Assembly: GCA_021325375.1 (NCBI GenBank)
Contig: JAJPHG010000011.1
Coordinates: forward strand, 186,001-250,000
Length of the DNA: 64,000 nt
Direction: 5' to 3'
Source of the DNA: Alphaproteobacteria bacterium
GTDB lineage: Bacteria > Pseudomonadota > Alphaproteobacteria > Micropepsales > Micropepsaceae
Shown: positions 1 through 64,000 of the stretch, one piece after another
Position numbering within the stretch: the stretch's first letter is position 1
Layout of the letters: every line of letters starts with the position of its first letter
Program-made: the position numbers and the translations under genes
The notes under the pieces: model-generated
What the model saw: only the letters and a program-made list of their open reading frames with translations
What the model was told of the DNA's origin: nothing
The model's database searches: none

Positions 1-911
1 CCGAGATCCACAAGCTCGGCGAGCAGGAAGTGGCCTCGCTCCACGCGCAGATGGTCGATGCGATGAAGCAGACGGGTTTCAAAGGCGACTTCCCCGCCTT
101 CCAGGAATTCCTGCGCAGCGATCCGCAATTCTATGCCAAGAGCCCCCAAGAGCTTCTCGACAAGGCGGCGTGGATCGCCAAGAAGTTCGACGGCAAGGCG
201 GCGCTCTATTTCGGACGCCTTCCGCGCGCGCGCTTCGCGATCAAGCCGGTGCCCGACGACCTGGCGCCGTTCTATACGTCGGGGCGCGGCGGGCCGGGCG
301 TCTATCTCGTCAACACCTACGACCTGCCGCATCGCCCGCTGTTCAATCTGACCGCGATGACCTTGCACGAAAGCGCGCCTGGCCACGCGTTCCAGATGTC
401 GCTCGCGGCCGAGGGCAAGGAGCTGCCGGAATTCCGCCGCTACTCCTACATCTCGGCCTTCGGCGAAGGCTGGGCGCTCTATTGCGAATATCTGGGCGAC
501 GAGATGGGGATGTACGACACGCCCTACGACCGCTTCGGCTATCTCGGCTGGCAGATCTGGCGCGCGGCGCGGCTCGTCGTCGACACCGGCATCCACTCCC
601 AAGGTTGGACGCGCGAGCAGGCGATCGCCTATATGCGCCAATACACGGCGCTTCCCGATCACGAGATCGAGACCGAGGTCGACCGCTACATCGCCTGGCC
701 GGGCCAGGCGCTCTCCTATTACCTGGGCGAGATGGCGATCAAGAAAGCGCGCGCGAAGGCGCAAAGCGCGCTCGGCTCCAAGTTCAACCTGCGCGCCTTC
801 CACGACACGGTCCTCTCTCTCGGCTCCGTGCCGCTGCCGGTGCTGGAAGCCCGCATCGACCGCTTCATCGCGGAGGGCGGCAAAGGTCCGTACCCGGACG
901 AGGAGAAGTAG
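1..911 (+). CDS. DUF885 family protein, 3' part
   Basis: This is the C-terminal part of a DUF885 protein, a family of predicted zinc-dependent peptidase-like hydrolases. The frame is open to the left edge, so the true start lies outside the window; a GTG at 30 is only an internal codon. The sequence around 362-385 encodes HESAPGH, matching the family's HExxPGH metal-binding motif, and the residues before the GTG (EIHKLGEQEV) also fit the family. The stop is TAG at 909-911. The exact substrate is unknown. The next ORF (hicA-like) begins 10 bases later. Confidence 0.85.
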   Translation, partial: EIHKLGEQEVASLHAQMVDAMKQTGFKGDFPAFQEFLRSDPQFYAKSPQELLDKAAWIAKKFDGKAALYFGRLPRARFAIKPVPDDLAPFYTSGRGGPGVYLVNTYDLPHRPLFNLTAMTLHESAPGHAFQMSLAAEGKELPEFRRYSYISAFGEGWALYCEYLGDEMGMYDTPYDRFGYLGWQIWRAARLVVDTGIHSQGWTREQAIAYMRQYTALPDHEIETEVDRYIAWPGQALSYYLGEMAIKKARAKAQSALGSKFNLRAFHDTVLSLGSVPLPVLEARIDRFIAEGGKGPYPDEEK

Positions 912-921
912 GCGCGCCCAG

Positions 922-1156
922 GTGAGTGATCTTCTCCAAAGGATGAAGCGCAATCCCCAGGGCGATTGGGCGATGCGAGACGTCGAACAGATTTGCCGGG
1001 AGTACGGCATCTCGTGTCGACCGCCCAGTGGCGGCGGATCGCATTACAAGATATCGCATCCTTCGCAGCGTACCGTTTCGCCGTCCCATCAAGCCGGTGT
1101 ATATTCGCATGCTTACCCGTTTTATCGAGCGGGTTGGAGGCAACCGCGATGCGTAA
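922..1156 (+). pseudogene. hicA: HicA-like toxin, frameshifted
   Basis: HicA toxins are small double-stranded-RNA-binding-fold mRNA interferases. From GTG 922 the first frame gives a HicA-like N-terminus with GGGSHYKISHPSQ at about 1030-1070. The typical C-terminal block, RRPIKPVYIRMLTRFIERVG, is present but lies in another frame (1079-1141), ending at TAA 1154-1156. The distance from start to stop is 235 nt, which is 78 codons plus one base, so one net extra base near 1066-1078 (or two missing) separates the halves. The TAA overlaps the hicB start at 1149, as in intact hicAB operons. It is either a dead toxin, a programmed shift, or a sequence error. Confidence 0.7.
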
Positions 1157-1373
1157 CGATTATCCCGTCATTATCGAAACACTATCCGATGAGGATGGCG
1201 GCGGGTTCGTCGCGACCGTCCCGGATCTCCCCGGCTGCATGTCGGACGGGGCCACGCGGGAAGACGCGGCCCGCAACATCGCGGACGCGATCTCCGCATG
1301 GATAGAGGAAGCGACACGCCTTGGGCGGCCGGTGCCGGCGCCGTCGGTGCATCTCCTGCTTGCGGGCGAATAG
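1149..1373 (+). CDS. hicB: HicB-family antitoxin
   Basis: This 74-residue protein has the HicB N-terminal RNase H-like fold pattern: an opening beta strand, then GGGFVATVPDLPGC and a following helix with DAARNIADAI. HicB binds and neutralises HicA. The protein stops straight after the HicB core and has no C-terminal HTH or RHH DNA-binding domain, so autoregulation would need another factor. The ATG at 1149 follows a GGAGG (1136-1140) that lies inside the hicA tail, indicating translational coupling. The antitoxin is intact although its partner toxin is frameshifted. Confidence 0.85.
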   Translation: MRNDYPVIIETLSDEDGGGFVATVPDLPGCMSDGATREDAARNIADAISAWIEEATRLGRPVPAPSVHLLLAGE

Positions 1374-1500
1374 AGGGCATTGCTGATCGTACGATCCTTG
1401 AAACGCCGATGCCTCTCGCCATCTCAGCTGGAGTTCCACGCGGAGGCACGCGGCTGAACGTTCGTTCTCGAATTGGGTCCGGCGCGAACGATCGCGCGCA

Positions 1501-1535
1501 GCCCAATTGAACCTCACGAATCGATTCAATTGGGC
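1501..1535. repeat. 11-bp perfect inverted repeat
   Basis: GCCCAATTGAA (1501-1511) and TTCAATTGGGC (1525-1535) form a perfect 11-bp stem with a 13-nt loop. It sits in the 324-nt gap between hicB and the P450 gene, directly upstream of the dispersed motif at 1541. No T-run follows, so it is not a standard terminator. I see no gene in 1374-1697. Confidence 0.7.
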
Positions 1536-1540
1536 GGGGG

Positions 1541-1592
1541 GTTCTGTACAGAAGCAGGAGGCGGCATCCCCCTCGAAATCCGCGGTTCAAAT
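1541..1592. repeat. Dispersed intergenic motif, copy 1
   Basis: The palindromic block GTTCTGTACAGAA (1541-1553) is followed by CCCCTCGAAATCCGCGG and CAAAT (1569-1592). The same two blocks in the same order recur at 56478-56542, also in a long gene-free gap and also preceded by an AATTGAA/TTCAA palindrome. This suggests a family of non-coding elements. Nothing in the sequence identifies a known Rfam class. Confidence 0.5.
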
Positions 1593-1697
1593 GGAGGTAG
1601 GCGGTTTTTCGCGAGCCCCCTACATCTGGTATACCGCCACGCAGTGACAAATCCTCAGCATCGCCCTACCGTTCCCACACGCCATCTGGAGGGTTGA

Positions 1698-2951
1698 ATG
1701 TCCGTTCACAGGAAAGAGGCCGGGACGCGTTCGCCCGCCTACGGCCTGCCGCTCGACAAGATCAATGTCGCCGATCCGGAGCTGTTCCGCAGCTATACGT
1801 TCTGGCCCTATTTCGAGCGGTTGCGCGCCGAGGACCCGGTGCATCTGTGCCCCGAGAGCGACTACGGCCCGTACTGGTCGGTGACCAAGTACAACGACAT
1901 CATGGCGGTGGACACCAACCATCAGGTCTTCTCCTCGGAAGCGAGCCTCGGCGGCATCACCATCCGCAACCAGCAGCAGGATTTCCCGCTGCCGATGTTC
2001 ATCGCCATGGACCCGCCCAAGCACGACAAGCAGCGCAAGGTGGTGAGCCCGATCGTGGCGCCGGAGAATCTCGAACGTCTCGAAGGCACGATCCGCGAGC
2101 GCGCGGGCAAGATCCTCGACGAGCTGCCGCGCGGTGAGACCTTCGACTGGGTCGACCGCGTCTCCATCGAGCTCACCACGCAGATGCTGGCGACGTTGTT
2201 CGACTTTCCCTTCGAGGAGCGGCGCAAGCTCACGCGCTGGTCGGACGTGGCGACCGCGATCCCCGCGTCCGGCGGCATCATCGAGACCGAGCAGCAGAAG
2301 CGCGAAGAGCTTCTGGAATGCGCGGCCTATTTCACGCGGCTGTGGAACGAGCGCGTCAACGCAGAGCCCAAGGGCGACCTGATCTCGATGATGGCGCATT
2401 CCGACGTGACGCGGAACATGCCGCCGCAGGAATATCTGGGCAACGTGATCCTGCTCATCGTCGGCGGCAACGACACGACGCGCAATTCGATCTCGGGCGG
2501 CGTCGTGGCGCTGAACGAGAATCCTGGCGAGTACGCGAAGCTGCGCGACAATCCGGGCCTGATCCCGAGCATGGTGCCGGAGATCATCCGCTGGCAGACG
2601 CCGCTCGCGCACATGCGCCGCACCGCGCTCGCCGATACCGAGTTGCGCGGCAAGAAGATCAGGAAAGGCGACAAGGTGATCATGTGGTACGTCTCGGGCA
2701 ACCGCGACGAGGAGGCGATCGAGAACCCGAACGCCTTCATCATCGACCGCGCGCGGCCCAGGCAGCATCTCTCCTTCGGCTTCGGCATCCATCGCTGCGT
2801 CGGCAACCGGCTGGCCGAGATGCAGCTGCGCATCGTATGGGAAGAGATCCTCAAGCGCTTCAAGACGATCGAGGTGATGGGCGAGCCCGAGCGCGTCTAT
2901 TCGAGCTTCGTGAAGGGCTATGTGAACCTGCCGGTGCGGATCGCGGCATGA
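1698..2951 (+). CDS. Cytochrome P450, CYP153-like
   Basis: This 417-residue soluble haem monooxygenase carries the I-helix motif GGNDTTRN near residues 256-263, the ExxR motif (EIIRW) near 295, and the haem-thiolate loop FGFGIHRCVG with ligand Cys367. The combination LIVGGNDTTRNSISGG and MFIAMDPPKHD resembles CYP153, a family of terminal alkane and fatty-acid hydroxylases that uses ferredoxin and ferredoxin reductase partners. No partner gene is nearby. ATG 1698 has GGAGG at 1688-1692. The stop overlaps the next gene by ATGA. The family is certain; the CYP153 subfamily and its substrate are inferred. Confidence 0.9.
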   Translation: MSVHRKEAGTRSPAYGLPLDKINVADPELFRSYTFWPYFERLRAEDPVHLCPESDYGPYWSVTKYNDIMAVDTNHQVFSSEASLGGITIRNQQQDFPLPMFIAMDPPKHDKQRKVVSPIVAPENLERLEGTIRERAGKILDELPRGETFDWVDRVSIELTTQMLATLFDFPFEERRKLTRWSDVATAIPASGGIIETEQQKREELLECAAYFTRLWNERVNAEPKGDLISMMAHSDVTRNMPPQEYLGNVILLIVGGNDTTRNSISGGVVALNENPGEYAKLRDNPGLIPSMVPEIIRWQTPLAHMRRTALADTELRGKKIRKGDKVIMWYVSGNRDEEAIENPNAFIIDRARPRQHLSFGFGIHRCVGNRLAEMQLRIVWEEILKRFKTIEVMGEPERVYSSFVKGYVNLPVRIAA

Positions 2952-3328
2952 TCCTGGGCGTTCTGCTCGCGGCCTCGGTCGCGGCGTGTCCGCTGCCGTC
3001 CGAGCAGAAGATGGTCGAGGCTGAACTGTTCTTCGGCCGCGACATCGAGGGCAGCGGCCTGGTCGGCGACGCGCAATGGTCCGATTTCGTCTCGGGCGTG
3101 GTCGCGAGGAACTTCCCCGACGGGTTCACGGTGACCGACGGCGACGGCGAATGGCGCGATCCGAAATCGCTCAAGGTCGTGCACGAGCCGTCGAAGATAT
3201 TGCTGGTCGCCGCCAAGCCTTCGCCGGGGCTGAAGGAGAAGCTTCAAGCGGTAATCGATGCCTACAAGACGCGCTTCCATCAGCAATCGGTGGGCGTGAT
3301 CACGCGAGAGGTATGCGCGGCGTTTTAG
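2948..3328 (+). CDS. DUF3574 domain protein
   Basis: This 126-residue protein has an N-terminal hydrophobic segment ending in a cysteine (LLAASVAAC), suggesting export, possibly as a lipoprotein although the lipobox is imperfect. The DUF3574 core follows: VEAELFFGRDI, then WSDFVSGVVARNFPDGFTV and a GEWRD motif. Function is unknown for the family. The ATG overlaps the P450 stop codon (ATGA, 2948-2951), so the two genes are translationally coupled, an unusual pairing of a P450 with an exported protein. Another start is unlikely because of the overlap. Confidence 0.85.
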   Translation: MILGVLLAASVAACPLPSEQKMVEAELFFGRDIEGSGLVGDAQWSDFVSGVVARNFPDGFTVTDGDGEWRDPKSLKVVHEPSKILLVAAKPSPGLKEKLQAVIDAYKTRFHQQSVGVITREVCAAF

Positions 3329-3334
3329 CTGAAC

Positions 3335-3471
3335 GACCCTCCCCTTGAGGGAGGGTCGAAAAATGCGAAGCATTTTTTGGGGAGGGGTTTGGTGCCTGCG
3401 CAAGTACCCTCCCCGAAATTTGCTTCGCTTCGCTCCGCAACTTATCGACCCTCCCTCAAGGGGAGGGTGGA
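3335..3471. repeat. Large inverted repeat between convergent genes
   Basis: The left arm (from 3335) holds GACCCTCCCCTTGAGGGAG and is mirrored by a right arm ending near 3471 with CCCTCAAGGGGAGGG. Between them, AAAATGCGAAGCATTTTTT forms a small hairpin, and CCCTCCCC/GGGGAGGG pair again. The element fills the gap between the 3' ends of the DUF3574 gene and pssA, so it may terminate transcription in both directions. Confidence 0.7.
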
Positions 3472-3475
3472 CGAG

Positions 3476-4315
3476 TTACTCCGTCTCCGCCGCCGGTTCC
3501 TCGTCGTCTTCCTGCACGTGGCGGAACAGCGTCACCAGGATTCCCACGGCATAGAGCGCGAACCCGACCGTCAGCGTCTCCCAGGGCCAGTTGATGAGCA
3601 GCGCCACGAAGGCGCAGAAGGCTATGAACGCGACGACACGCAGCCGCCTGGGCATGTGCATGTATTTGATCGAGGGCGTCGGCAGCCGGCTCACCATCAG
3701 CGCCGAAGCCAGGATGATCACCGCGGACGCGACGGCGGGATCGCGCACATGGGCGTCGCCGACCTGGAAGCTCAAAAGCATCGGCATCACCGCGAGGAAC
3801 GCCGCGGCCGGCATCGGAAGGCCGGTGAAGTAGGGATTGTGCTGCGTCGCGCCCTCGTCACGGGCGCTGGCGCTCTGGATGTTGAAGCGCGCCAGGCGGA
3901 TGGCGCTGCAGGCGCAGAAGATCAGCGTCGCGATCCATCCCGCCTCGCCCATGCCCTTGAGGCTCCACATGAAGACGACGACGCCGGGCGCGACGCCGAA
4001 GCTCACCAGGTCGACGAGGCTGTCGAGCTGCGCGCCAAAGCGCGTGTCGGCGCCGAAGGCGCGCGCCGCGCGTCCGTCGAGCATGTCGAAGACCATAGCT
4101 GCGATGATGGCCACGACCGCATGGCGCCAATCGTCGGCCAGCGCGAAGCGTATCGCGGTCGCGCCGCTGGCAAGTCCGAGCAGCGTCAGGATGCTCGGCA
4201 CCAGCTTGGCGATGCTCAGGTCCTCGAACCGCTCCACCATGCGCTGGCGGGCGGCGGTGAGATCCTCGATGCGTTCGGCCATGCGCTGCCTGGCCGTGAG
4301 CTTTTCCGGTGCCAT
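3476..4315 (-). CDS. pssA: CDP-diacylglycerol-serine O-phosphatidyltransferase
   Basis: PssA makes phosphatidylserine from CDP-diacylglycerol and L-serine at the inner membrane. The CDP-alcohol phosphotransferase motif DG-x2-AR-x8-G-x3-D-x3-D is complete (D80, G81, A84, R85, G94, D98, D102). Several hydrophobic segments follow, consistent with an integral membrane enzyme of 279 residues, the usual length for the alphaproteobacterial form. The first 35 residues are charged and predicted helical, with a repeated RQRM-ER pattern. It lies two bases downstream of psd, which uses its product, so the two form one operon. Confidence 0.95.
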   Translation of the reverse strand: MAPEKLTARQRMAERIEDLTAARQRMVERFEDLSIAKLVPSILTLLGLASGATAIRFALADDWRHAVVAIIAAMVFDMLDGRAARAFGADTRFGAQLDSLVDLVSFGVAPGVVVFMWSLKGMGEAGWIATLIFCACSAIRLARFNIQSASARDEGATQHNPYFTGLPMPAAAFLAVMPMLLSFQVGDAHVRDPAVASAVIILASALMVSRLPTPSIKYMHMPRRLRVVAFIAFCAFVALLINWPWETLTVGFALYAVGILVTLFRHVQEDDEEPAAETE

Positions 4316-4317
4316 CT

Positions 4318-4956
4318 CTATTCCCGCAATGTCGCCAGCACGGTCTCGCCGGCCTTCACCTTCTGCCCCCTTTTGACCGCCACCTTCGCATCGGCTGGGA
4401 GGTAGACGTCGAGGCGGCTGCCGAAACGGATGATGCCAAATCGCGCGCCCTTGCGCACCACCTCGTTTTCCTTGAGGTCGCAGCGGATGCGCCGCGCCAC
4501 CAGGCCTGCAATCTGCACCACGGCGATTTCCTGGCCGTTAACCAGCGAAAGCCGGATCGCCATGCGCTCGTTGTCCTCGCTCGCCTTGTCGAAGGAGGCA
4601 TTGATGAACCGCCCGGGACGATAGGCGAGCGCCTTGACCGTGCCGTCCGCGGGCACGCGGTTCACATGCACGTCGAAGACGTTCATGAAGATCGAGAGCC
4701 GCTGCCTGAGCTCGCCGCCCATGCCGAGCTCGGCCGGCGGCGCCGCGTTCACCACCGGCAGCATCACGCCGTCGGCCGGGGAGACGACGAGGCCTGCACC
4801 GTCGGGCGTCGTGCGCTCCGGATCGCGGAAGAAGGCGATGCACCACGCCGTCACCGGCACGAGCACGAGCCCGAACCAGCCCGCGAACGCGAAGAGCAGC
4901 GCGTTCAACAGGACCGCGATCGCGATATAGGGCCAGCCGTCGGGATGGATGCGCAA
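4318..4956 (-). CDS. psd: Phosphatidylserine decarboxylase, short form
   Basis: Psd converts phosphatidylserine to phosphatidylethanolamine and self-cleaves to create its pyruvoyl cofactor. The processing site is Gly179-Ser180 in IIRFGSRLDVYLP, typical of the short proteobacterial type; two N-terminal hydrophobic stretches (about 9-45) anchor it. I chose TTG 4956 because AAGGA lies 7 nt upstream and the protein then starts MRIHPDGWPY, close to relatives. The reading frame stays open upstream to 5118, but that stretch is the inverted repeat at 4979-5110. It is co-transcribed with pssA downstream. Confidence 0.9.
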   Translation of the reverse strand: MRIHPDGWPYIAIAVLLNALLFAFAGWFGLVLVPVTAWCIAFFRDPERTTPDGAGLVVSPADGVMLPVVNAAPPAELGMGGELRQRLSIFMNVFDVHVNRVPADGTVKALAYRPGRFINASFDKASEDNERMAIRLSLVNGQEIAVVQIAGLVARRIRCDLKENEVVRKGARFGIIRFGSRLDVYLPADAKVAVKRGQKVKAGETVLATLRE

Positions 4957-4978
4957 TCTGACGTCCTTCGAAACGGCC

Positions 4979-5110
4979 CGTCGCCCTTCGAGGCTCGCCC
5001 GTCCATATGCTGTCGCTATGGACGGCTCGCACCTCAGGGTGACGTGCCTACTGAATAAACAAAAGCTCGTCATCCTGAGGTGCGAGCGTAGCGAGCCTCG
5101 AAGGATGACC
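4979..5110. repeat. Composite inverted repeat, family B copy 1
   Basis: The left arm (4979-5044) carries CGCCCTTCGAGGCTCG and GCTCGCACCTCAGGGTGACG. The right arm (5065-5110) carries CGTCATCCTGAGGTGCGAGC and GAGCCTCGAAGGATGACC. The arms are inverted copies with few mismatches. A second copy with the same arms lies at 36617-36736. This copy occupies the leader of psd and keeps the psd frame open, which can mislead start prediction. Confidence 0.75.
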
Positions 5111-5175
5111 TCTGCCACTTAAAGCAAAAGGGCGGCCTTGGCAGACCGCCCCAGCGCTTACGCGGTATCTTTAGC

Positions 5176-5472
5176 TCAGGCGCGCTTGCCCGTGAAGGGG
5201 AACGAGCCGAACGAGCCCGCCTTCACATTGCCGTTGAGGTTGTCGCCGTCGACCGTGCCGGTGAACTCCAGCGTCATCGGGAACGGGGTGGTGATGGCGT
5301 TCTTCCAGGACACGTTGTTGCCGTCGACCTTGCCGTCGGTGATCGGCTGCGAGCGGCCTTGCGCGGATTGCGTGCCGGTCAGCACGTTGCCCTCGGCCTT
5401 GAGCTCGAGGGTGGAGGGCTGAGGGCCCATGGGGGATTGGACAACGATCTCGTATTTGCCGTCGACTGACAT
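5176..5472 (-). CDS. Conserved hypothetical protein, beta-rich
   Basis: This 98-residue protein has no signal peptide or membrane segment. It is made of short alternating strands with repeated Asn/Asp-Gly turns (VDGKYE, AEGNVLTG, VDGNNVSW, VDGDNLNG), suggesting a small beta barrel or sandwich, perhaps lipocalin-like. I do not recognise a named family. The start at 5472 is preferred over 5499 because AAGGAG lies 8 nt before it. It stands alone between the family B repeat and the PAS protein. Confidence 0.75.
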   Translation of the reverse strand: MSVDGKYEIVVQSPMGPQPSTLELKAEGNVLTGTQSAQGRSQPITDGKVDGNNVSWKNAITTPFPMTLEFTGTVDGDNLNGNVKAGSFGSFPFTGKRA

Positions 5473-5529
5473 GAGGGGGTCTCCTTCGAAAGGACGCATC
5501 TAAAAGATGACCGCCCCGTCAGGCAAGCC

Positions 5530-6033
5530 TCACGCCTGGGTTGACCCTTCGGCAACCTTGGACCCGTGGACGGGGCGGACGTCCATGGCGCCGAAAATCC
5601 CGGTGACGCTCAACCCGTCCTCGGACAGCGGCAGGACCGCGACCTCCATCTCCAGGAACTCCTTGCCCTGGAGGTTGGAGCGCATGGGGCCGGCGCCGAA
5701 GGGCTGCTTCTGGCGTACGCACAATTCCAGGATCGCGCGCATGCGCTGGAAGAAGGGCTGGTCCTGGAATTCGGACAGCAGATGCCCCGCATAGCGCCGG
5801 CCGAGGAACTGGATCACGCGGTCGCCGGCGATGCGGAAGCGGAAATCGTGGCCGCCGCCCACGACGTCGATCATCCAGATCCAGGGCAGCGCGCTCTTTA
5901 TCGGCGCGGGCGCGATCTCCTCGCGCTTGGGCGCCATGCGCCCGGCCGCGGCCTGTTTCCAGGCCTCGTAGACGGTGACGAGCTGCGCGCTCACGAGCGC
6001 GTCGGCGGATTTGGCGGCAGTCGTAACGGTCAT
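5530..6033 (-). CDS. PAS_5-domain protein
   Basis: This 167-residue protein matches the PAS_5 family, single-domain PAS proteins common in Alphaproteobacteria. The pattern LPWIWMIDVVGGGHDFRFRI, then GDRVIQFLGRRYAG, FFQRMRAIL and a terminal strand is typical. No kinase, GGDEF or HTH output domain is attached, so it would act by binding a ligand or partner. ATG 6033 follows an AGAAAGAG ribosome-binding site. A distant relative lies at 31219-31752. Ligand and role are unknown. Confidence 0.75.
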   Translation of the reverse strand: MTVTTAAKSADALVSAQLVTVYEAWKQAAAGRMAPKREEIAPAPIKSALPWIWMIDVVGGGHDFRFRIAGDRVIQFLGRRYAGHLLSEFQDQPFFQRMRAILELCVRQKQPFGAGPMRSNLQGKEFLEMEVAVLPLSEDGLSVTGIFGAMDVRPVHGSKVAEGSTQA

Positions 6034-6208
6034 CTCTTTCTTTCGAAGACGTGCGCGCAAAAGCGCCCGTCCAGCTATCGGTCACGGAATGGATCGGCGC
6101 CGACAGCTTCGGGCCGCGCATAAAGCCGCGGCACCTGGTGCTTCGATGGCGGTCGAAGACGAATGGCGAGGGCTTTCAATGGAATAGTGTGGCGAGAATA
6201 GGGCACGC

Positions 6209-7477
6209 TCAGGCGAACGGGCGTCCCGCGCGCGCATAGGCCGCAGCCGAGTGGAAGATGTTGATGGTCATCAGGCTGGTTTCCTGCGCGGCGCGCTTTT
6301 CGTAGATGCCCGCGACCTTCTCCTGAACCGCGCAATCCTGCGGCGCGGCTTCGAGCGCAAAATCGGCGAGATGGCAGGCGAGCCGGAAATCGCCTGATGC
6401 CGCGAGCGCCTCGGCGCGCTCGGCCAGCGACAATGCGCCGCCGCACGATTTCGCGATCTCATGTGCCAATTCGGCACGCGGCGCGGGCTTGAGCTCGCTG
6501 GGCCGTCCGCTCCACCAGCCGCCATAGAGGCGGATGACGTTGCGCACCAGGAACTCGGTGTCGTCATAGACGGGCTGCAGCCAGGGTGAATCGGATTTGG
6601 GCAGCTCGATCCCGGTCACGATGTCGACATGCGGCGGCGAGCCCGCCTCCATCGCCGCGAGCGTGCGGCTGACGAGCGTTTCCAGGAACTGCGCGGTCTC
6701 GCTCAGCATGTGCGCGATCTTCGCCGCGTCGCCGATCACCGGTCCGCCATGGCCGGGACACAGCGCCTGCGGTGCGCAGGCCGCCATCTCGCGCAGGCCT
6801 TTGGCGCGGTCGAGCGGATAGCGCTGCACCTTCTGCGGATTGCCGTCATTGGGCACCGCCCAGATGAAGAGATCGCCGGGGCAGACGACGCTGCGCTCCG
6901 GACACCACACCCAGGTGTGGTCGTCGGTCTCGCCGCGGCAATGCTTGAGCTCGAAGCCCACGCCGCCGACGCTGATGCTCAGGCGCTCGTCATAGAGCGT
7001 GTCGGGCGGCACGGGCGGCGCCGCGAAGGCCTGATAGGTCTCGCCGCTCTGATGCGCGACCGTGCCGCCGAACTGGCGCGCGTTGAGCGCGGCGTTGTGG
7101 CCCGAGGTCTGCGCATAGCGGGCGAAGCGCGCGGGCATGGCGCGGTGGGCGATGACGCGCGGGCGCGTCTGTCCCGGCAGCAGGAACGCGTCGAGGCCAT
7201 AGGCGTGGTCGATATGGCCGTGGGTATAGATCGCGGTGTGCACGGGCGCCTGCGTCCTCTGCCGCAGCATCGCGGCGATGGCGGGCGCGAACTGGCGCGT
7301 GCCGGTGTCGACCAGGACGAGGCCCTCGTCGGTCTCGAACGCGGTGCAGCCGGAGAATTGCGAGGCGAACCAGGTCCGGGGCGCCACTTCGACGGGGCCG
7401 CCGGTCCAGAAGAACTTGGCCTCTTCCGGGCTCTTGCCGCGCATGGTGGCGAATTTCGCCGAAGGATTCTGCGCCAT
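6209..7477 (-). CDS. MBL-fold hydrolase with alkyl-sulfatase-type dimerisation domain
   Basis: This 422-residue metallo-beta-lactamase-fold enzyme has the two-zinc motif HGHIDH (H86, H88, D90, H91), later metal ligands in HCRGETDDH and CPGHGGP, and then a helical region with YGGWWSGRPSEL, the signature of the alkyl sulfatase dimerisation domain. It lacks the C-terminal SCP2-like domain of SdsA1-type sulfatases, so the substrate may differ (sulfate ester, lactone or thioester). No signal peptide is seen. It is divergent from the methyltransferase gene, whose start is only about 50 nt away. Confidence 0.85.
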   Translation of the reverse strand: MAQNPSAKFATMRGKSPEEAKFFWTGGPVEVAPRTWFASQFSGCTAFETDEGLVLVDTGTRQFAPAIAAMLRQRTQAPVHTAIYTHGHIDHAYGLDAFLLPGQTRPRVIAHRAMPARFARYAQTSGHNAALNARQFGGTVAHQSGETYQAFAAPPVPPDTLYDERLSISVGGVGFELKHCRGETDDHTWVWCPERSVVCPGDLFIWAVPNDGNPQKVQRYPLDRAKGLREMAACAPQALCPGHGGPVIGDAAKIAHMLSETAQFLETLVSRTLAAMEAGSPPHVDIVTGIELPKSDSPWLQPVYDDTEFLVRNVIRLYGGWWSGRPSELKPAPRAELAHEIAKSCGGALSLAERAEALAASGDFRLACHLADFALEAAPQDCAVQEKVAGIYEKRAAQETSLMTINIFHSAAAYARAGRPFA

Positions 7478-7527
7478 TTGAAATGCCCGTTATCTAATTC
7501 CGCGCCGCCATGCTAACCGATCCGTCC

Positions 7528-8685
7528 ATGAGCGCACATCCGACGATCCGCCTGAAACCGAAGGAAGGCCGACGCCTGCGCGCGGGCGCACCCTGGGCCT
7601 TCTCCAACGAGATCGCGATGAGCGCTTCCGCCAAGGCGCTGAAGCCCGGAAGCGTGGTCAATGTCGAAGGCGATGACGGCCGCGCCCTCGGCACCGGCTA
7701 TTTCAACCCGAACAGCCTGATCGCGATCCGGCTTCTGGATGCGCGTCCCGACATCGTGCCCGACGCGGATTTCTTCGCGGCGCGGCTGGGGGCGGCGCGC
7801 GCGTTGCGCGATGCCGTCTATCGCGAGCCTTACTACCGCCTCGTCCATGCCGAGGGCGATTTCCTTCCCGGCCTCACCATCGACCGTTTCGGCGACACCA
7901 CTGTGGTGCAGATCACGACCGCCGGCATGGAAGCGTTGCGCGCGCCTCTGCTCGAGGCGCTCGACGCCGAGCATGTCGTGCTGCGCGCCGACACGCCATC
8001 GCGCGCGTTGGAAGGGCTTCCCTCCTACGTCGAAGGCGACGCCTCGCGCGTCGCGGTGCAGGAGAACGCCATCCGCTATTTCGCCGATCTCGCGGGCGGC
8101 CAGAAGACGGGCTGGTACTACGATCAGCGCGACAACCGCGCGTTCATGGCGGGCCTCTCGTCCGGCAAGACGGTGCTCGACGCCTATTGCCACACGGGCG
8201 GCTTCGCGCTCGCCGCGGCGAAAGCCGGCGCGCGCGAAGTCGTCGCCGTCGACAGCTCCGCGCCCGCGCTCGCGCTCGGCGAGGAGTCGGCGGCGGCAAA
8301 CGGATTGCGCTGTCAGTTCGTCAAAGCCGATGTGTTCGAGGAGCTCGAGCGGCTCGGCACAGCGAAGGAGAGCTTCGATCTCGTCATCGCCGATCCGCCG
8401 CCCTTCGTGAAAGCGCGCAAGGATCTCGAGCCCGGCGCGAAGGCCTATCGCAAGCTCGCGCGGCTCGGTGCGCGCGTCACCGCGCCCGGCGGATTGCTGC
8501 TGGTCGCTTCGTGCTCGCACAACATCGCTCCGGAGCGTTTCGCGCAGGAATGCGCCGCCGGCATCCAGCGCGCCGACCGCCGTGCACGCCTGATCCGCGC
8601 CGCCGGCGCCGGCCCGGACCATCCCGTGCATCCGATGCTGCCCGAGACGGCGTATCTCAAGGCGCTGGTGTACGCGCTGGATTGA
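7528..8685 (+). CDS. Class I SAM-dependent rRNA methyltransferase, RlmI-like
   Basis: This protein of 385 residues resembles RlmI, which methylates C5 of a 23S rRNA cytosine. An N-terminal PUA domain (RLKPKEGRRLRAGAPWAFSNEI) is followed by an EEHEA-like middle region and a Rossmann methyltransferase with VLDAYCHTGGFAL (SAM site), DPPPFVKARKD and SCSHNI, which carries the cysteine. The start at 7528 matches relatives (MSAHPTIRLKP); an ATG at 7510 would add six residues. Neither has a clear ribosome-binding site. Exact RNA target is not shown by the sequence. Confidence 0.85.
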   Translation: MSAHPTIRLKPKEGRRLRAGAPWAFSNEIAMSASAKALKPGSVVNVEGDDGRALGTGYFNPNSLIAIRLLDARPDIVPDADFFAARLGAARALRDAVYREPYYRLVHAEGDFLPGLTIDRFGDTTVVQITTAGMEALRAPLLEALDAEHVVLRADTPSRALEGLPSYVEGDASRVAVQENAIRYFADLAGGQKTGWYYDQRDNRAFMAGLSSGKTVLDAYCHTGGFALAAAKAGAREVVAVDSSAPALALGEESAAANGLRCQFVKADVFEELERLGTAKESFDLVIADPPPFVKARKDLEPGAKAYRKLARLGARVTAPGGLLLVASCSHNIAPERFAQECAAGIQRADRRARLIRAAGAGPDHPVHPMLPETAYLKALVYALD

Positions 8686-8736
8686 TTGTTGGCGCGCAAT
8701 TTACGCGCAAAGCAAAGATGCTTTGCCCTATTGCGC

Positions 8737-10269
8737 TTATGGCGCCATCTGCCCCGTGCGCTTGTTCCAGCCGGCTTCGATGACGCCGACCTGGCCGCGG
8801 CGGAAATCGGCCATCGCCTTGGTCTCGTCGCCGATGACCAGCGTCTGGCGGCTCGCGGGCGTGAAGGCGGGCCAGGCGGGAAGACCCGCGCCGTTGGGAT
8901 CGCCGGTCTTGGCAAAATTGGTCCAGTAGGTCTCGGTCATCGCGACGATGCCTTGGTCTTTCGGCGTCAATCCGGCGGCGAGGAAGCCGAGCTTGCGCAG
9001 TCCGAAGACATACGGGATCTCGCCGCCGTGACCGACGCCGGGGTCTTTCGCGCGCAGCTGATCGGCGATGTAGCCGAAATGATAGACGCGCGCCGTGCCG
9101 CCCGCCTTCACGACGAAGGCGGCAAGATCCTGCGCCGCCGCGGTGAACAGCGCGTCGTTGAAGAACTGGCGGCCGAACTCTTCGTCGGTCAGCTTGCCGT
9201 CATGCTCGTAGATACCGCGCACCACGGCGAGCTTGTCGCCCAAATCCCTCCCCGGCATGGTCAGCAGATCGTCGCCGAGCGCGGGCGCAAGGCTCGCCTC
9301 GTTGCTGTTCGAGCCCGCGATATAGGCGACCTTCGCGATTTCGCCCCTGGCGAAGAGAAGTGAGACGTCATCGGGGATCACCTTGCCGTCGATATAAGGC
9401 GCGACCTGACCTTCGGTCTTGAGGTCGCCTTCGCGGTAGAGGATATCCTCCACCTTCAGCTTGCGCAGCTTCTCGGCAGTTTCCGCGCCGTCGCCCGTGA
9501 TGCCGAGCTTGGCGGCGAAATCGACGCTGCCCTTCTGCGCCTTGGCCAATGTCGACACGGCATGCAGACCAAGGCCGGATTCGGAGATCGCCTTGACGAA
9601 CAGCCCGCGCGCCGGCGGCGATGCGACAAGATCGTTGACGCTGATCCCGCCGGCCGACTCGCCGAAGATCGTCACGTTCGACGCGTCGCCGCCGAACGCG
9701 GCGATGTTCGCCTGCACCCATTTGAGCGCCGCGATCTGGTCGAGCAGCCCGAAATTGCCGCTCGCCTGGTCCTTCATCAGCGCCGGATGCGCGAAAAAGC
9801 CGAGCTGGCCCAGCCGGTAATTCAGCGTGACGACGACCACGCCATGCTTGGCGAGATCGGTACCGTCATAGAAGGGGAGCGCCGCGGCGCCGTTGATGAA
9901 CCCGCCGCCATAGATCCACACCATCACCGGCAGCTTCGCGCCCGTTTGCCCTTCCGGCGTCCAGACATTGAGGGTCAGGCAATCCTCGCTCTGCGGCAGC
10001 CGGGGCGCGAACAGGCTGGGCTTGTAGTTCTGCGGACAGATGGGCCCGAACTCCCGCGCCGGGCGTGTGTCGCCCCACACCGGCGCGGGCTGCGGCGCAC
10101 GCCAGCGAAGCGCGCCCACCGGCGGCGCCGCGAAGGGGATGTTCTTGAAAAAGGCGACGCCCTCCTCGGCTCCGCCGCTCAGCGTGCCTTGCGCGATCCT
10201 GACCTCGGTGCTCGCCGGCGCGGGCGATGAGAAGAGCAGGGCGAGAAGAAGCAATACGACGCGACGCAT
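8737..10269 (-). CDS. Secreted type-B carboxylesterase
   Basis: This 510-residue serine esterase begins with a signal peptide (MRRVVLLLLALLFSSPAPAS), so it is periplasmic or secreted. The oxyanion loop GGGF lies at 121-124, the nucleophile elbow GESAGG has Ser205, an acidic residue sits in GSNSNEASLAP, and the histidine is in GVGHGGEIPYVFG. The family hydrolyses carboxylic esters of varied alcohols. A second, cytosolic-looking paralogue lies at 29577-31091. The gene stands alone on the minus strand. Confidence 0.9.
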   Translation of the reverse strand: MRRVVLLLLALLFSSPAPASTEVRIAQGTLSGGAEEGVAFFKNIPFAAPPVGALRWRAPQPAPVWGDTRPAREFGPICPQNYKPSLFAPRLPQSEDCLTLNVWTPEGQTGAKLPVMVWIYGGGFINGAAALPFYDGTDLAKHGVVVVTLNYRLGQLGFFAHPALMKDQASGNFGLLDQIAALKWVQANIAAFGGDASNVTIFGESAGGISVNDLVASPPARGLFVKAISESGLGLHAVSTLAKAQKGSVDFAAKLGITGDGAETAEKLRKLKVEDILYREGDLKTEGQVAPYIDGKVIPDDVSLLFARGEIAKVAYIAGSNSNEASLAPALGDDLLTMPGRDLGDKLAVVRGIYEHDGKLTDEEFGRQFFNDALFTAAAQDLAAFVVKAGGTARVYHFGYIADQLRAKDPGVGHGGEIPYVFGLRKLGFLAAGLTPKDQGIVAMTETYWTNFAKTGDPNGAGLPAWPAFTPASRQTLVIGDETKAMADFRRGQVGVIEAGWNKRTGQMAP

Positions 10270-10341
10270 GAGGTCCCCTCCGGCGATGTGATGCGAACGA
10301 GACCGCAGAAGTTGCGGGCGGTCAATCCTCCTCGGCGGGTA

Positions 10342-12216
10342 TCAGATCGTGATCTGCGCGCCGAGCTCGACCACGCGGTTGGGGGGCAGGGAATAGTAGC
10401 GCGCGGGGGCGAGCGCGTTCGACGCGAGCCAGGTGTACAAACCGATGCGCCAGTTCTTGAGGCCGGGATGCTCGCCCGCGACCAGCGTCTCGCGGCCGAC
10501 GAAGAAGGTCGTCGTATCGACGTCGATCACCAGGCCTTGCGGCCGCGCCAGGGTGAGCGCCTTGGGGACATCCAAATTCTCGAAGAAGCCGAAATGGATG
10601 CGCACCTCGTAGAAGCCCTTGCCGGACTTCTCGACCACGACGCGGCGGCTCTCCGGCACGAAGGGCTTGTTCTCCACCACCACGGTGGCGAGCACGATGC
10701 GCTCATGCAGCACCTTGTAGTGCTTCATGCTGTGCAGCAGCGTGCTCGGCGCCACGCCCAGACGCGGCACCAGGAACACGGCGGTGCCGGAGACGCGATG
10801 CGGCGTCTTGTCGGCGCGCGCAAGGAACAGCGGCAACGCCAGCGAGGAGTCCTTGATCTTGTCGAGATGCATGCGCCGGCCGACGCGCCAGGTGTCCATC
10901 ACCACGAAGACGCCGGCGGCGACGAGCAGCGGCAGCCAGCCGCCCTCGACGATCTTGAGCGCGTTGGAGGCCAGGAAGGAGAGGTCGATCACGCCCAGCG
11001 TGCCGAACAGGCCCACCACCGCGATCATGTTCCAGCGCCATTGCCGGCGCGCGACGATGGCGACGAGCAGCGTGCTGATCGCCATGACGCCGGTGACCGC
11101 GATGCCGTAGGCGGCGGCGAGCGCGTTCGAGGATTTGAAGATCAGCACGATCAGCACCACGCCGACGCACAGCATCACGTTGCTGCGCGGCACGTAGATC
11201 TGGCCCGCCTCCGTCACCGAGGTGTGGCGGATCTCCACGCGCGGAAGCTGGCCGAGCTGCACGGCCTGGCGGGTGATCGAGAACACGCCCGAGATGACGG
11301 CCTGGCTGGCGATGATCGTCGCGGCGGTCGCCAGGATCACCAGCGGATAATGCGCCCAGCTGGGCGCGATCGAATAGAAGGCGAGCGGCGCGAGCTTGGG
11401 GTTCATGAGCAGCTCCGCGCCCTGGCCGAAATAGTCGAGCAGCAGCGCGGGCAGGCTGATGACCAGCCAGGCCAGCCGGATCGGCAGGCGCCCGAAATGG
11501 CCCATGTCGGCATAGAGCGCCTCGCAGCCCGTCACCGCCAGCACGACGGAGCCCAGCGACACGAACGCGATCCAGGGCTTGTCGACGAAGAGCGCCACCG
11601 CGTAGCTCGGGCTGATCGCCTTGAGGATCATGGGCGCCTTCACGATCGCGGCCAGCCCCAGGATCGCGAGGGTGACGAACCAGACCAGCATGATCGGGCC
11701 GAAGAGCTTTCCGATCCTGTCGGTGCCGCGCGACTGCAGGACGAACAGGCCGATCAGGATGATCAGCGACAGGGGCATGATCAGCGGCTCGAATTGCGGC
11801 CCGCCTTCGCCCAATCCTTCCACGGCGCTGAGCACCGAGATCGCGGGCGTGAGCATGCCGTCGCCGTAGAAGAGGGCCAGCCCTAAGATCGCGCTGACGC
11901 CGATGGCGGTCTTGGTCCAGCGGCCGAGCCCCGGCGAGCGGTGCGCGAGCGCGGCCAGGGCGAGGACGCCGCCTTCGCCGTCATTGTCGGCCTGCATGAT
12001 GAAGATGACGTATTTGAGCGTCACCACGATCATGAGCGCCCAGAAGATCAGCGACAGCGCGCCGAGCACCGCTTCCGGCGCGGGCGCCGCACCGCCCGCG
12101 GCAAGCGCGGATTCGCGCATCGCATAGAGCGGGCTGGTGCCGATATCGCCGAAGACGACGCCGAGCGCGCCCAGCGTCAGGACAGCAGTGCGTCGGGGTG
12201 AGGCTTTCTCCGACAT
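10342..12216 (-). CDS. kup: Kup-family potassium uptake protein, second of tandem pair
   Basis: This is a 624-residue KUP/HAK/KT potassium-proton symporter of the inner membrane. It has the family signature GVVFGDIGTSPLYAMRE near residues 18-34, about 12 hydrophobic segments, and a C-terminal soluble domain ending VVELGAQITI. Length is normal. It starts four bases after the stop of the paralogue at 12221-14209, so it is the second gene of an operon. The two proteins share the same ends and most motifs, indicating tandem duplication. Confidence 0.95.
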   Translation of the reverse strand: MSEKASPRRTAVLTLGALGVVFGDIGTSPLYAMRESALAAGGAAPAPEAVLGALSLIFWALMIVVTLKYVIFIMQADNDGEGGVLALAALAHRSPGLGRWTKTAIGVSAILGLALFYGDGMLTPAISVLSAVEGLGEGGPQFEPLIMPLSLIILIGLFVLQSRGTDRIGKLFGPIMLVWFVTLAILGLAAIVKAPMILKAISPSYAVALFVDKPWIAFVSLGSVVLAVTGCEALYADMGHFGRLPIRLAWLVISLPALLLDYFGQGAELLMNPKLAPLAFYSIAPSWAHYPLVILATAATIIASQAVISGVFSITRQAVQLGQLPRVEIRHTSVTEAGQIYVPRSNVMLCVGVVLIVLIFKSSNALAAAYGIAVTGVMAISTLLVAIVARRQWRWNMIAVVGLFGTLGVIDLSFLASNALKIVEGGWLPLLVAAGVFVVMDTWRVGRRMHLDKIKDSSLALPLFLARADKTPHRVSGTAVFLVPRLGVAPSTLLHSMKHYKVLHERIVLATVVVENKPFVPESRRVVVEKSGKGFYEVRIHFGFFENLDVPKALTLARPQGLVIDVDTTTFFVGRETLVAGEHPGLKNWRIGLYTWLASNALAPARYYSLPPNRVVELGAQITI

Positions 12217-12220
12217 TCTC

Positions 12221-14209
12221 TCAAATCGTGATCTGCGCGCCGAGCTCGACGACGCGGTTGGGCGGCAGGCAGTAGAAGCGCGCCGGCGAAAGCGCGTTCG
12301 CCGAGAGCTGCATATAGAGCCAGGTGCGCCAGTGGCCGAGCGCGGGATGCTGCGCCGGCACCAGCGTCTCGCGGCCGACGAAGAACGTCGTGTGGTCGAC
12401 GTCGATGACGAGGCCGAAGGGCCGCGCGTTCTTGAGCGCCAAGGGCACGTCGGGCGTCTCGAAGAAGCCGTGATGGACCTTGACGCTGTAGAAGCCCTTG
12501 CCGAGCTTTGTCACCTCGACGCGCTTGGCGTCGGGGACGATCGGCGTGTCGTCGACGATGACATGCGCCAGCACCACGCGCTCATGCAGCACCCGGTTGT
12601 GCTTGAGGTTGTGCAGCAGCGATCCCGGCACCACGTCGGTGCGCGCGTTCAGGAACACGGCGGTGCCCGCGACGCGCGTCGGGGTCTTGTCGGCGCGCGC
12701 CATGAAGAGGTCGAGCGGCATCGATTCGTCGCGCACGATCTCCTGGTGGTGGCGGCGGCCCTTGCGCCAGGTCTCCATCACCGCGAACACGGTGCCGGCG
12801 ATGGCGAGCGGCAGCCAGCCGCCCTCGATGATCTTGAGCGAGTTCGACGCCAGGAACGCCCAGTCCACCGCCGCGAGCAGGCCGAAGAGCAGGATCACCC
12901 AACGGATGTTCCAGCTCCATTGGCGGTTGGCGACGATGCCGGCGTGGAAGGTGTCGATCACCATCACGCCGGTGACCGCGATGCCGTAGGCGGCGGCCAG
13001 CGCGTTGGAGGAGCGGAAGATCAGCACGATCAGCACCACGCCGACGCAGAGCAGCGCGTTCATGCGCGGCACGTAAATCTGTCCGTATTCGGTGGCGGAG
13101 GTGTGACGGATCTCCATGCGCGGAAGCTGGCCGAGCTGGACGGCCTGGCGCGCCATGGAGAAGACGCCCGAGATCACCGCCTGGCTCGCGATGATGCCGG
13201 CGATGGTGGCGAGCAGCACCAGCGGGAAATGCGCCCACTCCGGCGCCACCGCATAGAACGCCACCGGCGCCTTGCTGGGCGCCAGCAGCAGCGCCGCGCC
13301 CTGGCCGAAATAGTTGAGCAAGAGGCTCGGCAGCACGAAACAGAACCAGGCGAACTGGATCGGCCTGCGCCCGAAATGGCCCATATCTGCGTAAAGCGCC
13401 TCGCAGCCCGTCACCGCCAGCACCACGGAGCCGAGCGACACGAACGCCGTCCACGGCTCATGCTGGAAGAGCTGCACCGCGTACCACGGGTTCACCGCGA
13501 CCAGGATGCCGGGCGCTTTCAGGATCGAGATCAGTCCGAGCACCGCCAGCACCACGAACCATAACGCCATCACCGGCCCGAACAGGCGTCCGATATGCGC
13601 CGTGCCGCGGCTCTGCATCGCGAAGAGGCCGACCAGGATGACGAGCACCAGGGGCACCACGAGCGGCTGCAGCGCATGGCTCTCGACCGAAAGGCCTTCC
13701 ACCGCGCTCAGCACGGTGATCGCGGGCGTCAGCATCCCGTCGCCGAAGAAGAGGGCTAGCCCTAAGATCGCGCCGATGCCGATCATCGTCTTGACGCGCT
13801 TGCCCAGCCCCGGCGAGCGATGCGCCAGGGTCGCGAGCGCGAGCACGCCGCCCTCGCCATTGTTGTCGGCGCGCATGATGAGGGTCACGTATTTGAGCGT
13901 CACCACGCTCATCAGCGTCCAGAAGATGAGCGAAAGGCCGCCGAGGATCGCGAAGGGATGCGGCACCGATCCGCCGGTCGCAAGCGCGGTCTCGCGCATC
14001 GCATAGAGCGGGCTCGTGCCGATGTCGCCGAAGACGACGCCGAGCGCGCCCAGGGTCAGCGCCGCCTGGCGCTTGAACGATTTGGCGTCGGGCACGTGGA
14101 CATGATGGCTCAACGGCACGTCGTCATGGGCCGCAAGCGGATCGGCGTCCGAAACCTGGGACGCTTTGGGTTCGATCGATGTCACGGGCGGGTCGCGGCC
14201 GATGCTCAT
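12221..14209 (-). CDS. kup: Kup-family potassium uptake protein, first of tandem pair
   Basis: This KUP-family transporter of 662 residues has an N-terminal cytoplasmic extension of about 50 residues before GVVFGDIGTSPLYAMRE. The extension contains HDDVPLSHHVHVPD, rich in His and Asp, and is absent from its partner. Around 12 membrane segments and the terminal VVELGAQITI follow. ATG 14209 is chosen because longer readings run into unrelated sequence antisense to the CHAP gene. Paired Kup genes may differ in affinity or pH range, but that is inference. Confidence 0.93.
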   Translation of the reverse strand: MSIGRDPPVTSIEPKASQVSDADPLAAHDDVPLSHHVHVPDAKSFKRQAALTLGALGVVFGDIGTSPLYAMRETALATGGSVPHPFAILGGLSLIFWTLMSVVTLKYVTLIMRADNNGEGGVLALATLAHRSPGLGKRVKTMIGIGAILGLALFFGDGMLTPAITVLSAVEGLSVESHALQPLVVPLVLVILVGLFAMQSRGTAHIGRLFGPVMALWFVVLAVLGLISILKAPGILVAVNPWYAVQLFQHEPWTAFVSLGSVVLAVTGCEALYADMGHFGRRPIQFAWFCFVLPSLLLNYFGQGAALLLAPSKAPVAFYAVAPEWAHFPLVLLATIAGIIASQAVISGVFSMARQAVQLGQLPRMEIRHTSATEYGQIYVPRMNALLCVGVVLIVLIFRSSNALAAAYGIAVTGVMVIDTFHAGIVANRQWSWNIRWVILLFGLLAAVDWAFLASNSLKIIEGGWLPLAIAGTVFAVMETWRKGRRHHQEIVRDESMPLDLFMARADKTPTRVAGTAVFLNARTDVVPGSLLHNLKHNRVLHERVVLAHVIVDDTPIVPDAKRVEVTKLGKGFYSVKVHHGFFETPDVPLALKNARPFGLVIDVDHTTFFVGRETLVPAQHPALGHWRTWLYMQLSANALSPARFYCLPPNRVVELGAQITI

Positions 14210-14331
14210 ACGAGAATAAGAAACGCATAAAGGCGCGTCGGAAGGCGCGGACGTTATTCCTGTGGCGCTTGCGAACAAAGAGGGGCGAGGCGGAATAGCG
14301 CAGTTATCGTTAAGTCGTTGGGATATATAGG

Positions 14332-14898
14332 CTATTCTTCGTTCGCGCTGGCGACCAGATCGTTGCGGCCGGGCGTGCCCGGCCCGATGAAGCCCTGGAC
14401 ATTGTAGGTATGGACGCCCCAGGCATGGGTCTGGACGTTCCAGACCAGGACCTCGCTCCAGTCGTTGTTGGGGCTGATATCGGCGACGGGATCGTCCAGG
14501 AAGATCGCGCCGTTGTTGAGCCAATTGGCATGATCGACGCGGATCTCGCGCGACGACACGATGCGGCGCACCACCGCGACATGGGCGTGGCTCGGGCCCG
14601 CATAGCCCGCCAGCACCATCACCGCGCCGTCGCTGGGGGCGGCACTCCTGCGATAGCGGCCCTCGGCCTTGTCCCACCACGTATAGGCGTCGCCATGGAT
14701 GTCGACGCCGGAATGGGCGCGCGCGAAGGGCACGCAGGAAAGCGGCTTCTCGGGGACCGTCATGGTGGCGCTGTCGCGCGAGGTATCGCGCGCGCGCTCG
14801 CCGCTATCAAAGGCCAGATCGTTGGGTGCGCTCGCGCAGCCGCCCAGGAGGGCGAAAAAAGCGGCTGCCGCCGCGAGCCGAAAGAAAGACCCCACCAT
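14332..14898 (-). CDS. CHAP-domain lipoprotein, putative peptidoglycan amidase
   Basis: The 188-residue precursor has a lipobox (LLGGCA, Cys about 21), so it is likely an envelope lipoprotein. The CHAP domain shows the cysteine in LSCVPFARAHSGVD, the histidine in SHAHVAVVRR and the polar third residue in DHANW, the order expected for NlpC/P60-like amidases that cut stem peptides. It is small and has no cell-wall-binding repeat. It lies upstream of the kup pair on the same strand with a 122-nt gap. Confidence 0.85.
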   Translation of the reverse strand: MVGSFFRLAAAAAFFALLGGCASAPNDLAFDSGERARDTSRDSATMTVPEKPLSCVPFARAHSGVDIHGDAYTWWDKAEGRYRRSAAPSDGAVMVLAGYAGPSHAHVAVVRRIVSSREIRVDHANWLNNGAIFLDDPVADISPNNDWSEVLVWNVQTHAWGVHTYNVQGFIGPGTPGRNDLVASANEE

Positions 14899-15020
14899 CC
14901 AAAAAGCCCCTCGAACGCTCCAAGCGGCAGCAGCCGATGGAGCAGCCTAACAAGCAGGGTTCAAGACCGCGTTAGGCCGATAGTACGCATTCTATTAAAA
15001 TTTTATCGATCTGCGATCAA

Positions 15021-15238
15021 TCGGGGGGTTACCGACCCCCCGACCCCACTGTCATCCCCGGCGAGCGCTACGCGCATCGCGCGTAGCGCGAGGTCAAGGG
15101 GACCCAGGTGGTGCAACAGAGTCGGTGCGTCAGAGGATTTCGCACTTCAAATTCGTAGACCGGAGACAATCGACCCGCCTGGGTCCCCTTGACCTCGGAT
15201 CGCTCGCATCGCGAGCGATCCTCGCCGGGGATGACAGT
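15021..15238. repeat. Hairpin plus long inverted repeat, family D
   Basis: TCGGGGGGT/ACCCCCCGA (15021-15043) forms a perfect 9-bp stem. A longer element follows: the left arm at 15049-15111 contains CTGTCATCCCCGGCGAG and GAGGTCAAGGGGACCCAGG, and the right arm at 15175-15238 contains the inverted CCTGGGTCCCCTTGACCTC and CTCGCCGGGGATGACAG. It fills most of the 356-nt gap between the CHAP and GT2 genes, and no ORF is evident there. Confidence 0.75.
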
Positions 15239-15254
15239 TGAGGCGCGGCTGCTT

Positions 15255-16694
15255 CTAATCCCGCCGCACCACTTCGCGCGCCGTGGTGGCGGCGCCGCTG
15301 AAGCCCATGGCACCGATGGAGACCAGGCCCGCGACCGCGAAGACGAAGAACGGCGCGCTCCAGGCCTGTTCGCTGAAGGCGAAGACCGGCAGCGCCACGC
15401 CGGCAAGCAGCTCCGGCACGCCGCGCCAGCCGCCGACATAGCGATCGCCGGCGCGAAGCGTGCGCGTGAACACCATCTTGCCGCCGAAAAACGCCTCGTA
15501 GGTCGCGCGCGAATTGGCCAGGATCAGACCGCTCGGAAAGACGATGGCGAGCAGGAGCGCGCGCGCCAGACATGGCGCATCCTCGCGGCCCAGGATCACC
15601 TGGCCGAGATAGAGATAGCCGAGGCTCGCCGAGAGACCGAACGCGGTCACCGCCAGGCCCAGGATCGCGACGCTCTGGATATAGACGACGCCCATCGCCA
15701 TCAGCGTCAGGCTGATCGCGGCGCTGGTGAAGGCGAGCGTGTAGAACGCGAACTGGCAGATCTGCAGGCTCAGCGTCGTCTTCAGCGCCAGCGGCAGCTT
15801 GGCTGTCCAGATCGCGGGCAGAAGCTTCTTGGCGCATTGCGCGTGGCCCTTGGTCCAGCGCGCCTGTTGCGCGCGCCAGCCGGCCGCCGTCTCGGGCAGC
15901 TCGCCGGGCACTTCCAGGTCGGGCACCAGCGCCGCGCGCCAGCCTTTCAGCGCGCAACGGATCGACAGATCGAGATCCTCGGTCAGCGTGTCGCCCGTCC
16001 AGCCGCCGCCATTGTCGATCGCCTCGCGCCGCCACACACCCGCGGTGCCGTTGAAGGAGATGGGAAGGCTCGCGCGGGTGCGCCCTTCCTGCTCGACGGC
16101 GAAATGCGCGTCGAGCAACAGGCCCTGCACGCGCGTCAGCCAGTTCTTGTCGCGGTTGGCATGGCCCCAGCGCGCCTGCACGAAGGCAAGGCCGCCGTCG
16201 CCTACGAGCACGGGCACCGTGCGCTTGAGGAAATCGGTGGGCGGCACGAAGTCCGCGTCGAAGATCGCGACATAGGGCGCGTCGCTATGCGAGAGGCCGA
16301 AGGCGAGGTTGCCGGCCTTGAAGCCGGTGCGATCGCCGCGATGCAGGACCTCGACGTTCACGCCCTCGGGGATGACGCTCAGGATCGCGCGCGCGAGCTG
16401 CTCGTGGTCGCGGGTCGCGCCGTCGTCCAGGACCTGGATGCGCAGCCTGTCGCGCGGCCAGTCCATGCGCGCGGCGGCGGCTGCGACGCGCACGGCCAAG
16501 GGCCCCTCGTCGCGGACGGGAAGCTGGACCAGGACCTCGGGCAGGGCCTCGTCGGGCAGGGCGGGCAGGCGAAGGCGGGGCTGCGGCTTGAAGAAGCGCA
16601 CGGCGCCGAGAGCCACGAGCTGGGCCGAAAGCAGCGCCAGGACGATGAGCACCATCGCCAAAAGACACTGCAATATCAGCGACATACCTAGCAC
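15255..16694 (-). CDS. Membrane glycosyltransferase family 2
   Basis: This 479-residue processive-type GT2 has an N-terminal membrane segment, a GT-A domain and four or five C-terminal membrane segments. Catalytic motifs are complete: DDG 90-92, DAD 146-148, TED 238-240 and QQARW 276-280. The layout resembles cellulose synthase-like CslA (beta-mannan or glucan) enzymes and bacterial relatives. No PilZ domain or partner subunit is encoded nearby, so the polymer is unknown. It is monocistronic, between the family D repeat and the ABC operon. Confidence 0.88.
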   Translation of the reverse strand: MLGMSLILQCLLAMVLIVLALLSAQLVALGAVRFFKPQPRLRLPALPDEALPEVLVQLPVRDEGPLAVRVAAAAARMDWPRDRLRIQVLDDGATRDHEQLARAILSVIPEGVNVEVLHRGDRTGFKAGNLAFGLSHSDAPYVAIFDADFVPPTDFLKRTVPVLVGDGGLAFVQARWGHANRDKNWLTRVQGLLLDAHFAVEQEGRTRASLPISFNGTAGVWRREAIDNGGGWTGDTLTEDLDLSIRCALKGWRAALVPDLEVPGELPETAAGWRAQQARWTKGHAQCAKKLLPAIWTAKLPLALKTTLSLQICQFAFYTLAFTSAAISLTLMAMGVVYIQSVAILGLAVTAFGLSASLGYLYLGQVILGREDAPCLARALLLAIVFPSGLILANSRATYEAFFGGKMVFTRTLRAGDRYVGGWRGVPELLAGVALPVFAFSEQAWSAPFFVFAVAGLVSIGAMGFSGAATTAREVVRRD

Positions 16695-16848
16695 GGGCGC
16701 AGACCCCCACAGATCCGATCTTGGCGCCGCCGCATCGTCAGCGGCTGCGCGAGCTTCGTTGGGAGGCCCGGCACCGCCGGACCCTTAAGATGGGGTGAAT
16801 TTGTTACGGCAGCCTGCGGATAGCAAGGGGTGGATTTCAGTCCCCAAG

Positions 16849-17985
16849 TCAGTCCAACGTGCGCCGGAACCTGAGCAGGGCCAGGCTCGTCGACACGAAC
16901 AGAAAGAGAATGAGCGGCCACAGGTCCGGCCAGATCTCGCCCGCCCCGTTGCCCTTGAGCAGGATGCCGCGCACGACGCGCAGGAAGTGTGTCGCCGGAA
17001 GAACTTCGCCGATCCATTGGGCCCATACAGGCATCCCGCGGAAGGGAAACGCGAAACCCGACAGAAGGATCGCGGGCAGAAGGAAGAACATCGTCATCTG
17101 CATCGCCTGGAGCTGGTTCTGGGCGATGGTCGAGAAGGTGTAGCCGACCGCGAGATTGGCGGTGATGAAGAGCAGGAGCGCGCCGGAGAGCAGCAGCAGC
17201 GAGCCGATCATCGGCACGCCGAAGACGAATTTGGCGATCAGCAGCACCAGCACGCTCTGGATCGCGCCGACGCCGATATTGGGCGCGATCTTGCCGATCA
17301 TCAGCTCGAGCGGCTTGACCGGCATCGCGAGCAGGTTCTCGTAGGTCCCGCGCTCGCGCTCGCGGGTCAGCGCCAGGCATGTCATCAGCACCATGCTCAT
17401 GGTCAGGATCACCGCGAGCAGTCCTGGCACGACGTTGTACTGGGTGATGGCCTCGGGGTTGTAGAGCGGATGGATGACGACGTCGAAGGCGGGCGCGGTC
17501 TGCGCGCGGGCGGCGAGGGGACCTTTCAGGTCGTCGCGCAGCGCGTCGGTGAAAAGCTCGCTCAGCGCCGCGGTCGCGTTCGAGCCGGCGGCCGGATCGG
17601 TCGCGTCGGATTCGACGAGCAGTTGGGGACGCGCGCCGCGCACGAGGTCGCGCGAGAAATTGGCCGGGATCTCGACGACGAACGAGACCTCGCCTTGGTC
17701 CAGCATGCGGCGCGCTTGCGCGGGCGAGTTCGTCGCCTTGACGATCTCGAAATAGGACGAGTTCTGAAGCGCCGCGACGATGGAATCCGCGTAGACGCCG
17801 GGGTCGGAGATCGACACCGCGGTCGGCAGGTGCTTGGGGTTCACGTTGATGGCGAAACCGAACAGGAAGATCTGCATCATCGGCACGCCCACGATCATCG
17901 CCAGCGTCAGCCGGTCGCGGCGCATCTGGATGATCTCCTTGCGCAAGACCGCGCCGATGCGGCGCAACGAGAAGCGCTCGCTCAT
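16849..17985 (-). CDS. ABC-2 type transporter permease (YbhR/YhhJ-like)
   Basis: This 378-residue permease has one N-terminal membrane helix after a basic start (LRKEIIQMRRDRLTLAMIVG), a large extracytoplasmic domain of about 140 residues, and five C-terminal helices. This is the ABC2_membrane_3 layout of YbhR, YbhS and YhhJ. ATG 17985 overlaps the ATPase stop (ATGA), so the pair is translationally coupled. Only one permease is present, so a homodimer is expected. It is the last gene of the TetR-HlyD-ATPase-permease set. Confidence 0.92.
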   Translation of the reverse strand: MSERFSLRRIGAVLRKEIIQMRRDRLTLAMIVGVPMMQIFLFGFAINVNPKHLPTAVSISDPGVYADSIVAALQNSSYFEIVKATNSPAQARRMLDQGEVSFVVEIPANFSRDLVRGARPQLLVESDATDPAAGSNATAALSELFTDALRDDLKGPLAARAQTAPAFDVVIHPLYNPEAITQYNVVPGLLAVILTMSMVLMTCLALTRERERGTYENLLAMPVKPLELMIGKIAPNIGVGAIQSVLVLLIAKFVFGVPMIGSLLLLSGALLLFITANLAVGYTFSTIAQNQLQAMQMTMFFLLPAILLSGFAFPFRGMPVWAQWIGEVLPATHFLRVVRGILLKGNGAGEIWPDLWPLILFLFVSTSLALLRFRRTLD

Positions 17986-18908
17986 ACGGCGCTCCCGATC
18001 GTCTCTTCCTGGAGCTGGATGAAGACATCCTCCAGGCTCGGCACCGCTTCGGTGATCGTCAGGCCGTCACGTCCGCGATAGGGGCCAAGCGCCTGCTCGA
18101 GTGCGGTGCGGTCGCGCCCGCTCACATGCAGCGCGGCGCCGAAGAAGGAGACGAACTCGATGCCCTTCTGTCCGCGAAGTTTCTCCGCCAATTGGCGCGC
18201 GCCTTCGCCTTCGACCACGAAGGTGAAGAGCTTGGACTGCTCGATCACCTCGGCGACCGCGCCGCGCGCGACGATGTTGCCGAGGCTGATATAGACGATG
18301 CGGTCGCAGCGCTCCGCCTCGTCCATGTAGTGGGTGGAGACGAGCACGGTCAGGCCTTCGGCGCTCAGCCGGTGGATCTCGTCCCAGAAATCGCGGCGCG
18401 CTTTCGGATCGACGCCGGCGGTCGGCTCGTCCAGCAGCAACAGCTTGGGCGAATGCAGCATGCAGGCGGCGAGCGCAAGGCGCTGCTTCCAGCCGCCGGA
18501 AAGCTCGCCCGCGAGCTGACCCTGGCGCTTGGTGAGGCCCAGCCGCGCGATTGTCTGGTCGATCTTCTCGCGCGCGCCGTCGAGCTCGTACATGCGCGCG
18601 ACGAATTCCAAATTCTCGCGGATCGACAGGTCTTCCCAGAAGCTGAATTTCTGGGTCATGTAGCCGACGGCGCGCTTGATGGCGTCGGGCTGCGTCTTGA
18701 GGTCGAGGCCGAGGCAGGTGCCCTCGCCGGCGTCGGCATGAAGCAGGCCACATAACATGCGGATCGTCGTCGTCTTGCCCGAACCGTTGGGGCCCAGGAA
18801 CCCCCATACTTCTCCATAAGGAACGGCGATGTCGATCCCGTTGACCGCGACCTTCGGGCCGAAGCGTTTCGTCAGGCCGTGCACGTCGATGGCGAGGCCG
18901 CTGGTCAT
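17982..18908 (-). CDS. ABC transporter ATP-binding protein
   Basis: This 308-residue ATPase has Walker A GPNGSGKT at about 39-46, signature LSGGW at 136-140, Walker B LLLLDEPTAGVD at 157-168 and an H-loop in STHYMDEAERCD. The C-terminal 80 residues are the usual regulatory extension of DrrA/YbhF-type exporters. Unlike E. coli YbhF it has a single nucleotide-binding domain. It is separated from hlyD by the inverted repeat at 18940-19119, which may set different expression of adaptor and pump. Confidence 0.93.
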   Translation of the reverse strand: MTSGLAIDVHGLTKRFGPKVAVNGIDIAVPYGEVWGFLGPNGSGKTTTIRMLCGLLHADAGEGTCLGLDLKTQPDAIKRAVGYMTQKFSFWEDLSIRENLEFVARMYELDGAREKIDQTIARLGLTKRQGQLAGELSGGWKQRLALAACMLHSPKLLLLDEPTAGVDPKARRDFWDEIHRLSAEGLTVLVSTHYMDEAERCDRIVYISLGNIVARGAVAEVIEQSKLFTFVVEGEGARQLAEKLRGQKGIEFVSFFGAALHVSGRDRTALEQALGPYRGRDGLTITEAVPSLEDVFIQLQEETIGSAV

Positions 18909-18939
18909 TTGAAGGCGCTGCTTTCCAACCCAATCCCAA

Positions 18940-19119
18940 TGTCATGGCCCGCGACTGCGGGCCACCCAGGTGACACTTGTCGTGCTTTCGCAAAGAAATC
19001 ACGCGGAGACGCGGAGGTGCGGAGCCGAGCTTGTCTTCCGCACCTCCGCGTCTCCGCGTGAATCTTCATGAAGCGTGCAGAACCTAGCTGGGTGGCCCGC
19101 AGTCGCGGGCCATGACACT
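18940..19119. repeat. Nested composite inverted repeat, family A copy 1
   Basis: The outer arms are TGTCATGGCCCGCGACTGCG... (18940-18976) and its inverse (19088-19119); each arm is itself a hairpin. Nested inside is a second, near-perfect inverted repeat of about 25 bp with TCACGCGGAGACGCGGAGG (18999-19023) and its inverse (19037-19061). The element sits inside the efflux operon between hlyD and the ATPase gene. The same nested plan occurs at 46549-46712, and single or variant outer arms at 37935-38048 and 54936-54969. Confidence 0.8.
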
Positions 19120-19151
19120 TTTGCTTTTGGTTGCGAGCGGTCATGACCTGC

Positions 19152-19976
19152 TCAGAGCGGCCTGACATCGACGGGCTGTCCGGGGTTGAGGGTCAGGCCG
19201 CCCGGCGCGCGCGCCTCGATCTTGAAGACCAGCTTCTCGCGGTTGCCGACGGAGAAGATCACGGGCGGGGTGAACTCTTCCTGGGCTGCGATGAAGCTGA
19301 TGGTGGCGGTCAGGTCCTTGGCGCAGCCGTCGCAATGGATGGAGACCTTCCGGCCGAGCTTCACTTTCGCGAACTCCGTCTCGGGCACGAAGAAGCGCAC
19401 ATAGACGTTGGCGGGCGGAAGGATCGAGACGACTGGCGTCATCGCGGGGGCGTATTCGCCGGGGCGGAAGAAGACGTCCTGGACGCGACCTTCCGTGCGC
19501 GAGACGACGAGGCGCTCGGAGAATTGATAGGCGGCACCCGTCAGCGTCGCGCGCGCCTGGGCTTCGGTGGCGTTGATCTGCGCGATCAGGGCGGCGGCGG
19601 TGTCGTAGGCCGATTTCGCCTGATCGAGCGCCTGCTTCGAGGTGGCGCCGGAGCGCAGCAGGCCTTGCTGACGCGTGAGTTCCTTGGCCGCGAGATCGAG
19701 GCTCGCGCGCGCCTGTCCCATCTGGCCTTGCGCCTCCGCGATCTGCGCCTCGGCCTGGTCGCGCGCCGCGGCCTGCGCGGTGTCGTCGAGGGCAAAGAGA
19801 AGGTCGCCGGTCTTCACCTGCGCGCCGCGCTCGACGCGCAGCTTCGCGACCCATCCGGCCTGCGGCGCCGCCACGAACGCGGTATCGCCTTCGGCATAGC
19901 CGAGCCAGGCATGATCGTCGCTCTGCCCGCAGCCCGCGAGCACGAGAAGAAGGATCGCGGGAAGAGATCTTCTCAT
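19152..19976 (-). CDS. HlyD-family membrane fusion protein, lipoprotein
   Basis: This 274-residue periplasmic adaptor starts with a lipobox signal (LLLVLAGCGQ). It has a biotinyl-lipoyl-like first half (WVAKLRVERGAQVKTGDLLF), an alanine-rich coiled-coil hairpin (about 65-140), the second lipoyl half (GRVQDVFFRPGEY) and a beta-barrel region. It resembles YbhG, which works with YbhFSR. ATG 19976 overlaps the tetR stop (ATGA), so regulator and adaptor are coupled. It links the inner-membrane ABC pump to an outer-membrane channel encoded elsewhere. Confidence 0.9.
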   Translation of the reverse strand: MRRSLPAILLLVLAGCGQSDDHAWLGYAEGDTAFVAAPQAGWVAKLRVERGAQVKTGDLLFALDDTAQAAARDQAEAQIAEAQGQMGQARASLDLAAKELTRQQGLLRSGATSKQALDQAKSAYDTAAALIAQINATEAQARATLTGAAYQFSERLVVSRTEGRVQDVFFRPGEYAPAMTPVVSILPPANVYVRFFVPETEFAKVKLGRKVSIHCDGCAKDLTATISFIAAQEEFTPPVIFSVGNREKLVFKIEARAPGGLTLNPGQPVDVRPL

Positions 19977-20605
19977 GGCGCAAGTCCGCGGAAGAGGACG
20001 TCGAGATGGGTGTCGACGAGGCCCTGATAGTCGTAAGGCTCGGGATCGAAGCGCGCGAAGGTCGTGCGCCAGATCGCGCCGAGCAGCACCGGCGCGATGC
20101 ACAGGCGCACCGCGTGCTGCACGGGCAGGCTGCGGAACTCGCCCTGCGCGATGCCGCGTTCGATCAGGCCCGACATCAGGGCGAGGCCCTTGTCGATCAC
20201 CTCGTCGCGATAGAAACGGGCGAGCTCGGGGAAATTGCCGCTCTCGGCGATGATGATCTTGGGCAGCACCACGCGGTCTGACGTGGTCAGCAGATGCGCC
20301 ATCGCGCCCAGCGCCATGCGCAGCATGTCGCGCGCCGGGCCCGGGAAATTGCGCACGTTCTCGGTCACGCCCAGGAGCGTCGCGCCGATGGATTCGCGCA
20401 CCAGGGTCTTGAAGACCGCCTCCTTGTTTTCGAAATAGAGGTAGATCGTGCCCTTGGTCACCCCCGCGCGCGCCGCGATGTCCTCCATCCGCGTGCCGGC
20501 GAAGCCCTTCTCGGCGAAGACTTTCAGAGCGGCATCGAGGATTTCGGCGGGCCGCGCCTCCTTGCGGCGGGTCCAGCGTCCAGATCGGGTAACCTTCTGA
20601 TCCAT
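19973..20605 (-). CDS. TetR/AcrR-family repressor
   Basis: The 210-residue protein has an N-terminal TetR helix-turn-helix (ILDAALKVFAEKGFAGTRM then GVTKGTIYLYFENKEAVF, residues about 24-66) and a C-terminal ligand domain with an AcrR/YbiH-like pattern (RVVLPKIIIAESGNFPELA). It is first in the efflux operon, and a 20-bp palindrome lies 14 bp upstream of its start, so it probably represses itself and the pump genes. The effector is unknown. The gene order tetR-hlyD-ATPase-permease parallels cecR-ybhGFSR. Confidence 0.93.
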   Translation of the reverse strand: MDQKVTRSGRWTRRKEARPAEILDAALKVFAEKGFAGTRMEDIAARAGVTKGTIYLYFENKEAVFKTLVRESIGATLLGVTENVRNFPGPARDMLRMALGAMAHLLTTSDRVVLPKIIIAESGNFPELARFYRDEVIDKGLALMSGLIERGIAQGEFRSLPVQHAVRLCIAPVLLGAIWRTTFARFDPEPYDYQGLVDTHLDVLFRGLAP

Positions 20606-20618
20606 GGCCTTAATTTAA

Positions 20619-20638
20619 ATAACTGAACGGTCAGTTAT
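20619..20638. promoter_or_regulatory. Palindromic operator of the TetR efflux operon
   Basis: ATAACTGA-ACGG-TCAGTTAT is a perfect 8-bp inverted repeat with a 4-bp centre, in an AT-rich stretch just upstream of the tetR start at 20605. AcrR-type regulators bind palindromes of this size containing TGA-N-TCA elements. The position suggests that binding would block transcription start or early elongation. Confidence 0.65.
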
Positions 20639-20688
20639 ATATTTTTCGGGCAAAAGTCAAGACAAACCCGTCCTGCGCGTCCCGCAAA

Positions 20689-20913
20689 TCAGGGTTTCCT
20701 GAGCACCATGCGGGCCCGGTCGCCGTCGCGAGTGAGGGCTACGACCTCGAAGCCTTCGCCGCGGCACATATGCGGCACGTCGATGGCCGCCATCGGATCG
20801 TCGGTGAGGATCTCGATCTCGGCGCCCGCGCCGGCACGGCCGAGCGCGCGCCTGGCGAACAGCGCGGGCAGCGGACATTTCAATCCGCGCAGGTCCAGGA
20901 TGTCGTGCGCCAT
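20689..20913 (-). CDS. tusA: TusA/SirA-family sulfur carrier
   Basis: This 74-residue protein has the TusA fold pattern: LDLRGLKCPLPAL with Cys13 in the CPxP motif that carries the persulfide, then a helix and the EILTDDPMAAIDVPHMC strand. TusA-like proteins relay sulfur for tRNA thiolation, molybdenum cofactor or other sulfur transfer. The extra Cys in PHMCRGEG is common in the family. It is divergent from the acyl-CoA synthetase gene with 63 nt between starts and is not part of the tetR operon. Confidence 0.88.
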   Translation of the reverse strand: MAHDILDLRGLKCPLPALFARRALGRAGAGAEIEILTDDPMAAIDVPHMCRGEGFEVVALTRDGDRARMVLRKP

Positions 20914-20976
20914 CGCGTTGCCTTGACGCTTGCGAACCCAAACCTATTCTCGATCCAAGGCCGGAGCGAATCGTCG

Positions 20977-22767
20977 ATGAGCGTGGTGGACAGGATTTCG
21001 CGCGAGGCCGTCTATGTCAGCTCGGTCGCGCGCTCGCTCTGGCGCCTGCGCCACACCAACCCGCAATCGACGCGTACCATCAGCGACATCTTCGAGGAGT
21101 TCGCGCGCGACAAACCCGGCAATATCGCCGTGCTCTATCAGGACCGCACGCTGACTTATGCCGACCTCGCCGCAGGCGCGAACCGCTATGCGCATTGGGC
21201 GCTCGCGCGGAACATCCGCAAGGGCGATGCCGTCGCGCTGTTCATGGAAGGCTGTCCGGAATATCTCATGGCGTGGCTCGGGCTGGTGAAGCTCGGCGCG
21301 GTCGCGGCCCTCATCAACACAAACCTGCGCGGGCCCGCGCTGGCGCATTCCGTCGCCATCGCCAAGGCGCGCCACGCGATCGTAGGCCACGAGCTCGCCG
21401 GGGCCTGGCAGGACGCGATGGCGCTCAACGAGACCAGGCCCGTCGCCTGGCTCACCGGCGGCACCGCGCCGGGGACCGAGAATCTGGACGCGGCGCTCGC
21501 GGAAAGCCCGCCCACGGCCCTCGACAAGGCGGTGAGCGACGGCCTCGTCTGCAAGGACAACGCCTTCTACATCTATACCTCGGGCACGACGGGCCTGCCC
21601 AAGGCCGCGAATTTCAGCCATATGCGCATGCTCTACATGATGTACGGCTTCGCGGGCGCGCTCGACGCCAAGGAGGGCGACCGCATGTACGACACGCTGC
21701 CGCTCTATCATTCGACGGGCGGGGTGTGCGCGGTGGGCGTGGCGCTGACGACGGGCGGCTCGCTGGTGATCCGGCGCAAATTCTCGGTGCACGAGTTCTG
21801 GAACGACGTTCACCGCTACCGCCCGACCTTCTTCCAGTATATCGGCGAGCTCTGCCGCTATCTGCTCAACGCGCCCGTCGGCCCGCATGAGCGCGATCAT
21901 GCGATCCGCGCGATCACCGGCAACGGGCTGCGGCCCGAGATCTGGGACGCGTTCCAGACGCGCTTCGCGATTCCGAAGATCATCGAGTTCTACGGCGCCA
22001 CCGAAGGCAACGTCTCGATGATGAACTATGACGGCAAGCACGGCGCGGTGGGCCGCGTGCCGAACTACATGCGCGCCATCATCAAGACGCGCATCGTGCG
22101 CTTCGATCTCGACGGCGAAAAGCCGGTGCGCGGCGCGGACGGGTTCTGCATCGAATGCGCCGCCGGCGAGGCAGGCGAGGCCATCGGCGAGGTCCAGAGC
22201 GAGGCCGGCCGCAGCTTCGAGGGCTACACGCAGAAGGCCGACAGCGAGAAGAAGCTGCTGCGCGACGTCTTCGCGAAGGGCGATGTGTGGTTCCGCACCG
22301 GCGATCTGATGCGCCGCGACACGGATGGCTATTTCTATTTCGTCGACCGCATCGGCGACACCTTCCGCTGGAAAGGCGAGAACGTCGCGACCAGCGAGGT
22401 CGCCGAGGCGCTCGGCGTGATCCCCGGCATCGCCGAAGCGAACGTCTACGGCGTCGCGGTTCCGGGACAGGACGGGCGCGCGGGCATGGCGGCGCTGGTC
22501 ACCGCACAGGGCTTCGACGTCGCCGCGCTGGGTGCCGTGCTGGGCAAGAGCCTGCCCGCCTATGCGCGGCCGCTTTTCTTGAGGCTCTCCCCGCAGCTCG
22601 AGATCACAGGCACCTTCAAGCAGCGCAAGGTCGAGCTCGTGAAGGAGGGCTTCGACCCGGCCCGCATCGCCGATCCGCTCTATTGGTACGACGCGTCGGG
22701 CGGCCGCTACGAGCCGCTCGACGCGGCGCGCTATGCCGACATCGCCGAGGGACGCGTGAAGCTCTGA
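20977..22767 (+). CDS. Long-chain acyl-CoA synthetase, FATP/SLC27 type
   Basis: This 596-residue AMP-forming enzyme activates long or very long fatty acids to acyl-CoA. It has the P-loop YIYTSGTTGLPKA, the adenine motif EFYGATEGNVS, WFRTGDLMRRD with the ribose-binding Asp, and DRIGDTFRWKGENVATSEV, which is the FATP version of the hinge region. The C-terminal lysine region is GTFKQRKVELV. Start ATG 20977 is preferred because earlier in-frame codons run antisense through tusA. It may feed fatty acids into beta-oxidation or lipid remodelling. Confidence 0.92.
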   Translation: MSVVDRISREAVYVSSVARSLWRLRHTNPQSTRTISDIFEEFARDKPGNIAVLYQDRTLTYADLAAGANRYAHWALARNIRKGDAVALFMEGCPEYLMAWLGLVKLGAVAALINTNLRGPALAHSVAIAKARHAIVGHELAGAWQDAMALNETRPVAWLTGGTAPGTENLDAALAESPPTALDKAVSDGLVCKDNAFYIYTSGTTGLPKAANFSHMRMLYMMYGFAGALDAKEGDRMYDTLPLYHSTGGVCAVGVALTTGGSLVIRRKFSVHEFWNDVHRYRPTFFQYIGELCRYLLNAPVGPHERDHAIRAITGNGLRPEIWDAFQTRFAIPKIIEFYGATEGNVSMMNYDGKHGAVGRVPNYMRAIIKTRIVRFDLDGEKPVRGADGFCIECAAGEAGEAIGEVQSEAGRSFEGYTQKADSEKKLLRDVFAKGDVWFRTGDLMRRDTDGYFYFVDRIGDTFRWKGENVATSEVAEALGVIPGIAEANVYGVAVPGQDGRAGMAALVTAQGFDVAALGAVLGKSLPAYARPLFLRLSPQLEITGTFKQRKVELVKEGFDPARIADPLYWYDASGGRYEPLDAARYADIAEGRVKL

Positions 22768-22770
22768 AAC

Positions 22771-23703
22771 TCAGAACGCCTCGGACGCGGTGTCCGTCTG
22801 GGTTACGGCGCGATAGGCAAACGCGCTCGCGCCGGTGAAGAGGCCGTAGAAGACGAGCGACACGAGCAGCCCTACGGGATAGACGACGAACCAGTAGCGG
22901 TTGCTCCGCTCCATCGCCAAACGGCTCACCTCCTGCTGGTGCTGCGACCATGCCGCGATCTGGTCCGGCGTCACATGCGCGCCCATCGGCGGCAGGAAGC
23001 TGGGTCCATAGAGGTAATAGATGTACACGCACTCCAGGATAAGGAGAGGCAGGAACAGCACCATGTTGATGACGAAGATGCGCCAGAAATTTCCCTTGGT
23101 GAGCTCCCAGGCCCGGACCAGCGACACCTTGCGCTCGGCGACGACGACGGGGGCGATCATGAAGGACAGCCGCACGCTGATATAGACGAAGGCGCAGATT
23201 GCGACGAGCATCAGGACCAGCGTGACGAGGCCGATGGCCATGGCCGTTCCACCCGTCCCGGCGCCGCGCAACACGCCGCCCATCGTGGCGAGCAGCACCA
23301 CGTTGATCAGGATGAAGCCGATATAGATGACGATCATCACCAGCCCGTAGAGCAGCCACGAGCCGAGAAGACGCCACATCGCCGCTCCGAAGGGGAACTG
23401 CAGGAAGGCGCTGCCCGTCCTCAAGCCCAGCGCTTCCTTGGTGAGCCCGGCGAATTGCGCCGTCAGGAGCAGGACGACGACGATCAGCGCGGCGAACATG
23501 AACGGAATCGCGGCCGTCATCGCTTGCGGGTTGCGGGAGCCCACATCCAGCGCCGCCTGCATGTACCGGCCCTGGAAGAGAAAGGTGAGCGCGTAGAGGA
23601 TCGCGACCGGTATCCAGATCACGCCCAGATTGTTGATGATATTGCCGAACGCGAAGCCGTAAGCGCGCGCGATCGTGCCGCCCACCGGAATCCTGGCTGC
23701 CAT
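22771..23703 (-). CDS. Integral membrane protein of unknown function
   Basis: This 310-residue protein has about six hydrophobic segments, two in the first 100 residues and the rest through to 290. The motif APVVVAERKVSLVRAWELTKGNFWRIF between helices is typical of the glycerophosphoryl-diester phosphodiesterase membrane-domain-like or YciC-like families, which have no assigned activity. The gene converges with the acyl-CoA synthetase, the two stops lying three bases apart. Role unknown; membrane lipid homeostasis is only a guess. Confidence 0.75.
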   Translation of the reverse strand: MAARIPVGGTIARAYGFAFGNIINNLGVIWIPVAILYALTFLFQGRYMQAALDVGSRNPQAMTAAIPFMFAALIVVVLLLTAQFAGLTKEALGLRTGSAFLQFPFGAAMWRLLGSWLLYGLVMIVIYIGFILINVVLLATMGGVLRGAGTGGTAMAIGLVTLVLMLVAICAFVYISVRLSFMIAPVVVAERKVSLVRAWELTKGNFWRIFVINMVLFLPLLILECVYIYYLYGPSFLPPMGAHVTPDQIAAWSQHQQEVSRLAMERSNRYWFVVYPVGLLVSLVFYGLFTGASAFAYRAVTQTDTASEAF

Positions 23704-23775
23704 GACACTCCCCCCGAAACCTGCACGCCATTATAGCGTGCTCCTTGACGGGTTTCTAATGGGTATCGCTCACGG

Positions 23776-24306
23776 TTAACCGGCGAAGGAGACCGCATGC
23801 GCGGGAAAGACCTGCGCATAGCTGCCGCAGAGCGTCTCGTTCTCATGCGCCACGATATCGCAGGCCTTGAGGATCCTGCTGTCCCCCGTGGTGTGGCCGT
23901 CCGCCGCCAGCACCACGCGATAGCCGCGCTCGACCGCGCCGCGCACCGCCGCGTCGACGCAATATTCGCTCTGCATGCCGCAGACGACGAGCGTGTCGAT
24001 GCCGGCGGCCTTCAGCTTGGCGTCGAAATCCGTGCCGTTGAAGGCGCTGCCGCGATGCTTGACGGTCACGTCGTCGCCGGGGCGGGGCGTGAGCTTCGCG
24101 TGGAAGGGGAAGCCGGGCTTGCCGGGATGGAAGGGATCGCCGGGCCCGCCGTCATGCTGCACGAAGAAGACGGGCACGCCGGCCTCGCGGGCGCGCGCGA
24201 CGAGGCCCGCGATGCGCTCGACCGTGCCTTCGCCGTCATGGAGGCGGAAACCCGGGATCTGGAACATGCCCTGCTGCACATCGATGACCACGAGCGCCGT
24301 CGTCAT
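23776..24306 (-). CDS. Isochorismatase-like cysteine hydrolase
   Basis: This 176-residue protein has the full cysteine hydrolase triad: Asp9 in LVVIDVQ, Lys83 in VTVKHRGSAF and Cys116 in CGMQSEYCVD, with a likely cis-peptide just before. The family includes nicotinamidases, ureidoacrylate hydrolases and related amidohydrolases; the sequence does not decide among them. ATG 24306 overlaps the stop of the GFA gene (ATGA), so the two are one transcription unit with GFA first. Confidence 0.88.
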   Translation of the reverse strand: MTTALVVIDVQQGMFQIPGFRLHDGEGTVERIAGLVARAREAGVPVFFVQHDGGPGDPFHPGKPGFPFHAKLTPRPGDDVTVKHRGSAFNGTDFDAKLKAAGIDTLVVCGMQSEYCVDAAVRGAVERGYRVVLAADGHTTGDSRILKACDIVAHENETLCGSYAQVFPAHAVSFAG

Positions 24307-24740
24307 CGCCGCACCTCGAATGCATCGACCGGCGTCCAGTTGCGCTTGCGCCGCGTGATGCGCGCGGGCACGTCCTCGGCGTCGAAATCGTGTGGTGTGG
24401 CGGGGAAATCGAGCGCCGGCCGTTCCCTGAACGTGTTGACGTTCACGGTGAACCAGCCGCGTCCTTCGTCCTCGAGCAGCGCGCCGATATAGACGCCGCA
24501 GCGCCGGCAGACGAGAAAATCCGCCGTCTTCAGCCCGAAGCGATAGCGCTCCAGCAGATCGCCGTCGCGCACGGCGATAAGGATCCTGCCGTTGGGATCG
24601 GAGGTGTTGCGCGCGCCATGGGCGCGGCAGAAGCCGCACATGTCCGCGCGCAGGCCCAGCGTCTCCAGCGGCGCCGTCGCCTCGAAGACAAAGCTGAGGT
24701 TGCCGCAGTGACAGCCGCCGGCGAAGCTTCGCCCTGCCAT
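24303..24740 (-). CDS. GFA/CENP-V family zinc protein
   Basis: This 145-residue protein has the GFA cysteine pattern: GGCHCG (C10, C12), CGFC (C35, C38) and CRRC (C78, C81), which bind structural and catalytic zinc. The family is named for glutathione-dependent formaldehyde-activating enzyme, but most members have unproven activity. It precedes and is coupled to the isochorismatase-like gene. The upstream region 24741-24840 is AT-rich and shared with a divergent small membrane protein. Confidence 0.88.
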   Translation of the reverse strand: MAGRSFAGGCHCGNLSFVFEATAPLETLGLRADMCGFCRAHGARNTSDPNGRILIAVRDGDLLERYRFGLKTADFLVCRRCGVYIGALLEDEGRGWFTVNVNTFRERPALDFPATPHDFDAEDVPARITRRKRNWTPVDAFEVRR

Positions 24741-24840
24741 GCTCTCTTGCTCCTTCGCATGGAATTCCAGAATATTGCTAATATCATCTCATCTCGCCGG
24801 GTAGCGGCGAATTGGGCATATGCGTCATGGGGGAAACGCA

Positions 24841-25239
24841 ATGAAGGAAGCCGACCTGATTCAGGCCGCAGTAAGCTGGATAAATCTCGCCTATACCGCC
24901 AGTCAGTGGTGGCTCACCGTGACCACCGCACTCGTCGTCGCAACTTATCTGGCGGCAAAGCACATCCCGGCCTGGCTCTTTGCGCTTGTCGTGTTCCTCT
25001 ACGTTGTCACGGCGGTTTCCGTGCTCTTCGAATTCAAGGAATATGGCGATTTGGCCTATTCCTACGGCGTGCGCTTGACGCAGTTGCGCCTTGCAAATCA
25101 CGATTTGGGATCCAACGCGGAGCCCAATGCGATTTGGAGATTGATAAATGCATGGGCGCTTTATGTGATCATCGCGGTCGGAACAATTGTAGCGATCGCA
25201 TTCTCATTCATTCACTGGCGCAAGGCGCGCAGCGCGTGA
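24841..25239 (+). CDS. Small membrane protein, unknown
   Basis: This 132-residue protein has three predicted membrane helices: residues about 25-43, 48-66 and 105-124, with a polar loop (EFKEYGDLAYSYG) between the second and third. ATG 24841 is chosen because GGGGGA lies eight bases before it; an ATG at 24820 is possible. The gene's base composition is visibly lower in GC than its neighbours, a hint of later acquisition. No family recognised. Confidence 0.7.
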   Translation: MKEADLIQAAVSWINLAYTASQWWLTVTTALVVATYLAAKHIPAWLFALVVFLYVVTAVSVLFEFKEYGDLAYSYGVRLTQLRLANHDLGSNAEPNAIWRLINAWALYVIIAVGTIVAIAFSFIHWRKARSA

Positions 25240-25272
25240 TCGCTCCTCCAGAAACAGCGCGGGCCTGAAGAG

Positions 25273-26445
25273 CTACTCCGCGGCTTTGGCGGCCTTCTTG
25301 GCTTCGTCCTCGTGGTGTTTCTGGATCGTCTGCATCGCCGCGCCGATGGCGGCGCCGATGAAGCGCTCCTTGTTGTCCTTGGCCCAGGCGAGCGCGGTCT
25401 CGCGCGCCGTGTTGGCGCCGTTGATCGCGGGCGTCACGTGGCGCTGCCAAAGGTCGTAGGACTTTTTCGTGTTCTCGAAATTCGCCCAATTGTGCGCGAG
25501 CTGCAGGAAGCAGCCGAACTCGCCCTGCTTCTTCTGCAGGCGGCGGATCTGCGCGATGGCGTCGTCGGGCGTGCCGACCACGGCGACGCCTTCCTCGACC
25601 AGCGATTCGAGCGGACGGTTCTCGGTCGTCTCGCGTCCGGCGACCGCCGAGATGCCGGAGAAATAGTCGCGCCATTTCTCGAAGCCGAACTTGCAGTTCT
25701 CGAACGCCTGCTCGCGCGTTTCGGCGATGTGCACGGGCCCGACGAGACGCAACGCCTGCGGATCCATCTTGCGGCCGTGCTCGGCGGCGGTGTCGTTGGC
25801 GACCTTCCAATTGACGGCCAGCGCGTCATAGCCGCCGGCCTGCGTGGCCGCGACGCAGAGCATGCCGAAGCCGTGACGGCCCGCGAGCTTTCCGCCCGAC
25901 GGCGTCACCGACGAGGCGACGCAAACTTCCGGATGCGGCCAGGTATAGGGCAGGAGCTGGCAGGTCGCGTCGGCGAGATTGAACCATTCGGATTTGTGCG
26001 TGACGCGCTCGCCCTTCCACAGGCGAAGGATGATCTCGATCGACTCGACCATGCGGTCGCGCTGCGTCGACGGCTCGATGCCCATCGAGAACGCATCCGA
26101 CGGCAGAAGGCCGGGACCGACGCCGAACATCACGCGGCCGCGCGTCTGGTGGTCGAGCTGGATGATGCGGTTCGCCGCCATCAGCGGGTTGTGATAGGGC
26201 AGCGACACGACGCCGGTGCCGAGCCGGATGCGCTTGGTGCGCTCGGCGGCGGCGGCGATGAAGAGCTCGGGGCTGGAGATGATCTCGAAGCCGGCCGAAT
26301 GGTGCTCGCCGATCCAGGCCTCTTCGTAGCCGAGCTTGTCGAGATGCTCGACCAGCTCGAAATCGCGCTGGATGCAGAGCGTGGGGTCTTCGTCGACGGG
26401 ATGGAACGGCGCCAGGAAGATGCCGTTGCGCAGCTTGATGGTCAT
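25273..26445 (-). CDS. LLM-class flavin-dependent monooxygenase
   Basis: This 390-residue protein belongs to the bacterial luciferase superfamily. GYEEAWIGEHHSAGFEI near residues 40-56, GVVSLPYHNPLMAANR and FGVGPGLLPSDA are hallmark TIM-barrel segments for FMN binding. It resembles LimB-like monooxygenases, which use reduced flavin from a separate reductase. The C-terminal 40 residues are Lys/Ala/Glu rich. Its neighbour is an amidase on the same strand 42 nt upstream, so they may be co-transcribed for breakdown of a common substrate. Confidence 0.88.
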   Translation of the reverse strand: MTIKLRNGIFLAPFHPVDEDPTLCIQRDFELVEHLDKLGYEEAWIGEHHSAGFEIISSPELFIAAAAERTKRIRLGTGVVSLPYHNPLMAANRIIQLDHQTRGRVMFGVGPGLLPSDAFSMGIEPSTQRDRMVESIEIILRLWKGERVTHKSEWFNLADATCQLLPYTWPHPEVCVASSVTPSGGKLAGRHGFGMLCVAATQAGGYDALAVNWKVANDTAAEHGRKMDPQALRLVGPVHIAETREQAFENCKFGFEKWRDYFSGISAVAGRETTENRPLESLVEEGVAVVGTPDDAIAQIRRLQKKQGEFGCFLQLAHNWANFENTKKSYDLWQRHVTPAINGANTARETALAWAKDNKERFIGAAIGAAMQTIQKHHEDEAKKAAKAAE

Positions 26446-26487
26446 TGTCGTTGCCTCGAAATAGCGGTAGGCGACTATGCCACGCCG

Positions 26488-27924
26488 TCAGTTGGGAGTC
26501 GCGGGTGGCGAAAAGCCTCTTAAGCTTTCCTCTACGGCAGCGGCGATGTCGAACAGCCGGTCCTCGCCGTTCCATGGCCCCACGATCTGCACGCCGACCG
26601 GCATTCCGGTCTTCGTTCGGCCCGCGGGGACCGCGAGCGCCGGCGCATGCAGCGAGGTCGCCGGCGCGATCCACCACAGCAAGGTGGAATAGGGGACCTG
26701 CGCGCCGTCAACGTCGAGCTTGCGGTCCGAGAACGTGCCTTCGTGCATGTGACGGAAGGCGGTGACCGGCGAGATAGGCATCACGATCGCGTCGGCGGTT
26801 CCAGCGAAGAACGCCGCGAGCACGTCTTTCTGCTTCTGGCGCCGGACCTGCGCCTTGACGATCTCGCGATAGCTCGCCGTCGCGCGCAGGCGATAGAGCG
26901 CGGCTTCCGCCCCATCGCCGCCTTCGCGCACCAGCCTCTCGTCTTCCATGCGGCGTGCAAGCGCGCTGCTGTAGACGTCTTGCGGAAGATCGGCGTTGAG
27001 CACGCCGGTCAGGATGGTGCGATAGGTATCGATCAGCTCTTCGCCCGCGATCGGCGGCTTGGCGCGAAAAACTTTCATGCCACGCCGCGACAGCGCGTCG
27101 GCGACGCGCCCGACGGCCTCGCGCACCTCACCCGCCAAGGGCCATCCCGGCTCGTCGTCCCAGATTGCGATGCGCAAGCCGTCCGCGGACGCGGGCTTTC
27201 CGACGCGTCCGCTGAGTACGCTCCACAGTAGGCGCAGGTCGCCGACATTGCGCGCCATCGGCCCCACGACATTGAGGTCCCGCTCGACGAAGGCGTCCGG
27301 CGCGGGCGGGATGTGGCCGCGCAGCGAAAGCGCGCCCCATGTCGGTTTGAGCGATGCGACGCCGCAGAAATTCGCCGGATGCCTGAGCGAGCCGCCGATG
27401 TCCGATCCGATCTCGAGCGCTGTGATGCCGCAGGCCAGCGCCGCCGCGGCGCCGCCGGACGATCCGCCCGGCGTGCGCGAGAGGTCGAACGGATTGTTCG
27501 TCGTGCCGTAGATCTCGTTATAGCTCTGGATGTCGCCCAGCATGGTGGAGACGTTGGTCTTGCCCCAGATCACGGCGCCTGCGCTTCGTGCGGCCGCCAC
27601 GACGTCCGCGTCCTCGCAATCCTTGGACCGTCCGGTGAAGCCGCGCGCGCCGACCACCGCCGGGAGGCCTTCGACGTCCAAGCCGTCCTTGATCGTCATC
27701 GGAAGGCCCGCGAGCGCGCCTGTGTCGCGGCCCTTGGCGCGCGCATTGTCGATTCCCGCGGCGTCCTTTCGCGCGCGCTCCAGATCACGCTCGGTCACGG
27801 CGTTGATCGTCCGGGCCAGCGCCTCGCCGCGCGCGGCATGGGCGTCGAGAAGCTCGCGCGCCGAAACGCGCTTGGCATGCAGATCCGCCAGCATGTCGCG
27901 TGCCGTCGCGTAAAGATCGATCAT
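26488..27924 (-). CDS. Amidase-signature hydrolase
   Basis: This 478-residue enzyme of the amidase signature family has the Ser-cisSer-Lys triad: Lys79 in LPMTIKDG, the glycine-serine loop TPGGSSGGAAAA with cis-Ser156, and nucleophile Ser179 in GSDIGGSLRHPA. It is not GatA, as there is no gatC or gatB next to it and the C-terminal part differs. ATG 27924 is chosen because upstream in-frame sequence is antisense to the dehydrogenase gene. Substrate unknown; probably an amide or acylated amine. Confidence 0.9.
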   Translation of the reverse strand: MIDLYATARDMLADLHAKRVSARELLDAHAARGEALARTINAVTERDLERARKDAAGIDNARAKGRDTGALAGLPMTIKDGLDVEGLPAVVGARGFTGRSKDCEDADVVAAARSAGAVIWGKTNVSTMLGDIQSYNEIYGTTNNPFDLSRTPGGSSGGAAAALACGITALEIGSDIGGSLRHPANFCGVASLKPTWGALSLRGHIPPAPDAFVERDLNVVGPMARNVGDLRLLWSVLSGRVGKPASADGLRIAIWDDEPGWPLAGEVREAVGRVADALSRRGMKVFRAKPPIAGEELIDTYRTILTGVLNADLPQDVYSSALARRMEDERLVREGGDGAEAALYRLRATASYREIVKAQVRRQKQKDVLAAFFAGTADAIVMPISPVTAFRHMHEGTFSDRKLDVDGAQVPYSTLLWWIAPATSLHAPALAVPAGRTKTGMPVGVQIVGPWNGEDRLFDIAAAVEESLRGFSPPATPN

Positions 27925-27990
27925 TTGCGATTCCCGGTTTCGCGCGCAATGACATAGCCTGCGCACGGAACTGTCCAGCGGGATCTCACC

Positions 27991-29019
27991 ATGCGCGCCG
28001 CGCTCTTCAAGGAAATGTCCAAGCCTTTGGTGATCGAGGCCATCGGCGATCCGGTGCCCGGACCGCACGATCTCATCCTGCGCGTGAAGAATTGCGGCAT
28101 CTGCGGCTCGGACCTGCACATGACCGAGCCTACCTCGATCATGCCGCTCGCGCTGGGCGCCGTGATGGGGCACGAATTCTCGGGCGAGGTGATCGAGGTC
28201 GGAAGCGCTGCCAAGTCGCGCTGGAAGAGCGGCGACCGTGTCGCGGGCTTTCCCTATATCTGCTGCGGCGAACAGGTCCCGTGCGCCAATTTCGGCTACG
28301 GCGTGCAGATGTGCGGCAAAGGCGTCGCGGTGGGATTGGGCCAGAGCAACGGCGCCTATGCGGAGCTCGTGCGCATCGGAGCGAGCGGTGCGTACCGCCT
28401 GCCCGACAGCGTCTCCTTCCGCGAAGGCGCGCTGGTCGAGCCGCTTGCGGTCGGCTTGCACGCCGTCGACATGGCGAAGATGGAGCGCGGCGCCACCGTG
28501 CTTGTGGTCGGCGCGGGGCCGGTGGGCCTTGCCGTGATGCTGTGGGCGAAGTTCCTGGGCGCCCGCCATGTGATCGTGAGCGAGCGGGCGGAGATGCGCC
28601 GCGCGATGGCGGCCAGGTTCGGCGCCACCGAGGCGGTCGATCCCTCGCAGCCCCTGACACCGCAGGTCGAGAAGATCGCCGGCCGCGGCCCCGACATCAT
28701 CTTCGAATGCGTCGGCGCGCCGGGCATGATCGGGGCCACGATGATGGAGGCGCCGCGCGGCGCGCGCATCGTCATCGCCGGCGTGTGCCAGCAGCCGGAC
28801 ACGATCATGCCGCTCATCGGCATCATGAAGGAGATCAACCTGCAATTCGTGCTCGGCTACCGCCCGGCCGATTTCGACTACGTGATCGCGATGATCGCGT
28901 CGGACCGCATCGACGTCGCCTCCATGATCACCGACATCGTCGATCTCGACGGCTTGCCGCCCGCCTTCGAGGCCCTGCGCAAGCCCGCGCATCAATGCAA
29001 GGTGATGCTGGAGAATTAG
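27991..29019 (+). CDS. Zinc-type medium-chain alcohol dehydrogenase
   Basis: This 342-residue MDR-family enzyme has catalytic zinc ligands in NCGICGSD (C35 or C38), GHE (H61, E62) and the nucleotide loop VLVVGAGPVGL. It resembles sorbitol or threonine dehydrogenase-like proteins. The structural-zinc lobe is unusual: cysteines at 91, 92, 98 and 108 do not follow the CxxCxxCx7C spacing, so this site may be altered or absent. The stop codon overlaps the brnA stop on the other strand by two bases. Confidence 0.88.
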   Translation: MRAALFKEMSKPLVIEAIGDPVPGPHDLILRVKNCGICGSDLHMTEPTSIMPLALGAVMGHEFSGEVIEVGSAAKSRWKSGDRVAGFPYICCGEQVPCANFGYGVQMCGKGVAVGLGQSNGAYAELVRIGASGAYRLPDSVSFREGALVEPLAVGLHAVDMAKMERGATVLVVGAGPVGLAVMLWAKFLGARHVIVSERAEMRRAMAARFGATEAVDPSQPLTPQVEKIAGRGPDIIFECVGAPGMIGATMMEAPRGARIVIAGVCQQPDTIMPLIGIMKEINLQFVLGYRPADFDYVIAMIASDRIDVASMITDIVDLDGLPPAFEALRKPAHQCKVMLEN

Positions 29020-29321
29020 CGGCCCGCATGCGCCTTCATATAGGCCCGCAGCACCGCGTTCATGCGCGTCTGATAGCCCTTGCCCTGCGCCTTGAACCAG
29101 ACGAGAACGTCGGGGTCGAGGCGCAGGGAAATCGGATTTTTGGCTTCCGGCAGGACCAGAACGGCTTTCGCGAACCAAGCAGCATCCAGCTCCGGCGCCA
29201 CGTCGGGATCGGCCGCGATTCCCGCATGGATTTCCTCATCGGTCATGTTCCGGAATTTTTCCCAATCCGTCCGGTCAGGAACGGCGGCGCCAATAGATCT
29301 CGCGCTCTTTGCGCCTCGCAC
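29016..29321 (-). CDS. brnA: BrnA-family antitoxin
   Basis: BrnA is the DNA-binding antitoxin of BrnT and autorepresses its operon. The protein has RTDWEKFRNMTDEEI, then NPISLRLDPDVLVWFKAQG and YQTRMNAVLRAYMKAH, the ribbon-helix-helix core. I chose GTG 29321 because it gives about 100 residues and overlaps the 3' end of brnT as is usual; an ATG at 29423 would add a lysine/serine-rich extension. No clear ribosome-binding site is seen. It appears intact. Confidence 0.85.
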   Translation of the reverse strand: MRGAKSARSIGAAVPDRTDWEKFRNMTDEEIHAGIAADPDVAPELDAAWFAKAVLVLPEAKNPISLRLDPDVLVWFKAQGKGYQTRMNAVLRAYMKAHAGR

Positions 29322-29548
29322 GGCGCGCCGAGATGATCCGCCTTTCGTCGCCGTTTTCGGTGTAGACGACGACTGTTTCTTCACCACTTGCAAGTCCGAT
29401 CGCGATCCATCGCGTTTCGCCATAATCGTATCTTTCGTCAGGCCAGACCAAAATCTCGTTGTTAAACACGCGCTCGGCGTCTTCGAGCGCGATGCCGTGC
29501 TTGCGGATGTTCGCGGGCGTTCTTTGCCAGATCCCGGATGTGTCGCAT
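29275..29548 (-). pseudogene. brnT: BrnT-like toxin, frameshifted
   Basis: BrnT is a RelE-fold ribonuclease toxin. The body from ANIRKHGIALEDAERVF to RRIISARRARRKEREIY is a clear BrnT, but this frame has no start of its own near the N-terminus. ATG 29548 opens MRHIRDLAKNA, which fits the BrnT N-terminus in another frame. From ATG to stop is 274 nt; removing one base near 29515 gives exactly 90 residues, the normal length. So a single extra base in the AACGCCCGCG stretch disrupts the toxin. A GTG at 29469 could start only a truncated 64-residue product. Confidence 0.75.
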
Positions 29549-29549
29549 T

Positions 29550-29570
29550 GTATATACGGGCTGTAGCTAC
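29550..29570. promoter_or_regulatory. Candidate BrnA operator and promoter
   Basis: Two 8-bp palindromes, GTATATAC (29550-29557) and GTAGCTAC (29563-29570), lie 13 bp centre to centre directly upstream of the brnT ATG at 29548. On the minus strand they follow TTGACG and include TATATA, so they overlap a plausible promoter. Ribbon-helix-helix antitoxins bind such short repeated palindromes, and BrnA is known to autorepress. An additional palindrome, GGACCGATTCGGTCC, lies at 29581-29595. Confidence 0.5.
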
Positions 29571-29576
29571 GTCAAG

Positions 29577-31091
29577 TTAGGGACCGATTCGGTCCTCCGG
29601 GATTATACACCACATTTGACGTCTGTGGTCATCGGGCGCGTTGGCCACGTGCGGGTCGCCGTCGCCGAGCATCATGGTGGCGCGCGTCGGCGCGTCGTAG
29701 CGCGGCCAGGGGCCGGTGGGCGCGGACGACGGATCGCCCGTGCGCGCGAAGGCGGTCCAGGATTGCATCATCGCGCTCGAGAGTGCGTCGGCGGCGGCGC
29801 CCTTGCCGAAGAATGCGCCGGCGAGCTTCTCGTTGTAGGTGCCGAAGACGAAGCCGATCTCGAGCGCGTGGCACGAGCCCAGCACGCCGCCCAGCAAGGG
29901 CGAGCGCCAGTCGAAGCGATAGGCGAAGGCGGGCGCGTGCGCGCTCTGCGCTTCGAGAAGGCGCGAAGCGGGCACGGCGAAGGAATGATCGGTCATCACC
30001 GCGTTCCAGCGCTCGAAGGGCGAGCCTTCGCCATAGGCCGCAAGCAGCGCGTCGGCGTGCTCCTCGCCCACGAGGCCCGCCGTGTAGCGGCGCAGCTTCG
30101 CTGCGTCCATCAATCTCAGTTTCGGCCGCGCGGCGGTGAAGAGCTTCCATTCCTCCATCGTGGTGCCGGCGAGCACGGGGATGCCGCGCGCCGCACCGCT
30201 GCGCACCTGCTCGATGGCGCGTGTCGGCAGCACGTTGCCGTCGATCGTGGGGCCGAACGGCAAGCCGCCGAGATCGCGCGGCGCATCGAGGATCGCGCCT
30301 TGCGCCTTGAGGATGGCGTCCATGGGCACTGAGAGCAGATTCGCCGCGTCGCCGCCCAGATGCTCGATCAGGCGGCGCGCGACCTTTGCGGAGGAATCGG
30401 ACTTGCGGCCGATATGGGCGGCGCCCGATTGCAGGATCGCCTTGTTGAACAGCCCGCGCGCTCCGGGCGCCGCGAGCAGCGCGCCCACGCTCATCGCGCC
30501 GGCGGATTCGCCGAAGACCGTGACGTTGCCCGGATCGCCGCCGAACGCGGCGATGTTGTCTCTCACCCATTTGAGAGCCGCGATCTGATCGCCGAGCCCT
30601 TCGGTTCCGGCGCCGGGGCATCTGCCGTCCGTGCCGCCTGCGAGGTTGAGGAAGCCGAACGCGCCCAGGCGGTAGTTGATCGTCACCACGACGACATCGC
30701 CCAGCGCCGCGAGCCGCTTGCCGTTATAGGTGCCCAGCGTCCCCGCGCCGGTGACGAAGGCGCCGCCATGGATCCACACCATCACCGGGCGCAAGGGCCG
30801 TTCGAGCGACGGCGTCCACACGTTGAGGTACAGGCAATCCTCGGACTGCTCGCCAGGCGTGCCGCCGATGAGCCTTTCGGCGGCGCTGGCGATCTGCGGC
30901 GCGATGGTGGCGAATCGCGCACTGTCGCGCAGGCCGATCCAAGGCTTCGGCGGCTCGGCGGGACGCCAGCGCAAAGGTCCCATAGGCGGCTCGGCGAACG
31001 GGATGCCGTTGAAGCGCAGCACCCCGTCCTTGGAAAAGCCCTTCAGGCGGCCCTGCCCGATCTCCACCAGTTCCGCCGTCTGCTGATCCAT
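29577..31091 (-). CDS. Type-B carboxylesterase, no signal peptide
   Basis: This 504-residue esterase has IHGGAF (107-112), the nucleophile elbow GESAGAM with Ser196, TTMEEWKLF with the acid and GSCHALEIGFVFG with the histidine. Unlike the paralogue at 8737-10269 it begins MDQQTAELVEIGQG without a signal peptide, so it is cytosolic. ATG 31091 is preferred; ATG 31121 is an alternative. The 3' end carries the palindrome just before the brnT promoter on the same strand, so brnT may also be read from this gene. Confidence 0.9.
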   Translation of the reverse strand: MDQQTAELVEIGQGRLKGFSKDGVLRFNGIPFAEPPMGPLRWRPAEPPKPWIGLRDSARFATIAPQIASAAERLIGGTPGEQSEDCLYLNVWTPSLERPLRPVMVWIHGGAFVTGAGTLGTYNGKRLAALGDVVVVTINYRLGAFGFLNLAGGTDGRCPGAGTEGLGDQIAALKWVRDNIAAFGGDPGNVTVFGESAGAMSVGALLAAPGARGLFNKAILQSGAAHIGRKSDSSAKVARRLIEHLGGDAANLLSVPMDAILKAQGAILDAPRDLGGLPFGPTIDGNVLPTRAIEQVRSGAARGIPVLAGTTMEEWKLFTAARPKLRLMDAAKLRRYTAGLVGEEHADALLAAYGEGSPFERWNAVMTDHSFAVPASRLLEAQSAHAPAFAYRFDWRSPLLGGVLGSCHALEIGFVFGTYNEKLAGAFFGKGAAADALSSAMMQSWTAFARTGDPSSAPTGPWPRYDAPTRATMMLGDGDPHVANAPDDHRRQMWCIIPEDRIGP

Positions 31092-31218
31092 CGCGTCCGT
31101 CCGATAGCCTTGGCCGAGCATAGCGCAAGCTCTCTCGCCGTCACGTGCGCGTGCGGGCGTGCAATCCATTCGTTATGTGTGGTAGAATCAACCGATTTTC
31201 ACTTTAAGATAGTCAAGT

Positions 31219-31752
31219 ATGACATCCCCCGTGGAGGCTGCCCGCCGGTACAACGCGCTCGCGGAGGCGGAAGGCTGGCATTCGACCTGCTTTGCGGCGC
31301 TCGACTTCAAGCACCGCGCGTTGCTGGATCTGCTCGCGATCTGGCGCCGTCACGCGCCGCCGGGCGGCGTGCCCAAGCGCAAGGAGCTCACGCCGCGCAT
31401 GCTGCGCGCGCATCTGGGCGACATCGCGATCTATGAGCGCACGAACGAAGGGCGCGAGCGTTATCGCATGCGGGTGATGGGTTCGCGGCTTTCCCTCGTG
31501 CTCGGCGATCTCAACGGCAAGTATCTGGACGAGGCGGTGCCCGCGAAATTCCTCAAGCGCTGGCATGCCGCCCCCAACGCGGTGCTCGAAGCGGGGGCGC
31601 CGCTGCGCTTCTTCAGCCGCGCCGAACTCGCCGACAAGCCCTTCATCACCGGCGAATACCTCATGGCGCCGCTCATCGGCGACGGCGGCGGGATGGACAT
31701 GGTGTTGGCCTGCGCCCTGTACGGCCCGACGGTCACGTCTTCGAAACGTTGA
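31219..31752 (+). CDS. PAS_5-domain protein
   Basis: This 177-residue single-domain protein has the PAS_5 layout: a helical lead-in (FKHRALLDLLAIWRRH), LTPRMLRAHLGDIAIYE, RYRMRVMGSRLSLVLGD and LMAPLIGDGGGMDMVLACALYG. No output domain is attached. It is a distant paralogue of 5530-6033. The 3' end overlaps the 3' end of the convergent GST-like gene by 20 bases. The 127-nt region before it has AT-rich stretches that could hold its promoter, but no clear box was identified. Confidence 0.7.
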   Translation: MTSPVEAARRYNALAEAEGWHSTCFAALDFKHRALLDLLAIWRRHAPPGGVPKRKELTPRMLRAHLGDIAIYERTNEGRERYRMRVMGSRLSLVLGDLNGKYLDEAVPAKFLKRWHAAPNAVLEAGAPLRFFSRAELADKPFITGEYLMAPLIGDGGGMDMVLACALYGPTVTSSKR

Positions 31753-32647
31753 AGCCCGCGCGCGGGAAGTGGACGACGACCTCGCCCACCTCCGGCGCCC
31801 CGCGGCGGATCGCGATCTCATGCGCGCTGGCAAAGACGACGCTGCCCGCGACCGGGTCGCGGCCATAGTCGTCGGCCGACACCGTCACCTTGTCTCCGGG
31901 CTGGAAGCGGCCGGACGGGTCGGCGGCCTCTTTCGCATCCGAGGTCGCGGCTTTGGCGATCGCGAGTGCCTCTTTCGCGTCCATCGGCGCCGGGCTTCCG
32001 TGGCCAAGCGCTGCGATCCGCGCGACCCAAGCCTCGATCTTCGGGAACTCCGCCAGAAGCTGCGGCGCGACGTGGGGGATCGCGGCCTTGATCCACCAGA
32101 AATTCATGTAGGCGTGGAGATCGGCGGCGCCGGGCTTGGGTCCGCCCATGAAAGGCCGTCCGTCCTCCAGCGTCTCGGCGACGAAATCGGCATGCGCGCG
32201 CCATTGATCGCGCGCGAATGGGGCGGCCGCCTTCATCGCTTCGACCGAGAAGGTGCTGCCCGACATCTTGGCGCGGTCTTGTTTGAACGCGTCGGGCACC
32301 ATGTCGCCGATCTCGGCGAAGACCACCGCGACGCTCGGCATGAAGAACAGCCGGTCGCTCCAGAAGCCGATGGCATAGGCAAGGCCGTTCCTGACCGGGA
32401 AGATCGAGGGCTCGGGATGACGCGCCTCCAGCGCGCGCAGGATGATCTGCGTGTCGCAATAGACGTCGGCGCCGATCTGCATCACCGGAATCTTGCGATA
32501 GCCGCCGGTGAGCGGGACGAGGTCGGGCTTGGGCATGATCACCGGCTGCTCGACCGCGCGCCACGCGAGATTCTTGATGCCGAACGCGACGCGCACCTTC
32601 TCGGAGAAGGGCGAGGAGGGGTAGTGGTGGAAGATGATCTCGGACAT
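31733..32647 (-). CDS. Glutathione S-transferase family protein with C-terminal extension
   Basis: The 304-residue protein has an N-terminal thioredoxin-like GST domain (FHHYPSSPFSEKVRVAFG with the SSPFSEKVR active-site region, then GYRKIPVMQIG) and a helical GST_C region. About 80 extra residues follow (from about 225), including FQPGDKVTVSADDYGRDPV, resembling a small beta domain not found in ordinary GSTs. ATG 32647 overlaps the stop of the preceding GST gene, so the two are coupled. Substrate unknown. Confidence 0.85.
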   Translation of the reverse strand: MSEIIFHHYPSSPFSEKVRVAFGIKNLAWRAVEQPVIMPKPDLVPLTGGYRKIPVMQIGADVYCDTQIILRALEARHPEPSIFPVRNGLAYAIGFWSDRLFFMPSVAVVFAEIGDMVPDAFKQDRAKMSGSTFSVEAMKAAAPFARDQWRAHADFVAETLEDGRPFMGGPKPGAADLHAYMNFWWIKAAIPHVAPQLLAEFPKIEAWVARIAALGHGSPAPMDAKEALAIAKAATSDAKEAADPSGRFQPGDKVTVSADDYGRDPVAGSVVFASAHEIAIRRGAPEVGEVVVHFPRAGFNVSKT

Positions 32648-33435
32648 CAGCGCAGCTCGTTGGAGAAGCGGATGTTGCCCTTCTCGATGCCTTCGAGAAC
32701 GACGTCGAGACCGCCGGAGCGGATCATCCATTCCAGGCGATGATCGCGATACTCGCGCTTGAACACGCCGCTCTCGATCGCCTTGTGCACGTCGGTCATG
32801 GAGGTGACGACCGCCGCCGCCGCCTTCGCCGATTTCGCCACCGACGGCCGCTGGTTGGCGCGCTTGAGCCATTGGCCGAGCTTCGAGCTCTCATCCGGCC
32901 CGATGCCGTTGCCGCGCGCGCCGTTCAGATAGGGCACGACGGACAGATCGGCGAGGCCGAAACGCTCGCCGCCGAACCATTCCCCGTCGCCCAGATGCCG
33001 CGCGAGCCACTCATAGATGCCGCGTGCCTGGTTCGACGCGCGCGCCTCCAGCGTGCGCGCGCGCTCGCCTTGCGCGCGCCTGAACCATTTGATCTCGCCC
33101 AGGCCCCAATTGATCGGCTCGAAGGACGTGTCCATCACGTCCTCGATGGTGCGCGCCATCGCGCGCGCGACCGGATCTTTCGGGAACAGCGCGGGCTCGG
33201 GCCATTTGTCCTCGATGTATTCGACGATGATCGTGGAATCGAAGAGCGAGACGTCGCCGTCGATCAGGGACGGCACCTCGCCGCGCGGATTGGATTTCAG
33301 GAACTCGCGGTCGGGCTGGCCCGAGCCGATCGCGACCGGCATCTTGGCCTCGTAAGCGACGCCCTTCTCGTCGAGCGCGATCTTGACCTTCTGCGCGTAA
33401 GGCGAGAGCGGATGTTCGTAGACGATCAGGGTCAT
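32647..33435 (-). CDS. Glutathione S-transferase family protein
   Basis: This 262-residue GST has the N-terminal thioredoxin fold (YEHPLSPYAQKVKIALDEKG with SPYAQKV, then NPRGEVPSLIDGD and the SNAIL-like DSTIIVEYIED) and a helical C-terminal domain with GGERFGLADLSVVPYL. A further 35 residues form a basic tail. It is followed with one base of overlap by a second GST-like gene, giving a paired GST operon for conjugation or detoxification. ATG 33435 is the natural start. Confidence 0.88.
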   Translation of the reverse strand: MTLIVYEHPLSPYAQKVKIALDEKGVAYEAKMPVAIGSGQPDREFLKSNPRGEVPSLIDGDVSLFDSTIIVEYIEDKWPEPALFPKDPVARAMARTIEDVMDTSFEPINWGLGEIKWFRRAQGERARTLEARASNQARGIYEWLARHLGDGEWFGGERFGLADLSVVPYLNGARGNGIGPDESSKLGQWLKRANQRPSVAKSAKAAAAVVTSMTDVHKAIESGVFKREYRDHRLEWMIRSGGLDVVLEGIEKGNIRFSNELR

Positions 33436-33452
33436 GGCATTTCCTTCTATTG

Positions 33453-34250
33453 CTACAATCCGCTCAATCCGCCATCGACCGCGAGCGTCTGCGCGGTGAT
33501 GTAGGCGCTTTCGTCGCAGATCAGGAACAGCGCGGCATAGGCCGTCTCCCAGCCCGTGCCCTGGCGGCCGAGCGGGATGCTGGTCGCGGCGCGGTTCGGG
33601 CGGCCGCGCGTGGCGAGGCGGCCGATGGAGGTGTCCATCAAGCCGGGTGCGACGACGTTCGCGCGGATGCCGCGTCGCGCGCCTTCGAACGCGACGTGGC
33701 GGGCGAGGCCGAACAGCGCGGATTTCGACGCGTCGTAAGCGGGCAGGCGGCTTCCCGCGGTCAGCCCCGCGATGGACGAGATGAAGACGATGGACGCGCC
33801 GTCGGCGAGCCGCGGCAGTGCTGCTTTCACGCTCAGCATGTGGCTGGTGAGGTTGATCGCCAGCACCTTGTCCCAGCTCTCGCGCGTGGTGCCTTCGAGC
33901 CACGGCCCGCCGGCGCCTATGCCGACATTGAGCACCAGCCCGTCGAGCCCACCGAGCTTGTCGGCGGCCTCGTCGACCATGCGTACGACATCGGCTTCCT
34001 TGGTGACGTCGGCGGTGATCGCAAGCGCACGGCCGTCGCAAAGCGCGACCGTCCCCTCGGCCGCCTTCGGGTCGCGATCCGCGACGGCGACGCGTGCGCC
34101 CTCGCGCGCGAACAGCACGCACATCGCCCGCCCATTGCCGATGGGCGTATCGGTCTCGCCGATATCCATCTGCCCGCCGCCGACGACGAGGATGCGCTTG
34201 TCCGTCAGCCGTCCGCGGCCGGGCGCTTTGCCTTTGCTTTCGTCCCGCAT
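33453..34250 (-). CDS. Short-chain dehydrogenase/reductase
   Basis: This 265-residue SDR has the catalytic Ser and YDASK pair (IVFISSIAG then YDASKSALFGLARHV), and NVGIGAGG in place of NNAG. The nucleotide-binding region is atypical: VVGGGQMDIGETDTPIGNG carries an insertion between the first and later glycines of TGxxxGxG, a variant seen in one SDR subfamily. It lies 17 nt upstream of the GST pair on the same strand, suggesting a three-gene detoxification operon. Substrate unknown. Confidence 0.88.
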   Translation of the reverse strand: MRDESKGKAPGRGRLTDKRILVVGGGQMDIGETDTPIGNGRAMCVLFAREGARVAVADRDPKAAEGTVALCDGRALAITADVTKEADVVRMVDEAADKLGGLDGLVLNVGIGAGGPWLEGTTRESWDKVLAINLTSHMLSVKAALPRLADGASIVFISSIAGLTAGSRLPAYDASKSALFGLARHVAFEGARRGIRANVVAPGLMDTSIGRLATRGRPNRAATSIPLGRQGTGWETAYAALFLICDESAYITAQTLAVDGGLSGL

Positions 34251-34289
34251 GTCCGCATTAGGGCGCGGCGGAAGGCGTCCCGCAAGCCC

Positions 34290-35312
34290 TCAAGCGCCGC
34301 GCGTGATCGCCGCCGGACGCACCTTGACGGTCAGCGCGTCGAGGAACGCGGTGCCGTGCGTCATGAAGGCGAAATGTCCGGCATCCGGGATCAGCACAAG
34401 CGTCTTTTGCGGCGCGCGCACGCTGTTGAAGTACTCGACGGCCGCCTTGGTCGGCGTCACCACGTCGCCCTCGCCCTGGATGACGAAGAAAGCGGTGTCG
34501 ATCCTTGTTGCCGTAGCGGGAAGGTCGGTTGCCATCTGATCGGGCAGGACGTGCTCCGCGCTGAAATCCATTCCGTCGGCCATGTCCTTCACGTCCTTGT
34601 CGCCGGCCGCGATCAGCGCACGGCCGCGCTCGCGCAACGCCTTCAGCCATTGCTGGTCGGACGGCGCCATCGCGGCGCCGAGGCCCTTGGTGAACGCGAA
34701 GTATTGATGCGCGTCGGCGGGGTTCGGGCGGCCGACCGCCTCGAGCATCTTGACCGCCGCGTCGTCGTGCTCCTTGCGCGCTTTCGCGAGCAGGAGGTCG
34801 AACTGCGAATCGACCTGCGCCTTCCAGCTCGAAACCTGTCCGGTGCCGACATAGGCGGCGAACAGGCCCGGGCGTTGCGTCACCATGTGGATGGCGACGG
34901 TCGAGCCCCAGGAATGGCCGAGCACGATGATCCTGCGCTTGCCCTCGGTGCGGCACAGATATTGCGCGAGCTCGATGCCGTCCTTCGCGATGCGGTCGAG
35001 CGTGACGTCGGGCGTCTTGGCGCCATAGAGCCCGAACGTATGTCCGGCGCCGCGCTGGTCCCATTGCACGATGGTGAAATCCTTCTGCCAGGGCTTGTAC
35101 TTATCCGCCTGCATCCCTTGCGCCTCGCCGGGCCCGCCATGGACCACCAGCAGGACGGGATTGCGGCTGTCCTGGCCCTCGACGTCGACCCATTGCCGCA
35201 AGCCGCCCAAGGTCACGAAAGCGGCCTTCGAGACGGGGTCGGCGCAAACGCCGTCCATGCCGCCAGACAGGAGCGCGCCGGCGAGGGCGCAGAAGACGAG
35301 CAATGCACGCAT
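34290..35312 (-). CDS. Secreted alpha/beta hydrolase, proline iminopeptidase-like
   Basis: This 340-residue hydrolase has a signal peptide (to about residue 24, SGGMDGVCA). HGGPGEAQG is the oxyanion motif of the S33 family, GHSWGS holds the serine nucleophile, the acid is in GEGDVVTP and the histidine in DAGHFAF. It may hydrolyse N-terminal proline peptides or other small amides or esters. It is divergent from the HAD gene, with 107 nt between starts. Confidence 0.88.
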   Translation of the reverse strand: MRALLVFCALAGALLSGGMDGVCADPVSKAAFVTLGGLRQWVDVEGQDSRNPVLLVVHGGPGEAQGMQADKYKPWQKDFTIVQWDQRGAGHTFGLYGAKTPDVTLDRIAKDGIELAQYLCRTEGKRRIIVLGHSWGSTVAIHMVTQRPGLFAAYVGTGQVSSWKAQVDSQFDLLLAKARKEHDDAAVKMLEAVGRPNPADAHQYFAFTKGLGAAMAPSDQQWLKALRERGRALIAAGDKDVKDMADGMDFSAEHVLPDQMATDLPATATRIDTAFFVIQGEGDVVTPTKAAVEYFNSVRAPQKTLVLIPDAGHFAFMTHGTAFLDALTVKVRPAAITRGA

Positions 35313-35419
35313 GGGTCCACCTCTTCCCGAAACCTATGCGAGGAACGGTCGTTGCGCCGCATCGGAAAAACGCATGGCCGTGTGGCATAAGGCGTGGGAG
35401 CGTCAAACGGACCTGTGGC

Positions 35420-36055
35420 ATGATCAAGGCGGTGATTTTCGATTTTGGGGGTGTGTTCACCTCCTCGCCGTTCGAGGCCTTCGCGCGCTACGAGCGCGGG
35501 CGGGGGTTTCCGGAAGGGCTGATCCGCAAGATCAATTCGGCCAACCACCTCGAGAACGCCTGGGCGCGGTTCGAGCGCGCCGAGCTCGACCTCGACGGCT
35601 TCGATGCGGCGTTCGCCGCCGAAGCCGGCGCGTTCGGCTTCGATCTGCCGGGCCGCGAAGTCATTGCCCTGCTGTCGGGCGACGTCCGGCCCGAGATGGT
35701 CGAGGCGCTGCGCCGCATCAAGACCCGCTTCAAGACCGGCTGCATCACCAACAACGTGCCGTCGATGCAGGCGATCGGCGCCGACAAGCCGGACAATCTC
35801 TATCGCCGCGAGATCGTGGAGATGTTCGATTCCCTCATCGAATCCTCCAAGGTGGGCTTGCGCAAGCCGGATCCGCGCATCTACACGATGATGTGCGAGG
35901 CGCTTTCGGTCACGCCGGAAGAATGTGTCTATCTCGACGACCTCGGCGGCAATCTCAAACCCGCACGCGCGATGGGGATGATCACGATCAGGGTCGAAAG
36001 CGGTCCCCAGGCCATCGCGGAACTGGAAGCGGCGACGGGAATGCGCTTAAGCTGA
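35420..36055 (+). CDS. HAD-IA hydrolase, ACAD10/epoxide hydrolase N-domain-like
   Basis: This 211-residue HAD phosphatase-like protein has motif I FDFGGVFTSS (the nucleophile Asp in DFGGV), motif II TNN, motif III Lys in GLRKPDPRIY and motif IV YLDDLGGN. The GGVFTSSPFEAF start resembles the HAD domain fused to ACAD10 or to the soluble epoxide hydrolase. ATG 35420 is chosen by homology. DUF1993 follows 26 nt later, so the pair is probably co-transcribed. Substrate unknown. Confidence 0.88.
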   Translation: MIKAVIFDFGGVFTSSPFEAFARYERGRGFPEGLIRKINSANHLENAWARFERAELDLDGFDAAFAAEAGAFGFDLPGREVIALLSGDVRPEMVEALRRIKTRFKTGCITNNVPSMQAIGADKPDNLYRREIVEMFDSLIESSKVGLRKPDPRIYTMMCEALSVTPEECVYLDDLGGNLKPARAMGMITIRVESGPQAIAELEAATGMRLS

Positions 36056-36081
36056 CGAGAGCGTCAAACCAGGAGCGCGTG

Positions 36082-36594
36082 ATGACCATTTCGATGTACC
36101 AGGCCTCGATCCCCGTCTATCTGCAATATCTGAATTCCGTCTCCGCGATCCTCGACAAGGGCGCGGCGTTCGCGGAGGCGAAGAAGATCGATCCCGCGGT
36201 GCTGCTGCAGACGCGGCTCTATCCCGACATGTTCCCGCTGGTGAAGCAGGTGCAGATCTTCACCGACCAGGCCGTGCGCGGCTCCGCGCGCCTCGCAGGC
36301 CAGGAGCCGGCCGCATTCCCCGACACCGAAACGACGTTCGCCGAGCTCAAGACGCGCATCGAGAAGGTCATCGCCTATCTCCAGACCTTCAAGCCGTCCG
36401 ACATCGACGGCAGCGAGGATCGCGACATCGTGATGAAGACGCCGCGCGGCGACATGACCTTCAAGGGCCAGCAATACCTGCTCGGCTTCTCGCTGCCGAA
36501 CCTGTTCTTCCACGCCACCGCGACCTACGCGATCCTGCGCCATGTCGGCGTCGAGATCGGCAAGATGGACTTCATGGGCGGCCCGCCGCGGTAA
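36082..36594 (+). CDS. DUF1993 family protein
   Basis: This 170-residue protein matches DUF1993: SMYQASIPVYLQYLNSVSAIL, LYPDMFPLVKQVQI and LFFHATATYAILRHVGVEIGK, giving a four-helix DinB-like bundle. Three conserved metal-ligand-like histidines are not obvious. Function is unknown, with a link to stress or thiol chemistry sometimes suggested for the DinB superfamily. AGGAG lies seven bases before ATG 36082. It is likely co-transcribed with the HAD gene. Confidence 0.88.
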   Translation: MTISMYQASIPVYLQYLNSVSAILDKGAAFAEAKKIDPAVLLQTRLYPDMFPLVKQVQIFTDQAVRGSARLAGQEPAAFPDTETTFAELKTRIEKVIAYLQTFKPSDIDGSEDRDIVMKTPRGDMTFKGQQYLLGFSLPNLFFHATATYAILRHVGVEIGKMDFMGGPPR

Positions 36595-36616
36595 GAGCAT
36601 GATCGCAGAAACGGCA

Positions 36617-36736
36617 CGTCGCCCTTCGAGGCTCCCCCGGCACAAGGCCGGGGTCGCACCTCAGGGTGACGTGCCGACTGCAACATACAAACGCGTCATG
36701 CTGAGGTGCGAGCGGAGCGAGCCTCGAAGCATGACC
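36617..36736. repeat. Composite inverted repeat, family B copy 2
   Basis: The left arm (36617-36671) has CGTCGCCCTTCGAGGCTC and TCGCACCTCAGGGTGACG; the right arm (36693-36736) has CGTCATGCTGAGGTGCGAGC and GAGCCTCGAAGCATGACC. The arms match the copy at 4979-5110. It ends 17 nt before the DAO gene start and leaves its frame open upstream. Confidence 0.75.
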
Positions 36737-36753
36737 CATCAGTTTCAAACACG

Positions 36754-37926
36754 ATGACCATGCACACCACGCTCGACCGGCGACGTCTGATCAAGGGTTC
36801 CGCGAGCCTTGCGGCGCTCGGGCTCGCCGGTTGCGCGACCGGGAGGATCGAAAGGCCCGTCGTCATCCCGCTCGCGCCGATCCGCGCGAGCGTGAACCGG
36901 TTGTTCGACATCACCGTCTGCCTGCGCCCCTTCCGCGCGCAGGGTCCGCGTCTCGACACCGAACAGGTCGGATCGAAGCTCGTCGTGCACAATTACGGTC
37001 ACGGCGGCAGCGGCTGGTCGCTGTCCTGGGGCTCGGCCGCGGTCGCGGTGGGCCAAGCGATGCAGGCGAGCCCGAAAGAGATCGCCGTCATCGGCTGCGG
37101 CGCGCTGGGCTTGACCTCGGCGATCACCGCGCAGCAGGCGGGCGCGGCCGTCACGATCTATGCGCGCGATCTCTTGCCCGAGACGCGCTCGGCGCGCGCC
37201 ACGGGAAGCTGGACGCCCAGCTCGCGCATCGCGCTCGAAAGTGCTGCGTCGAAGGACTTCCCCGTGCTGTGGGAGAAGATGGCGCGCATCTCCTTCCACA
37301 CCTATCGCCGCTATCTGGGCATGCCCGGCAATCCGGTCGAATGGAGCGACCGCTACAACGTGTTCGACGAGTCGCCCGCCGAGCGCGCGAAGCTTCGCCC
37401 CGCCGATCCGCTGGGCTTCGCCGACTACCAGGACCGCATCGCCGACATCATGCCGCCGGGCGAGGATCTGCCGCAGGGCGCGACGCCGTTCCAGTTTCCC
37501 TATGTGCGGCGCAGTTCGCTGATGCAGTTCAACATCGCCGATTACGCTCACACGCTGATGAGCGATTTCTTCGCCGCCGGCGGCAAATTCGTGCGCGCCG
37601 AGTTCGGCGCACTGGGTGACGTGTCGCGGCTCAAGGAGAAAGTCGTCATCAACTGCACCGGCTACGGCGCACGCGAGCTGTGCAAGGACGAGAGCATCGT
37701 GCCGGTGCGCGGCCAGATCGGCTGGCTGATCCCGCAGCCGGAAGTGAATTACGGCGTCTACTATCAGGGCGTGTTCGTGCTGCCGCGCCGCGACGGCATC
37801 GTCGTGCAGCGGCTCGATGGCGGCGACATGCGCGGCTATGGCGATGCCAATGAGACGGTCGACCGCGCGGAGTCGGAAGAAGCGGTGAAGCGCGTCGCGG
37901 AATTGTATCAGAGGTTCAAGGTTTAA
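36754..37926 (+). CDS. D-amino-acid-oxidase-like FAD oxidoreductase, Tat-exported
   Basis: This 390-residue flavoprotein starts with a twin-arginine-like signal (RRRLIKGSASLAALGLAGCA), which also contains a lipobox-like LAGC, so it may be exported folded or as a lipoprotein. The dinucleotide motif IAVIGCGALGLTSA and the DAO motif HNYGHGGSGWSLSWGSA (near 70-90) and the later GYGARELCKDESIVPVRGQ fit DAO enzymes. The GHGGSG block comes before the GxGxxG, a circularly shifted arrangement from typical DAOs. Substrate unknown. Confidence 0.82.
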   Translation: MTMHTTLDRRRLIKGSASLAALGLAGCATGRIERPVVIPLAPIRASVNRLFDITVCLRPFRAQGPRLDTEQVGSKLVVHNYGHGGSGWSLSWGSAAVAVGQAMQASPKEIAVIGCGALGLTSAITAQQAGAAVTIYARDLLPETRSARATGSWTPSSRIALESAASKDFPVLWEKMARISFHTYRRYLGMPGNPVEWSDRYNVFDESPAERAKLRPADPLGFADYQDRIADIMPPGEDLPQGATPFQFPYVRRSSLMQFNIADYAHTLMSDFFAAGGKFVRAEFGALGDVSRLKEKVVINCTGYGARELCKDESIVPVRGQIGWLIPQPEVNYGVYYQGVFVLPRRDGIVVQRLDGGDMRGYGDANETVDRAESEEAVKRVAELYQRFKV

Positions 37927-37934
37927 CCCCAATC

Positions 37935-38048
37935 ACCATGGCCGCCCTTGAGGCGGCCACCCAGCCAGCGAGCGTCAGCGAGCGAAATGACTATCTGCGC
38001 CCGCAGACGCGGGCGCGCTGGGTGGCCGGGTCAAGCCCGGCCATGGTG
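37935..38048. repeat. Inverted repeat, family A variant
   Basis: The left arm CACCATGGCCGCCCTTGAGG with CGGCCACCCAG (37935-37964) is mirrored by CTGGGTGGCCGGG and CCCGGCCATGGTGA (38018-38048). Each arm is a hairpin by itself. The element separates the convergent DAO and DUF3501 genes and shares the GGCCACCCAG edge with the copies at 18940 and 46549. Confidence 0.7.
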
Positions 38049-38049
38049 A

Positions 38050-38640
38050 CTAGGAGGCGAAATCCTTCGCCAGTTCTTCGCGCGCCGTCGCCGGGATCAC
38101 CGCCATGTGGCCGTAGTTCGGATGCGTGAAGCCGAGCACGGCCTGCGCTGTCTTGAACTTCGCGATCTGCGCCGGCGTGAAGACGAAGCGCAGCCAGTGC
38201 ACCGATGACGTCTTGCCCTGCGGCGTCGTGCGGTCCTCGTATTCGGTCGGCGCGGCCTTGATACGCTCGCCGTCGAGATCGAGGAAGGCGGCCTCCTCGA
38301 TGCCGCCCAGCGTGCGCAGGGTGCGGTCGCGGCGTGCGGCGTCCTCGATCTCCAGCATCAACGTCGCGATCAGCTCCGAGCCTTGCGGGACCAGCGGATT
38401 GTAGGCCTCGAGCTCGCCCGCGATCTGCTCTCTGCCGCCCTTCTCGATGCGCAGCATTTCCTGCACCTGAAGCCACATCGTCTGATAGCTCTCGAAATAG
38501 AACGTCGCGAAGGGGCCGACCTCGATGCGGCGGTTCTTCTTCATCGCGATCGCCCCGGCGCGCAGTTCCTTGCGGCGTGCCTGGTACTCGGCATCGCTCA
38601 GGATGTCGCTCTCGACGATCTTGCGTTGTGCGGCGCTCAT
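38050..38640 (-). CDS. DUF3501 family protein
   Basis: This 196-residue protein matches DUF3501. It has the segment VGPFATFYFESYQTMWLQVQEML, a Glu-rich helix and the C-terminal FTPAQIAKF. The family is found with rubrerythrin and CCG-domain Fe-S proteins, pointing to oxidative-stress or iron chemistry, but no activity is known. ATG 38640 overlaps the stop of the Fe-S protein gene (ATGA), so they are coupled. Confidence 0.85.
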   Translation of the reverse strand: MSAAQRKIVESDILSDAEYQARRKELRAGAIAMKKNRRIEVGPFATFYFESYQTMWLQVQEMLRIEKGGREQIAGELEAYNPLVPQGSELIATLMLEIEDAARRDRTLRTLGGIEEAAFLDLDGERIKAAPTEYEDRTTPQGKTSSVHWLRFVFTPAQIAKFKTAQAVLGFTHPNYGHMAVIPATAREELAKDFAS

Positions 38641-40004
38641 CTTTGGTCCTCCAGCAATCCATAGGCCCGCGCCATGATCTCGATGGGATGCTCGGGCTCC
38701 TTCACCGGCGCGGTCTTGCCGTCCTTCTCCATCGCTTGGCTGACGTTGCTCACGATGTGCTGCGCCGCAAGCGGGCAGTCCGAAACGATATGGCCGCGCG
38801 CCTGTTGGGCGGCAGTGCGGAATACGGGACGGCCGACCTTCACCGCGACCGCATGGGTGGGTTTGACCACGCCGAAGGTGCCGCCATGGCCCGAGCAGCG
38901 CTCGATCACGTCGACGGGCGTTTCCGGGATGAGGCGCAGCATCTCCGCGGCCTTCGGGCCCATGTTCTGCGCGCGCGCGTGGCAGGCCAGATGCACGGTC
39001 ACGCCTTCGGGTAGCGGCTTCATGCCGTCGGGCAAGCCTTCCTTCTTCGCGATGTCGACGACGTATTCGTCGATGTCGAAGACGTGCTCGGCGACGCGTT
39101 TGACGTTGGCGTCGTCGGGGACGATCAGCGCCCATTCGAATTTCAGCATCAGCCCGCACGACGCGGTCGCGGCGATGATGTCGTAGCCCTCGTCGATCAG
39201 CTTGACGAGTTCGGCCGCGACCTTGCGTGCTTGACCTGCGACCTTCTCCATCTCGGCCTGTTCCAGGAACGGCATGCCGCAGCAGCCGGGATACGTTGCC
39301 CTGGTCTCGACGCCCAGATGGTTCAGCACCGCGCGCGCGGCAAGTCCCGTCTCGGGCTTGTTGTAGTTGACGAAGCAGGTCGCGAAGATCGCGGCCTTGC
39401 GCTTGCCGTAGGCGGGCGCGGAAGCGTTCACCGTGCCGGGCGTCTTCTTGTCCGCGCGCATGAAGGTCTGGCTTGAGAATTTCGGCAGCTCGGCGTCGCG
39501 GTCGATATGGGCGATGCCGTCCATCGCGCCTCGCGTAAGCCGGTTCGACTTCTTGCCTCCCCAGTTCACCAGCGGCGCCAGCGGCACCGCCATGCGGCCG
39601 TTGCGGTCCATCCGGGCCAGTTGCCGCGCGGTGAAATCCGTCTTGCCCTTCTTCGCCTCGGCCACGCGATGGCGCAGCATCAGATGCGGGAAGTCGAGCT
39701 GGAAGGGATGCGGCGGCACGTAGGGGCATTTGGTCATAAAGCACATGTCGCAGAGCGTGCAGGCCTCGGTGACTTGGCCGAAATCTTCCGACTTCACGCC
39801 ATGGACTTCGTCGGGGCTCGCGTCGACGAGGTCGAAGAGCCGCGGGAAGGAGTCGCAGAGATTGAAGCAGCGCCGGCAGCCGTGACAGACGTCGAAGACG
39901 CGCCGCATCTCGGCGTCGAGCTTCGCCGGATCGGTGAAATCCGGATCCTGCCACGCGATGGGATGACGCGTGGGCGCGTCGAGGCTGCCTTCTTTCGAAG
40001 TCAT
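38637..40004 (-). CDS. Fe-S protein with CCG domains (GlpC/HdrD-like)
   Basis: This 455-residue protein has two N-terminal 4Fe-4S cluster motifs, CHGCRRCFNLCDSFP and CTLCDMCFMTKCPYVPP, followed by two cysteine-rich CCG regions (YPGCCGMPFLEQ and the segment with CSGHGGTFG, and HLACHARAQNMGPK). This is the layout of GlpC, LutA and heterodisulfide reductase subunit D. It could pass electrons to or from rubrerythrin. It is upstream of and coupled to DUF3501. Confidence 0.88.
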   Translation of the reverse strand: MTSKEGSLDAPTRHPIAWQDPDFTDPAKLDAEMRRVFDVCHGCRRCFNLCDSFPRLFDLVDASPDEVHGVKSEDFGQVTEACTLCDMCFMTKCPYVPPHPFQLDFPHLMLRHRVAEAKKGKTDFTARQLARMDRNGRMAVPLAPLVNWGGKKSNRLTRGAMDGIAHIDRDAELPKFSSQTFMRADKKTPGTVNASAPAYGKRKAAIFATCFVNYNKPETGLAARAVLNHLGVETRATYPGCCGMPFLEQAEMEKVAGQARKVAAELVKLIDEGYDIIAATASCGLMLKFEWALIVPDDANVKRVAEHVFDIDEYVVDIAKKEGLPDGMKPLPEGVTVHLACHARAQNMGPKAAEMLRLIPETPVDVIERCSGHGGTFGVVKPTHAVAVKVGRPVFRTAAQQARGHIVSDCPLAAQHIVSNVSQAMEKDGKTAPVKEPEHPIEIMARAYGLLEDQR

Positions 40005-40011
40005 GCGAATA

Positions 40012-40094
40012 GCGAATAGTGAGTAGCGAATAGGGAATGCGAATGGGGAGCGAACAGCGACTCACTACTCGCTATTCGCTGCTCCCTATTCGCT
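40012..40094. repeat. GCGAATAG-type inverted repeat
   Basis: Multiple copies of GCGAATAG occur on the left (AGCGAATAGTGAGTAGCG and GAATAGGGA) and their inverse on the right (ACTCGCTATTCGCTG and CCCTATTCGC). Almost the whole gap between rubrerythrin and the Fe-S gene is this element. It may form a stem in the operon mRNA. Confidence 0.7.
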
Positions 40095-40099
40095 TCTTC

Positions 40100-40522
40100 T
40101 TACTTGCCCAGCGTATCGAGCGCCTTCTGGAAGCGGCCGGCATGGGATTTCTCGGCCTTGGCGAGGGTCTCGAACCAGTCGGCGATCTCGTCGAAGCCTT
40201 CCGAGCGCGCGGTCTTGGCCATGCCGGGATACATGTCGGTGTATTCATGCGTCTCGCCGGCGATCGACGCCTTGAGGTTCAGCGTCGTGTCGCCGATGGG
40301 CTCGCCGGTCGCCGGATCACCCACCGCTTCAAGATATTCGAGGTGGCCGTGGGCATGGCCGGTCTCGCCTTCCGCCGTCGAGCGGAACACGGCGGAGACG
40401 TCGTTGTAGCCTTCGACGTCGGCCTTCTGTGCGAAATAGAGATAGCGGCGGTTCGCCTGGCTCTCGCCGGCAAACGCGTCGCGCAGGTTCTGGGCGGTCT
40501 TGCTGTCCTTGAGGTGGGCCAT
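40100..40522 (-). CDS. Rubrerythrin
   Basis: This 140-residue protein has the diiron ferritin-like bundle: [16 protein letters not shown] (first Glu), [10 protein letters not shown] (ExxH), [15 protein letters not shown] and [11 protein letters not shown]. It lacks the C-terminal rubredoxin domain, so the electron donor must be separate, a role the neighbouring Fe-S protein could play. Rubrerythrins reduce hydrogen peroxide. AAGGAG lies before ATG 40522. An Irr-box-like palindrome at 40594-40610 lies 72 bp upstream, and irr is the next gene upstream. Confidence 0.93.
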
Positions 40523-40593
40523 TGTCGTCTCCTTGGGCGGCTTTGCGCGTTGTCCACCGCGAAGATGGAACCAGCCGGCCTCCAAGTCAATAG

Positions 40594-40610
40594 ATTAGAA
40601 CAATTCTAAA
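40594..40610. promoter_or_regulatory. Candidate Irr/Fur-family box upstream of rubrerythrin
   Basis: ATTAGAACAATTCTAAA contains the perfect inverted repeat TTAGAA-CAA-TTCTAA. It matches the published alphaproteobacterial iron control element (ICE) form TTTAGAA-N3-TTCTAAA that Irr binds. It lies in the 94-nt gap after the irr stop and before the rubrerythrin start. Confidence 0.75.
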
Positions 40611-40616
40611 GAAGAT

Positions 40617-41042
40617 TTATGCCCGGCGCAGGCGGATGACGACGTCGACGCGGTCGATCTCGGTCCCCCTGGGTGGGGTGGGGACGCCAGAGACGGCAAT
40701 GGCGTCGCCCGGGATGTCGATCAGCCGGCCCTCGCCCTCGCAGTAGAAATGCTGGTGGTCGCCGATATTGGTGTCGAAATAGCTGCGCGCCGCGTCGACC
40801 ACGACTTGGCGCAGCAATCCCGCATTCGTGAACTGGTGCAGTGTGTTGTAGACGGTGGCGAGCGAGACCTTGATCCCGGCCTCCTGCGCCTCGGCGTGCA
40901 GGCTTTCCGCGCTCAGATGGCGGTCCTCGTCGCAGAACAGGAGCCCCGCGAGCTCCAGGCGCTGGCGCGTCGGGCGCAGGCCGGCTTCGCGCAGGCGCTC
41001 CGCCGCCTTTTCGCCGCCTTTACCCCGGAGTTTCCTTGCCAT
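40617..41042 (-). CDS. irr: Irr-like Fur-family transcriptional regulator
   Basis: This 141-residue Fur-superfamily protein has a winged-helix N-terminus (LRPTRQRLELAGLLF, then SLATVYNTLHQF) and the Irr feature GDHQHFYCEGEGRLID, with the HxH heme-responsive region. It lacks the CxxC structural zinc pairs of Fur and PerR. Irr controls iron and haem genes in Alphaproteobacteria. The divergent fabA start is about 146 nt away, with an Irr-box-like palindrome at 41114-41130 between them. Neighbourhood with fabA-fabB is typical for Irr in Rhizobiales. Confidence 0.88.
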   Translation of the reverse strand: MARKLRGKGGEKAAERLREAGLRPTRQRLELAGLLFCDEDRHLSAESLHAEAQEAGIKVSLATVYNTLHQFTNAGLLRQVVVDAARSYFDTNIGDHQHFYCEGEGRLIDIPGDAIAVSGVPTPPRGTEIDRVDVVIRLRRA

Positions 41043-41113
41043 CGACGCGTTCCCAAGGCCTCTTGCGCGGCTGACACTCGCGCCGCATCTTTGCTAGGAT
41101 GGCCTTCAGCTTT

Positions 41114-41130
41114 GTTAGAACGTTTCTAAC
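41114..41130. promoter_or_regulatory. Candidate Irr box between irr and fabA
   Basis: GTTAGAACGTTTCTAAC is a perfect 7-bp inverted repeat with a 3-bp centre (CGT), the same form as the box at 40594-40610. It lies in the shared upstream region of irr (start 41042) and fabA (start 41188), where binding would let Irr regulate itself and possibly the fatty-acid operon. Confidence 0.75.
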
Positions 41131-41187
41131 AAGCGGAGATTGGCCCATACCCCGCCCGAGTCAAGGGGCGATGGAAGGAAACGTAAA

Positions 41188-41721
41188 TTGGACACCGCAA
41201 ATCCGGCCCGTAGGACAAGCTTCGATCTGCAGGGCCTGCTCGCCTGCGCCCGCGGCGAATTGTTCGGTCCCGGCAACCCGCAGCTCCCCTATCCCCCGAT
41301 GCTGATGATCGACCGCATCCTCAAGATCGCGGAGCAGGGCGGCAGCGCCAACAAGGGCATGATCGAGGCCGAGTTCGACATCAACCCGAACCTCTGGTTC
41401 TTCAAATGTCACTTCCTGGGCGATCCGGTGATGCCGGGGTGCTTGGGGCTGGACGCGATGTGGCAGATGGTCGGCTTCTTCCTCGGCTGGCTCGGCGGGC
41501 TCGGCAAGGGCCGCGCGCTCGGCGTGGGCGAGGTCAAGTTCACCGGCATGGTGCTGCCGACGGCCAAGAAGATCAGCTACTACATCGATCTGAAGCGCGT
41601 GATCATGCGCAGGCTCGTGCTCGGCATCGCCGATGGCATCATGAAGGTCGACGGCAACACCGTCTTCGAGGCCAAGGATCTGCGCGTCGGCCTGTTCACC
41701 GAAACCGCGCCGACAACGTAG
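41188..41721 (+). CDS. fabA: 3-hydroxydecanoyl-ACP dehydratase/isomerase
   Basis: FabA dehydrates beta-hydroxydecanoyl-ACP and isomerises trans-2 to cis-3-decenoyl-ACP, starting unsaturated fatty-acid synthesis. The active-site pair is His75 in [15 protein letters not shown] and Asp89 in GLDAMWQM. The length of 177 residues is normal. I chose TTG 41188 because GGAAGGAAACG lies just before it and the N-terminus then matches relatives; an ATG at 41140 would add 16 residues. It heads the fabA-fabB-fabI run. Confidence 0.93.
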
Positions 41722-41729
41722 CTCTTCAT

Positions 41730-41830
41730 CTCCCCGTGCTTGCGGGGCAGTTGGTGGATGTGGCCCCTCGCGCGTACGCTGTCGCTACGCGCCGCTATGC
41801 TCGGCACCTCCCCCGTAAGTACGGGGAAGG
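41730..41830. repeat. Paired CCCCG hairpins between fabA and fabB
   Basis: CCCCGTGCTTGCGGGG (41732-41747) and CCCCGTAAGTACGGGG (41811-41826) are two perfect hairpins that are also inverse to each other (CTCCCCGT and ACGGGGAAG). They flank a GC-rich spacer with GGTGG and its inverse, so the whole region forms a long stem in the fabA-fabB mRNA. Confidence 0.65.
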
Positions 41831-41849
41831 ACAACAGGGAAAAGCTTTC

Positions 41850-43070
41850 ATGAGACGTGTCGTTGTCACCGGTATGGGGATCGTGTCCTCCATCGGCAAC
41901 AACAGCCAGGAAGTGGTCGCCTCGTTGCGCGAGGCCAAATCCGGCATCGTGGCCGCGGACGACTACGTGAAGATGGGCTTCCGCAGCCAGGTGCATGGCA
42001 GCCTCAAGCTTGATCTCGATCAGGTCGTCGACCGGCGCGCGCGCCGCTTCCAGGGCGACGGCGCGGGCTATTGCTGGGTGGCGATGACCCAGGCGATCCA
42101 GGATTCGGGGCTTGAGCAGAGCGACGTCTCCAACCCGCGCACGGGATTGATCGTGGGCTCGGGCGGTCCGTCGACGAAAGCGATCGTGGCGGCGGCCGAC
42201 ATCGCGCGCCAGTCGGGGCCCAAGCGCATCGGACCCTTCGCGGTTCCCAAGGCGATGTCGTCGACCTGCTCGGCGAATCTGTCGACCTGGTTCAAGACCA
42301 AGGGCGTGAACTATTCGATCTCCAGCGCCTGCTCGACCTCGGCCAACTGCATCGGCAACGCCTACGAGATGATCCAGTGGGGCAAGCAGGACGTGATGTT
42401 CGCGGGCGGCGGCGAGGAGCTCGACTGGACGCTCTCCGAATTGTTCGACGCGATGGGCGCGATGTCGTCCAAGTACAATGCGACGCCCGAGAAGGCCTCG
42501 CGCGCCTATGACAAGAACCGCGACGGCTTCGTGATCTCCGGCGGCGGCGGCATATTGGTGCTCGAGGAGCTGGAGCGTGCGAAAGCCCGCGGCGCGAAGA
42601 TCTATGCCGAGCTCGTGGGCTACGGCGCGACGGCGGACGGCGCCGACATGGTGGCGCCGTCGGGCGAGGGGGCGGTGCGCTGCATGCGCATGGCGATCGA
42701 GAACGTGCGCGGACCGGTCGACTACATCAATCCGCACGCGACCTCGACGCCGGTGGGCGACATCCCCGAGATCGACGCGATCAAGGAAGTCTTTGGGCTC
42801 GACAAGATGCCGCCGGTCAGCGCCACCAAGTCGCTCACCGGTCACAGCCAGGGCGCGGCCGGCGTGCATGAGGCGATCTACACGCTGCTCATGATGCGCC
42901 ACGGCTTCATCGCCGAGAGCGCCAACATCGAAGAGATCGATCCCGCCGTCGCCGACGCCAACATCGTGCGCCGCCGCATCGACGACGCCAGGATCGAGAC
43001 CGCGATGTCGAACAGCTTCGGCTTCGGCGGCACCAATGCCTCGCTGGTCTTCCAGCGGTACGACGCGTGA
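41850..43070 (+). CDS. fabB: Beta-ketoacyl-ACP synthase I
   Basis: This 406-residue condensing enzyme elongates unsaturated acyl-ACPs. The catalytic triad is Cys161 in SSACSTSAN, His296 in [11 protein letters not shown] and His332 in [11 protein letters not shown], with the C-terminal [11 protein letters not shown]. The length and YKD-type features match KAS I rather than FabF. It lies downstream of fabA as in other Alphaproteobacteria. FabB and FabA together make cis-vaccenate precursors. Confidence 0.95.
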
Positions 43071-43118
43071 AAGGTTCCCCAGGGCGGCACACAAGCTGTC
43101 CCAAAACGAGACGGGTAC

Positions 43119-43991
43119 ATGGCTGAAAACGGCGCATTGATGAAGGGCAAGCGGGGCCTGGTGATGGGGGTCGCCAACGACCATTCCATCGCCTGGGGCA
43201 TCGCGCGCACCTTGAAGGAGCACGGCGCCGAGCTGGCCTTCACCTATCAGGGCGAGGCGCAGGCCAAGCGGCTGCGCCGGCTGATCAACGGCAACTCCAC
43301 GCTGATGCTGCCGGGCGACGTGGAGAAGGACGAAGAGCTCGACGCGGCGTTCGAGATGCTCAAGAAGGAATGGGGCGGCATCGATTTCCTCGTCCACGCC
43401 ATCGCCTTCTCCGACAAGAGCGAGCTGACGGGGCGCTATGTCGACACCACGCGCGCCAATTTCGTGCGCACGCTCGATATTTCCTGCTTTTCCTTCACCG
43501 CGGTCGCGCAGCGCGCCTCGCATCTGATGACGCCGCCGGCCCAGGGCGGCAGCGGCGGGTCGCTGATCACGCTCTCCTATCTCGGCGCCAACCGCGTCAT
43601 GCCGAACTACAATGTGATGGGCGTCGCCAAGGCCGCGCTGGAGGCGAGCGTGCGCTATCTCGCAGCCGACCTGGGGCGCGACGGCGTCCGCGTCAATGCG
43701 ATCTCGGCCGGGCCGATGCGCACCTTGGCGGGCTCCGCGGTCGGCGACGCGCGCACTGTCTTCAAATGGAACAAGCACCACGCGCCGCTCAAGAAGAACC
43801 TGGAGCTCGAGCATGTGGGCGGAGCGGCACTCTATTTGCTTAGCGATCTCTCGGGCGGCGTGACGGGCGAGGTTCACTTCGTCGACGCCGGCTACAACAT
43901 CGTGGGCATGCCGCCCACGGCCGATCTCAAGGGCTGGAGCCCGCCGGAGAACGGCGCCGAGGGAGAGACGCATGCGAGGCCGGACGTTTGA
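43119..43991 (+). CDS. fabI: Enoyl-ACP reductase (NADH)
   Basis: FabI reduces trans-2-enoyl-ACP in the last step of the elongation cycle. It has the SDR-like NADH site (GVANDHSIAWGIAR), the AIAFSDKSEL loop and the active site Y154-x9-Y164-x6-K171 (SYLG then NYNVMGVAK). Length is 290 residues, longer than usual by a charged C-terminal tail that overlaps the next gene by 20 nt. It is 48 nt after fabB. Confidence 0.95.
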   Translation: MAENGALMKGKRGLVMGVANDHSIAWGIARTLKEHGAELAFTYQGEAQAKRLRRLINGNSTLMLPGDVEKDEELDAAFEMLKKEWGGIDFLVHAIAFSDKSELTGRYVDTTRANFVRTLDISCFSFTAVAQRASHLMTPPAQGGSGGSLITLSYLGANRVMPNYNVMGVAKAALEASVRYLAADLGRDGVRVNAISAGPMRTLAGSAVGDARTVFKWNKHHAPLKKNLELEHVGGAALYLLSDLSGGVTGEVHFVDAGYNIVGMPPTADLKGWSPPENGAEGETHARPDV

Positions 43992-44523
43992 AGCTTTCGT
44001 GATCGTGCTGGCGCTGCTCGCGCCGGCCGCCGCTTTCGCACAAGACCAGCAGGATTGGCGCGGCCAAGTGCTCGCGCAGACGCAAGCTGCGTCGTCCGAG
44101 GATCAGGCCGCGATTCATTCCATCATGGATGCGCAGGCAAGCGGAAACGCGGGTGCGATCGCGGGCGAATGGCGCTGCCGCTCGCTCAAGCTCGGCGGCA
44201 TGACGCCCGCGATGGTCTATCGCTGGTTCCGCTGCCGCGTCTGGGATCAGGGCGGAGAATTGCGCTTCGAGAAGATCACCGGCACCCAGCGCATGCTCGG
44301 CACGCTTACCCCCGAGGGCAATGGCTATTCCTATCGCGGCGCGTCGTCGGCGAAGGGCGAGCCGCTGCATCGCAATTCCGGCAGCGGCGCCTCGGTCGGC
44401 GCCAGCCGCACGCCGGACGACCAGGAAGGCTTCCTGGAGGTCCTCGCCGACGGCCGCGCGCGCATCGAGATCCCGCACCCGATCCAGGAATCGGACTACG
44501 ACGTGATCGAACTGGCGCGTTGA
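43972..44523 (+). CDS. DUF4893 family periplasmic protein
   Basis: This 183-residue protein has a signal peptide (to about AAAFAQ, residue 24). It matches DUF4893, with GEWRCRSLKLGG, VYRWFRCRVWDQG and a later ASVGASRTPDDQEGFLEVL. Function is unknown. The start overlaps the fabI 3' end by 20 bases. The stop at 44521-44523 is followed by the yjhX leader region. Confidence 0.8.
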   Translation: MRGRTFEAFVIVLALLAPAAAFAQDQQDWRGQVLAQTQAASSEDQAAIHSIMDAQASGNAGAIAGEWRCRSLKLGGMTPAMVYRWFRCRVWDQGGELRFEKITGTQRMLGTLTPEGNGYSYRGASSAKGEPLHRNSGSGASVGASRTPDDQEGFLEVLADGRARIEIPHPIQESDYDVIELAR

Positions 44524-44567
44524 CAACCTCGAAGCGGCATTCTACATCGCCGCGCATAGAGGGTTTT

Positions 44568-44594
44568 ATGTCAGAGATTGTCGCCATCCACTGA
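44568..44594 (+). CDS. Candidate leader peptide of yjhX (MSEIVAIH)
   Basis: An eight-codon ORF with an AGAGGG ribosome-binding site four bases upstream encodes MSEIVAIH and ends in TGA. Its coding region forms the 5' side of the stems at 44577-44595. In E. coli, the yjhX homologue topAI is controlled by an upstream leader peptide (toiL), so a similar role is suggested. The ORF is too short to be distinguished from chance by codon use. Confidence 0.45.
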   Translation: MSEIVAIH

Positions 44595-44679
44595 ATGCCC
44601 GCGCGCTTTGCGGGCTGAGACACGCCACGGCGTGCGCAGATGCGCATGCGCGGCGGAGTTCAGTGCGATGAGAGACAAT
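44577..44679 (+). promoter_or_regulatory. Structured mRNA leader of yjhX
   Basis: ATTGTC (44577-44582) pairs with GACAAT (44674-44679) and CACTGAA (44589-44595) with TTCAGTG (44659-44665). Inside them are hairpins GCCCGC/GCGGGC (44597-44615) and CACGC/GCGTG (44621-44634) plus a GCGCAGATGCGC stem. The outer stem lies against the ribosome-binding region of yjhX (start 44684), so folding would hide it; a ribosome on the leader ORF would open it. No named riboswitch was recognised. Confidence 0.5.
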
Positions 44680-44683
44680 TCCC

Positions 44684-44938
44684 GTGAACATCTCCAAACT
44701 GGAGCAGCGCGTGCTGCACTGCCTGGCGCAGGGCGGCCGCATCCAACATGTGTGGCGCGACGACCGCATCGCGGAAGTCGATTGCTGGAACCGCGACGGC
44801 TACCGCCTCGCCGACTGCACGCTCGACCTCTTCAAGAAGCTCAAGCGGCGCGGCTTGATCGAAAGCCGCGGCGGCCAGCCCTACCGCATCTCGCGGCTCG
44901 GCCTCGAAAGCGTCCGCGCGCAGTTGGACAATCGATAG
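44684..44938 (+). CDS. yjhX: YjhX/UPF0386 family protein (TopAI-like)
   Basis: This 84-residue protein matches the YjhX family: [20 protein letters not shown], with [17 protein letters not shown] as a second helical block. The E. coli member TopAI inhibits topoisomerase I and pairs with YjhQ, a GNAT-type antitoxin. The next gene, 44959-45444, also encodes a GNAT protein, so it could be the partner, but that protein is not clearly YjhQ-like. The start is GTG 44684, close to the leader stem. Confidence 0.88.
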
Positions 44939-44958
44939 GCTCCAATTAGATTGGCGCG

Positions 44959-45444
44959 ATGGGCATCATGCTGCGTGCGGCCACCGCTTCCGACATCGCG
45001 TTCATCATGGCGTGCGAGCGCAGGCCGGACTATGAGCGCTTCGTCGGCCGCTGGCCGGAGGACAAGCATCGCGCGGTGATGGCGGACAAGGATTTCCGCT
45101 ATCTCGTCGCGCATGAGGACAGCGCGCCGCTCGGCTTCGTCATCCTGCATTCGACGTGGCTCAGGCCGCAGAACCTCTATCTCAAGCGCATCGCGGTGCA
45201 CGATGCGGACAAGGGGCACGGCAAGAAGGTCCTCGCCGCGGTCACCGATTGGGTGTTCGCGCAAACCGACACCGAGCGCTTCTGGCTGGAGGTGGTGCAG
45301 GGCAATCCGCGCGCGCGTCATGTCTATCTTTCACTCGGCTGGGTCGAAGAGGGGATCGTGCGCGACGCGTTCTTCGACGACGCGACGGGCGCGCGCGGCT
45401 CCTTCGTGCAGATGTCGATCCTGAAGCCGGAGTGGCGGCGATGA
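44959..45444 (+). CDS. GNAT acetyltransferase
   Basis: This 161-residue protein has the GNAT fold: LRAATASDIAFIMACER, the beta-4 strand YLKRIAVHDADKGHGKKVL with the acetyl-CoA loop, and the C-terminal ERFWLEVVQGNPRARHVYLSLGW. It is close to RimI/PhnO-like proteins acting on small molecules or protein N-termini. It starts 20 nt after yjhX and overlaps the VOC gene (ATGA), so it opens a four-gene coupled operon. Substrate unknown. Confidence 0.85.
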   Translation: MGIMLRAATASDIAFIMACERRPDYERFVGRWPEDKHRAVMADKDFRYLVAHEDSAPLGFVILHSTWLRPQNLYLKRIAVHDADKGHGKKVLAAVTDWVFAQTDTERFWLEVVQGNPRARHVYLSLGWVEEGIVRDAFFDDATGARGSFVQMSILKPEWRR

Positions 45445-45812
45445 AGCTCAACCAGGTGACCGTGCCCGCGACCGATCTCACCCGCTCGATCGAATTCTAT
45501 TCGACGCTGGGCTTCACGCTCATCGTGAAGAACGATCACTACGCGAGATTCGAGATCGATGACGGCGAGACGACGTTCTCGCTGCATCTGGGAGAGGCGG
45601 CCGGCAACGGGCCGTGTCTCTATTTCGAATGCCTCGCGCTCGACGCGCGCGTCGCGGAGCTTAAAGCGCGCGGCATCGTCTTCGATCACGATCCGGTGGA
45701 TCAGTCCTGGCTGTGGCGCGAGGCGTGGCTGCTCGACCCCGCGGGCAACAGGCTTTGTCTCTATTGGGCCGGGGAGAACCGCCGATTCCCGCCCTGGCGG
45801 ATCGAGGGATGA
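45441..45812 (+). CDS. VOC (glyoxalase/dioxygenase fold) protein
   Basis: This 123-residue single-module VOC protein has VTVPATDLTRSIEFYSTLGF, HYARFEIDDGETTFSLHL and LLDPAGNRLCLYWAGENRRFP. The first strand has the sequence VTVPATD with no histidine in the usual first metal position, so metal binding would differ from glyoxalase I. It overlaps the GNAT gene upstream and DUF3052 downstream. Function unknown. Confidence 0.82.
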   Translation: MKLNQVTVPATDLTRSIEFYSTLGFTLIVKNDHYARFEIDDGETTFSLHLGEAAGNGPCLYFECLALDARVAELKARGIVFDHDPVDQSWLWREAWLLDPAGNRLCLYWAGENRRFPPWRIEG

Positions 45813-46189
45813 CCATGGCCGGCTATTCGGGGACCCCGCTCAAACAGAAGCTCGGCATCAAGGACGCGAGCCGCGTGCTCGCCATCGCCCCACCCGAGGG
45901 CTATGCCTTCGCCAACGCCGCCAAAGGGCCTGCCGACATCGTGCATCTCTTCGTCAAATCGCTCGCCGAGTTCGACAAGCAACTGCCGCGCGCGCGCAAG
46001 GCGATGACGACCGACGGCGCGATCTGGGTTTCCTGGTACAAGAAGGCGTCGAAGATCCCGACCGACGTGACCGAGGACGCGATCCGCGCACGCGCTCTGG
46101 CGACCGATCTCGTCGACGTGAAGGTCTGCGCCGTCGACGAGCAATGGTCGGGGTTGAAGCTCGTGGTCAGAAAGGCGTTGCGCAAATGA
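45809..46189 (+). CDS. DUF3052 family protein
   Basis: This 126-residue protein matches DUF3052 (GYSGTPLKQKLGIKDASRVLAI, then HLFVKSLAEFDKQLPRARKAM and IWVSWYKKASK). Family members are small soluble proteins of unknown function. ATG 45809 overlaps the VOC stop; a second ATG at 45815 would remove two residues. It overlaps the GIY-YIG gene by ATGA. Confidence 0.85.
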   Translation: MTMAGYSGTPLKQKLGIKDASRVLAIAPPEGYAFANAAKGPADIVHLFVKSLAEFDKQLPRARKAMTTDGAIWVSWYKKASKIPTDVTEDAIRARALATDLVDVKVCAVDEQWSGLKLVVRKALRK

Positions 46190-46515
46190 AGCGAGAGGAC
46201 AGGAAAGCGGCGGTTGCCGCTTATAAGGAGCGCAAGCCGCTTGCCGGCGTCTTCGTGGTGCGCTGCGCGGCGGAGCAATGGGTGGGTGCGGCACCCGATC
46301 TCGCCACGATCTGGAACCGCATCTCCTTCGCGCTGCGCCAGGGCGTCGCGGCGCCTGCTTCGCTGCAAGCCGCGTGGCGCGAGCACGGCGCGGACAGTCT
46401 GAGCTTCGACGTTCTCGAGGAAGTGGACCAGGACGACCTCGCCTTCGGCCGCGAGCGCGCCTTGCGCAAGCGCCGCGACCATTGGTGCGCGGCGCTGGGC
46501 GCGGAAGCGATCTGA
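46186..46515 (+). CDS. GIY-YIG-like nuclease-fold protein
   Basis: This 109-residue protein resembles small GIY-YIG proteins: AGVFVVRC takes the GIY place, QWVGAAPDL the YIG place, and NRISFALRQG keeps the arginine. However both catalytic tyrosines appear to be replaced by Phe or Val and by Trp, so nuclease activity is doubtful. It is the last gene of the four-gene coupled operon 44959-46515. Function unknown. Confidence 0.75.
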   Translation: MKREDRKAAVAAYKERKPLAGVFVVRCAAEQWVGAAPDLATIWNRISFALRQGVAAPASLQAAWREHGADSLSFDVLEEVDQDDLAFGRERALRKRRDHWCAALGAEAI

Positions 46516-46548
46516 GGGAAGGTTGTGATTGGCCAACCCCAACAAAAT

Positions 46549-46712
46549 TGTCATGGCCCGCGAATGCGGGCCACCCAGTTGAGTTGTGCGCGACATCGAA
46601 ATTTTCTCACGCGGAGGTCGCGGAGGTAAGCTCTTCTCCGCGGACTCCGCGTGATCCCCTTGAAGAGCGCGACAGATGTCACCTGGATGGCCCGCATTCG
46701 CGGGCCATGACA
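46549..46712. repeat. Nested composite inverted repeat, family A copy 2
   Basis: The outer arm TGTCATGGCCCGCGAATGCG with GGGCCACCCAG (46549-46577) is mirrored at 46687-46712. Inside is the inverted repeat TCACGCGGAGGTCGCGGA (46607-46624) with its inverse TCCGCGGACTCCGCGTGA (46636-46653). The plan and sequences match the copy at 18940-19119. It lies between the convergent GIY-YIG and carA genes, filling most of the 231-nt gap. Confidence 0.8.
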
Positions 46713-46746
46713 AGTGGATTGTAGTTCCAATCGATAGCAGTCTGCT

Positions 46747-47913
46747 CTAAGCCCGCGCCCTCGCCGCTTTCGCGAACCGCTCGAACAGGTAGTGCGAGTC
46801 CATCGGGCCGGGCGAGGCTTCGGGGTGGTACTGGACGCTGAAGACGTTCCTGCCGTCCACGCTCAGGCCGCAATTGCTGCCGTCGAAGAGCGAGACGTGG
46901 GTCTGTTTGACGCCCTTGGGCAGGCTCTGCGCGTCCACCGTGAAGCCGTGGTTCATCGACACGATCTCGACCTTGCCGCTCTCGAGGTCCTTCACCGGAT
47001 GGTTGGCGCCGTGATGGCCCTGGGCCATCTTCTTGGTCTTTCCGCCCAGCGCCAGGCCCAGCATCTGATGGCCGAGGCAGATGCCGAACACCGGCACCTG
47101 CGCCTCCATCAGCGCCTTGATCGTGGGGATCGCGTATTCGCCCGTCGCCGCCGGGTCGCCCGGGCCGTTGGAGAGCACCACGCCATGCGGCTTGTGCGCC
47201 ATCACGTCCTCGAAGCTCGCCGTCGCCGGCACCACGGTCACGTCCGCGCCCAGCCCCGCAAGCTCGCGCAGGATGTTGTGCTTGACGCCGTAGTCGATCA
47301 CGACGGCGCGGAATTCGGGATCGCGCTGCTCGCCATAGCCATGCCCAAGCTTCCACGGCGTCTGGTGCCATTTGCGCGTCTGGCGTCCGCTCACCTCCTT
47401 GGCGAGGTCGAGGCCTTCGAGCCCCACGAACGCCCTGGCGTCGGCGATGAGCGCTTCCTTGTCCACGTCGCCATGCGCGATCACGCCGTGCGGCATGCCC
47501 TTCTCGCGGATGCGCGAGGCGAGCGCGCGCGTGTCGATGCCGGCGATCGCGGGGATGTCGTGGCGCTTGAGCCAGCGGTCGAGCACGGCAATGCTGCGCC
47601 AGTTCGACGGATGCGCCGCGTCGGCGCGCACGATCAGCCCGCGCACCGCCGGGTTGATGGTCTCGATGTCCTCGTCATTGGTGCCGACGATGCCGATATG
47701 GGGAAAGGTGAAGCAGACGATCTGCCCCGCATAGGACGGATCGCTCAGGATCTCCTGATAGCCCGTCATCGCGGTGTTGAAGCAGACCTCGCCTATGGCC
47801 TTGGCGTCCGCGCCGAACGCGCGGCCCTCGTAGATCGTCCCGTCCGCCAGCGCCAGCGTCGCGCGCGTAAAGCCTGCCGGCGTCGCGGCGGGCTTGTTCA
47901 GGGTCTCGGTCAT
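46747..47913 (-). CDS. carA: Carbamoyl-phosphate synthase small subunit
   Basis: CarA hydrolyses glutamine and passes ammonia to CarB for carbamoyl phosphate, the first step for arginine and pyrimidines. The glutaminase triad is Cys279 in FGICLGHQM, His363 and Glu365 in QYHPEASPG. The N-terminal CPSase_sm_chain domain is complete (GTIYEGRAFGADA and GYQEILSDPSYAGQIV). Length is 388 residues with ATG 47913. carB is not adjacent in this window on either side. Confidence 0.95.
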   Translation of the reverse strand: MTETLNKPAATPAGFTRATLALADGTIYEGRAFGADAKAIGEVCFNTAMTGYQEILSDPSYAGQIVCFTFPHIGIVGTNDEDIETINPAVRGLIVRADAAHPSNWRSIAVLDRWLKRHDIPAIAGIDTRALASRIREKGMPHGVIAHGDVDKEALIADARAFVGLEGLDLAKEVSGRQTRKWHQTPWKLGHGYGEQRDPEFRAVVIDYGVKHNILRELAGLGADVTVVPATASFEDVMAHKPHGVVLSNGPGDPAATGEYAIPTIKALMEAQVPVFGICLGHQMLGLALGGKTKKMAQGHHGANHPVKDLESGKVEIVSMNHGFTVDAQSLPKGVKQTHVSLFDGSNCGLSVDGRNVFSVQYHPEASPGPMDSHYLFERFAKAARARA

Positions 47914-47959
47914 GGGGGCCTCGAATTTGCCGAGGGATAGTCGCAGCCGGGGCCTCGGG

Positions 47960-49108
47960 TCAAGGCTTGTCCTGTGGACAGCCCTTTCCTTGCTCATCCG
48001 GCACCACGGAGACGGCGGAGATGAAGGAACCTGTCAGCGTAAAGATGATTTTTCCTGCCTCGTCCGTCGGAAGGCATATGAGGGATTGCTCGTTTTGGTG
48101 GAGCACTGTGGTATCCCCAGCCATGCGCAGAGAAGGCTCGCCGTCATCGTCTTTGGAGGCTGCGGCGACGATTTCAGCGACGGTCGTCTGTACGTCCCGC
48201 GCCGCGAGATCGTCGGCGGGCAGGCGATGGGCCGCCCGAACCAAGATCTCGTCCACGACGTCGACCTCGGGGGCGACCGGGGTCTTGCCGAGATCTTCGA
48301 ATCCCTCCGGTCCCACCCGGAACGTCCAATCGAGCTCTCGGTCCAGGTGGTCCCACCACGGCGCGATCATGCGGTAGTCCTCCGCGACGCGCACCTTGAG
48401 CAGTCCGCCGTCGAACCGCGTCGGCTCGTCATCGATATTGGTGCCGAACGTGGTCACGAATTGGGGCTCGGCTTTCCCGCCTTTCCACGTCCAGAAGCTG
48501 AGCTGCTCTGCTTCGGTGTTGCCGGCAACCTCGGCATAGCCTGCCTCGATATAGAAGCGCGGATGACCTTGCGCATCGTCGGGAAGCCGCTTCGGCACGC
48601 CGCCGAGCGAGCCGCAGCGCAGCCAGTTGGGGTCGCCGGCCGCTTTGCGGCAGGTTTCCTTGGCCGCCCTGGCGGTCCAGGCGCCGAGAAGAGGAAAGGC
48701 TTCGCGGCCCGCGCGGTCGCGGATCGACCAGACCGGACGGAACGCGCCATCGCTGCCGTCGACGATGAAAAGCGTGCCGAAGGCGTTGCCGACGGTCGCG
48801 CTGACCAGCATCGTCCGCGGTCCCAGCGGCAGCGCGTCCAGGTCCCCGCCAGGTGCTGCGCGCTTCAGCCGCTTCGGCGTCGCATCGGGATGCTCGTTGA
48901 GGTAAGCGGCGGTCCATTCGGCCAGAAGCGTCCAGGCGCTGCCCAGCGCGTGCGCGCTTTGCGGCTCATCGTCCAGCCAGTAATCGCTCGAATGCTTTTG
49001 GACGCGTTCGACCGCCTGCCGGTAGCCCGTCTCGATGTCGGCCGTATCGGCGAGCGCCGGCGCGCACCACGTCAATGCCAGAAATGCCGAGACCGCCCGG
49101 ACGCTCAT
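47960..49108 (-). CDS. Secreted hypothetical protein
   Basis: This 382-residue protein has an N-terminal signal peptide (MSVRAVSAFLALTWCAPALA). The rest is soluble with no recognised domain; it contains VSATVGNAFGTLFIVDGSDGAF, a CRKAAGDPNWLRCGSLGG pair of cysteines that may form a disulfide, and a Cys near the C-terminus. It lies 46 nt upstream of carA on the same strand. A palindrome (49122-49138) sits 14 bp before its start. Confidence 0.75.
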   Translation of the reverse strand: MSVRAVSAFLALTWCAPALADTADIETGYRQAVERVQKHSSDYWLDDEPQSAHALGSAWTLLAEWTAAYLNEHPDATPKRLKRAAPGGDLDALPLGPRTMLVSATVGNAFGTLFIVDGSDGAFRPVWSIRDRAGREAFPLLGAWTARAAKETCRKAAGDPNWLRCGSLGGVPKRLPDDAQGHPRFYIEAGYAEVAGNTEAEQLSFWTWKGGKAEPQFVTTFGTNIDDEPTRFDGGLLKVRVAEDYRMIAPWWDHLDRELDWTFRVGPEGFEDLGKTPVAPEVDVVDEILVRAAHRLPADDLAARDVQTTVAEIVAAASKDDDGEPSLRMAGDTTVLHQNEQSLICLPTDEAGKIIFTLTGSFISAVSVVPDEQGKGCPQDKP

Positions 49109-49121
49109 CTTTGCCCCCAAA

Positions 49122-49203
49122 GATCGGACGGTCCGATCAGGCATCCAAATAGCGGCCAAATGATAGCGAACGGCGCGGCTCTGGTTCTTTTTTGCCGCGC
49201 CGT
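49122..49203. promoter_or_regulatory. Palindrome and GC-stem in divergent promoter
   Basis: GATCGGAC-G-GTCCGATC (49122-49138) is a perfect palindrome 14 bp from the start of the secreted protein gene, a likely operator. ACGGCGCGGC (49170-49179) pairs with GCCGCGCCGT (49194-49203) around a T-rich loop, forming a 10-bp stem nearer yqeY (start 49242). The binding factor is unknown. Confidence 0.45.
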
Positions 49204-49241
49204 GATATGGGATCGCGTCACGCATCGATCGGAGACCGGCC

Positions 49242-49715
49242 ATGGGCCTGCGCGAACAGTTCACCGAGCAGATGAAAGAGGCGATGAAGGCCAAGGACAC
49301 CAGGCGTCTGTCGACGTTGCGCCTGGTCCTGGCCGCGCTCAAGGATCGCGACATCGCCGCGCGCACCGAGACGAGCCGCGAGCTTCTGGGCGACGACGAG
49401 ATCCTTCTGCTGCTCGCCAAGATGATCAAGCAGCGCGAGGAATCGGCAACCGCCTACGATTCCGGCAACCGCCCCGAGCTTGCCGCATCCGAGCGCGAGG
49501 AGATCGCGATCATCCGCTCCTTCATGCCCAAGCAGATGAGCGCGGAGGAGACCGGGGCCGCCGCCGCCGCCGCCATCGCCGAGACCGGCGCGTCCACGAT
49601 GAAGGACATGGGCAAGGTGATCGCCGTGCTCAAGGAGCGCTATGCCGGCCAGATGGACTTCGCCAAGGCGAGCGGCGTGGTGAAGGAATTGCTGAGCGCG
49701 CCGAAACAGGCCTGA
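49242..49715 (+). CDS. GatB/YqeY domain protein
   Basis: This 157-residue YqeY-like protein has the tail domain related to GatB: MKEAMKAKDTRRLSTLRLVLAALKDRDIA and the C-terminal MGKVIAVLKERYAGQMDFAKAS. It may act in aminoacyl-tRNA or ribosome-associated chemistry, but its role is not established. GGAG precedes ATG 49242. In many Alphaproteobacteria it sits near dnaG and rpoD, as here. Confidence 0.92.
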   Translation: MGLREQFTEQMKEAMKAKDTRRLSTLRLVLAALKDRDIAARTETSRELLGDDEILLLLAKMIKQREESATAYDSGNRPELAASEREEIAIIRSFMPKQMSAEETGAAAAAAIAETGASTMKDMGKVIAVLKERYAGQMDFAKASGVVKELLSAPKQA

Positions 49716-49731
49716 TCGCGGGAGCGCCGTC

Positions 49732-50118
49732 ATGTCGTTGAGCGCGCATGTGCAGGGCCTGTCCCATATCGGCATCCGCGTGCACGATCTCGCGCGAAGC
49801 CGTGCCTTCTATGAAAAGCTCGGTTTCGTATTCGCCTGGGGACCTTTCGGGCCTGAGCCGGTCGCGGCGATGCGCCATCCTTCCGGGCTGGAGCTCAACT
49901 TCATCCTGAACGCGCCGGCCGCGATGGCGCCCAACGTCCTGATGGATGTCCCCGACAAGCATGCCGGCATCACCCATGTCGCGCTCAAGATCGACGATCT
50001 GGGGGCGGTGGAAGCGGCGTTGAAGGAACTCGGCGTCGCGCTCACGGGAAAGCGCGGCGACGCGGCCCTGTTCGTGCGCGATCCGGACGGCAACGTCATC
50101 GAACTCGCCACCGATTAG
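49732..50118 (+). CDS. VOC family protein
   Basis: This 128-residue single-module VOC-fold protein has LSHIGIRVHDLARSRAFYEKLGF, ITHVALKIDDL and FVRDPDGNVIELAT. His in LSHIGIR and ITHVALK and the terminal Glu are in the usual metal-ligand places of glyoxalase and dioxygenase-like proteins, unlike the VOC protein at 45441. Substrate unknown. It lies between yqeY and the GNAT gene with short gaps. Confidence 0.85.
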   Translation: MSLSAHVQGLSHIGIRVHDLARSRAFYEKLGFVFAWGPFGPEPVAAMRHPSGLELNFILNAPAAMAPNVLMDVPDKHAGITHVALKIDDLGAVEAALKELGVALTGKRGDAALFVRDPDGNVIELATD

Positions 50119-50125
50119 GAAAGCC

Positions 50126-50560
50126 ATGCAAAGCTCGACGGTCAGGCAAGCCGATACCGACGCCGACATCCGCCGTGTCTATCCGGTCATGGCCGAGTTG
50201 CGGACGCACATCAAAAGCGCCGACGAATTCCTCGCCCGCGTGCGCCGGCAGCAGGCGGGATCGGGCTGGCGGCTGATCTATGTGGAGGATGCGGGTGCGC
50301 CGGTCGCCGCGGCGGGGTTTCGGATCTCGGAATGGCTCGCCTGGGGCAAGGCGCTCTACGTCGACGATCTGATCTGCCTGGAAAGCCATCGCGGCCAAGG
50401 CTTCGCCGAGGCGCTGATGGCCTGGATGGAGGATCTGGCGCGCAAGGAAGGCTGCGCCCAGTTCCATCTCGATTCCGGTACCCACCGCCTGGCCGCGCAC
50501 CGCTTCTATCACCGGCTGAAGCTCGGCATCACCAGCTTCCATTTCCAGAAAAATCTGTGA
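50126..50560 (+). CDS. GNAT acetyltransferase
   Basis: This 144-residue GNAT-fold protein has a central ALYVDDLICLESHRGQGFAEALM with the acetyl-CoA loop HRGQGFAEAL, and AQFHLDSGTHRLAAHRFYHRL near the C-terminus, a typical GNAT alpha-4/beta-7 pattern. Substrate unknown. It starts seven bases after the VOC stop and ends 52 nt before dnaG. Confidence 0.85.
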   Translation: MQSSTVRQADTDADIRRVYPVMAELRTHIKSADEFLARVRRQQAGSGWRLIYVEDAGAPVAAAGFRISEWLAWGKALYVDDLICLESHRGQGFAEALMAWMEDLARKEGCAQFHLDSGTHRLAAHRFYHRLKLGITSFHFQKNL

Positions 50561-50612
50561 TTCGCCGGATTTGATCCCCCAAATCGCTGCGCAGACCCCT
50601 TACATTGTCCCC

Positions 50613-52463
50613 ATGCGCTACGGCCCCCACCTGCTCGAAGAGGTGCTCCGGCGGACGGATATCGTCCAGCTGGTGGGCAAGCGCGTGAAGCTCGCCCGCC
50701 GCGGTCAGGCGTTCTGGGGGTGCTGTCCGTTCCATCAGGAGAAGTCGCCGAGCTTCAAGGTCGAGAACGCCAGGCGCACCTACAAATGCTTCGGCTGCGG
50801 CAAGGGCGGTGACGCGTTCCGCTGGCTGATGGAGGTCGAAGGTCTCTCCTTCCCCGAATCCGTGGAGCGGCTGGCGGGCGAGGCCGGCGTCGAGCTTCCC
50901 AAATGGTCGCCCGAGGACGAGGCGCGAGAGGAGAAGAAGAAATCCCTCTATGACGTCGTGGAAGCGGCTTGCGCGTTCTTCGAGGCGCAATTGCGCGAGC
51001 CCGTGGGCAAGCAAGCGCGCGACTATCTGGCGTCGCGCGGGTTGAACGGCGACGCGGCGAAGCGGTTCCGGCTGGGCTATGCGCCGAGCGGCAGCAACGC
51101 GCTCATCGAGCATCTCAAGACCAGGAACATCACCGTCGACGACATGATCGCGGCGGGGCTGGCCCGGCCCGGCGACGGCGAGCGGGGCTTGCGCGATTTC
51201 TTCTTCAATCGCGTGACGTTCGCGATCACGGACCAGCGCGGCCGCGTGGTGGCGTTCGGCGCACGCGCTCTCGAAGCCGACGCCAAGCCCAAATACATCA
51301 ACACCGGCGAGACCACGCTCTTCTCCAAGGGCCAGCTGCTCTACAATTTCGCCACCGCCCGCCCCGCCGCGATCAAGGCCCAGACCGTCGTCGTCGCCGA
51401 AGGCTATATGGACGTGATCGCGCTGGTGCGCGCAGGTTTCGACCATGCGGTGGCGCCGCTGGGCACCGCGCTCACCGAGGACCAGCTCGGCCTTCTGTGG
51501 CGCACCGCGCCGGAACCCATTCTCTCCTTCGATGGCGACGAGGCGGGACTTCGCGCCGCCCACCGTGCCGCGCACCTGGCGCTGCCGATGCTCAAGCCCG
51601 GCTATTCCTTGCGCTTCGCCTTCCTGCCCAAGGGCGAGGATCCCGACAGCTTCATCGCCGCCGAAGGCGCCGGCGCGATGAAGGCGCTCTTGGATGCGGC
51701 CGAGCCCTTGTCGCAGGTGCTGTGGCGCGGCGAGATCGAAGGCAAGGATTTCTCCACCCCTGAGCGGCGGGCGGGCCTGGAGCGGTCGCTGTCCGAGATC
51801 GTCTCCACGATCGGCGACACGAAGATCGCCGACTACTATCGCCGCGACTTCGACCAGCGCGTCTTCGACGCTTTCAAGCGCCACGCGCCGCGCCCGCGCC
51901 AGGATGCGCCCTCTTTCCGTGGCGGCAGGAATCAAGCCCGTGGCGAGCGCCCCCGCTATCCCGCACCCGTCGAAGGGGTATCGGCAGCCCTTAAATCCAG
52001 CGCGCTCGGCCGCTCGGGCCGGGGCGCGGCCAGGCAGATGAAGGAGGCCGAGCTTGCCCGGCTTCTCCTCAAGGATCCCGAAATCGCCGAACGGCAGGGC
52101 GAGATCCTGGCGGCCTTGCCGTTTTCCGCAGGTTCGCTTGACACGCTCCGCCACGAACTCCTAAACCTCGCCGCTTCCGGTTTCCGGCTTGAAAAACAGG
52201 CTCTGGAGAACCATCTCGTCCGTAGGGGAATGTCCGATCTCGTCGCCCGACTGAGCACTGGGCGGAGTGGGTCAGGCGACCTTGGCGACGTGCCGTCAGG
52301 GGTTGATGATGCCGAGGCCCAATTCCTCCAAGCTGCCCAGGAATTGCGGGAAATGGCGGAAATCGGGCCTGAACGGCAGCGTGCCGCGGCGCGTTACCGG
52401 GCAGACGGCGATGAGGAAAGCTGGGCCGAATACCGGCGGCTCAAGGGCTTTTCCAACGATTGA
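50613..52463 (+). CDS. dnaG: DNA primase
   Basis: DnaG synthesises RNA primers for replication. The 616-residue protein has the CHC2 zinc motif (C38, H41, C59, C62 in CCPFHQEKSPSFKV and YKCFGCGKGGD), the catalytic TOPRIM domain (VVVAEGYMDVIAL and SFDGDEAGLRAA) and a C-terminal DnaB-binding helical region. ATG 50613 gives MRYGPHLLEEVL, matching relatives. rpoD follows 75 nt downstream, the conserved dnaG-rpoD pair. Confidence 0.96.
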   Translation: MRYGPHLLEEVLRRTDIVQLVGKRVKLARRGQAFWGCCPFHQEKSPSFKVENARRTYKCFGCGKGGDAFRWLMEVEGLSFPESVERLAGEAGVELPKWSPEDEAREEKKKSLYDVVEAACAFFEAQLREPVGKQARDYLASRGLNGDAAKRFRLGYAPSGSNALIEHLKTRNITVDDMIAAGLARPGDGERGLRDFFFNRVTFAITDQRGRVVAFGARALEADAKPKYINTGETTLFSKGQLLYNFATARPAAIKAQTVVVAEGYMDVIALVRAGFDHAVAPLGTALTEDQLGLLWRTAPEPILSFDGDEAGLRAAHRAAHLALPMLKPGYSLRFAFLPKGEDPDSFIAAEGAGAMKALLDAAEPLSQVLWRGEIEGKDFSTPERRAGLERSLSEIVSTIGDTKIADYYRRDFDQRVFDAFKRHAPRPRQDAPSFRGGRNQARGERPRYPAPVEGVSAALKSSALGRSGRGAARQMKEAELARLLLKDPEIAERQGEILAALPFSAGSLDTLRHELLNLAASGFRLEKQALENHLVRRGMSDLVARLSTGRSGSGDLGDVPSGVDDAEAQFLQAAQELREMAEIGPERQRAAARYRADGDEESWAEYRRLKGFSND

Positions 52464-52538
52464 GACGAAAGTCTCTCGCGCACACATAGGGTAGGGACAG
52501 TTTGCGTGCGAAGGCGCACGCGCGAGCAGGAAGAAGAC

Positions 52539-53150
52539 GTGGTTAGCAAAACGACCAAGAAACCGGCCCTCAAGGCCAAAACGGCGAAAAAGCCGCAAGC
52601 CGCCAAGGCCGCCTCCGCCAAGAAGGTAGCCTCGAAGGTCAAGCCTGCGCCCAAAGCCGCGGCCAAGCCGGCCCCGAAAGCCGCCTCGAAGACGGCGGCG
52701 GCGAAGCCTGTCCAGAAATCCGTCCCCGTGAAGCTCGACGCCAAGGCCGCCGCGGCGTTGAAGGCCAAGGAAGCCGCCGAGGCGCTGAAGAAGCCGGTCC
52801 TCGCCGTCAAGCCGGGCGCCAAGCTCCCGCCCGCCAAGGGCGCCAAGCCCGGCGAGAACGAGACCCCCGGCGACGCCGACTCTCCCTTGCTGGATATGTC
52901 CGATGTTGGCGTGCGCAAGATGATCGCGCGCGCCAAGGCGCGGGGCTACGTCACCTATGACGAGCTGAACAAGGTGCTGCCGTCCGACAAGACCTCGTCG
53001 GAGCAGATCGAAGACACGATGTCGATGCTCAACGAGATGGGCATCAACGTCATCGAGAGCGAAGAGCAGGAAGAGGGCGCCGACGGCGAGAATCTCCCCG
53101 CGACCGCCGAGAGCAAGGAAGTCGCCACCACGACCGGCAAGGCGGCCTAG
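52539..53150 (+). CDS. rpoD: RNA polymerase primary sigma factor, N-terminal part ending in an in-frame TAG
   Basis: This 203-residue segment has a Lys/Ala-rich tail (KAKTAKKPQAAKAASAKK, residues about 10-100) and then sigma region 1.1 (SDVGVRKMIARAKARGYVTY, PSDKTSSEQIEDTMSML). It stops at TAG 53148-53150, directly before region 1.2, which continues in the same frame. Start GTG 52539 follows GGAAGAAG. The absence of any frame change means one codon separates a normal 788-residue RpoD from two pieces. Either the TAG is read through, the C-terminal piece starts separately, or the base is a sequence error. Confidence 0.85.
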   Translation: MVSKTTKKPALKAKTAKKPQAAKAASAKKVASKVKPAPKAAAKPAPKAASKTAAAKPVQKSVPVKLDAKAAAALKAKEAAEALKKPVLAVKPGAKLPPAKGAKPGENETPGDADSPLLDMSDVGVRKMIARAKARGYVTYDELNKVLPSDKTSSEQIEDTMSMLNEMGINVIESEEQEEGADGENLPATAESKEVATTTGKAA

Positions 53151-53174
53151 CAATACGACCGCACCGACGATCCG

Positions 53175-54908
<1,734 letters not shown>

Positions 54909-54935
54909 GCACGCCGCCTCCCGCCTCCAACTCAA

Positions 54936-54969
54936 CTGTCATGGCCCGGCTTGTCCGGGCCACCCATCT
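54936..54969. repeat. Family A hairpin, single arm
   Basis: CTGTCATGGCCCGGCTTGTC plus CGGGCCACCCATC forms a hairpin (GGCCCGG/CCGGGCC) matching the outer arm of the family A elements at 18940 and 46549, but without the mirrored arm. It lies 28 nt after rpoD and may help end its transcription; there is no T-run. Confidence 0.65.
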
Positions 54970-55035
54970 TTCTTGCTCGCTTTTGCGAAAGATCATGGAC
55001 TATAAACGACGAATAGAGTCGCTGCGGGGACGGTC

Positions 55036-55302
55036 TTGCCGGCAATCGCTTACTTCTACGGAATCACGATCCGCATGTACGTGAACGACCACAATCCACC
55101 GCACTTTCACGCGCAATACGGCAGCGACGAGGCGTATGTCGACCTAAGGACAGGCGAAGTTTTCAAAGGGCGCCTGCCGCGTAACGCGGCGCGACTGGTG
55201 CGCCGCTGGGCTCTGGCCCGGCAAGCTGAATTGAGGGATAATTGGAACCTCGGCCGGGCTGGCAAGGTGCCGCAAGAGATTCTGGGTCTCGATGCTGACT
55301 AA
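55036..55302 (+). CDS. DUF4160 protein
   Basis: This 88-residue protein matches DUF4160: YFYGITIRMYVNDHNPPHFHA and a C-terminal NLGRAGKVPQEILGLDA. Histidines in NPPHFHA are conserved. The start is TTG 55036; no upstream ATG fits. The family is repeatedly found directly before DUF2442 proteins and is suspected to form toxin-antitoxin-like pairs, without proof. The next gene overlaps its 3' end by 11 bases. Confidence 0.82.
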   Translation: MPAIAYFYGITIRMYVNDHNPPHFHAQYGSDEAYVDLRTGEVFKGRLPRNAARLVRRWALARQAELRDNWNLGRAGKVPQEILGLDAD

Positions 55303-55561
55303 GGTGACAAGACTGGAAAAGCTCGGCGGGCTCAGGCTGCGCGTCCATTTCAACGACGGGACGGGCGGCGAGCACGACTTCGCCGGACTGATCAACGGTC
55401 CCGGCGAAGCCAACGTGGCATTGCGTGATCCCGCCTATTTCGCACGTGTCTTCCTCGATCATGGCGCGCCCACCTGGCCGAACGGCTACGACATGGCGCC
55501 GGAATGGCTACGCCTCGAGATGGAAAAAGCTGGCGAACTCCACAAGGAAGCCGCGGAGTGA
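55292..55561 (+). CDS. DUF2442 protein
   Basis: This 89-residue protein has the DUF2442 pattern: RLEKLGGLRLRVHFNDGTGGEHDFAG, then ALRDPAYFARVFLDHGAPTWPNGYDMAPEWL. It probably pairs with DUF4160, whose gene it overlaps. A second DUF2442 gene follows three bases later. Function unknown. Confidence 0.85.
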   Translation: MLTKVTRLEKLGGLRLRVHFNDGTGGEHDFAGLINGPGEANVALRDPAYFARVFLDHGAPTWPNGYDMAPEWLRLEMEKAGELHKEAAE

Positions 55562-55564
55562 CGG

Positions 55565-55855
55565 ATGGCCAAGGCTGACTTACCGTTGGTTGGCGTGCGC
55601 AAGCTGCGCGCGCAGGGCGGCTACAAGCTCTGGGTCCAATTCTCCGACGGTAGCGAAGGCGTGCACGACTTCGCCAGCATGATCGAGGAAGGCGGCGAGA
55701 TGGTAGAGCCGTTGAGGGATGAGGAATTCTTCGCCCGCGTGCATGTCGAATACGGCGTGCCGACTTGGCCCAACGGCTTCGACGTTGATGCGATCGCGCT
55801 GCATATGAAGATGGAAGCGGACGGCGAGCTTCTTCTTCCGGCATCAGCCCCCTGA
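55565..55855 (+). CDS. DUF2442 protein, tandem copy
   Basis: This 96-residue protein is a paralogue of the preceding gene (LVGVRKLRAQGGYKLWVQFSDGSEGVHDFAS, FFARVHVEYGVPTWPNGFDVDAIALHM). It starts three bases after the first DUF2442 stop, so the three genes (DUF4160, DUF2442, DUF2442) are one unit. The 3' end overlaps the 3' end of the truncated XRE gene on the other strand. Confidence 0.82.
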   Translation: MAKADLPLVGVRKLRAQGGYKLWVQFSDGSEGVHDFASMIEEGGEMVEPLRDEEFFARVHVEYGVPTWPNGFDVDAIALHMKMEADGELLLPASAP

Positions 55856-56005
55856 TCTGGTTCTCAGGCACACGCCTGGCGCGTCGCCATCTGTGAACTC
55901 GATGCCTGCGTCTTCAAGCGCGCGGCGGATCGCTTCCATGTTGTTGACGAGCAGGTTTGGTACGCCATCCTGCGCTTCGGCACGACGGACTGTCGCGACG
56001 CCGAC
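55844..56005 (-). pseudogene. XRE-family regulator, 5'-truncated
   Basis: The minus strand encodes VGVATVRRAEAQDGVP and then NNMEAIRRALEDAGIEFTDGDAPGVCLR, the C-terminal 50 residues of a phage-type helix-turn-helix regulator, including the end of the HTH (VGVATVRR). The N-terminal half is absent; upstream sequence on this strand is antisense to the antitoxin gene. The homology break at about 56005 coincides with the start of that antitoxin gene, so a rearrangement joined two unrelated genes. Confidence 0.65.
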
Positions 56006-56006
56006 A

Positions 56007-56234
56007 TTGACCAAGCTGCTCGAAGAGGCCGTCGAGGCCGTGCGCAAATTGCCGACAGGCAGCCAGGATGAGATCGCGCGTGCCATGCTGCAGCTTGCGG
56101 CGCAGGAGGATGAGCCGGAAGCCATCGATCCGGCGCACCTGCCGGCGGTCCTGAACGGGCTCGCGCAGGCCGGGGGCGGTGAGTTTGCCAGCGAAGCGGA
56201 GGTCGAGGCTGTGTTTCGCCGTTTCGATCTTTGA
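56007..56234 (+). CDS. Antitoxin-like protein without a toxin
   Basis: This 75-residue protein resembles small type II antitoxins of the type LTKLLEEAVEAVRKLPTGSQDEIARAML followed by NGLAQAGGGEFASEAEVEAVF, which normally precede a RelE/ParE toxin. The start is TTG 56007, with no clear ribosome-binding site, because upstream sequence belongs to the XRE fragment. Only the first few codons of a possible toxin remain after it. The product may be orphaned. Confidence 0.6.
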   Translation: MTKLLEEAVEAVRKLPTGSQDEIARAMLQLAAQEDEPEAIDPAHLPAVLNGLAQAGGGEFASEAEVEAVFRRFDL

Positions 56235-56260
56235 ACCTACGTTTCACGCCAACTTCGCAT
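56231..56260 (+). pseudogene. Possible ParE/RelE toxin remnant
   Basis: TTG 56231 overlaps the antitoxin TGA and opens MNLRFTPTSH, similar to the N-terminus of ParE/RelE toxins (for example KVRFTPRA). The similarity stops after about nine codons and the rest of the frame is unrelated. The match is short and may be chance. Confidence 0.25.
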
Positions 56261-56477
56261 AACCCTATGCGCGCGCTTCGTCTTGAAGCAGCGGCGCGCG
56301 CTCCCATCTCTCGTGGTTCGAAAGGAAGAGCGTGCGAGGTGAAGTTGTCCTTTGTTGCGAAGGCCGTTGCGGCCGAGTCCGGGTGCCACGAAAGGCCCCG
56401 ATTTCCACGGCGCATCAAGACGATGCGCGGCCCCGAGGGGAATTGAATTCAACTTTGCACGGAAAAAAGAATGGCGA

Positions 56478-56542
56478 GTTCTGTACAGAACATTCCCCGC
56501 GCAGCCGGGGAGCGGGTACCCCTCGAAAACCGCGGAACAAAT
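56478..56542. repeat. Dispersed intergenic motif, copy 2
   Basis: GTTCTGTACAGAAC (56478-56491), a perfect palindrome, is followed by CCCCTCGAAAACCGCGG and CAAAT (56519-56542). Upstream is TTGAATTCAA (56443-56452) and a GCGCATC/GATGCGC hairpin. These blocks match the copy at 1541-1592. The 450-nt gap 56235-56684 has no credible gene, only this element and GC-rich sequence. Confidence 0.5.
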
Positions 56543-56684
56543 ACGTTGCGCGCGGCCTGCTTCGGGCGCATGAACATTGCGGGCGCGGCGGCGGCCGGCC
56601 CGGGCTTGCGCCCGGCTTGCGCGCCGGCGGGTTTAACGCTACCTGCACGCTTCCAACCCACTCGCGAAGAGACCGAAGACGACC

Positions 56685-57065
56685 ATGCGTGGTTCCGACC
56701 CCTCCAAATTCGGCGACAGGCTCAGCGATGCGCAGAAGGCGCGTCAGGCGATGCTCGACAAGGCGCGGGCCAAATTGGCGGCGCTGAACGAGTCCAAGCC
56801 CGAGCGCGACGCCGAGCGCGCCCGCATCGCCAAGGAGCGCGAGGCGCGCGAAACCGCCCGCAAGTCCGAGAAGGAAGCCCGCCTCAAGCGCGAGGCCGAG
56901 GAGCGCGCCGCCGCCGAGGCTGCCCGCCTCGAAGCCGAGCGCCGCGAGGCCGAGGAGCGCGAGCGCGCCGCCCATGAAGAGAAGGCCAAGCTCGCCAAGC
57001 TGCTCATCGACCAGAAGGCGGCACGTGACGCGCGCTACGCCGCCCGCAAGAAGCGCCAGAAATAG
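56685..57065 (+). CDS. DUF6481 family coiled-coil protein
   Basis: This 126-residue protein is nearly all charged alpha-helix: from about residue 35 to 115 it is an uninterrupted Glu/Lys/Arg/Ala-rich coiled coil (EREARETARKSEKEARLKRE and EERAAAEAARLEAERREAEE). The N-terminus FGDRLSDAQKARQAMLDKAR fits DUF6481. No enzyme motif. It has no obvious operon partner; ATG 56685 is the natural start. Confidence 0.8.
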   Translation: MRGSDPSKFGDRLSDAQKARQAMLDKARAKLAALNESKPERDAERARIAKEREARETARKSEKEARLKREAEERAAAEAARLEAERREAEERERAAHEEKAKLAKLLIDQKAARDARYAARKKRQK

Positions 57066-57166
57066 ATTGGCCTAAAAAGGCCCGCGCTGGTCTTTGGTCG
57101 ACTGCCGTGTCCGGCTTCGCGCGAAGCCGGACCGAAAGATGCACTCGCTCGAGGAAAGGCGCCGCC

Positions 57167-57421
57167 ATGGCCCAGCCGTTGAAGACCTTCCCGCACGGAC
57201 CCGCCAGGCCCGTCGAGACGCGGCAGTTCAAATATCCCAGCGAGGACGAGACCTTCGTGCGCCGCTTCGGCAGCGCCGCGCTGACGGTGTGGGGATCCCT
57301 GCCGCCCGAGGTTCAGCAGAAGATCCTCCTCGAGGCGAACCTCGTCTGGGACCGCGAGTACAACATCCCCAACCTGCCTGCGAAGCTCGAAGCCTTCGTG
57401 AAGCGGCGCGGCGGAAAGTGA
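57167..57421 (+). CDS. Conserved hypothetical protein
   Basis: This 84-residue protein has RFGSAALTVWGSLPPEVQQK and ILLEANLVWDREYNIPNLPA, a pattern found in small alphaproteobacterial proteins of unknown function. It is soluble, with no signal peptide. GAGGAAAGG is 7-15 bases before ATG 57167. Its 3' end faces the cyclophilin gene with a 16-nt gap. Confidence 0.75.
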   Translation: MAQPLKTFPHGPARPVETRQFKYPSEDETFVRRFGSAALTVWGSLPPEVQQKILLEANLVWDREYNIPNLPAKLEAFVKRRGGK

Positions 57422-57437
57422 CCTTGGTCCGCGCGCC

Positions 57438-58007
57438 TTAAGGCGCGCTGACCACGGCGTGGGTGATCGTCACCGGGATATAGGGCGAGGCGTCCGGCGG
57501 GAACGGGCCGTGGCTGCCGCCGGTCTGGACGGCGGCGATCTTGTCGACGACCGACATGCCTTCGACGACCTTGCCGAACACCGCATAGCCGGTCGCGTTG
57601 GGGGCTGCGCCGGCTTCGGGGTCGAGGCTGTCATTGTCGGAGAGGTTGACGAAGAACTCGGCCGTTGCGCTGTTGGGCTCGCCGCTTCTCGCCATCGAGA
57701 CCGTGCCGCGCAGGTTCTTGAGCCCGTTGCCGCTCTCGAGCGCGATCGGGGCGTGCGCCGATTTCGAGCCGCCTTGGGCGTCATAGCTGCCCATCTGGAT
57801 CACGAAGCCGGGCACGATGCGATAGACGACCGTGCCGTCGAAATGCTTCTCGTTCACATAGCGCAGGAAGTTCGCCGCCGTCTTGGGCGCGTGCGCCGCG
57901 TCCAGCGATATGGTGAACGATCCCAGCGACGTGTCGAAGCGCACCTCGGTCGCGTTTGCGCCGGAGGCGAAGGTTGCAAGGGCGAGGGCAAGGACGAGGC
58001 GGCGCAT
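57438..58007 (-). CDS. Periplasmic cyclophilin-type peptidylprolyl isomerase
   Basis: This 189-residue protein has a signal peptide (MRRLVLALALATFASGANA) and a cyclophilin domain: VRFDTSLGSFTISLDAAHAP, HFDGTVVYRIVPGFVIQMG and NSATAEFFVNLSDNDSLD. It catalyses proline cis/trans isomerisation in the periplasm. ATG 58007 has GGAG six bases upstream; ATG 58019 is an alternative. It is divergent from the M3 peptidase gene. Confidence 0.92.
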   Translation of the reverse strand: MRRLVLALALATFASGANATEVRFDTSLGSFTISLDAAHAPKTAANFLRYVNEKHFDGTVVYRIVPGFVIQMGSYDAQGGSKSAHAPIALESGNGLKNLRGTVSMARSGEPNSATAEFFVNLSDNDSLDPEAGAAPNATGYAVFGKVVEGMSVVDKIAAVQTGGSHGPFPPDASPYIPVTITHAVVSAP

Positions 58008-58158
58008 CTGTGTCTCCATCCGCTATTTCGAAAGCCCACTACCACGCGCCACGCATGGCCGTCACCTAAAAGTGACTTCAGTTCGGCCCTCGCGGGCGGC
58101 AGACGAAGCGGCTAGAGTGCATGAAAATCCCAACATGGCCCAGCAGGGGGAGTTCTCG

Positions 58159-60306
58159 ATGAATCGCATGCGTAGCCTTTATCTCGGTGCGGCGGCCGTT
58201 GCCGTCCTGGCCGCTTATTCGCTGCCGTCGCTCGCCGCGGCGCCGGCTGCCGTCTCTGGCAATCCGTTCGCGCAGGAAAGCCCCCTGCCGCTGCATGCCC
58301 CGCCCTTCGACAGGATCAAGGACAGCGACTACGAGCCCGGCTTCGAGCAGGGCATGAAGGAGCAGATCGCCGAGATCGACAGGATCGCCAACAACAAGGC
58401 CGCGCCCACCTTCGAGAACACCATCGTGGCACTTGAGAAATCCGGACGCATGCTCGACCGCGTCTCCCAGGCCTTCTTCGGCGTCGTGCAGGCCAACACC
58501 AACGACGCGCTCGACAAGGTCCAGGAAGACGAGGCGCCCAAGCTCGCCGCTCATCAGGACGCCATCGCGCTCAATCCCAAGCTCTTCGCGCGCGTCAAGG
58601 CGGTCTACGACGCGCGGACCAAGTTGAAGCTCGATCCGGAATCGATGCAGCTGCTGACCATCGACTACATGCAGTTCATCCATGCCGGCGCCAATCTGAA
58701 CGCCGCCGACAAGACCAAGCTCATGGCGCTCAACAAGGAGGACGCGAGCCTCGAGACCGCGTTCCAGCAGAAGCTGCTCGCCGCCACCAAGGTCGGCGGC
58801 CTCGTCGTCGACGACAAGAAGCAGCTCGCCGGCCTGACCGATGCCGAGATCGCGGCCGCCGCCAAGGCGGCGGAGGATCGCAAGCTCGCGGGCAAGTGGG
58901 TGATCCCGCTGCAGAACACGACGCAGCAGCCCTTGCTCGGCTCGCTGACCGACCGCAGCGTTCGCGAGAAGCTGTTCGACAGCTCGTGGACGCGCACCGA
59001 GAAGGGCGACGTCAACGACACGCGCGACACCATCTCGCGCATCGCCCAGCTCCGCGCCGAGAAGGCCAAGCTGCTGGGCTATCCGAACTACGCGGCCTAT
59101 GTGCTCTACGACCAGATGGCCAAGACGCCGGAAGCGGTGGAGAACTTCGTGGGCGCGCTCGTGCCGCCGACCGCGGCCAAGGCGGCCGACGAGGCCAAGC
59201 AGATCCAGGCCGCGATCGACGCGTCGGGACAGCATTTCGATCTCAAGCCGTGGGATTGGGAGATGTATTCGGAGAAGGTACGCAAGGCCAAATACGATCT
59301 CGACGAAAGCGAGCTCAAGCCCTATTTCGAGCTGGATAAAGTGCTCAAGGACGGCGTTTTCTATGCCGCGAACCAGCTCTACGGCATCACCTTCAAGGAG
59401 CGCCACGACATCCCGGTCTATCAGTCCGACGTGCGCGTGTTCGACGTCTTCGACAAGGACGGCAGCCAGCTCGGCATGATCTATTTCGACTACTTCAAGC
59501 GCGACAACAAGGCGGGCGGCGCGTGGATGAGCAATTGGGTGCAGCAGTCCAAGCTGCTCGGCACCAAGCCCGTCGTCTACAACGTCGCCAATTTCACCAA
59601 GCCGGCGGCCGGCCAGCCCGCGCTGCTCAGCTTCGATGACGTGACGACGATGTTCCACGAGTTCGGTCATGCGCTGCACGGGCTGTTCGCGAACGAGCAG
59701 TATCCCTCGCTCGCGGGCGCCGCGACGGCGCGCGACTGGGTCGAGTTCCCTTCGCAGTTCAACGAGCATTGGGCGCTCTATCCCGACGTGCTCAAGCACT
59801 ATGCGGTGAACTACAAGACGGGAGAGACGATCCCGCAGGCGCTCGTCGACAAGATCAAGAACTCGCAGACCTGGAACCAGGGCTACGAGCTCGGCGAATT
59901 GCTCGCGGCCTCCGACCTCGACATGCAGTGGCATAGCCTCACCGCCGACATGCCCAAGCAGGACGTCGACAAGTTCGAGAGCCAAGCGCTCGCCAACACG
60001 CATACCGACTTCCCCAACGTGCCGACGCGCTACCGCTCGAGTTACTTCCTGCACATCTGGGCGAACGGCTATGCGGCGGGCTACTATGCCTATCAGTGGA
60101 CGGTGATGCTCGACGACGACGCGTTCGCGTGGTTCACCGCGCATGGCGGCATGACACGCGAGAACGGTCAGCGCTTCCGCGACATGATCCTGTCCAAGGG
60201 CCACACCGAGGACTACGGCACGATGTTCCGCGCCTTCTACGGCAAGGACCCCGACATTGGGCCGATGGTCGAGCATCGCGGTCTGGTGATGCCGGCGGCG
60301 CATTGA
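58159..60306 (+). CDS. M3 family metallopeptidase, Dcp-like, periplasmic
   Basis: This 715-residue zinc peptidase has a signal peptide (about residues 1-29, ending SLAAAP) and the HEFGH motif (His500, Glu501, His504) in TTMFHEFGHALHGLF, with the third ligand Glu in the following helix and the FLHIWANGYAAGYYAYQW substrate region. Dcp and oligopeptidase A cut short peptides. GGGGGAG precedes ATG 58159. The gene is followed by a strong terminator at 60328-60365, so it is a single-gene unit. Confidence 0.93.
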   Translation: MNRMRSLYLGAAAVAVLAAYSLPSLAAAPAAVSGNPFAQESPLPLHAPPFDRIKDSDYEPGFEQGMKEQIAEIDRIANNKAAPTFENTIVALEKSGRMLDRVSQAFFGVVQANTNDALDKVQEDEAPKLAAHQDAIALNPKLFARVKAVYDARTKLKLDPESMQLLTIDYMQFIHAGANLNAADKTKLMALNKEDASLETAFQQKLLAATKVGGLVVDDKKQLAGLTDAEIAAAAKAAEDRKLAGKWVIPLQNTTQQPLLGSLTDRSVREKLFDSSWTRTEKGDVNDTRDTISRIAQLRAEKAKLLGYPNYAAYVLYDQMAKTPEAVENFVGALVPPTAAKAADEAKQIQAAIDASGQHFDLKPWDWEMYSEKVRKAKYDLDESELKPYFELDKVLKDGVFYAANQLYGITFKERHDIPVYQSDVRVFDVFDKDGSQLGMIYFDYFKRDNKAGGAWMSNWVQQSKLLGTKPVVYNVANFTKPAAGQPALLSFDDVTTMFHEFGHALHGLFANEQYPSLAGAATARDWVEFPSQFNEHWALYPDVLKHYAVNYKTGETIPQALVDKIKNSQTWNQGYELGELLAASDLDMQWHSLTADMPKQDVDKFESQALANTHTDFPNVPTRYRSSYFLHIWANGYAAGYYAYQWTVMLDDDAFAWFTAHGGMTRENGQRFRDMILSKGHTEDYGTMFRAFYGKDPDIGPMVEHRGLVMPAAH

Positions 60307-60327
60307 GCGTGATGCATTAAGGAACAC

Positions 60328-60365
60328 AGGCGCGGCGTAACCTATTGGTTATGCCGCGCCTTTTT
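60328..60365 (+). terminator. Rho-independent terminator after M3 peptidase
   Basis: AGGCGCGGC (60328-60336) pairs with GCCGCGCCT (60353-60361), with a nested GTAACC/GGTTAT stem, and is followed by TTTTT (60361-60365). It lies 21 nt after the M3 stop and is the clearest terminator in the window. Confidence 0.88.
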
Positions 60366-60377
60366 CTTTATTTCATC

Positions 60378-60393
60378 TGATGACTTGTCATCA
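60378..60393. promoter_or_regulatory. Palindrome upstream of the small-protein pair
   Basis: TGATGAC-TT-GTCATCA is a perfect 7-bp inverted repeat in an unusually AT-rich stretch (60361-60440) about 70 bp before ATG 60465. It could be an operator for the two genes downstream. The regulator is unknown. Confidence 0.4.
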
Positions 60394-60464
60394 CAATTTT
60401 CGGTCTTGAATTACGCTTAATTTTATAGTTTATTTCTTCCGTGGCCAAAGTCTGGAGGACAAGC

Positions 60465-60698
60465 ATGGCTAATTTCAATCTTCATATCGCCTGCGCGCTT
60501 GCTGCCGCAGCCTTCATCGCCCCGACATTGGCGAGCGCCGATCCGACGACCCGGATCGAGACGGTCGTCGTCCTGGGCGCCGTCAAGGACCCGGCGAACG
60601 CGCTCTACCCGAAGGACACGTCCGCCAACGCGGCACCGATGCTTCCGGTCGTCTATGAGACCAAGCAGGCCGCGCCGAAAGACCCGACGTCCAAATAA
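60465..60698 (+). CDS. Small secreted protein with KDPAN/PVVYE tail
   Basis: This 77-residue protein has a signal peptide (to about SADP, residue 26) and then VVVLGAVKDPANALYPKDTS and APMLPVVYETKQ. The same tail recurs in the neighbouring gene. GGAGG lies six bases before ATG 60465. No family with known function was recognised. Confidence 0.7.
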   Translation: MANFNLHIACALAAAAFIAPTLASADPTTRIETVVVLGAVKDPANALYPKDTSANAAPMLPVVYETKQAAPKDPTSK

Positions 60699-60699
60699 C

Positions 60700-61128
60700 A
60701 TGGCGCTCTATCCGAAGATCGACAGCCCTTGTCCCTACAAGGGCGACCTGTCCGCCATCCTGGATGGCGACGTATGCCGCCTGTGCAAGCGCGAGGTCTT
60801 CGATCTCTCCGCCATGGACGACGCCCAGCGTGTCGCCTTCATGAGAGGCTGCGCCGGCGAGGTGTGCGTCACCTATCGCATGCCGATGCGGACGGCTTTG
60901 GCGGCGGCGGCCCTTGCGGCCGCCGTCGTCGCGGTTCCGACGGCCGTGGCGGCCTGCTCGGATCCGACCGAGGAGGAGGTTGTCATCACCACCGGCGGCA
61001 TCAAGGATCCGGCGAACGTTCAATACATGAAGGACACGTCGGACAAGAACATGCCCGCGGTCCCCGTCGTCTACGAGCCCAAGCAGGAGCCGTCTCCGCC
61101 CGTCAATTCGGCGAAGGCGCCGTCCTGA
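60700..61128 (+). CDS. Membrane protein with Cys-rich N-terminus and KDPAN/PVVYE tail
   Basis: This 142-residue protein has an N-terminal CPYKGDL ... CRLCKREVFDLS region with cysteines that could bind a metal, then GCAGEVCVTYRMPM, one membrane segment (TALAAAALAAAVVAVPTAVA, about 67-86) and a tail with TTGGIKDPANVQYMKDTS and PAVPVVYEPKQ. The tail matches the preceding protein. It starts one base after the previous stop, so the two form an operon. The topology suggests a cytoplasmic N-terminus and periplasmic tail. Confidence 0.7.
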   Translation: MALYPKIDSPCPYKGDLSAILDGDVCRLCKREVFDLSAMDDAQRVAFMRGCAGEVCVTYRMPMRTALAAAALAAAVVAVPTAVAACSDPTEEEVVITTGGIKDPANVQYMKDTSDKNMPAVPVVYEPKQEPSPPVNSAKAPS

Positions 61129-62587
61129 CCTCGGCCATGCTGTCCCAGCCGAGCAGTCCCGCGAGCTGAGCGGCCGCGAGCACCGATTGCTCATCGCCGT
61201 CGCCGACGGTGAGTGCGATATGGGTGCTGTCGAAATTGTCCAGCGCCAGGTCGAAGCTGCGCCATTTGCCGTCGGCGAAGGCGAGCGTCCAGCTATGCGG
61301 CATCCAGACATTGGCGACGCCGTGATAGCTCTCGCGCGAATAGACCAGGCCGTTGGCGACGCGGGTGGGAATTCCGGCCGCGCGGCCCAGCGCCGCGAGC
61401 AGCACCGAGGCTTCCGTGCAATCGCCCGCGCGCCGTTCGATTGTCTCGAGCGCCGAATAGTGGCCGGTGAAATCGACCTTGGCGAGGTAAGGCCGCGCCT
61501 TGTCGCGCAGCAGGCGCATCTTCTCCGAGTCGGATATGTTGAGCTTCGCCACCGGTTCGGCGATCGCCCTGAGCTGCGGCGCGTCGCTCTGCAGCCAGGC
61601 GGTCGGCCTCAGCGCGTCGGCGAGGGTGGCCGCGTCGGTGGCAAGGCCCGGTCCGCAATCGGGACAGATATCGACGGTGGCGAAGCCTTTCTGCGGCGTC
61701 ACGCGCTGCTCGCCGGTCTGCGGCAGCGCGAACTCGGTCCCGCTGCGGAAGGCGAAGCGGTAGCGCATATGCCCCAGCGTCGCGGGCTCGGGAATGCGGA
61801 ACGGCGATTTCGTCATCGCATTGGGAAGCAGGCGATAGGCCGGATGCGGCGCAAGCGCGGTGTCGCGGTCGGACGCCCTGATGACCAGCGTGGTCCCGAA
61901 CATGGGGTGGCGCGCCTCGACCACGCGTCCGTCGCGCCCCACCACGATCCGCGTCGCATTGAGCATCGCATTGCCGGCGAAACGCTTGCGCAGCGCCGGT
62001 GTCCTGCCTTCGGCATCGGCGGCGCCCGCGGCCTCGATGACGACGTGCTCCACGGCCATCGCGTCGATATCGAAACTGTCGAATTCGAGCCGCGGCGTCT
62101 TCGCCGCGTCCCAGCCCTGCAAGAGCGCTGCGCCGTCGTCGAAACGCACCGACGGCGGAAGATCGATCGTCTGCTCGCGCTTTTCGGCCTGCGTCTCGCG
62201 CGTGACGACGGCCTTGCCGTCTTCGATCCGGGCCTCGATGCGCGACCAGTCGCGGCCGGTCTGGTTGAGCGTCTCGATCGACAGCGTCCGGCCGTCCTTG
62301 TCCTGGTGGAACACCGTGCGCGAGGACAGATGCGTCGACGACGCGCCCGCGCCGATAAGCTGCGTCGGCGGTCCCACCTGTTCGCCGACGTCCATCTCCT
62401 GGGAGTCGACGATTTCGCGCCCGTCGCCCGTGGCGATCACCTCTTCCGAGGCATGCCCGATGGCGGTGCCGTTCTCGGTCACGATGACGTACCAGCTCAC
62501 CGTGCCTGCAGGCGCGCCGGCGGCCGCGGTCGCCGCGAAGATCGCCGTCAGCCCTGCAAATAGCGGCTTCAATCCCATCTCCGGCAT
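61103..62587 (-). CDS. Secreted transglutaminase-like protein
   Basis: This 494-residue protein has a signal-like N-terminus (LFAGLTAIFAATAAAGAPAG) and a C-terminal transglutaminase-core domain: the cysteine in RAGDCTEASVLLAALGRAAG, the histidine in MPHSWTLAF and the aspartate in FDLALDNFDS. The N-terminal two-thirds is a beta-rich extension typical of bacterial periplasmic transglutaminase-like proteins. Start 62587 or 62578 (MGLKPLF). Its 3' end overlaps the shared-tail gene by 26 bases. Confidence 0.85.
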   Translation of the reverse strand: MPEMGLKPLFAGLTAIFAATAAAGAPAGTVSWYVIVTENGTAIGHASEEVIATGDGREIVDSQEMDVGEQVGPPTQLIGAGASSTHLSSRTVFHQDKDGRTLSIETLNQTGRDWSRIEARIEDGKAVVTRETQAEKREQTIDLPPSVRFDDGAALLQGWDAAKTPRLEFDSFDIDAMAVEHVVIEAAGAADAEGRTPALRKRFAGNAMLNATRIVVGRDGRVVEARHPMFGTTLVIRASDRDTALAPHPAYRLLPNAMTKSPFRIPEPATLGHMRYRFAFRSGTEFALPQTGEQRVTPQKGFATVDICPDCGPGLATDAATLADALRPTAWLQSDAPQLRAIAEPVAKLNISDSEKMRLLRDKARPYLAKVDFTGHYSALETIERRAGDCTEASVLLAALGRAAGIPTRVANGLVYSRESYHGVANVWMPHSWTLAFADGKWRSFDLALDNFDSTHIALTVGDGDEQSVLAAAQLAGLLGWDSMAEVRTAPSPN

Positions 62588-62662
62588 CGTTCGTGAGAGG
62601 CTAGGCCGCGCCCGACGCGTTGCCAAGGGATGCGGCTCGACGGGCAGTTTCATGGCCGCGCC

Positions 62663-64000
62663 TTACAGGCTCTTGACGTCGCCGATGCCGTTCTGATTCA
62701 GGATCGCCGCCATATCTGTCTTGGCAACGTCGTCCGCGAAGCCCGAGTCCTTGAACACGACCTGGGTGTCGGCGGGCGCGAGCTCCTTCCGCCAGGAGAC
62801 GATCCCCGACGCAAGGTCCTCGATCACCTGCCTCGACAAGCCGTCGCTCAGGCACGCCAACAGCGCGCCGCCGTCGATCGCGTGAACCGTCTTTCCGGCG
62901 ATCTGCCGTTCGGCGATGGGCACGCACAGGTCGAAACCCAGCTTGAGCAGGAGTTCGTAGAGCATGTCCTGCTCCGTCCGGCCCTGACCGAGGCGGTCGG
63001 CATTCTTCGCAAGACTGTCCTGGCCGTCGCCCGCCGTCGTTTGCCATGCCTCGATGTTGGAGGACGCCAGCTTGAAGACGCGGAAGCCCGTATCGCCTTT
63101 GAATCGGGGGCTTGCCTTCGCGATCGCAGCTCCCGCGCGCCGCAGCCGCTCCTTCGTAATCTCCGCCAGCTTCAAGGGCCGGCCCAACGAGGCGCAGAGC
63201 GCCGCCGCGCCGGCTTGATGCTTGTTGCCGGGATCGAGAGGCTCGGGCAGTTGGACCAGAATGTATTTCCGGCTTCCCCCCGTGTCCTTGTTCAGTTCCA
63301 TCAAGGCATGGCCGGTCGTCCCGCTGCCGGCAAAGAAATCCAAGACCAGCGCGTCCGGATCGTTTTCCGTCATGATCTTCAGGGCGTCATAGACGGTCCA
63401 GAGGCTTTTCGGGAACGTGAAACCCGCGCCGGGCATCATCGCATCGAGCAGCTTGGTGCCGTATTCGCTGGCGTCGTATCTGGCGTTCTGCCAGACGCTG
63501 CGCATCGTTCCGGAAACCTTGTGAAAGATGATCTGGACGCTCGCGCGCCCCATCTTCGGCTCGAGCTTGTCGAGGATCTTGGGCACGGAATCGCGCGCGT
63601 AACGCCATTTCTTCTCGTCGCCGGAATCGGTCACCGGCCAGACTTCGATGCTTCCGTCGCCGCGCGGCACGTTGGCCGCGGCGGGATGGAACTCGCTCGA
63701 AGGCACGGCGCCGATGTCCAGGATTTTGCCGTCGCGCACGATGAAGGGGTAGAAGCAGTTGCGCGCATCGGCGCGATCGGATTCCGTGCCGCTGTCGCGC
63801 AGGTTGCGCGAGTCGATTTCGGCCTTGAGCACGTCGGCGAGGTATTTCCTCTTGTCCGCCGGATAGACGATGATCCCCGTCTCATGCACGTAGGAGATAT
63901 TGGTGCCCTGCTGTCCCCGGGGGTTGTGAACGATCGAGACGGTGGCGTGCTCATGGGAGTCCTCGCCGAAGATCTCCTTGAGCACGATCGCGAGCGTTGC
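62663..64000 (-). CDS. Type III-like DNA methyltransferase (Mod), C-terminal part
   Basis: This frame is open to the right edge, so the N-terminal part is missing. The 440 visible residues include the SAM-binding motif LDFFAGSGTTGHALMELN and a target-recognition-like region. The order, with FxGxG near the C-terminal half, fits beta-type adenine-N6 methyltransferases of type III systems. DPPY would lie in the missing part. A Res helicase-nuclease would normally follow at the 3' side, but the next gene (61103-62587) is a transglutaminase-like protein, so it is either solitary or has Res upstream. Confidence 0.8.
   Translation of the reverse strand, partial: ATLAIVLKEIFGEDSHEHATVSIVHNPRGQQGTNISYVHETGIIVYPADKRKYLADVLKAEIDSRNLRDSGTESDRADARNCFYPFIVRDGKILDIGAVPSSEFHPAAANVPRGDGSIEVWPVTDSGDEKKWRYARDSVPKILDKLEPKMGRASVQIIFHKVSGTMRSVWQNARYDASEYGTKLLDAMMPGAGFTFPKSLWTVYDALKIMTENDPDALVLDFFAGSGTTGHALMELNKDTGGSRKYILVQLPEPLDPGNKHQAGAAALCASLGRPLKLAEITKERLRRAGAAIAKASPRFKGDTGFRVFKLASSNIEAWQTTAGDGQDSLAKNADRLGQGRTEQDMLYELLLKLGFDLCVPIAERQIAGKTVHAIDGGALLACLSDGLSRQVIEDLASGIVSWRKELAPADTQVVFKDSGFADDVAKTDMAAILNQNGIGDVKSL

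Follow-up and report, generated by a model that had tools for sequence, protein, structure and literature searches.

To our knowledge, many secreted bacterial transglutaminase-like enzymes have neither a known substrate nor a known partner. Which described systems lie closest to the locus reported here? EipB of Brucella (DUF1849; structure 6ntr) is a periplasmic envelope-integrity protein, and its biochemical role is given as not known (PMC10787603). HvyA, which like LapG belongs to the bacterial transglutaminase-like cysteine proteases (BTLCP), is a periplasmic transglutaminase-like protease that acts on an envelope target and blocks capsulation in Caulobacter (PMC4241560).

The window, a stretch of 64,000 nucleotides from an alphaproteobacterium of the family Micropepsaceae to which all positions below refer unless a locus is named, encodes a secreted transglutaminase-like protein, TG, at positions 61,103 to 62,653 of the reverse strand (516 aa as the open reading frame runs). 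Its N-terminus is signal-peptide-like, and it matches the Transglut_core domain (PF01841) with an E value of 2.3e-14 and 54 bits against a cut-off of 23; all eight homologues scanned match the domain too. The catalytic residues C412, H453 and D468, together with a DICxxCG motif, are invariant in eight TG homologues. The predicted model (mean pLDDT 73.6) has two parts. Residues 293-511 resemble the Transglut_core structure 3isr, a putative cysteine protease (Z 13.8, rmsd 3.5 over 193 residues), and for residues 50-263 the predicted fold is the beta-spiral of EipB (Z 15.1, rmsd 3.2 over 196 residues), with a weaker resemblance to LolA-type barrels (Z about 6). No Pfam sequence match to DUF1849 was obtained in TG, and the 13% identity of the EipB-like part to 6ntr is too low to decide family membership. 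TG is a putative enzyme with a predicted transglutaminase/cysteine-protease fold; in it a catalytic domain appears to be joined to an EipB-like envelope domain, periplasmic by its predicted signal peptide, whereas EipB lacks this fusion. Such an arrangement may offer a clue to the binding partners of the EipB fold when it stands alone. The next gene, from 62,663 on the reverse strand to position 64,000 and past the window end, encodes an N6/N4 DNA methylase (PF01555, E 8.7e-08) whose downstream part is like a type III modification subunit.

TG shares with BTLCP proteins its predicted export, its Cys-His-Asp residues and the setting of the alphaproteobacterial envelope. However, it matches PF01841 and no BTLCP model; a Pfam scan of the eight homologues at E <= 0.1 returned Transglut_core, Transglut_core3 and DUF6645 only. 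Moreover, HvyA is a protein of 272 aa without an EipB-like domain, and the available part of its description mentions no tail partner (PMC4241560), whereas TG has a candidate in the exported tail considered below. The same EipB-like beta domain and candidate dedicated small exported partner set TG apart from other Transglut_core proteins; the two genes that carry the tail, A and B, are not themselves members of that family.

Two adjacent genes with a common tail

Gene A (60,465 to 60,698, forward strand) follows a ribosome-binding-like GGAGGA read directly at 60,454 to 60,459 and encodes a short form of 77 aa, a signal peptide plus the tail. Gene B (60,700 to 61,128, forward strand) lies head-to-tail with it, its ATG one base past the A stop, and encodes a long form of 142 aa consisting of a Cys-rich N domain, a hydrophobic export segment and the tail; it is convergent with TG, and the two 3' ends overlap by 26 nt. 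Upstream of the pair are an M3-family peptidase gene and, between that gene and A, a terminator-like hairpin at 60,328 to 60,361 of the forward strand (15 pairs followed by a T-run), which suggests that A and B form their own transcription unit. An exported cyclophilin-type peptidyl-prolyl isomerase of ordinary appearance (57,441 to 58,019, reverse strand; PF00160, E 2.1e-40) is encoded upstream of the peptidase.

The preliminary description of this DNA reported that the 77- and 142-residue proteins end in a common C-terminal block, and the reading frames and their lengths are as it gave them. The block reads KDPANALYPKDTSANAAPMLPVVYETKQ in A and KDPANVQYMKDTSDKNMPAVPVVYEPKQ in B. With the signal peptides excluded, the mature tails align with a score of 117, whereas 20,000 shuffles averaged 27.4 and reached 77 at most, so that the similarity is well beyond chance; orthologues exist as well. 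When B is used as the query against the whole genome, it finds itself and then A (E = 2.9e-12), the next best match being noise (E = 0.09), while A finds itself and B only, so the genome yielded no further tail gene. The earlier view that no described family is involved also stands, as A, B and the B family fall below every Pfam and NCBIfam cut-off and have no PDB sequence match above cut-off.

A single-sequence scan of genome contigs found nothing, but a three-row alignment used as the query recovered long forms in Caulobacter, Sphingomonas, Sphingopyxis, Hellea and a Proteobacteria MAG, and a 13-row alignment added more long forms together with seven short-form loci that encode a signal peptide plus the tail only. 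As short forms occur widely by themselves, A cannot simply be taken for a B that was truncated at this locus. A genome of the same genus (G091, contig JAFBAL010000026.1) carries B-A-B in tandem. The core shared with other genera covers less than the block first described, whose KDPAN..Y.KDTS portion proves to be lineage-specific: a hydrophobic strand, an invariant Gly, Gly/Ala, Ile/Val, a variable linker and a near-invariant LPVVYE. In B this core comprises residues 92-126 (60,973 to 61,077, forward strand), with the strand followed by G99-[GA]-[IV], the linker and PVVYE. The Hellea tail (locus L068) is the sole one to lose LPVVYE outright. The tail alignment contains no conserved Gln or Lys column. 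Several forms are also conserved at their extreme C-terminus (AKAPS; NLGxxVE); this was given no weight because the codons concerned lie within or next to the stretch that overlaps the TG 3' end. Two tail matches were rejected by inspection, one to a different, longer secreted protein (G920) and one to a TonB-dependent receptor (G804). In the predicted model of B, confidence is limited to the N domain and the vicinity of tail residues 101-110, and a fold search with this model gave no significant match (best Z 2.5).

Export and the N domain of the long form

How would the tail reach the periplasm? A was described earlier as using a signal peptide, and the sequence pattern agrees: residues 1-25 (60,465 to 60,539, forward strand) form a predicted signal peptide ending LASA|DPTT, which leaves a tail, placed by tail comparison and the family alignment and predicted to be exported, at 60,540 to 60,695. 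An internal signal peptide is an equally good reading of the membrane helix proposed for B, and its small-x-Ala site is placed as in A; this hydrophobic segment, about residues 65-85 (60,892 to 60,954, forward strand), ends AVAA|CSDP. A small-x-Ala motif ends the hydrophobic segment directly before the tail in every long and short form, usually as AxA|QD or AxA|QE, and in the short forms it reads as an ordinary signal-peptide site. Since the site pattern is common to both forms, the B segment may be cleaved too, with release of the tail, and need not serve as a permanent anchor. In the B proteins of the window and of G091 a Cys follows the site, and lipidation there is possible.

The Cys-rich N domain of B (60,700 to 60,885, forward strand), already noted in the preliminary description, is confirmed by four cysteines, C11, C26, C29 and C56, that are invariant in 13 long forms; its model block has a pLDDT of 84-95. 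These cysteines are metal-site-like and lie N-terminal to the hydrophobic segment, which is preceded by basic residues. The domain weakly resembles DUF1289 (PF06945) in a GxCxxCxR motif and then a helix with sdxER. However, hhalign aligns the two with a probability of 91 over just 26-28 columns, the DUF1289 model scores B at 13.7 bits against a cut-off of 27 (best E 0.012 among 13 members), and B has an additional export segment and tail. Given the loci that have a short form only, the N domain is dispensable.

Linkage of the tail to TG

The preliminary description had suggested that a shared periplasmic tail implies a common partner or target. That suggestion is supported by both linkage and co-occurrence, and the candidate is the transglutaminase-like gene beside the tail. 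TG homologues adjoin a tail gene at loci L062-L068, L098-L107 and L109, a set that includes all seven short-only loci, long-form loci and Hellea. TG lies next to every tail locus with intact surroundings, whether the tail is borne by a Cys-domain protein or by a signal peptide alone, and each locus has one TG to one to three tails. At most loci the 3' ends of TG and the tail gene overlap or closely abut; in Hellea, TG follows in the same direction and without convergent overlap. The long form at L088 sits at a contig end with its neighbour out of view; in the same genome, TG adjoins another tail gene, a short form. Two long-form relatives without a tail (L069; L085/L108) have no TG nearby, and a genome-wide search of one genome with such a relative (G627) found no TG. 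At L109, in Sphingomonas caeni, the two tail-bearing copies are closest to TG and the tail-less copies are farther away; the latter are two Cys-domain paralogues without LPVVYE at positions 5571-6023 and 7532-8095 of that locus (reverse strand). At L107 (about 6167-7389, reverse strand; genome G712) the TG homologue is in two frames, split or frameshifted in the assembly, beside an intact tail gene.

A further search looked for TG anywhere in each genome of the sets used for the tail, with three orders searched independently. Among the 96 genomes of the window's own order, both the tail and TG occur in the window's genome and in G091. Among 299 genomes of a second order (that of G477), ten are true tail carriers and the same ten carry TG, and among 296 genomes of a third (that of G478), G478 and G712 carry both. 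Tail and TG were thus found in the identical 14 of 691 genomes, without a single mismatch. Under random placement the probability of this would be about 2e-29, a value not to be taken literally because relatedness among the sampled genomes (L100, L101, L102 and L104 appear close) leaves fewer independent events than genomes. No other TG was found in 133 further genomes of the class; since the searches score limited candidates per genome, absence here means not found. Neither B nor TG was found in plasmid records, and TG was not found in viral contigs. Literature searches, in an incomplete collection, returned no description of the pair.

Proposed roles of the tail

On this linkage and co-occurrence, the tail is probably a dedicated partner of TG, although the Hellea tail, which lacks LPVVYE beside a retained TG, counts against this. 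The best reading is that A, B and TG make up an undescribed two-component envelope module, new as a family and gene pair and built on a known enzyme superfamily. A and B would be two carriers of one exported peptide, each placing essentially the same 45-55-residue tail in the periplasm, free in the case of A and, in that of B, either released or still anchored by the Cys-rich N domain. TG would be sent to the periplasm too, where the hydrophobic strand ending in Gly-Gly/Ala and the LPVVYE motif could dock on its EipB-like beta domain or its active-site groove.

What would TG do with such a peptide? We tentatively favor the hypothesis that the tail is a client cut by TG, which would process it probably as a cysteine protease acting near the Gly-Gly/Ala step. 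We lean narrowly toward a client over a regulator because the TG triad is kept, because each TG is accompanied by one to three diverging tails, and because a hydrophobic strand leading into an invariant Gly and then Gly/Ala would be a suitable site for a cysteine protease. The reading as a cross-linking substrate was disfavored as unlikely, since the tail has no conserved Gln or Lys. A more far-reaching version, which we regard as doubtful in its entirety, sees here a new module for peptide processing or signalling in the periplasm, in which an EipB-fold transglutaminase-like protease would cut at the invariant Gly that precedes Gly/Ala and so mature between one and three encoded exported peptides. 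A would supply its peptide in free form, and B would supply it from a precursor whose Cys domain is cytoplasmic.

An alternative hypothesis, plausible but one that we would not expect to hold, is that the tail regulates TG as an inhibitor, activator or folding helper, possibly as a removable plug in the beta domain or active-site groove. Strict pairing with a single enzyme, a short tail with two conserved hydrophobic motifs and the same lack of a conserved Gln or Lys would all fit a regulator; however, one to three diverging tails per TG, in free and Cys-domain versions, suit clients at least equally. It is less likely that B is a transmembrane sensor whose tail reads the state of TG outside while the cytoplasmic Cys-rich domain relays it, with A as a soluble competitor or decoy. 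The four invariant metal-site-like cysteines and the basic residues before the segment would fit a sensor, yet the N domain is absent from the loci of seven genomes where the short form alone stands beside TG, and every member has a signal-peptidase-like site where the segment ends.

Could tail and TG be mere neighbors, held together by overlapping 3' ends with no functional link? The overlap or close abutment at most loci would fit this, but Hellea keeps the pair in the same direction without it, the surroundings vary widely, and presence and absence agree completely within the sample, so that we consider this improbable. A TonB-box-like role, in which the tail engages TonB and its proximity to TG is secondary, was set aside as very improbable: one weak local profile match joins the first half of the tail to the mature N-terminus of a TonB-dependent receptor (QETVVVTGS; L096), but nothing in the receptor corresponds to the LPVVYE half, and the tail co-occurs with TG and not with such receptors at large.

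Returning to the preferred reading of a dedicated partner, the genome-wide signal points to a single short peptide, small enough to be synthesized, which makes its function directly testable. The TG-tail pair is a self-contained module of patchy distribution, since its other neighbors differ from locus to locus: an M3 peptidase gene in the window, assigned by domain scan, and, as read from translations, lpt-/rpoN-like genes at L098, polymerase-/acyl-CoA dehydrogenase-like genes at L099 and flagellin-like genes at L105. At L100, L101 and L104, from the order Caulobacterales, the pair lies within a sugar-nucleotide/polysaccharide-like gene cluster, a possible hint of a role in surface polysaccharides at those loci.
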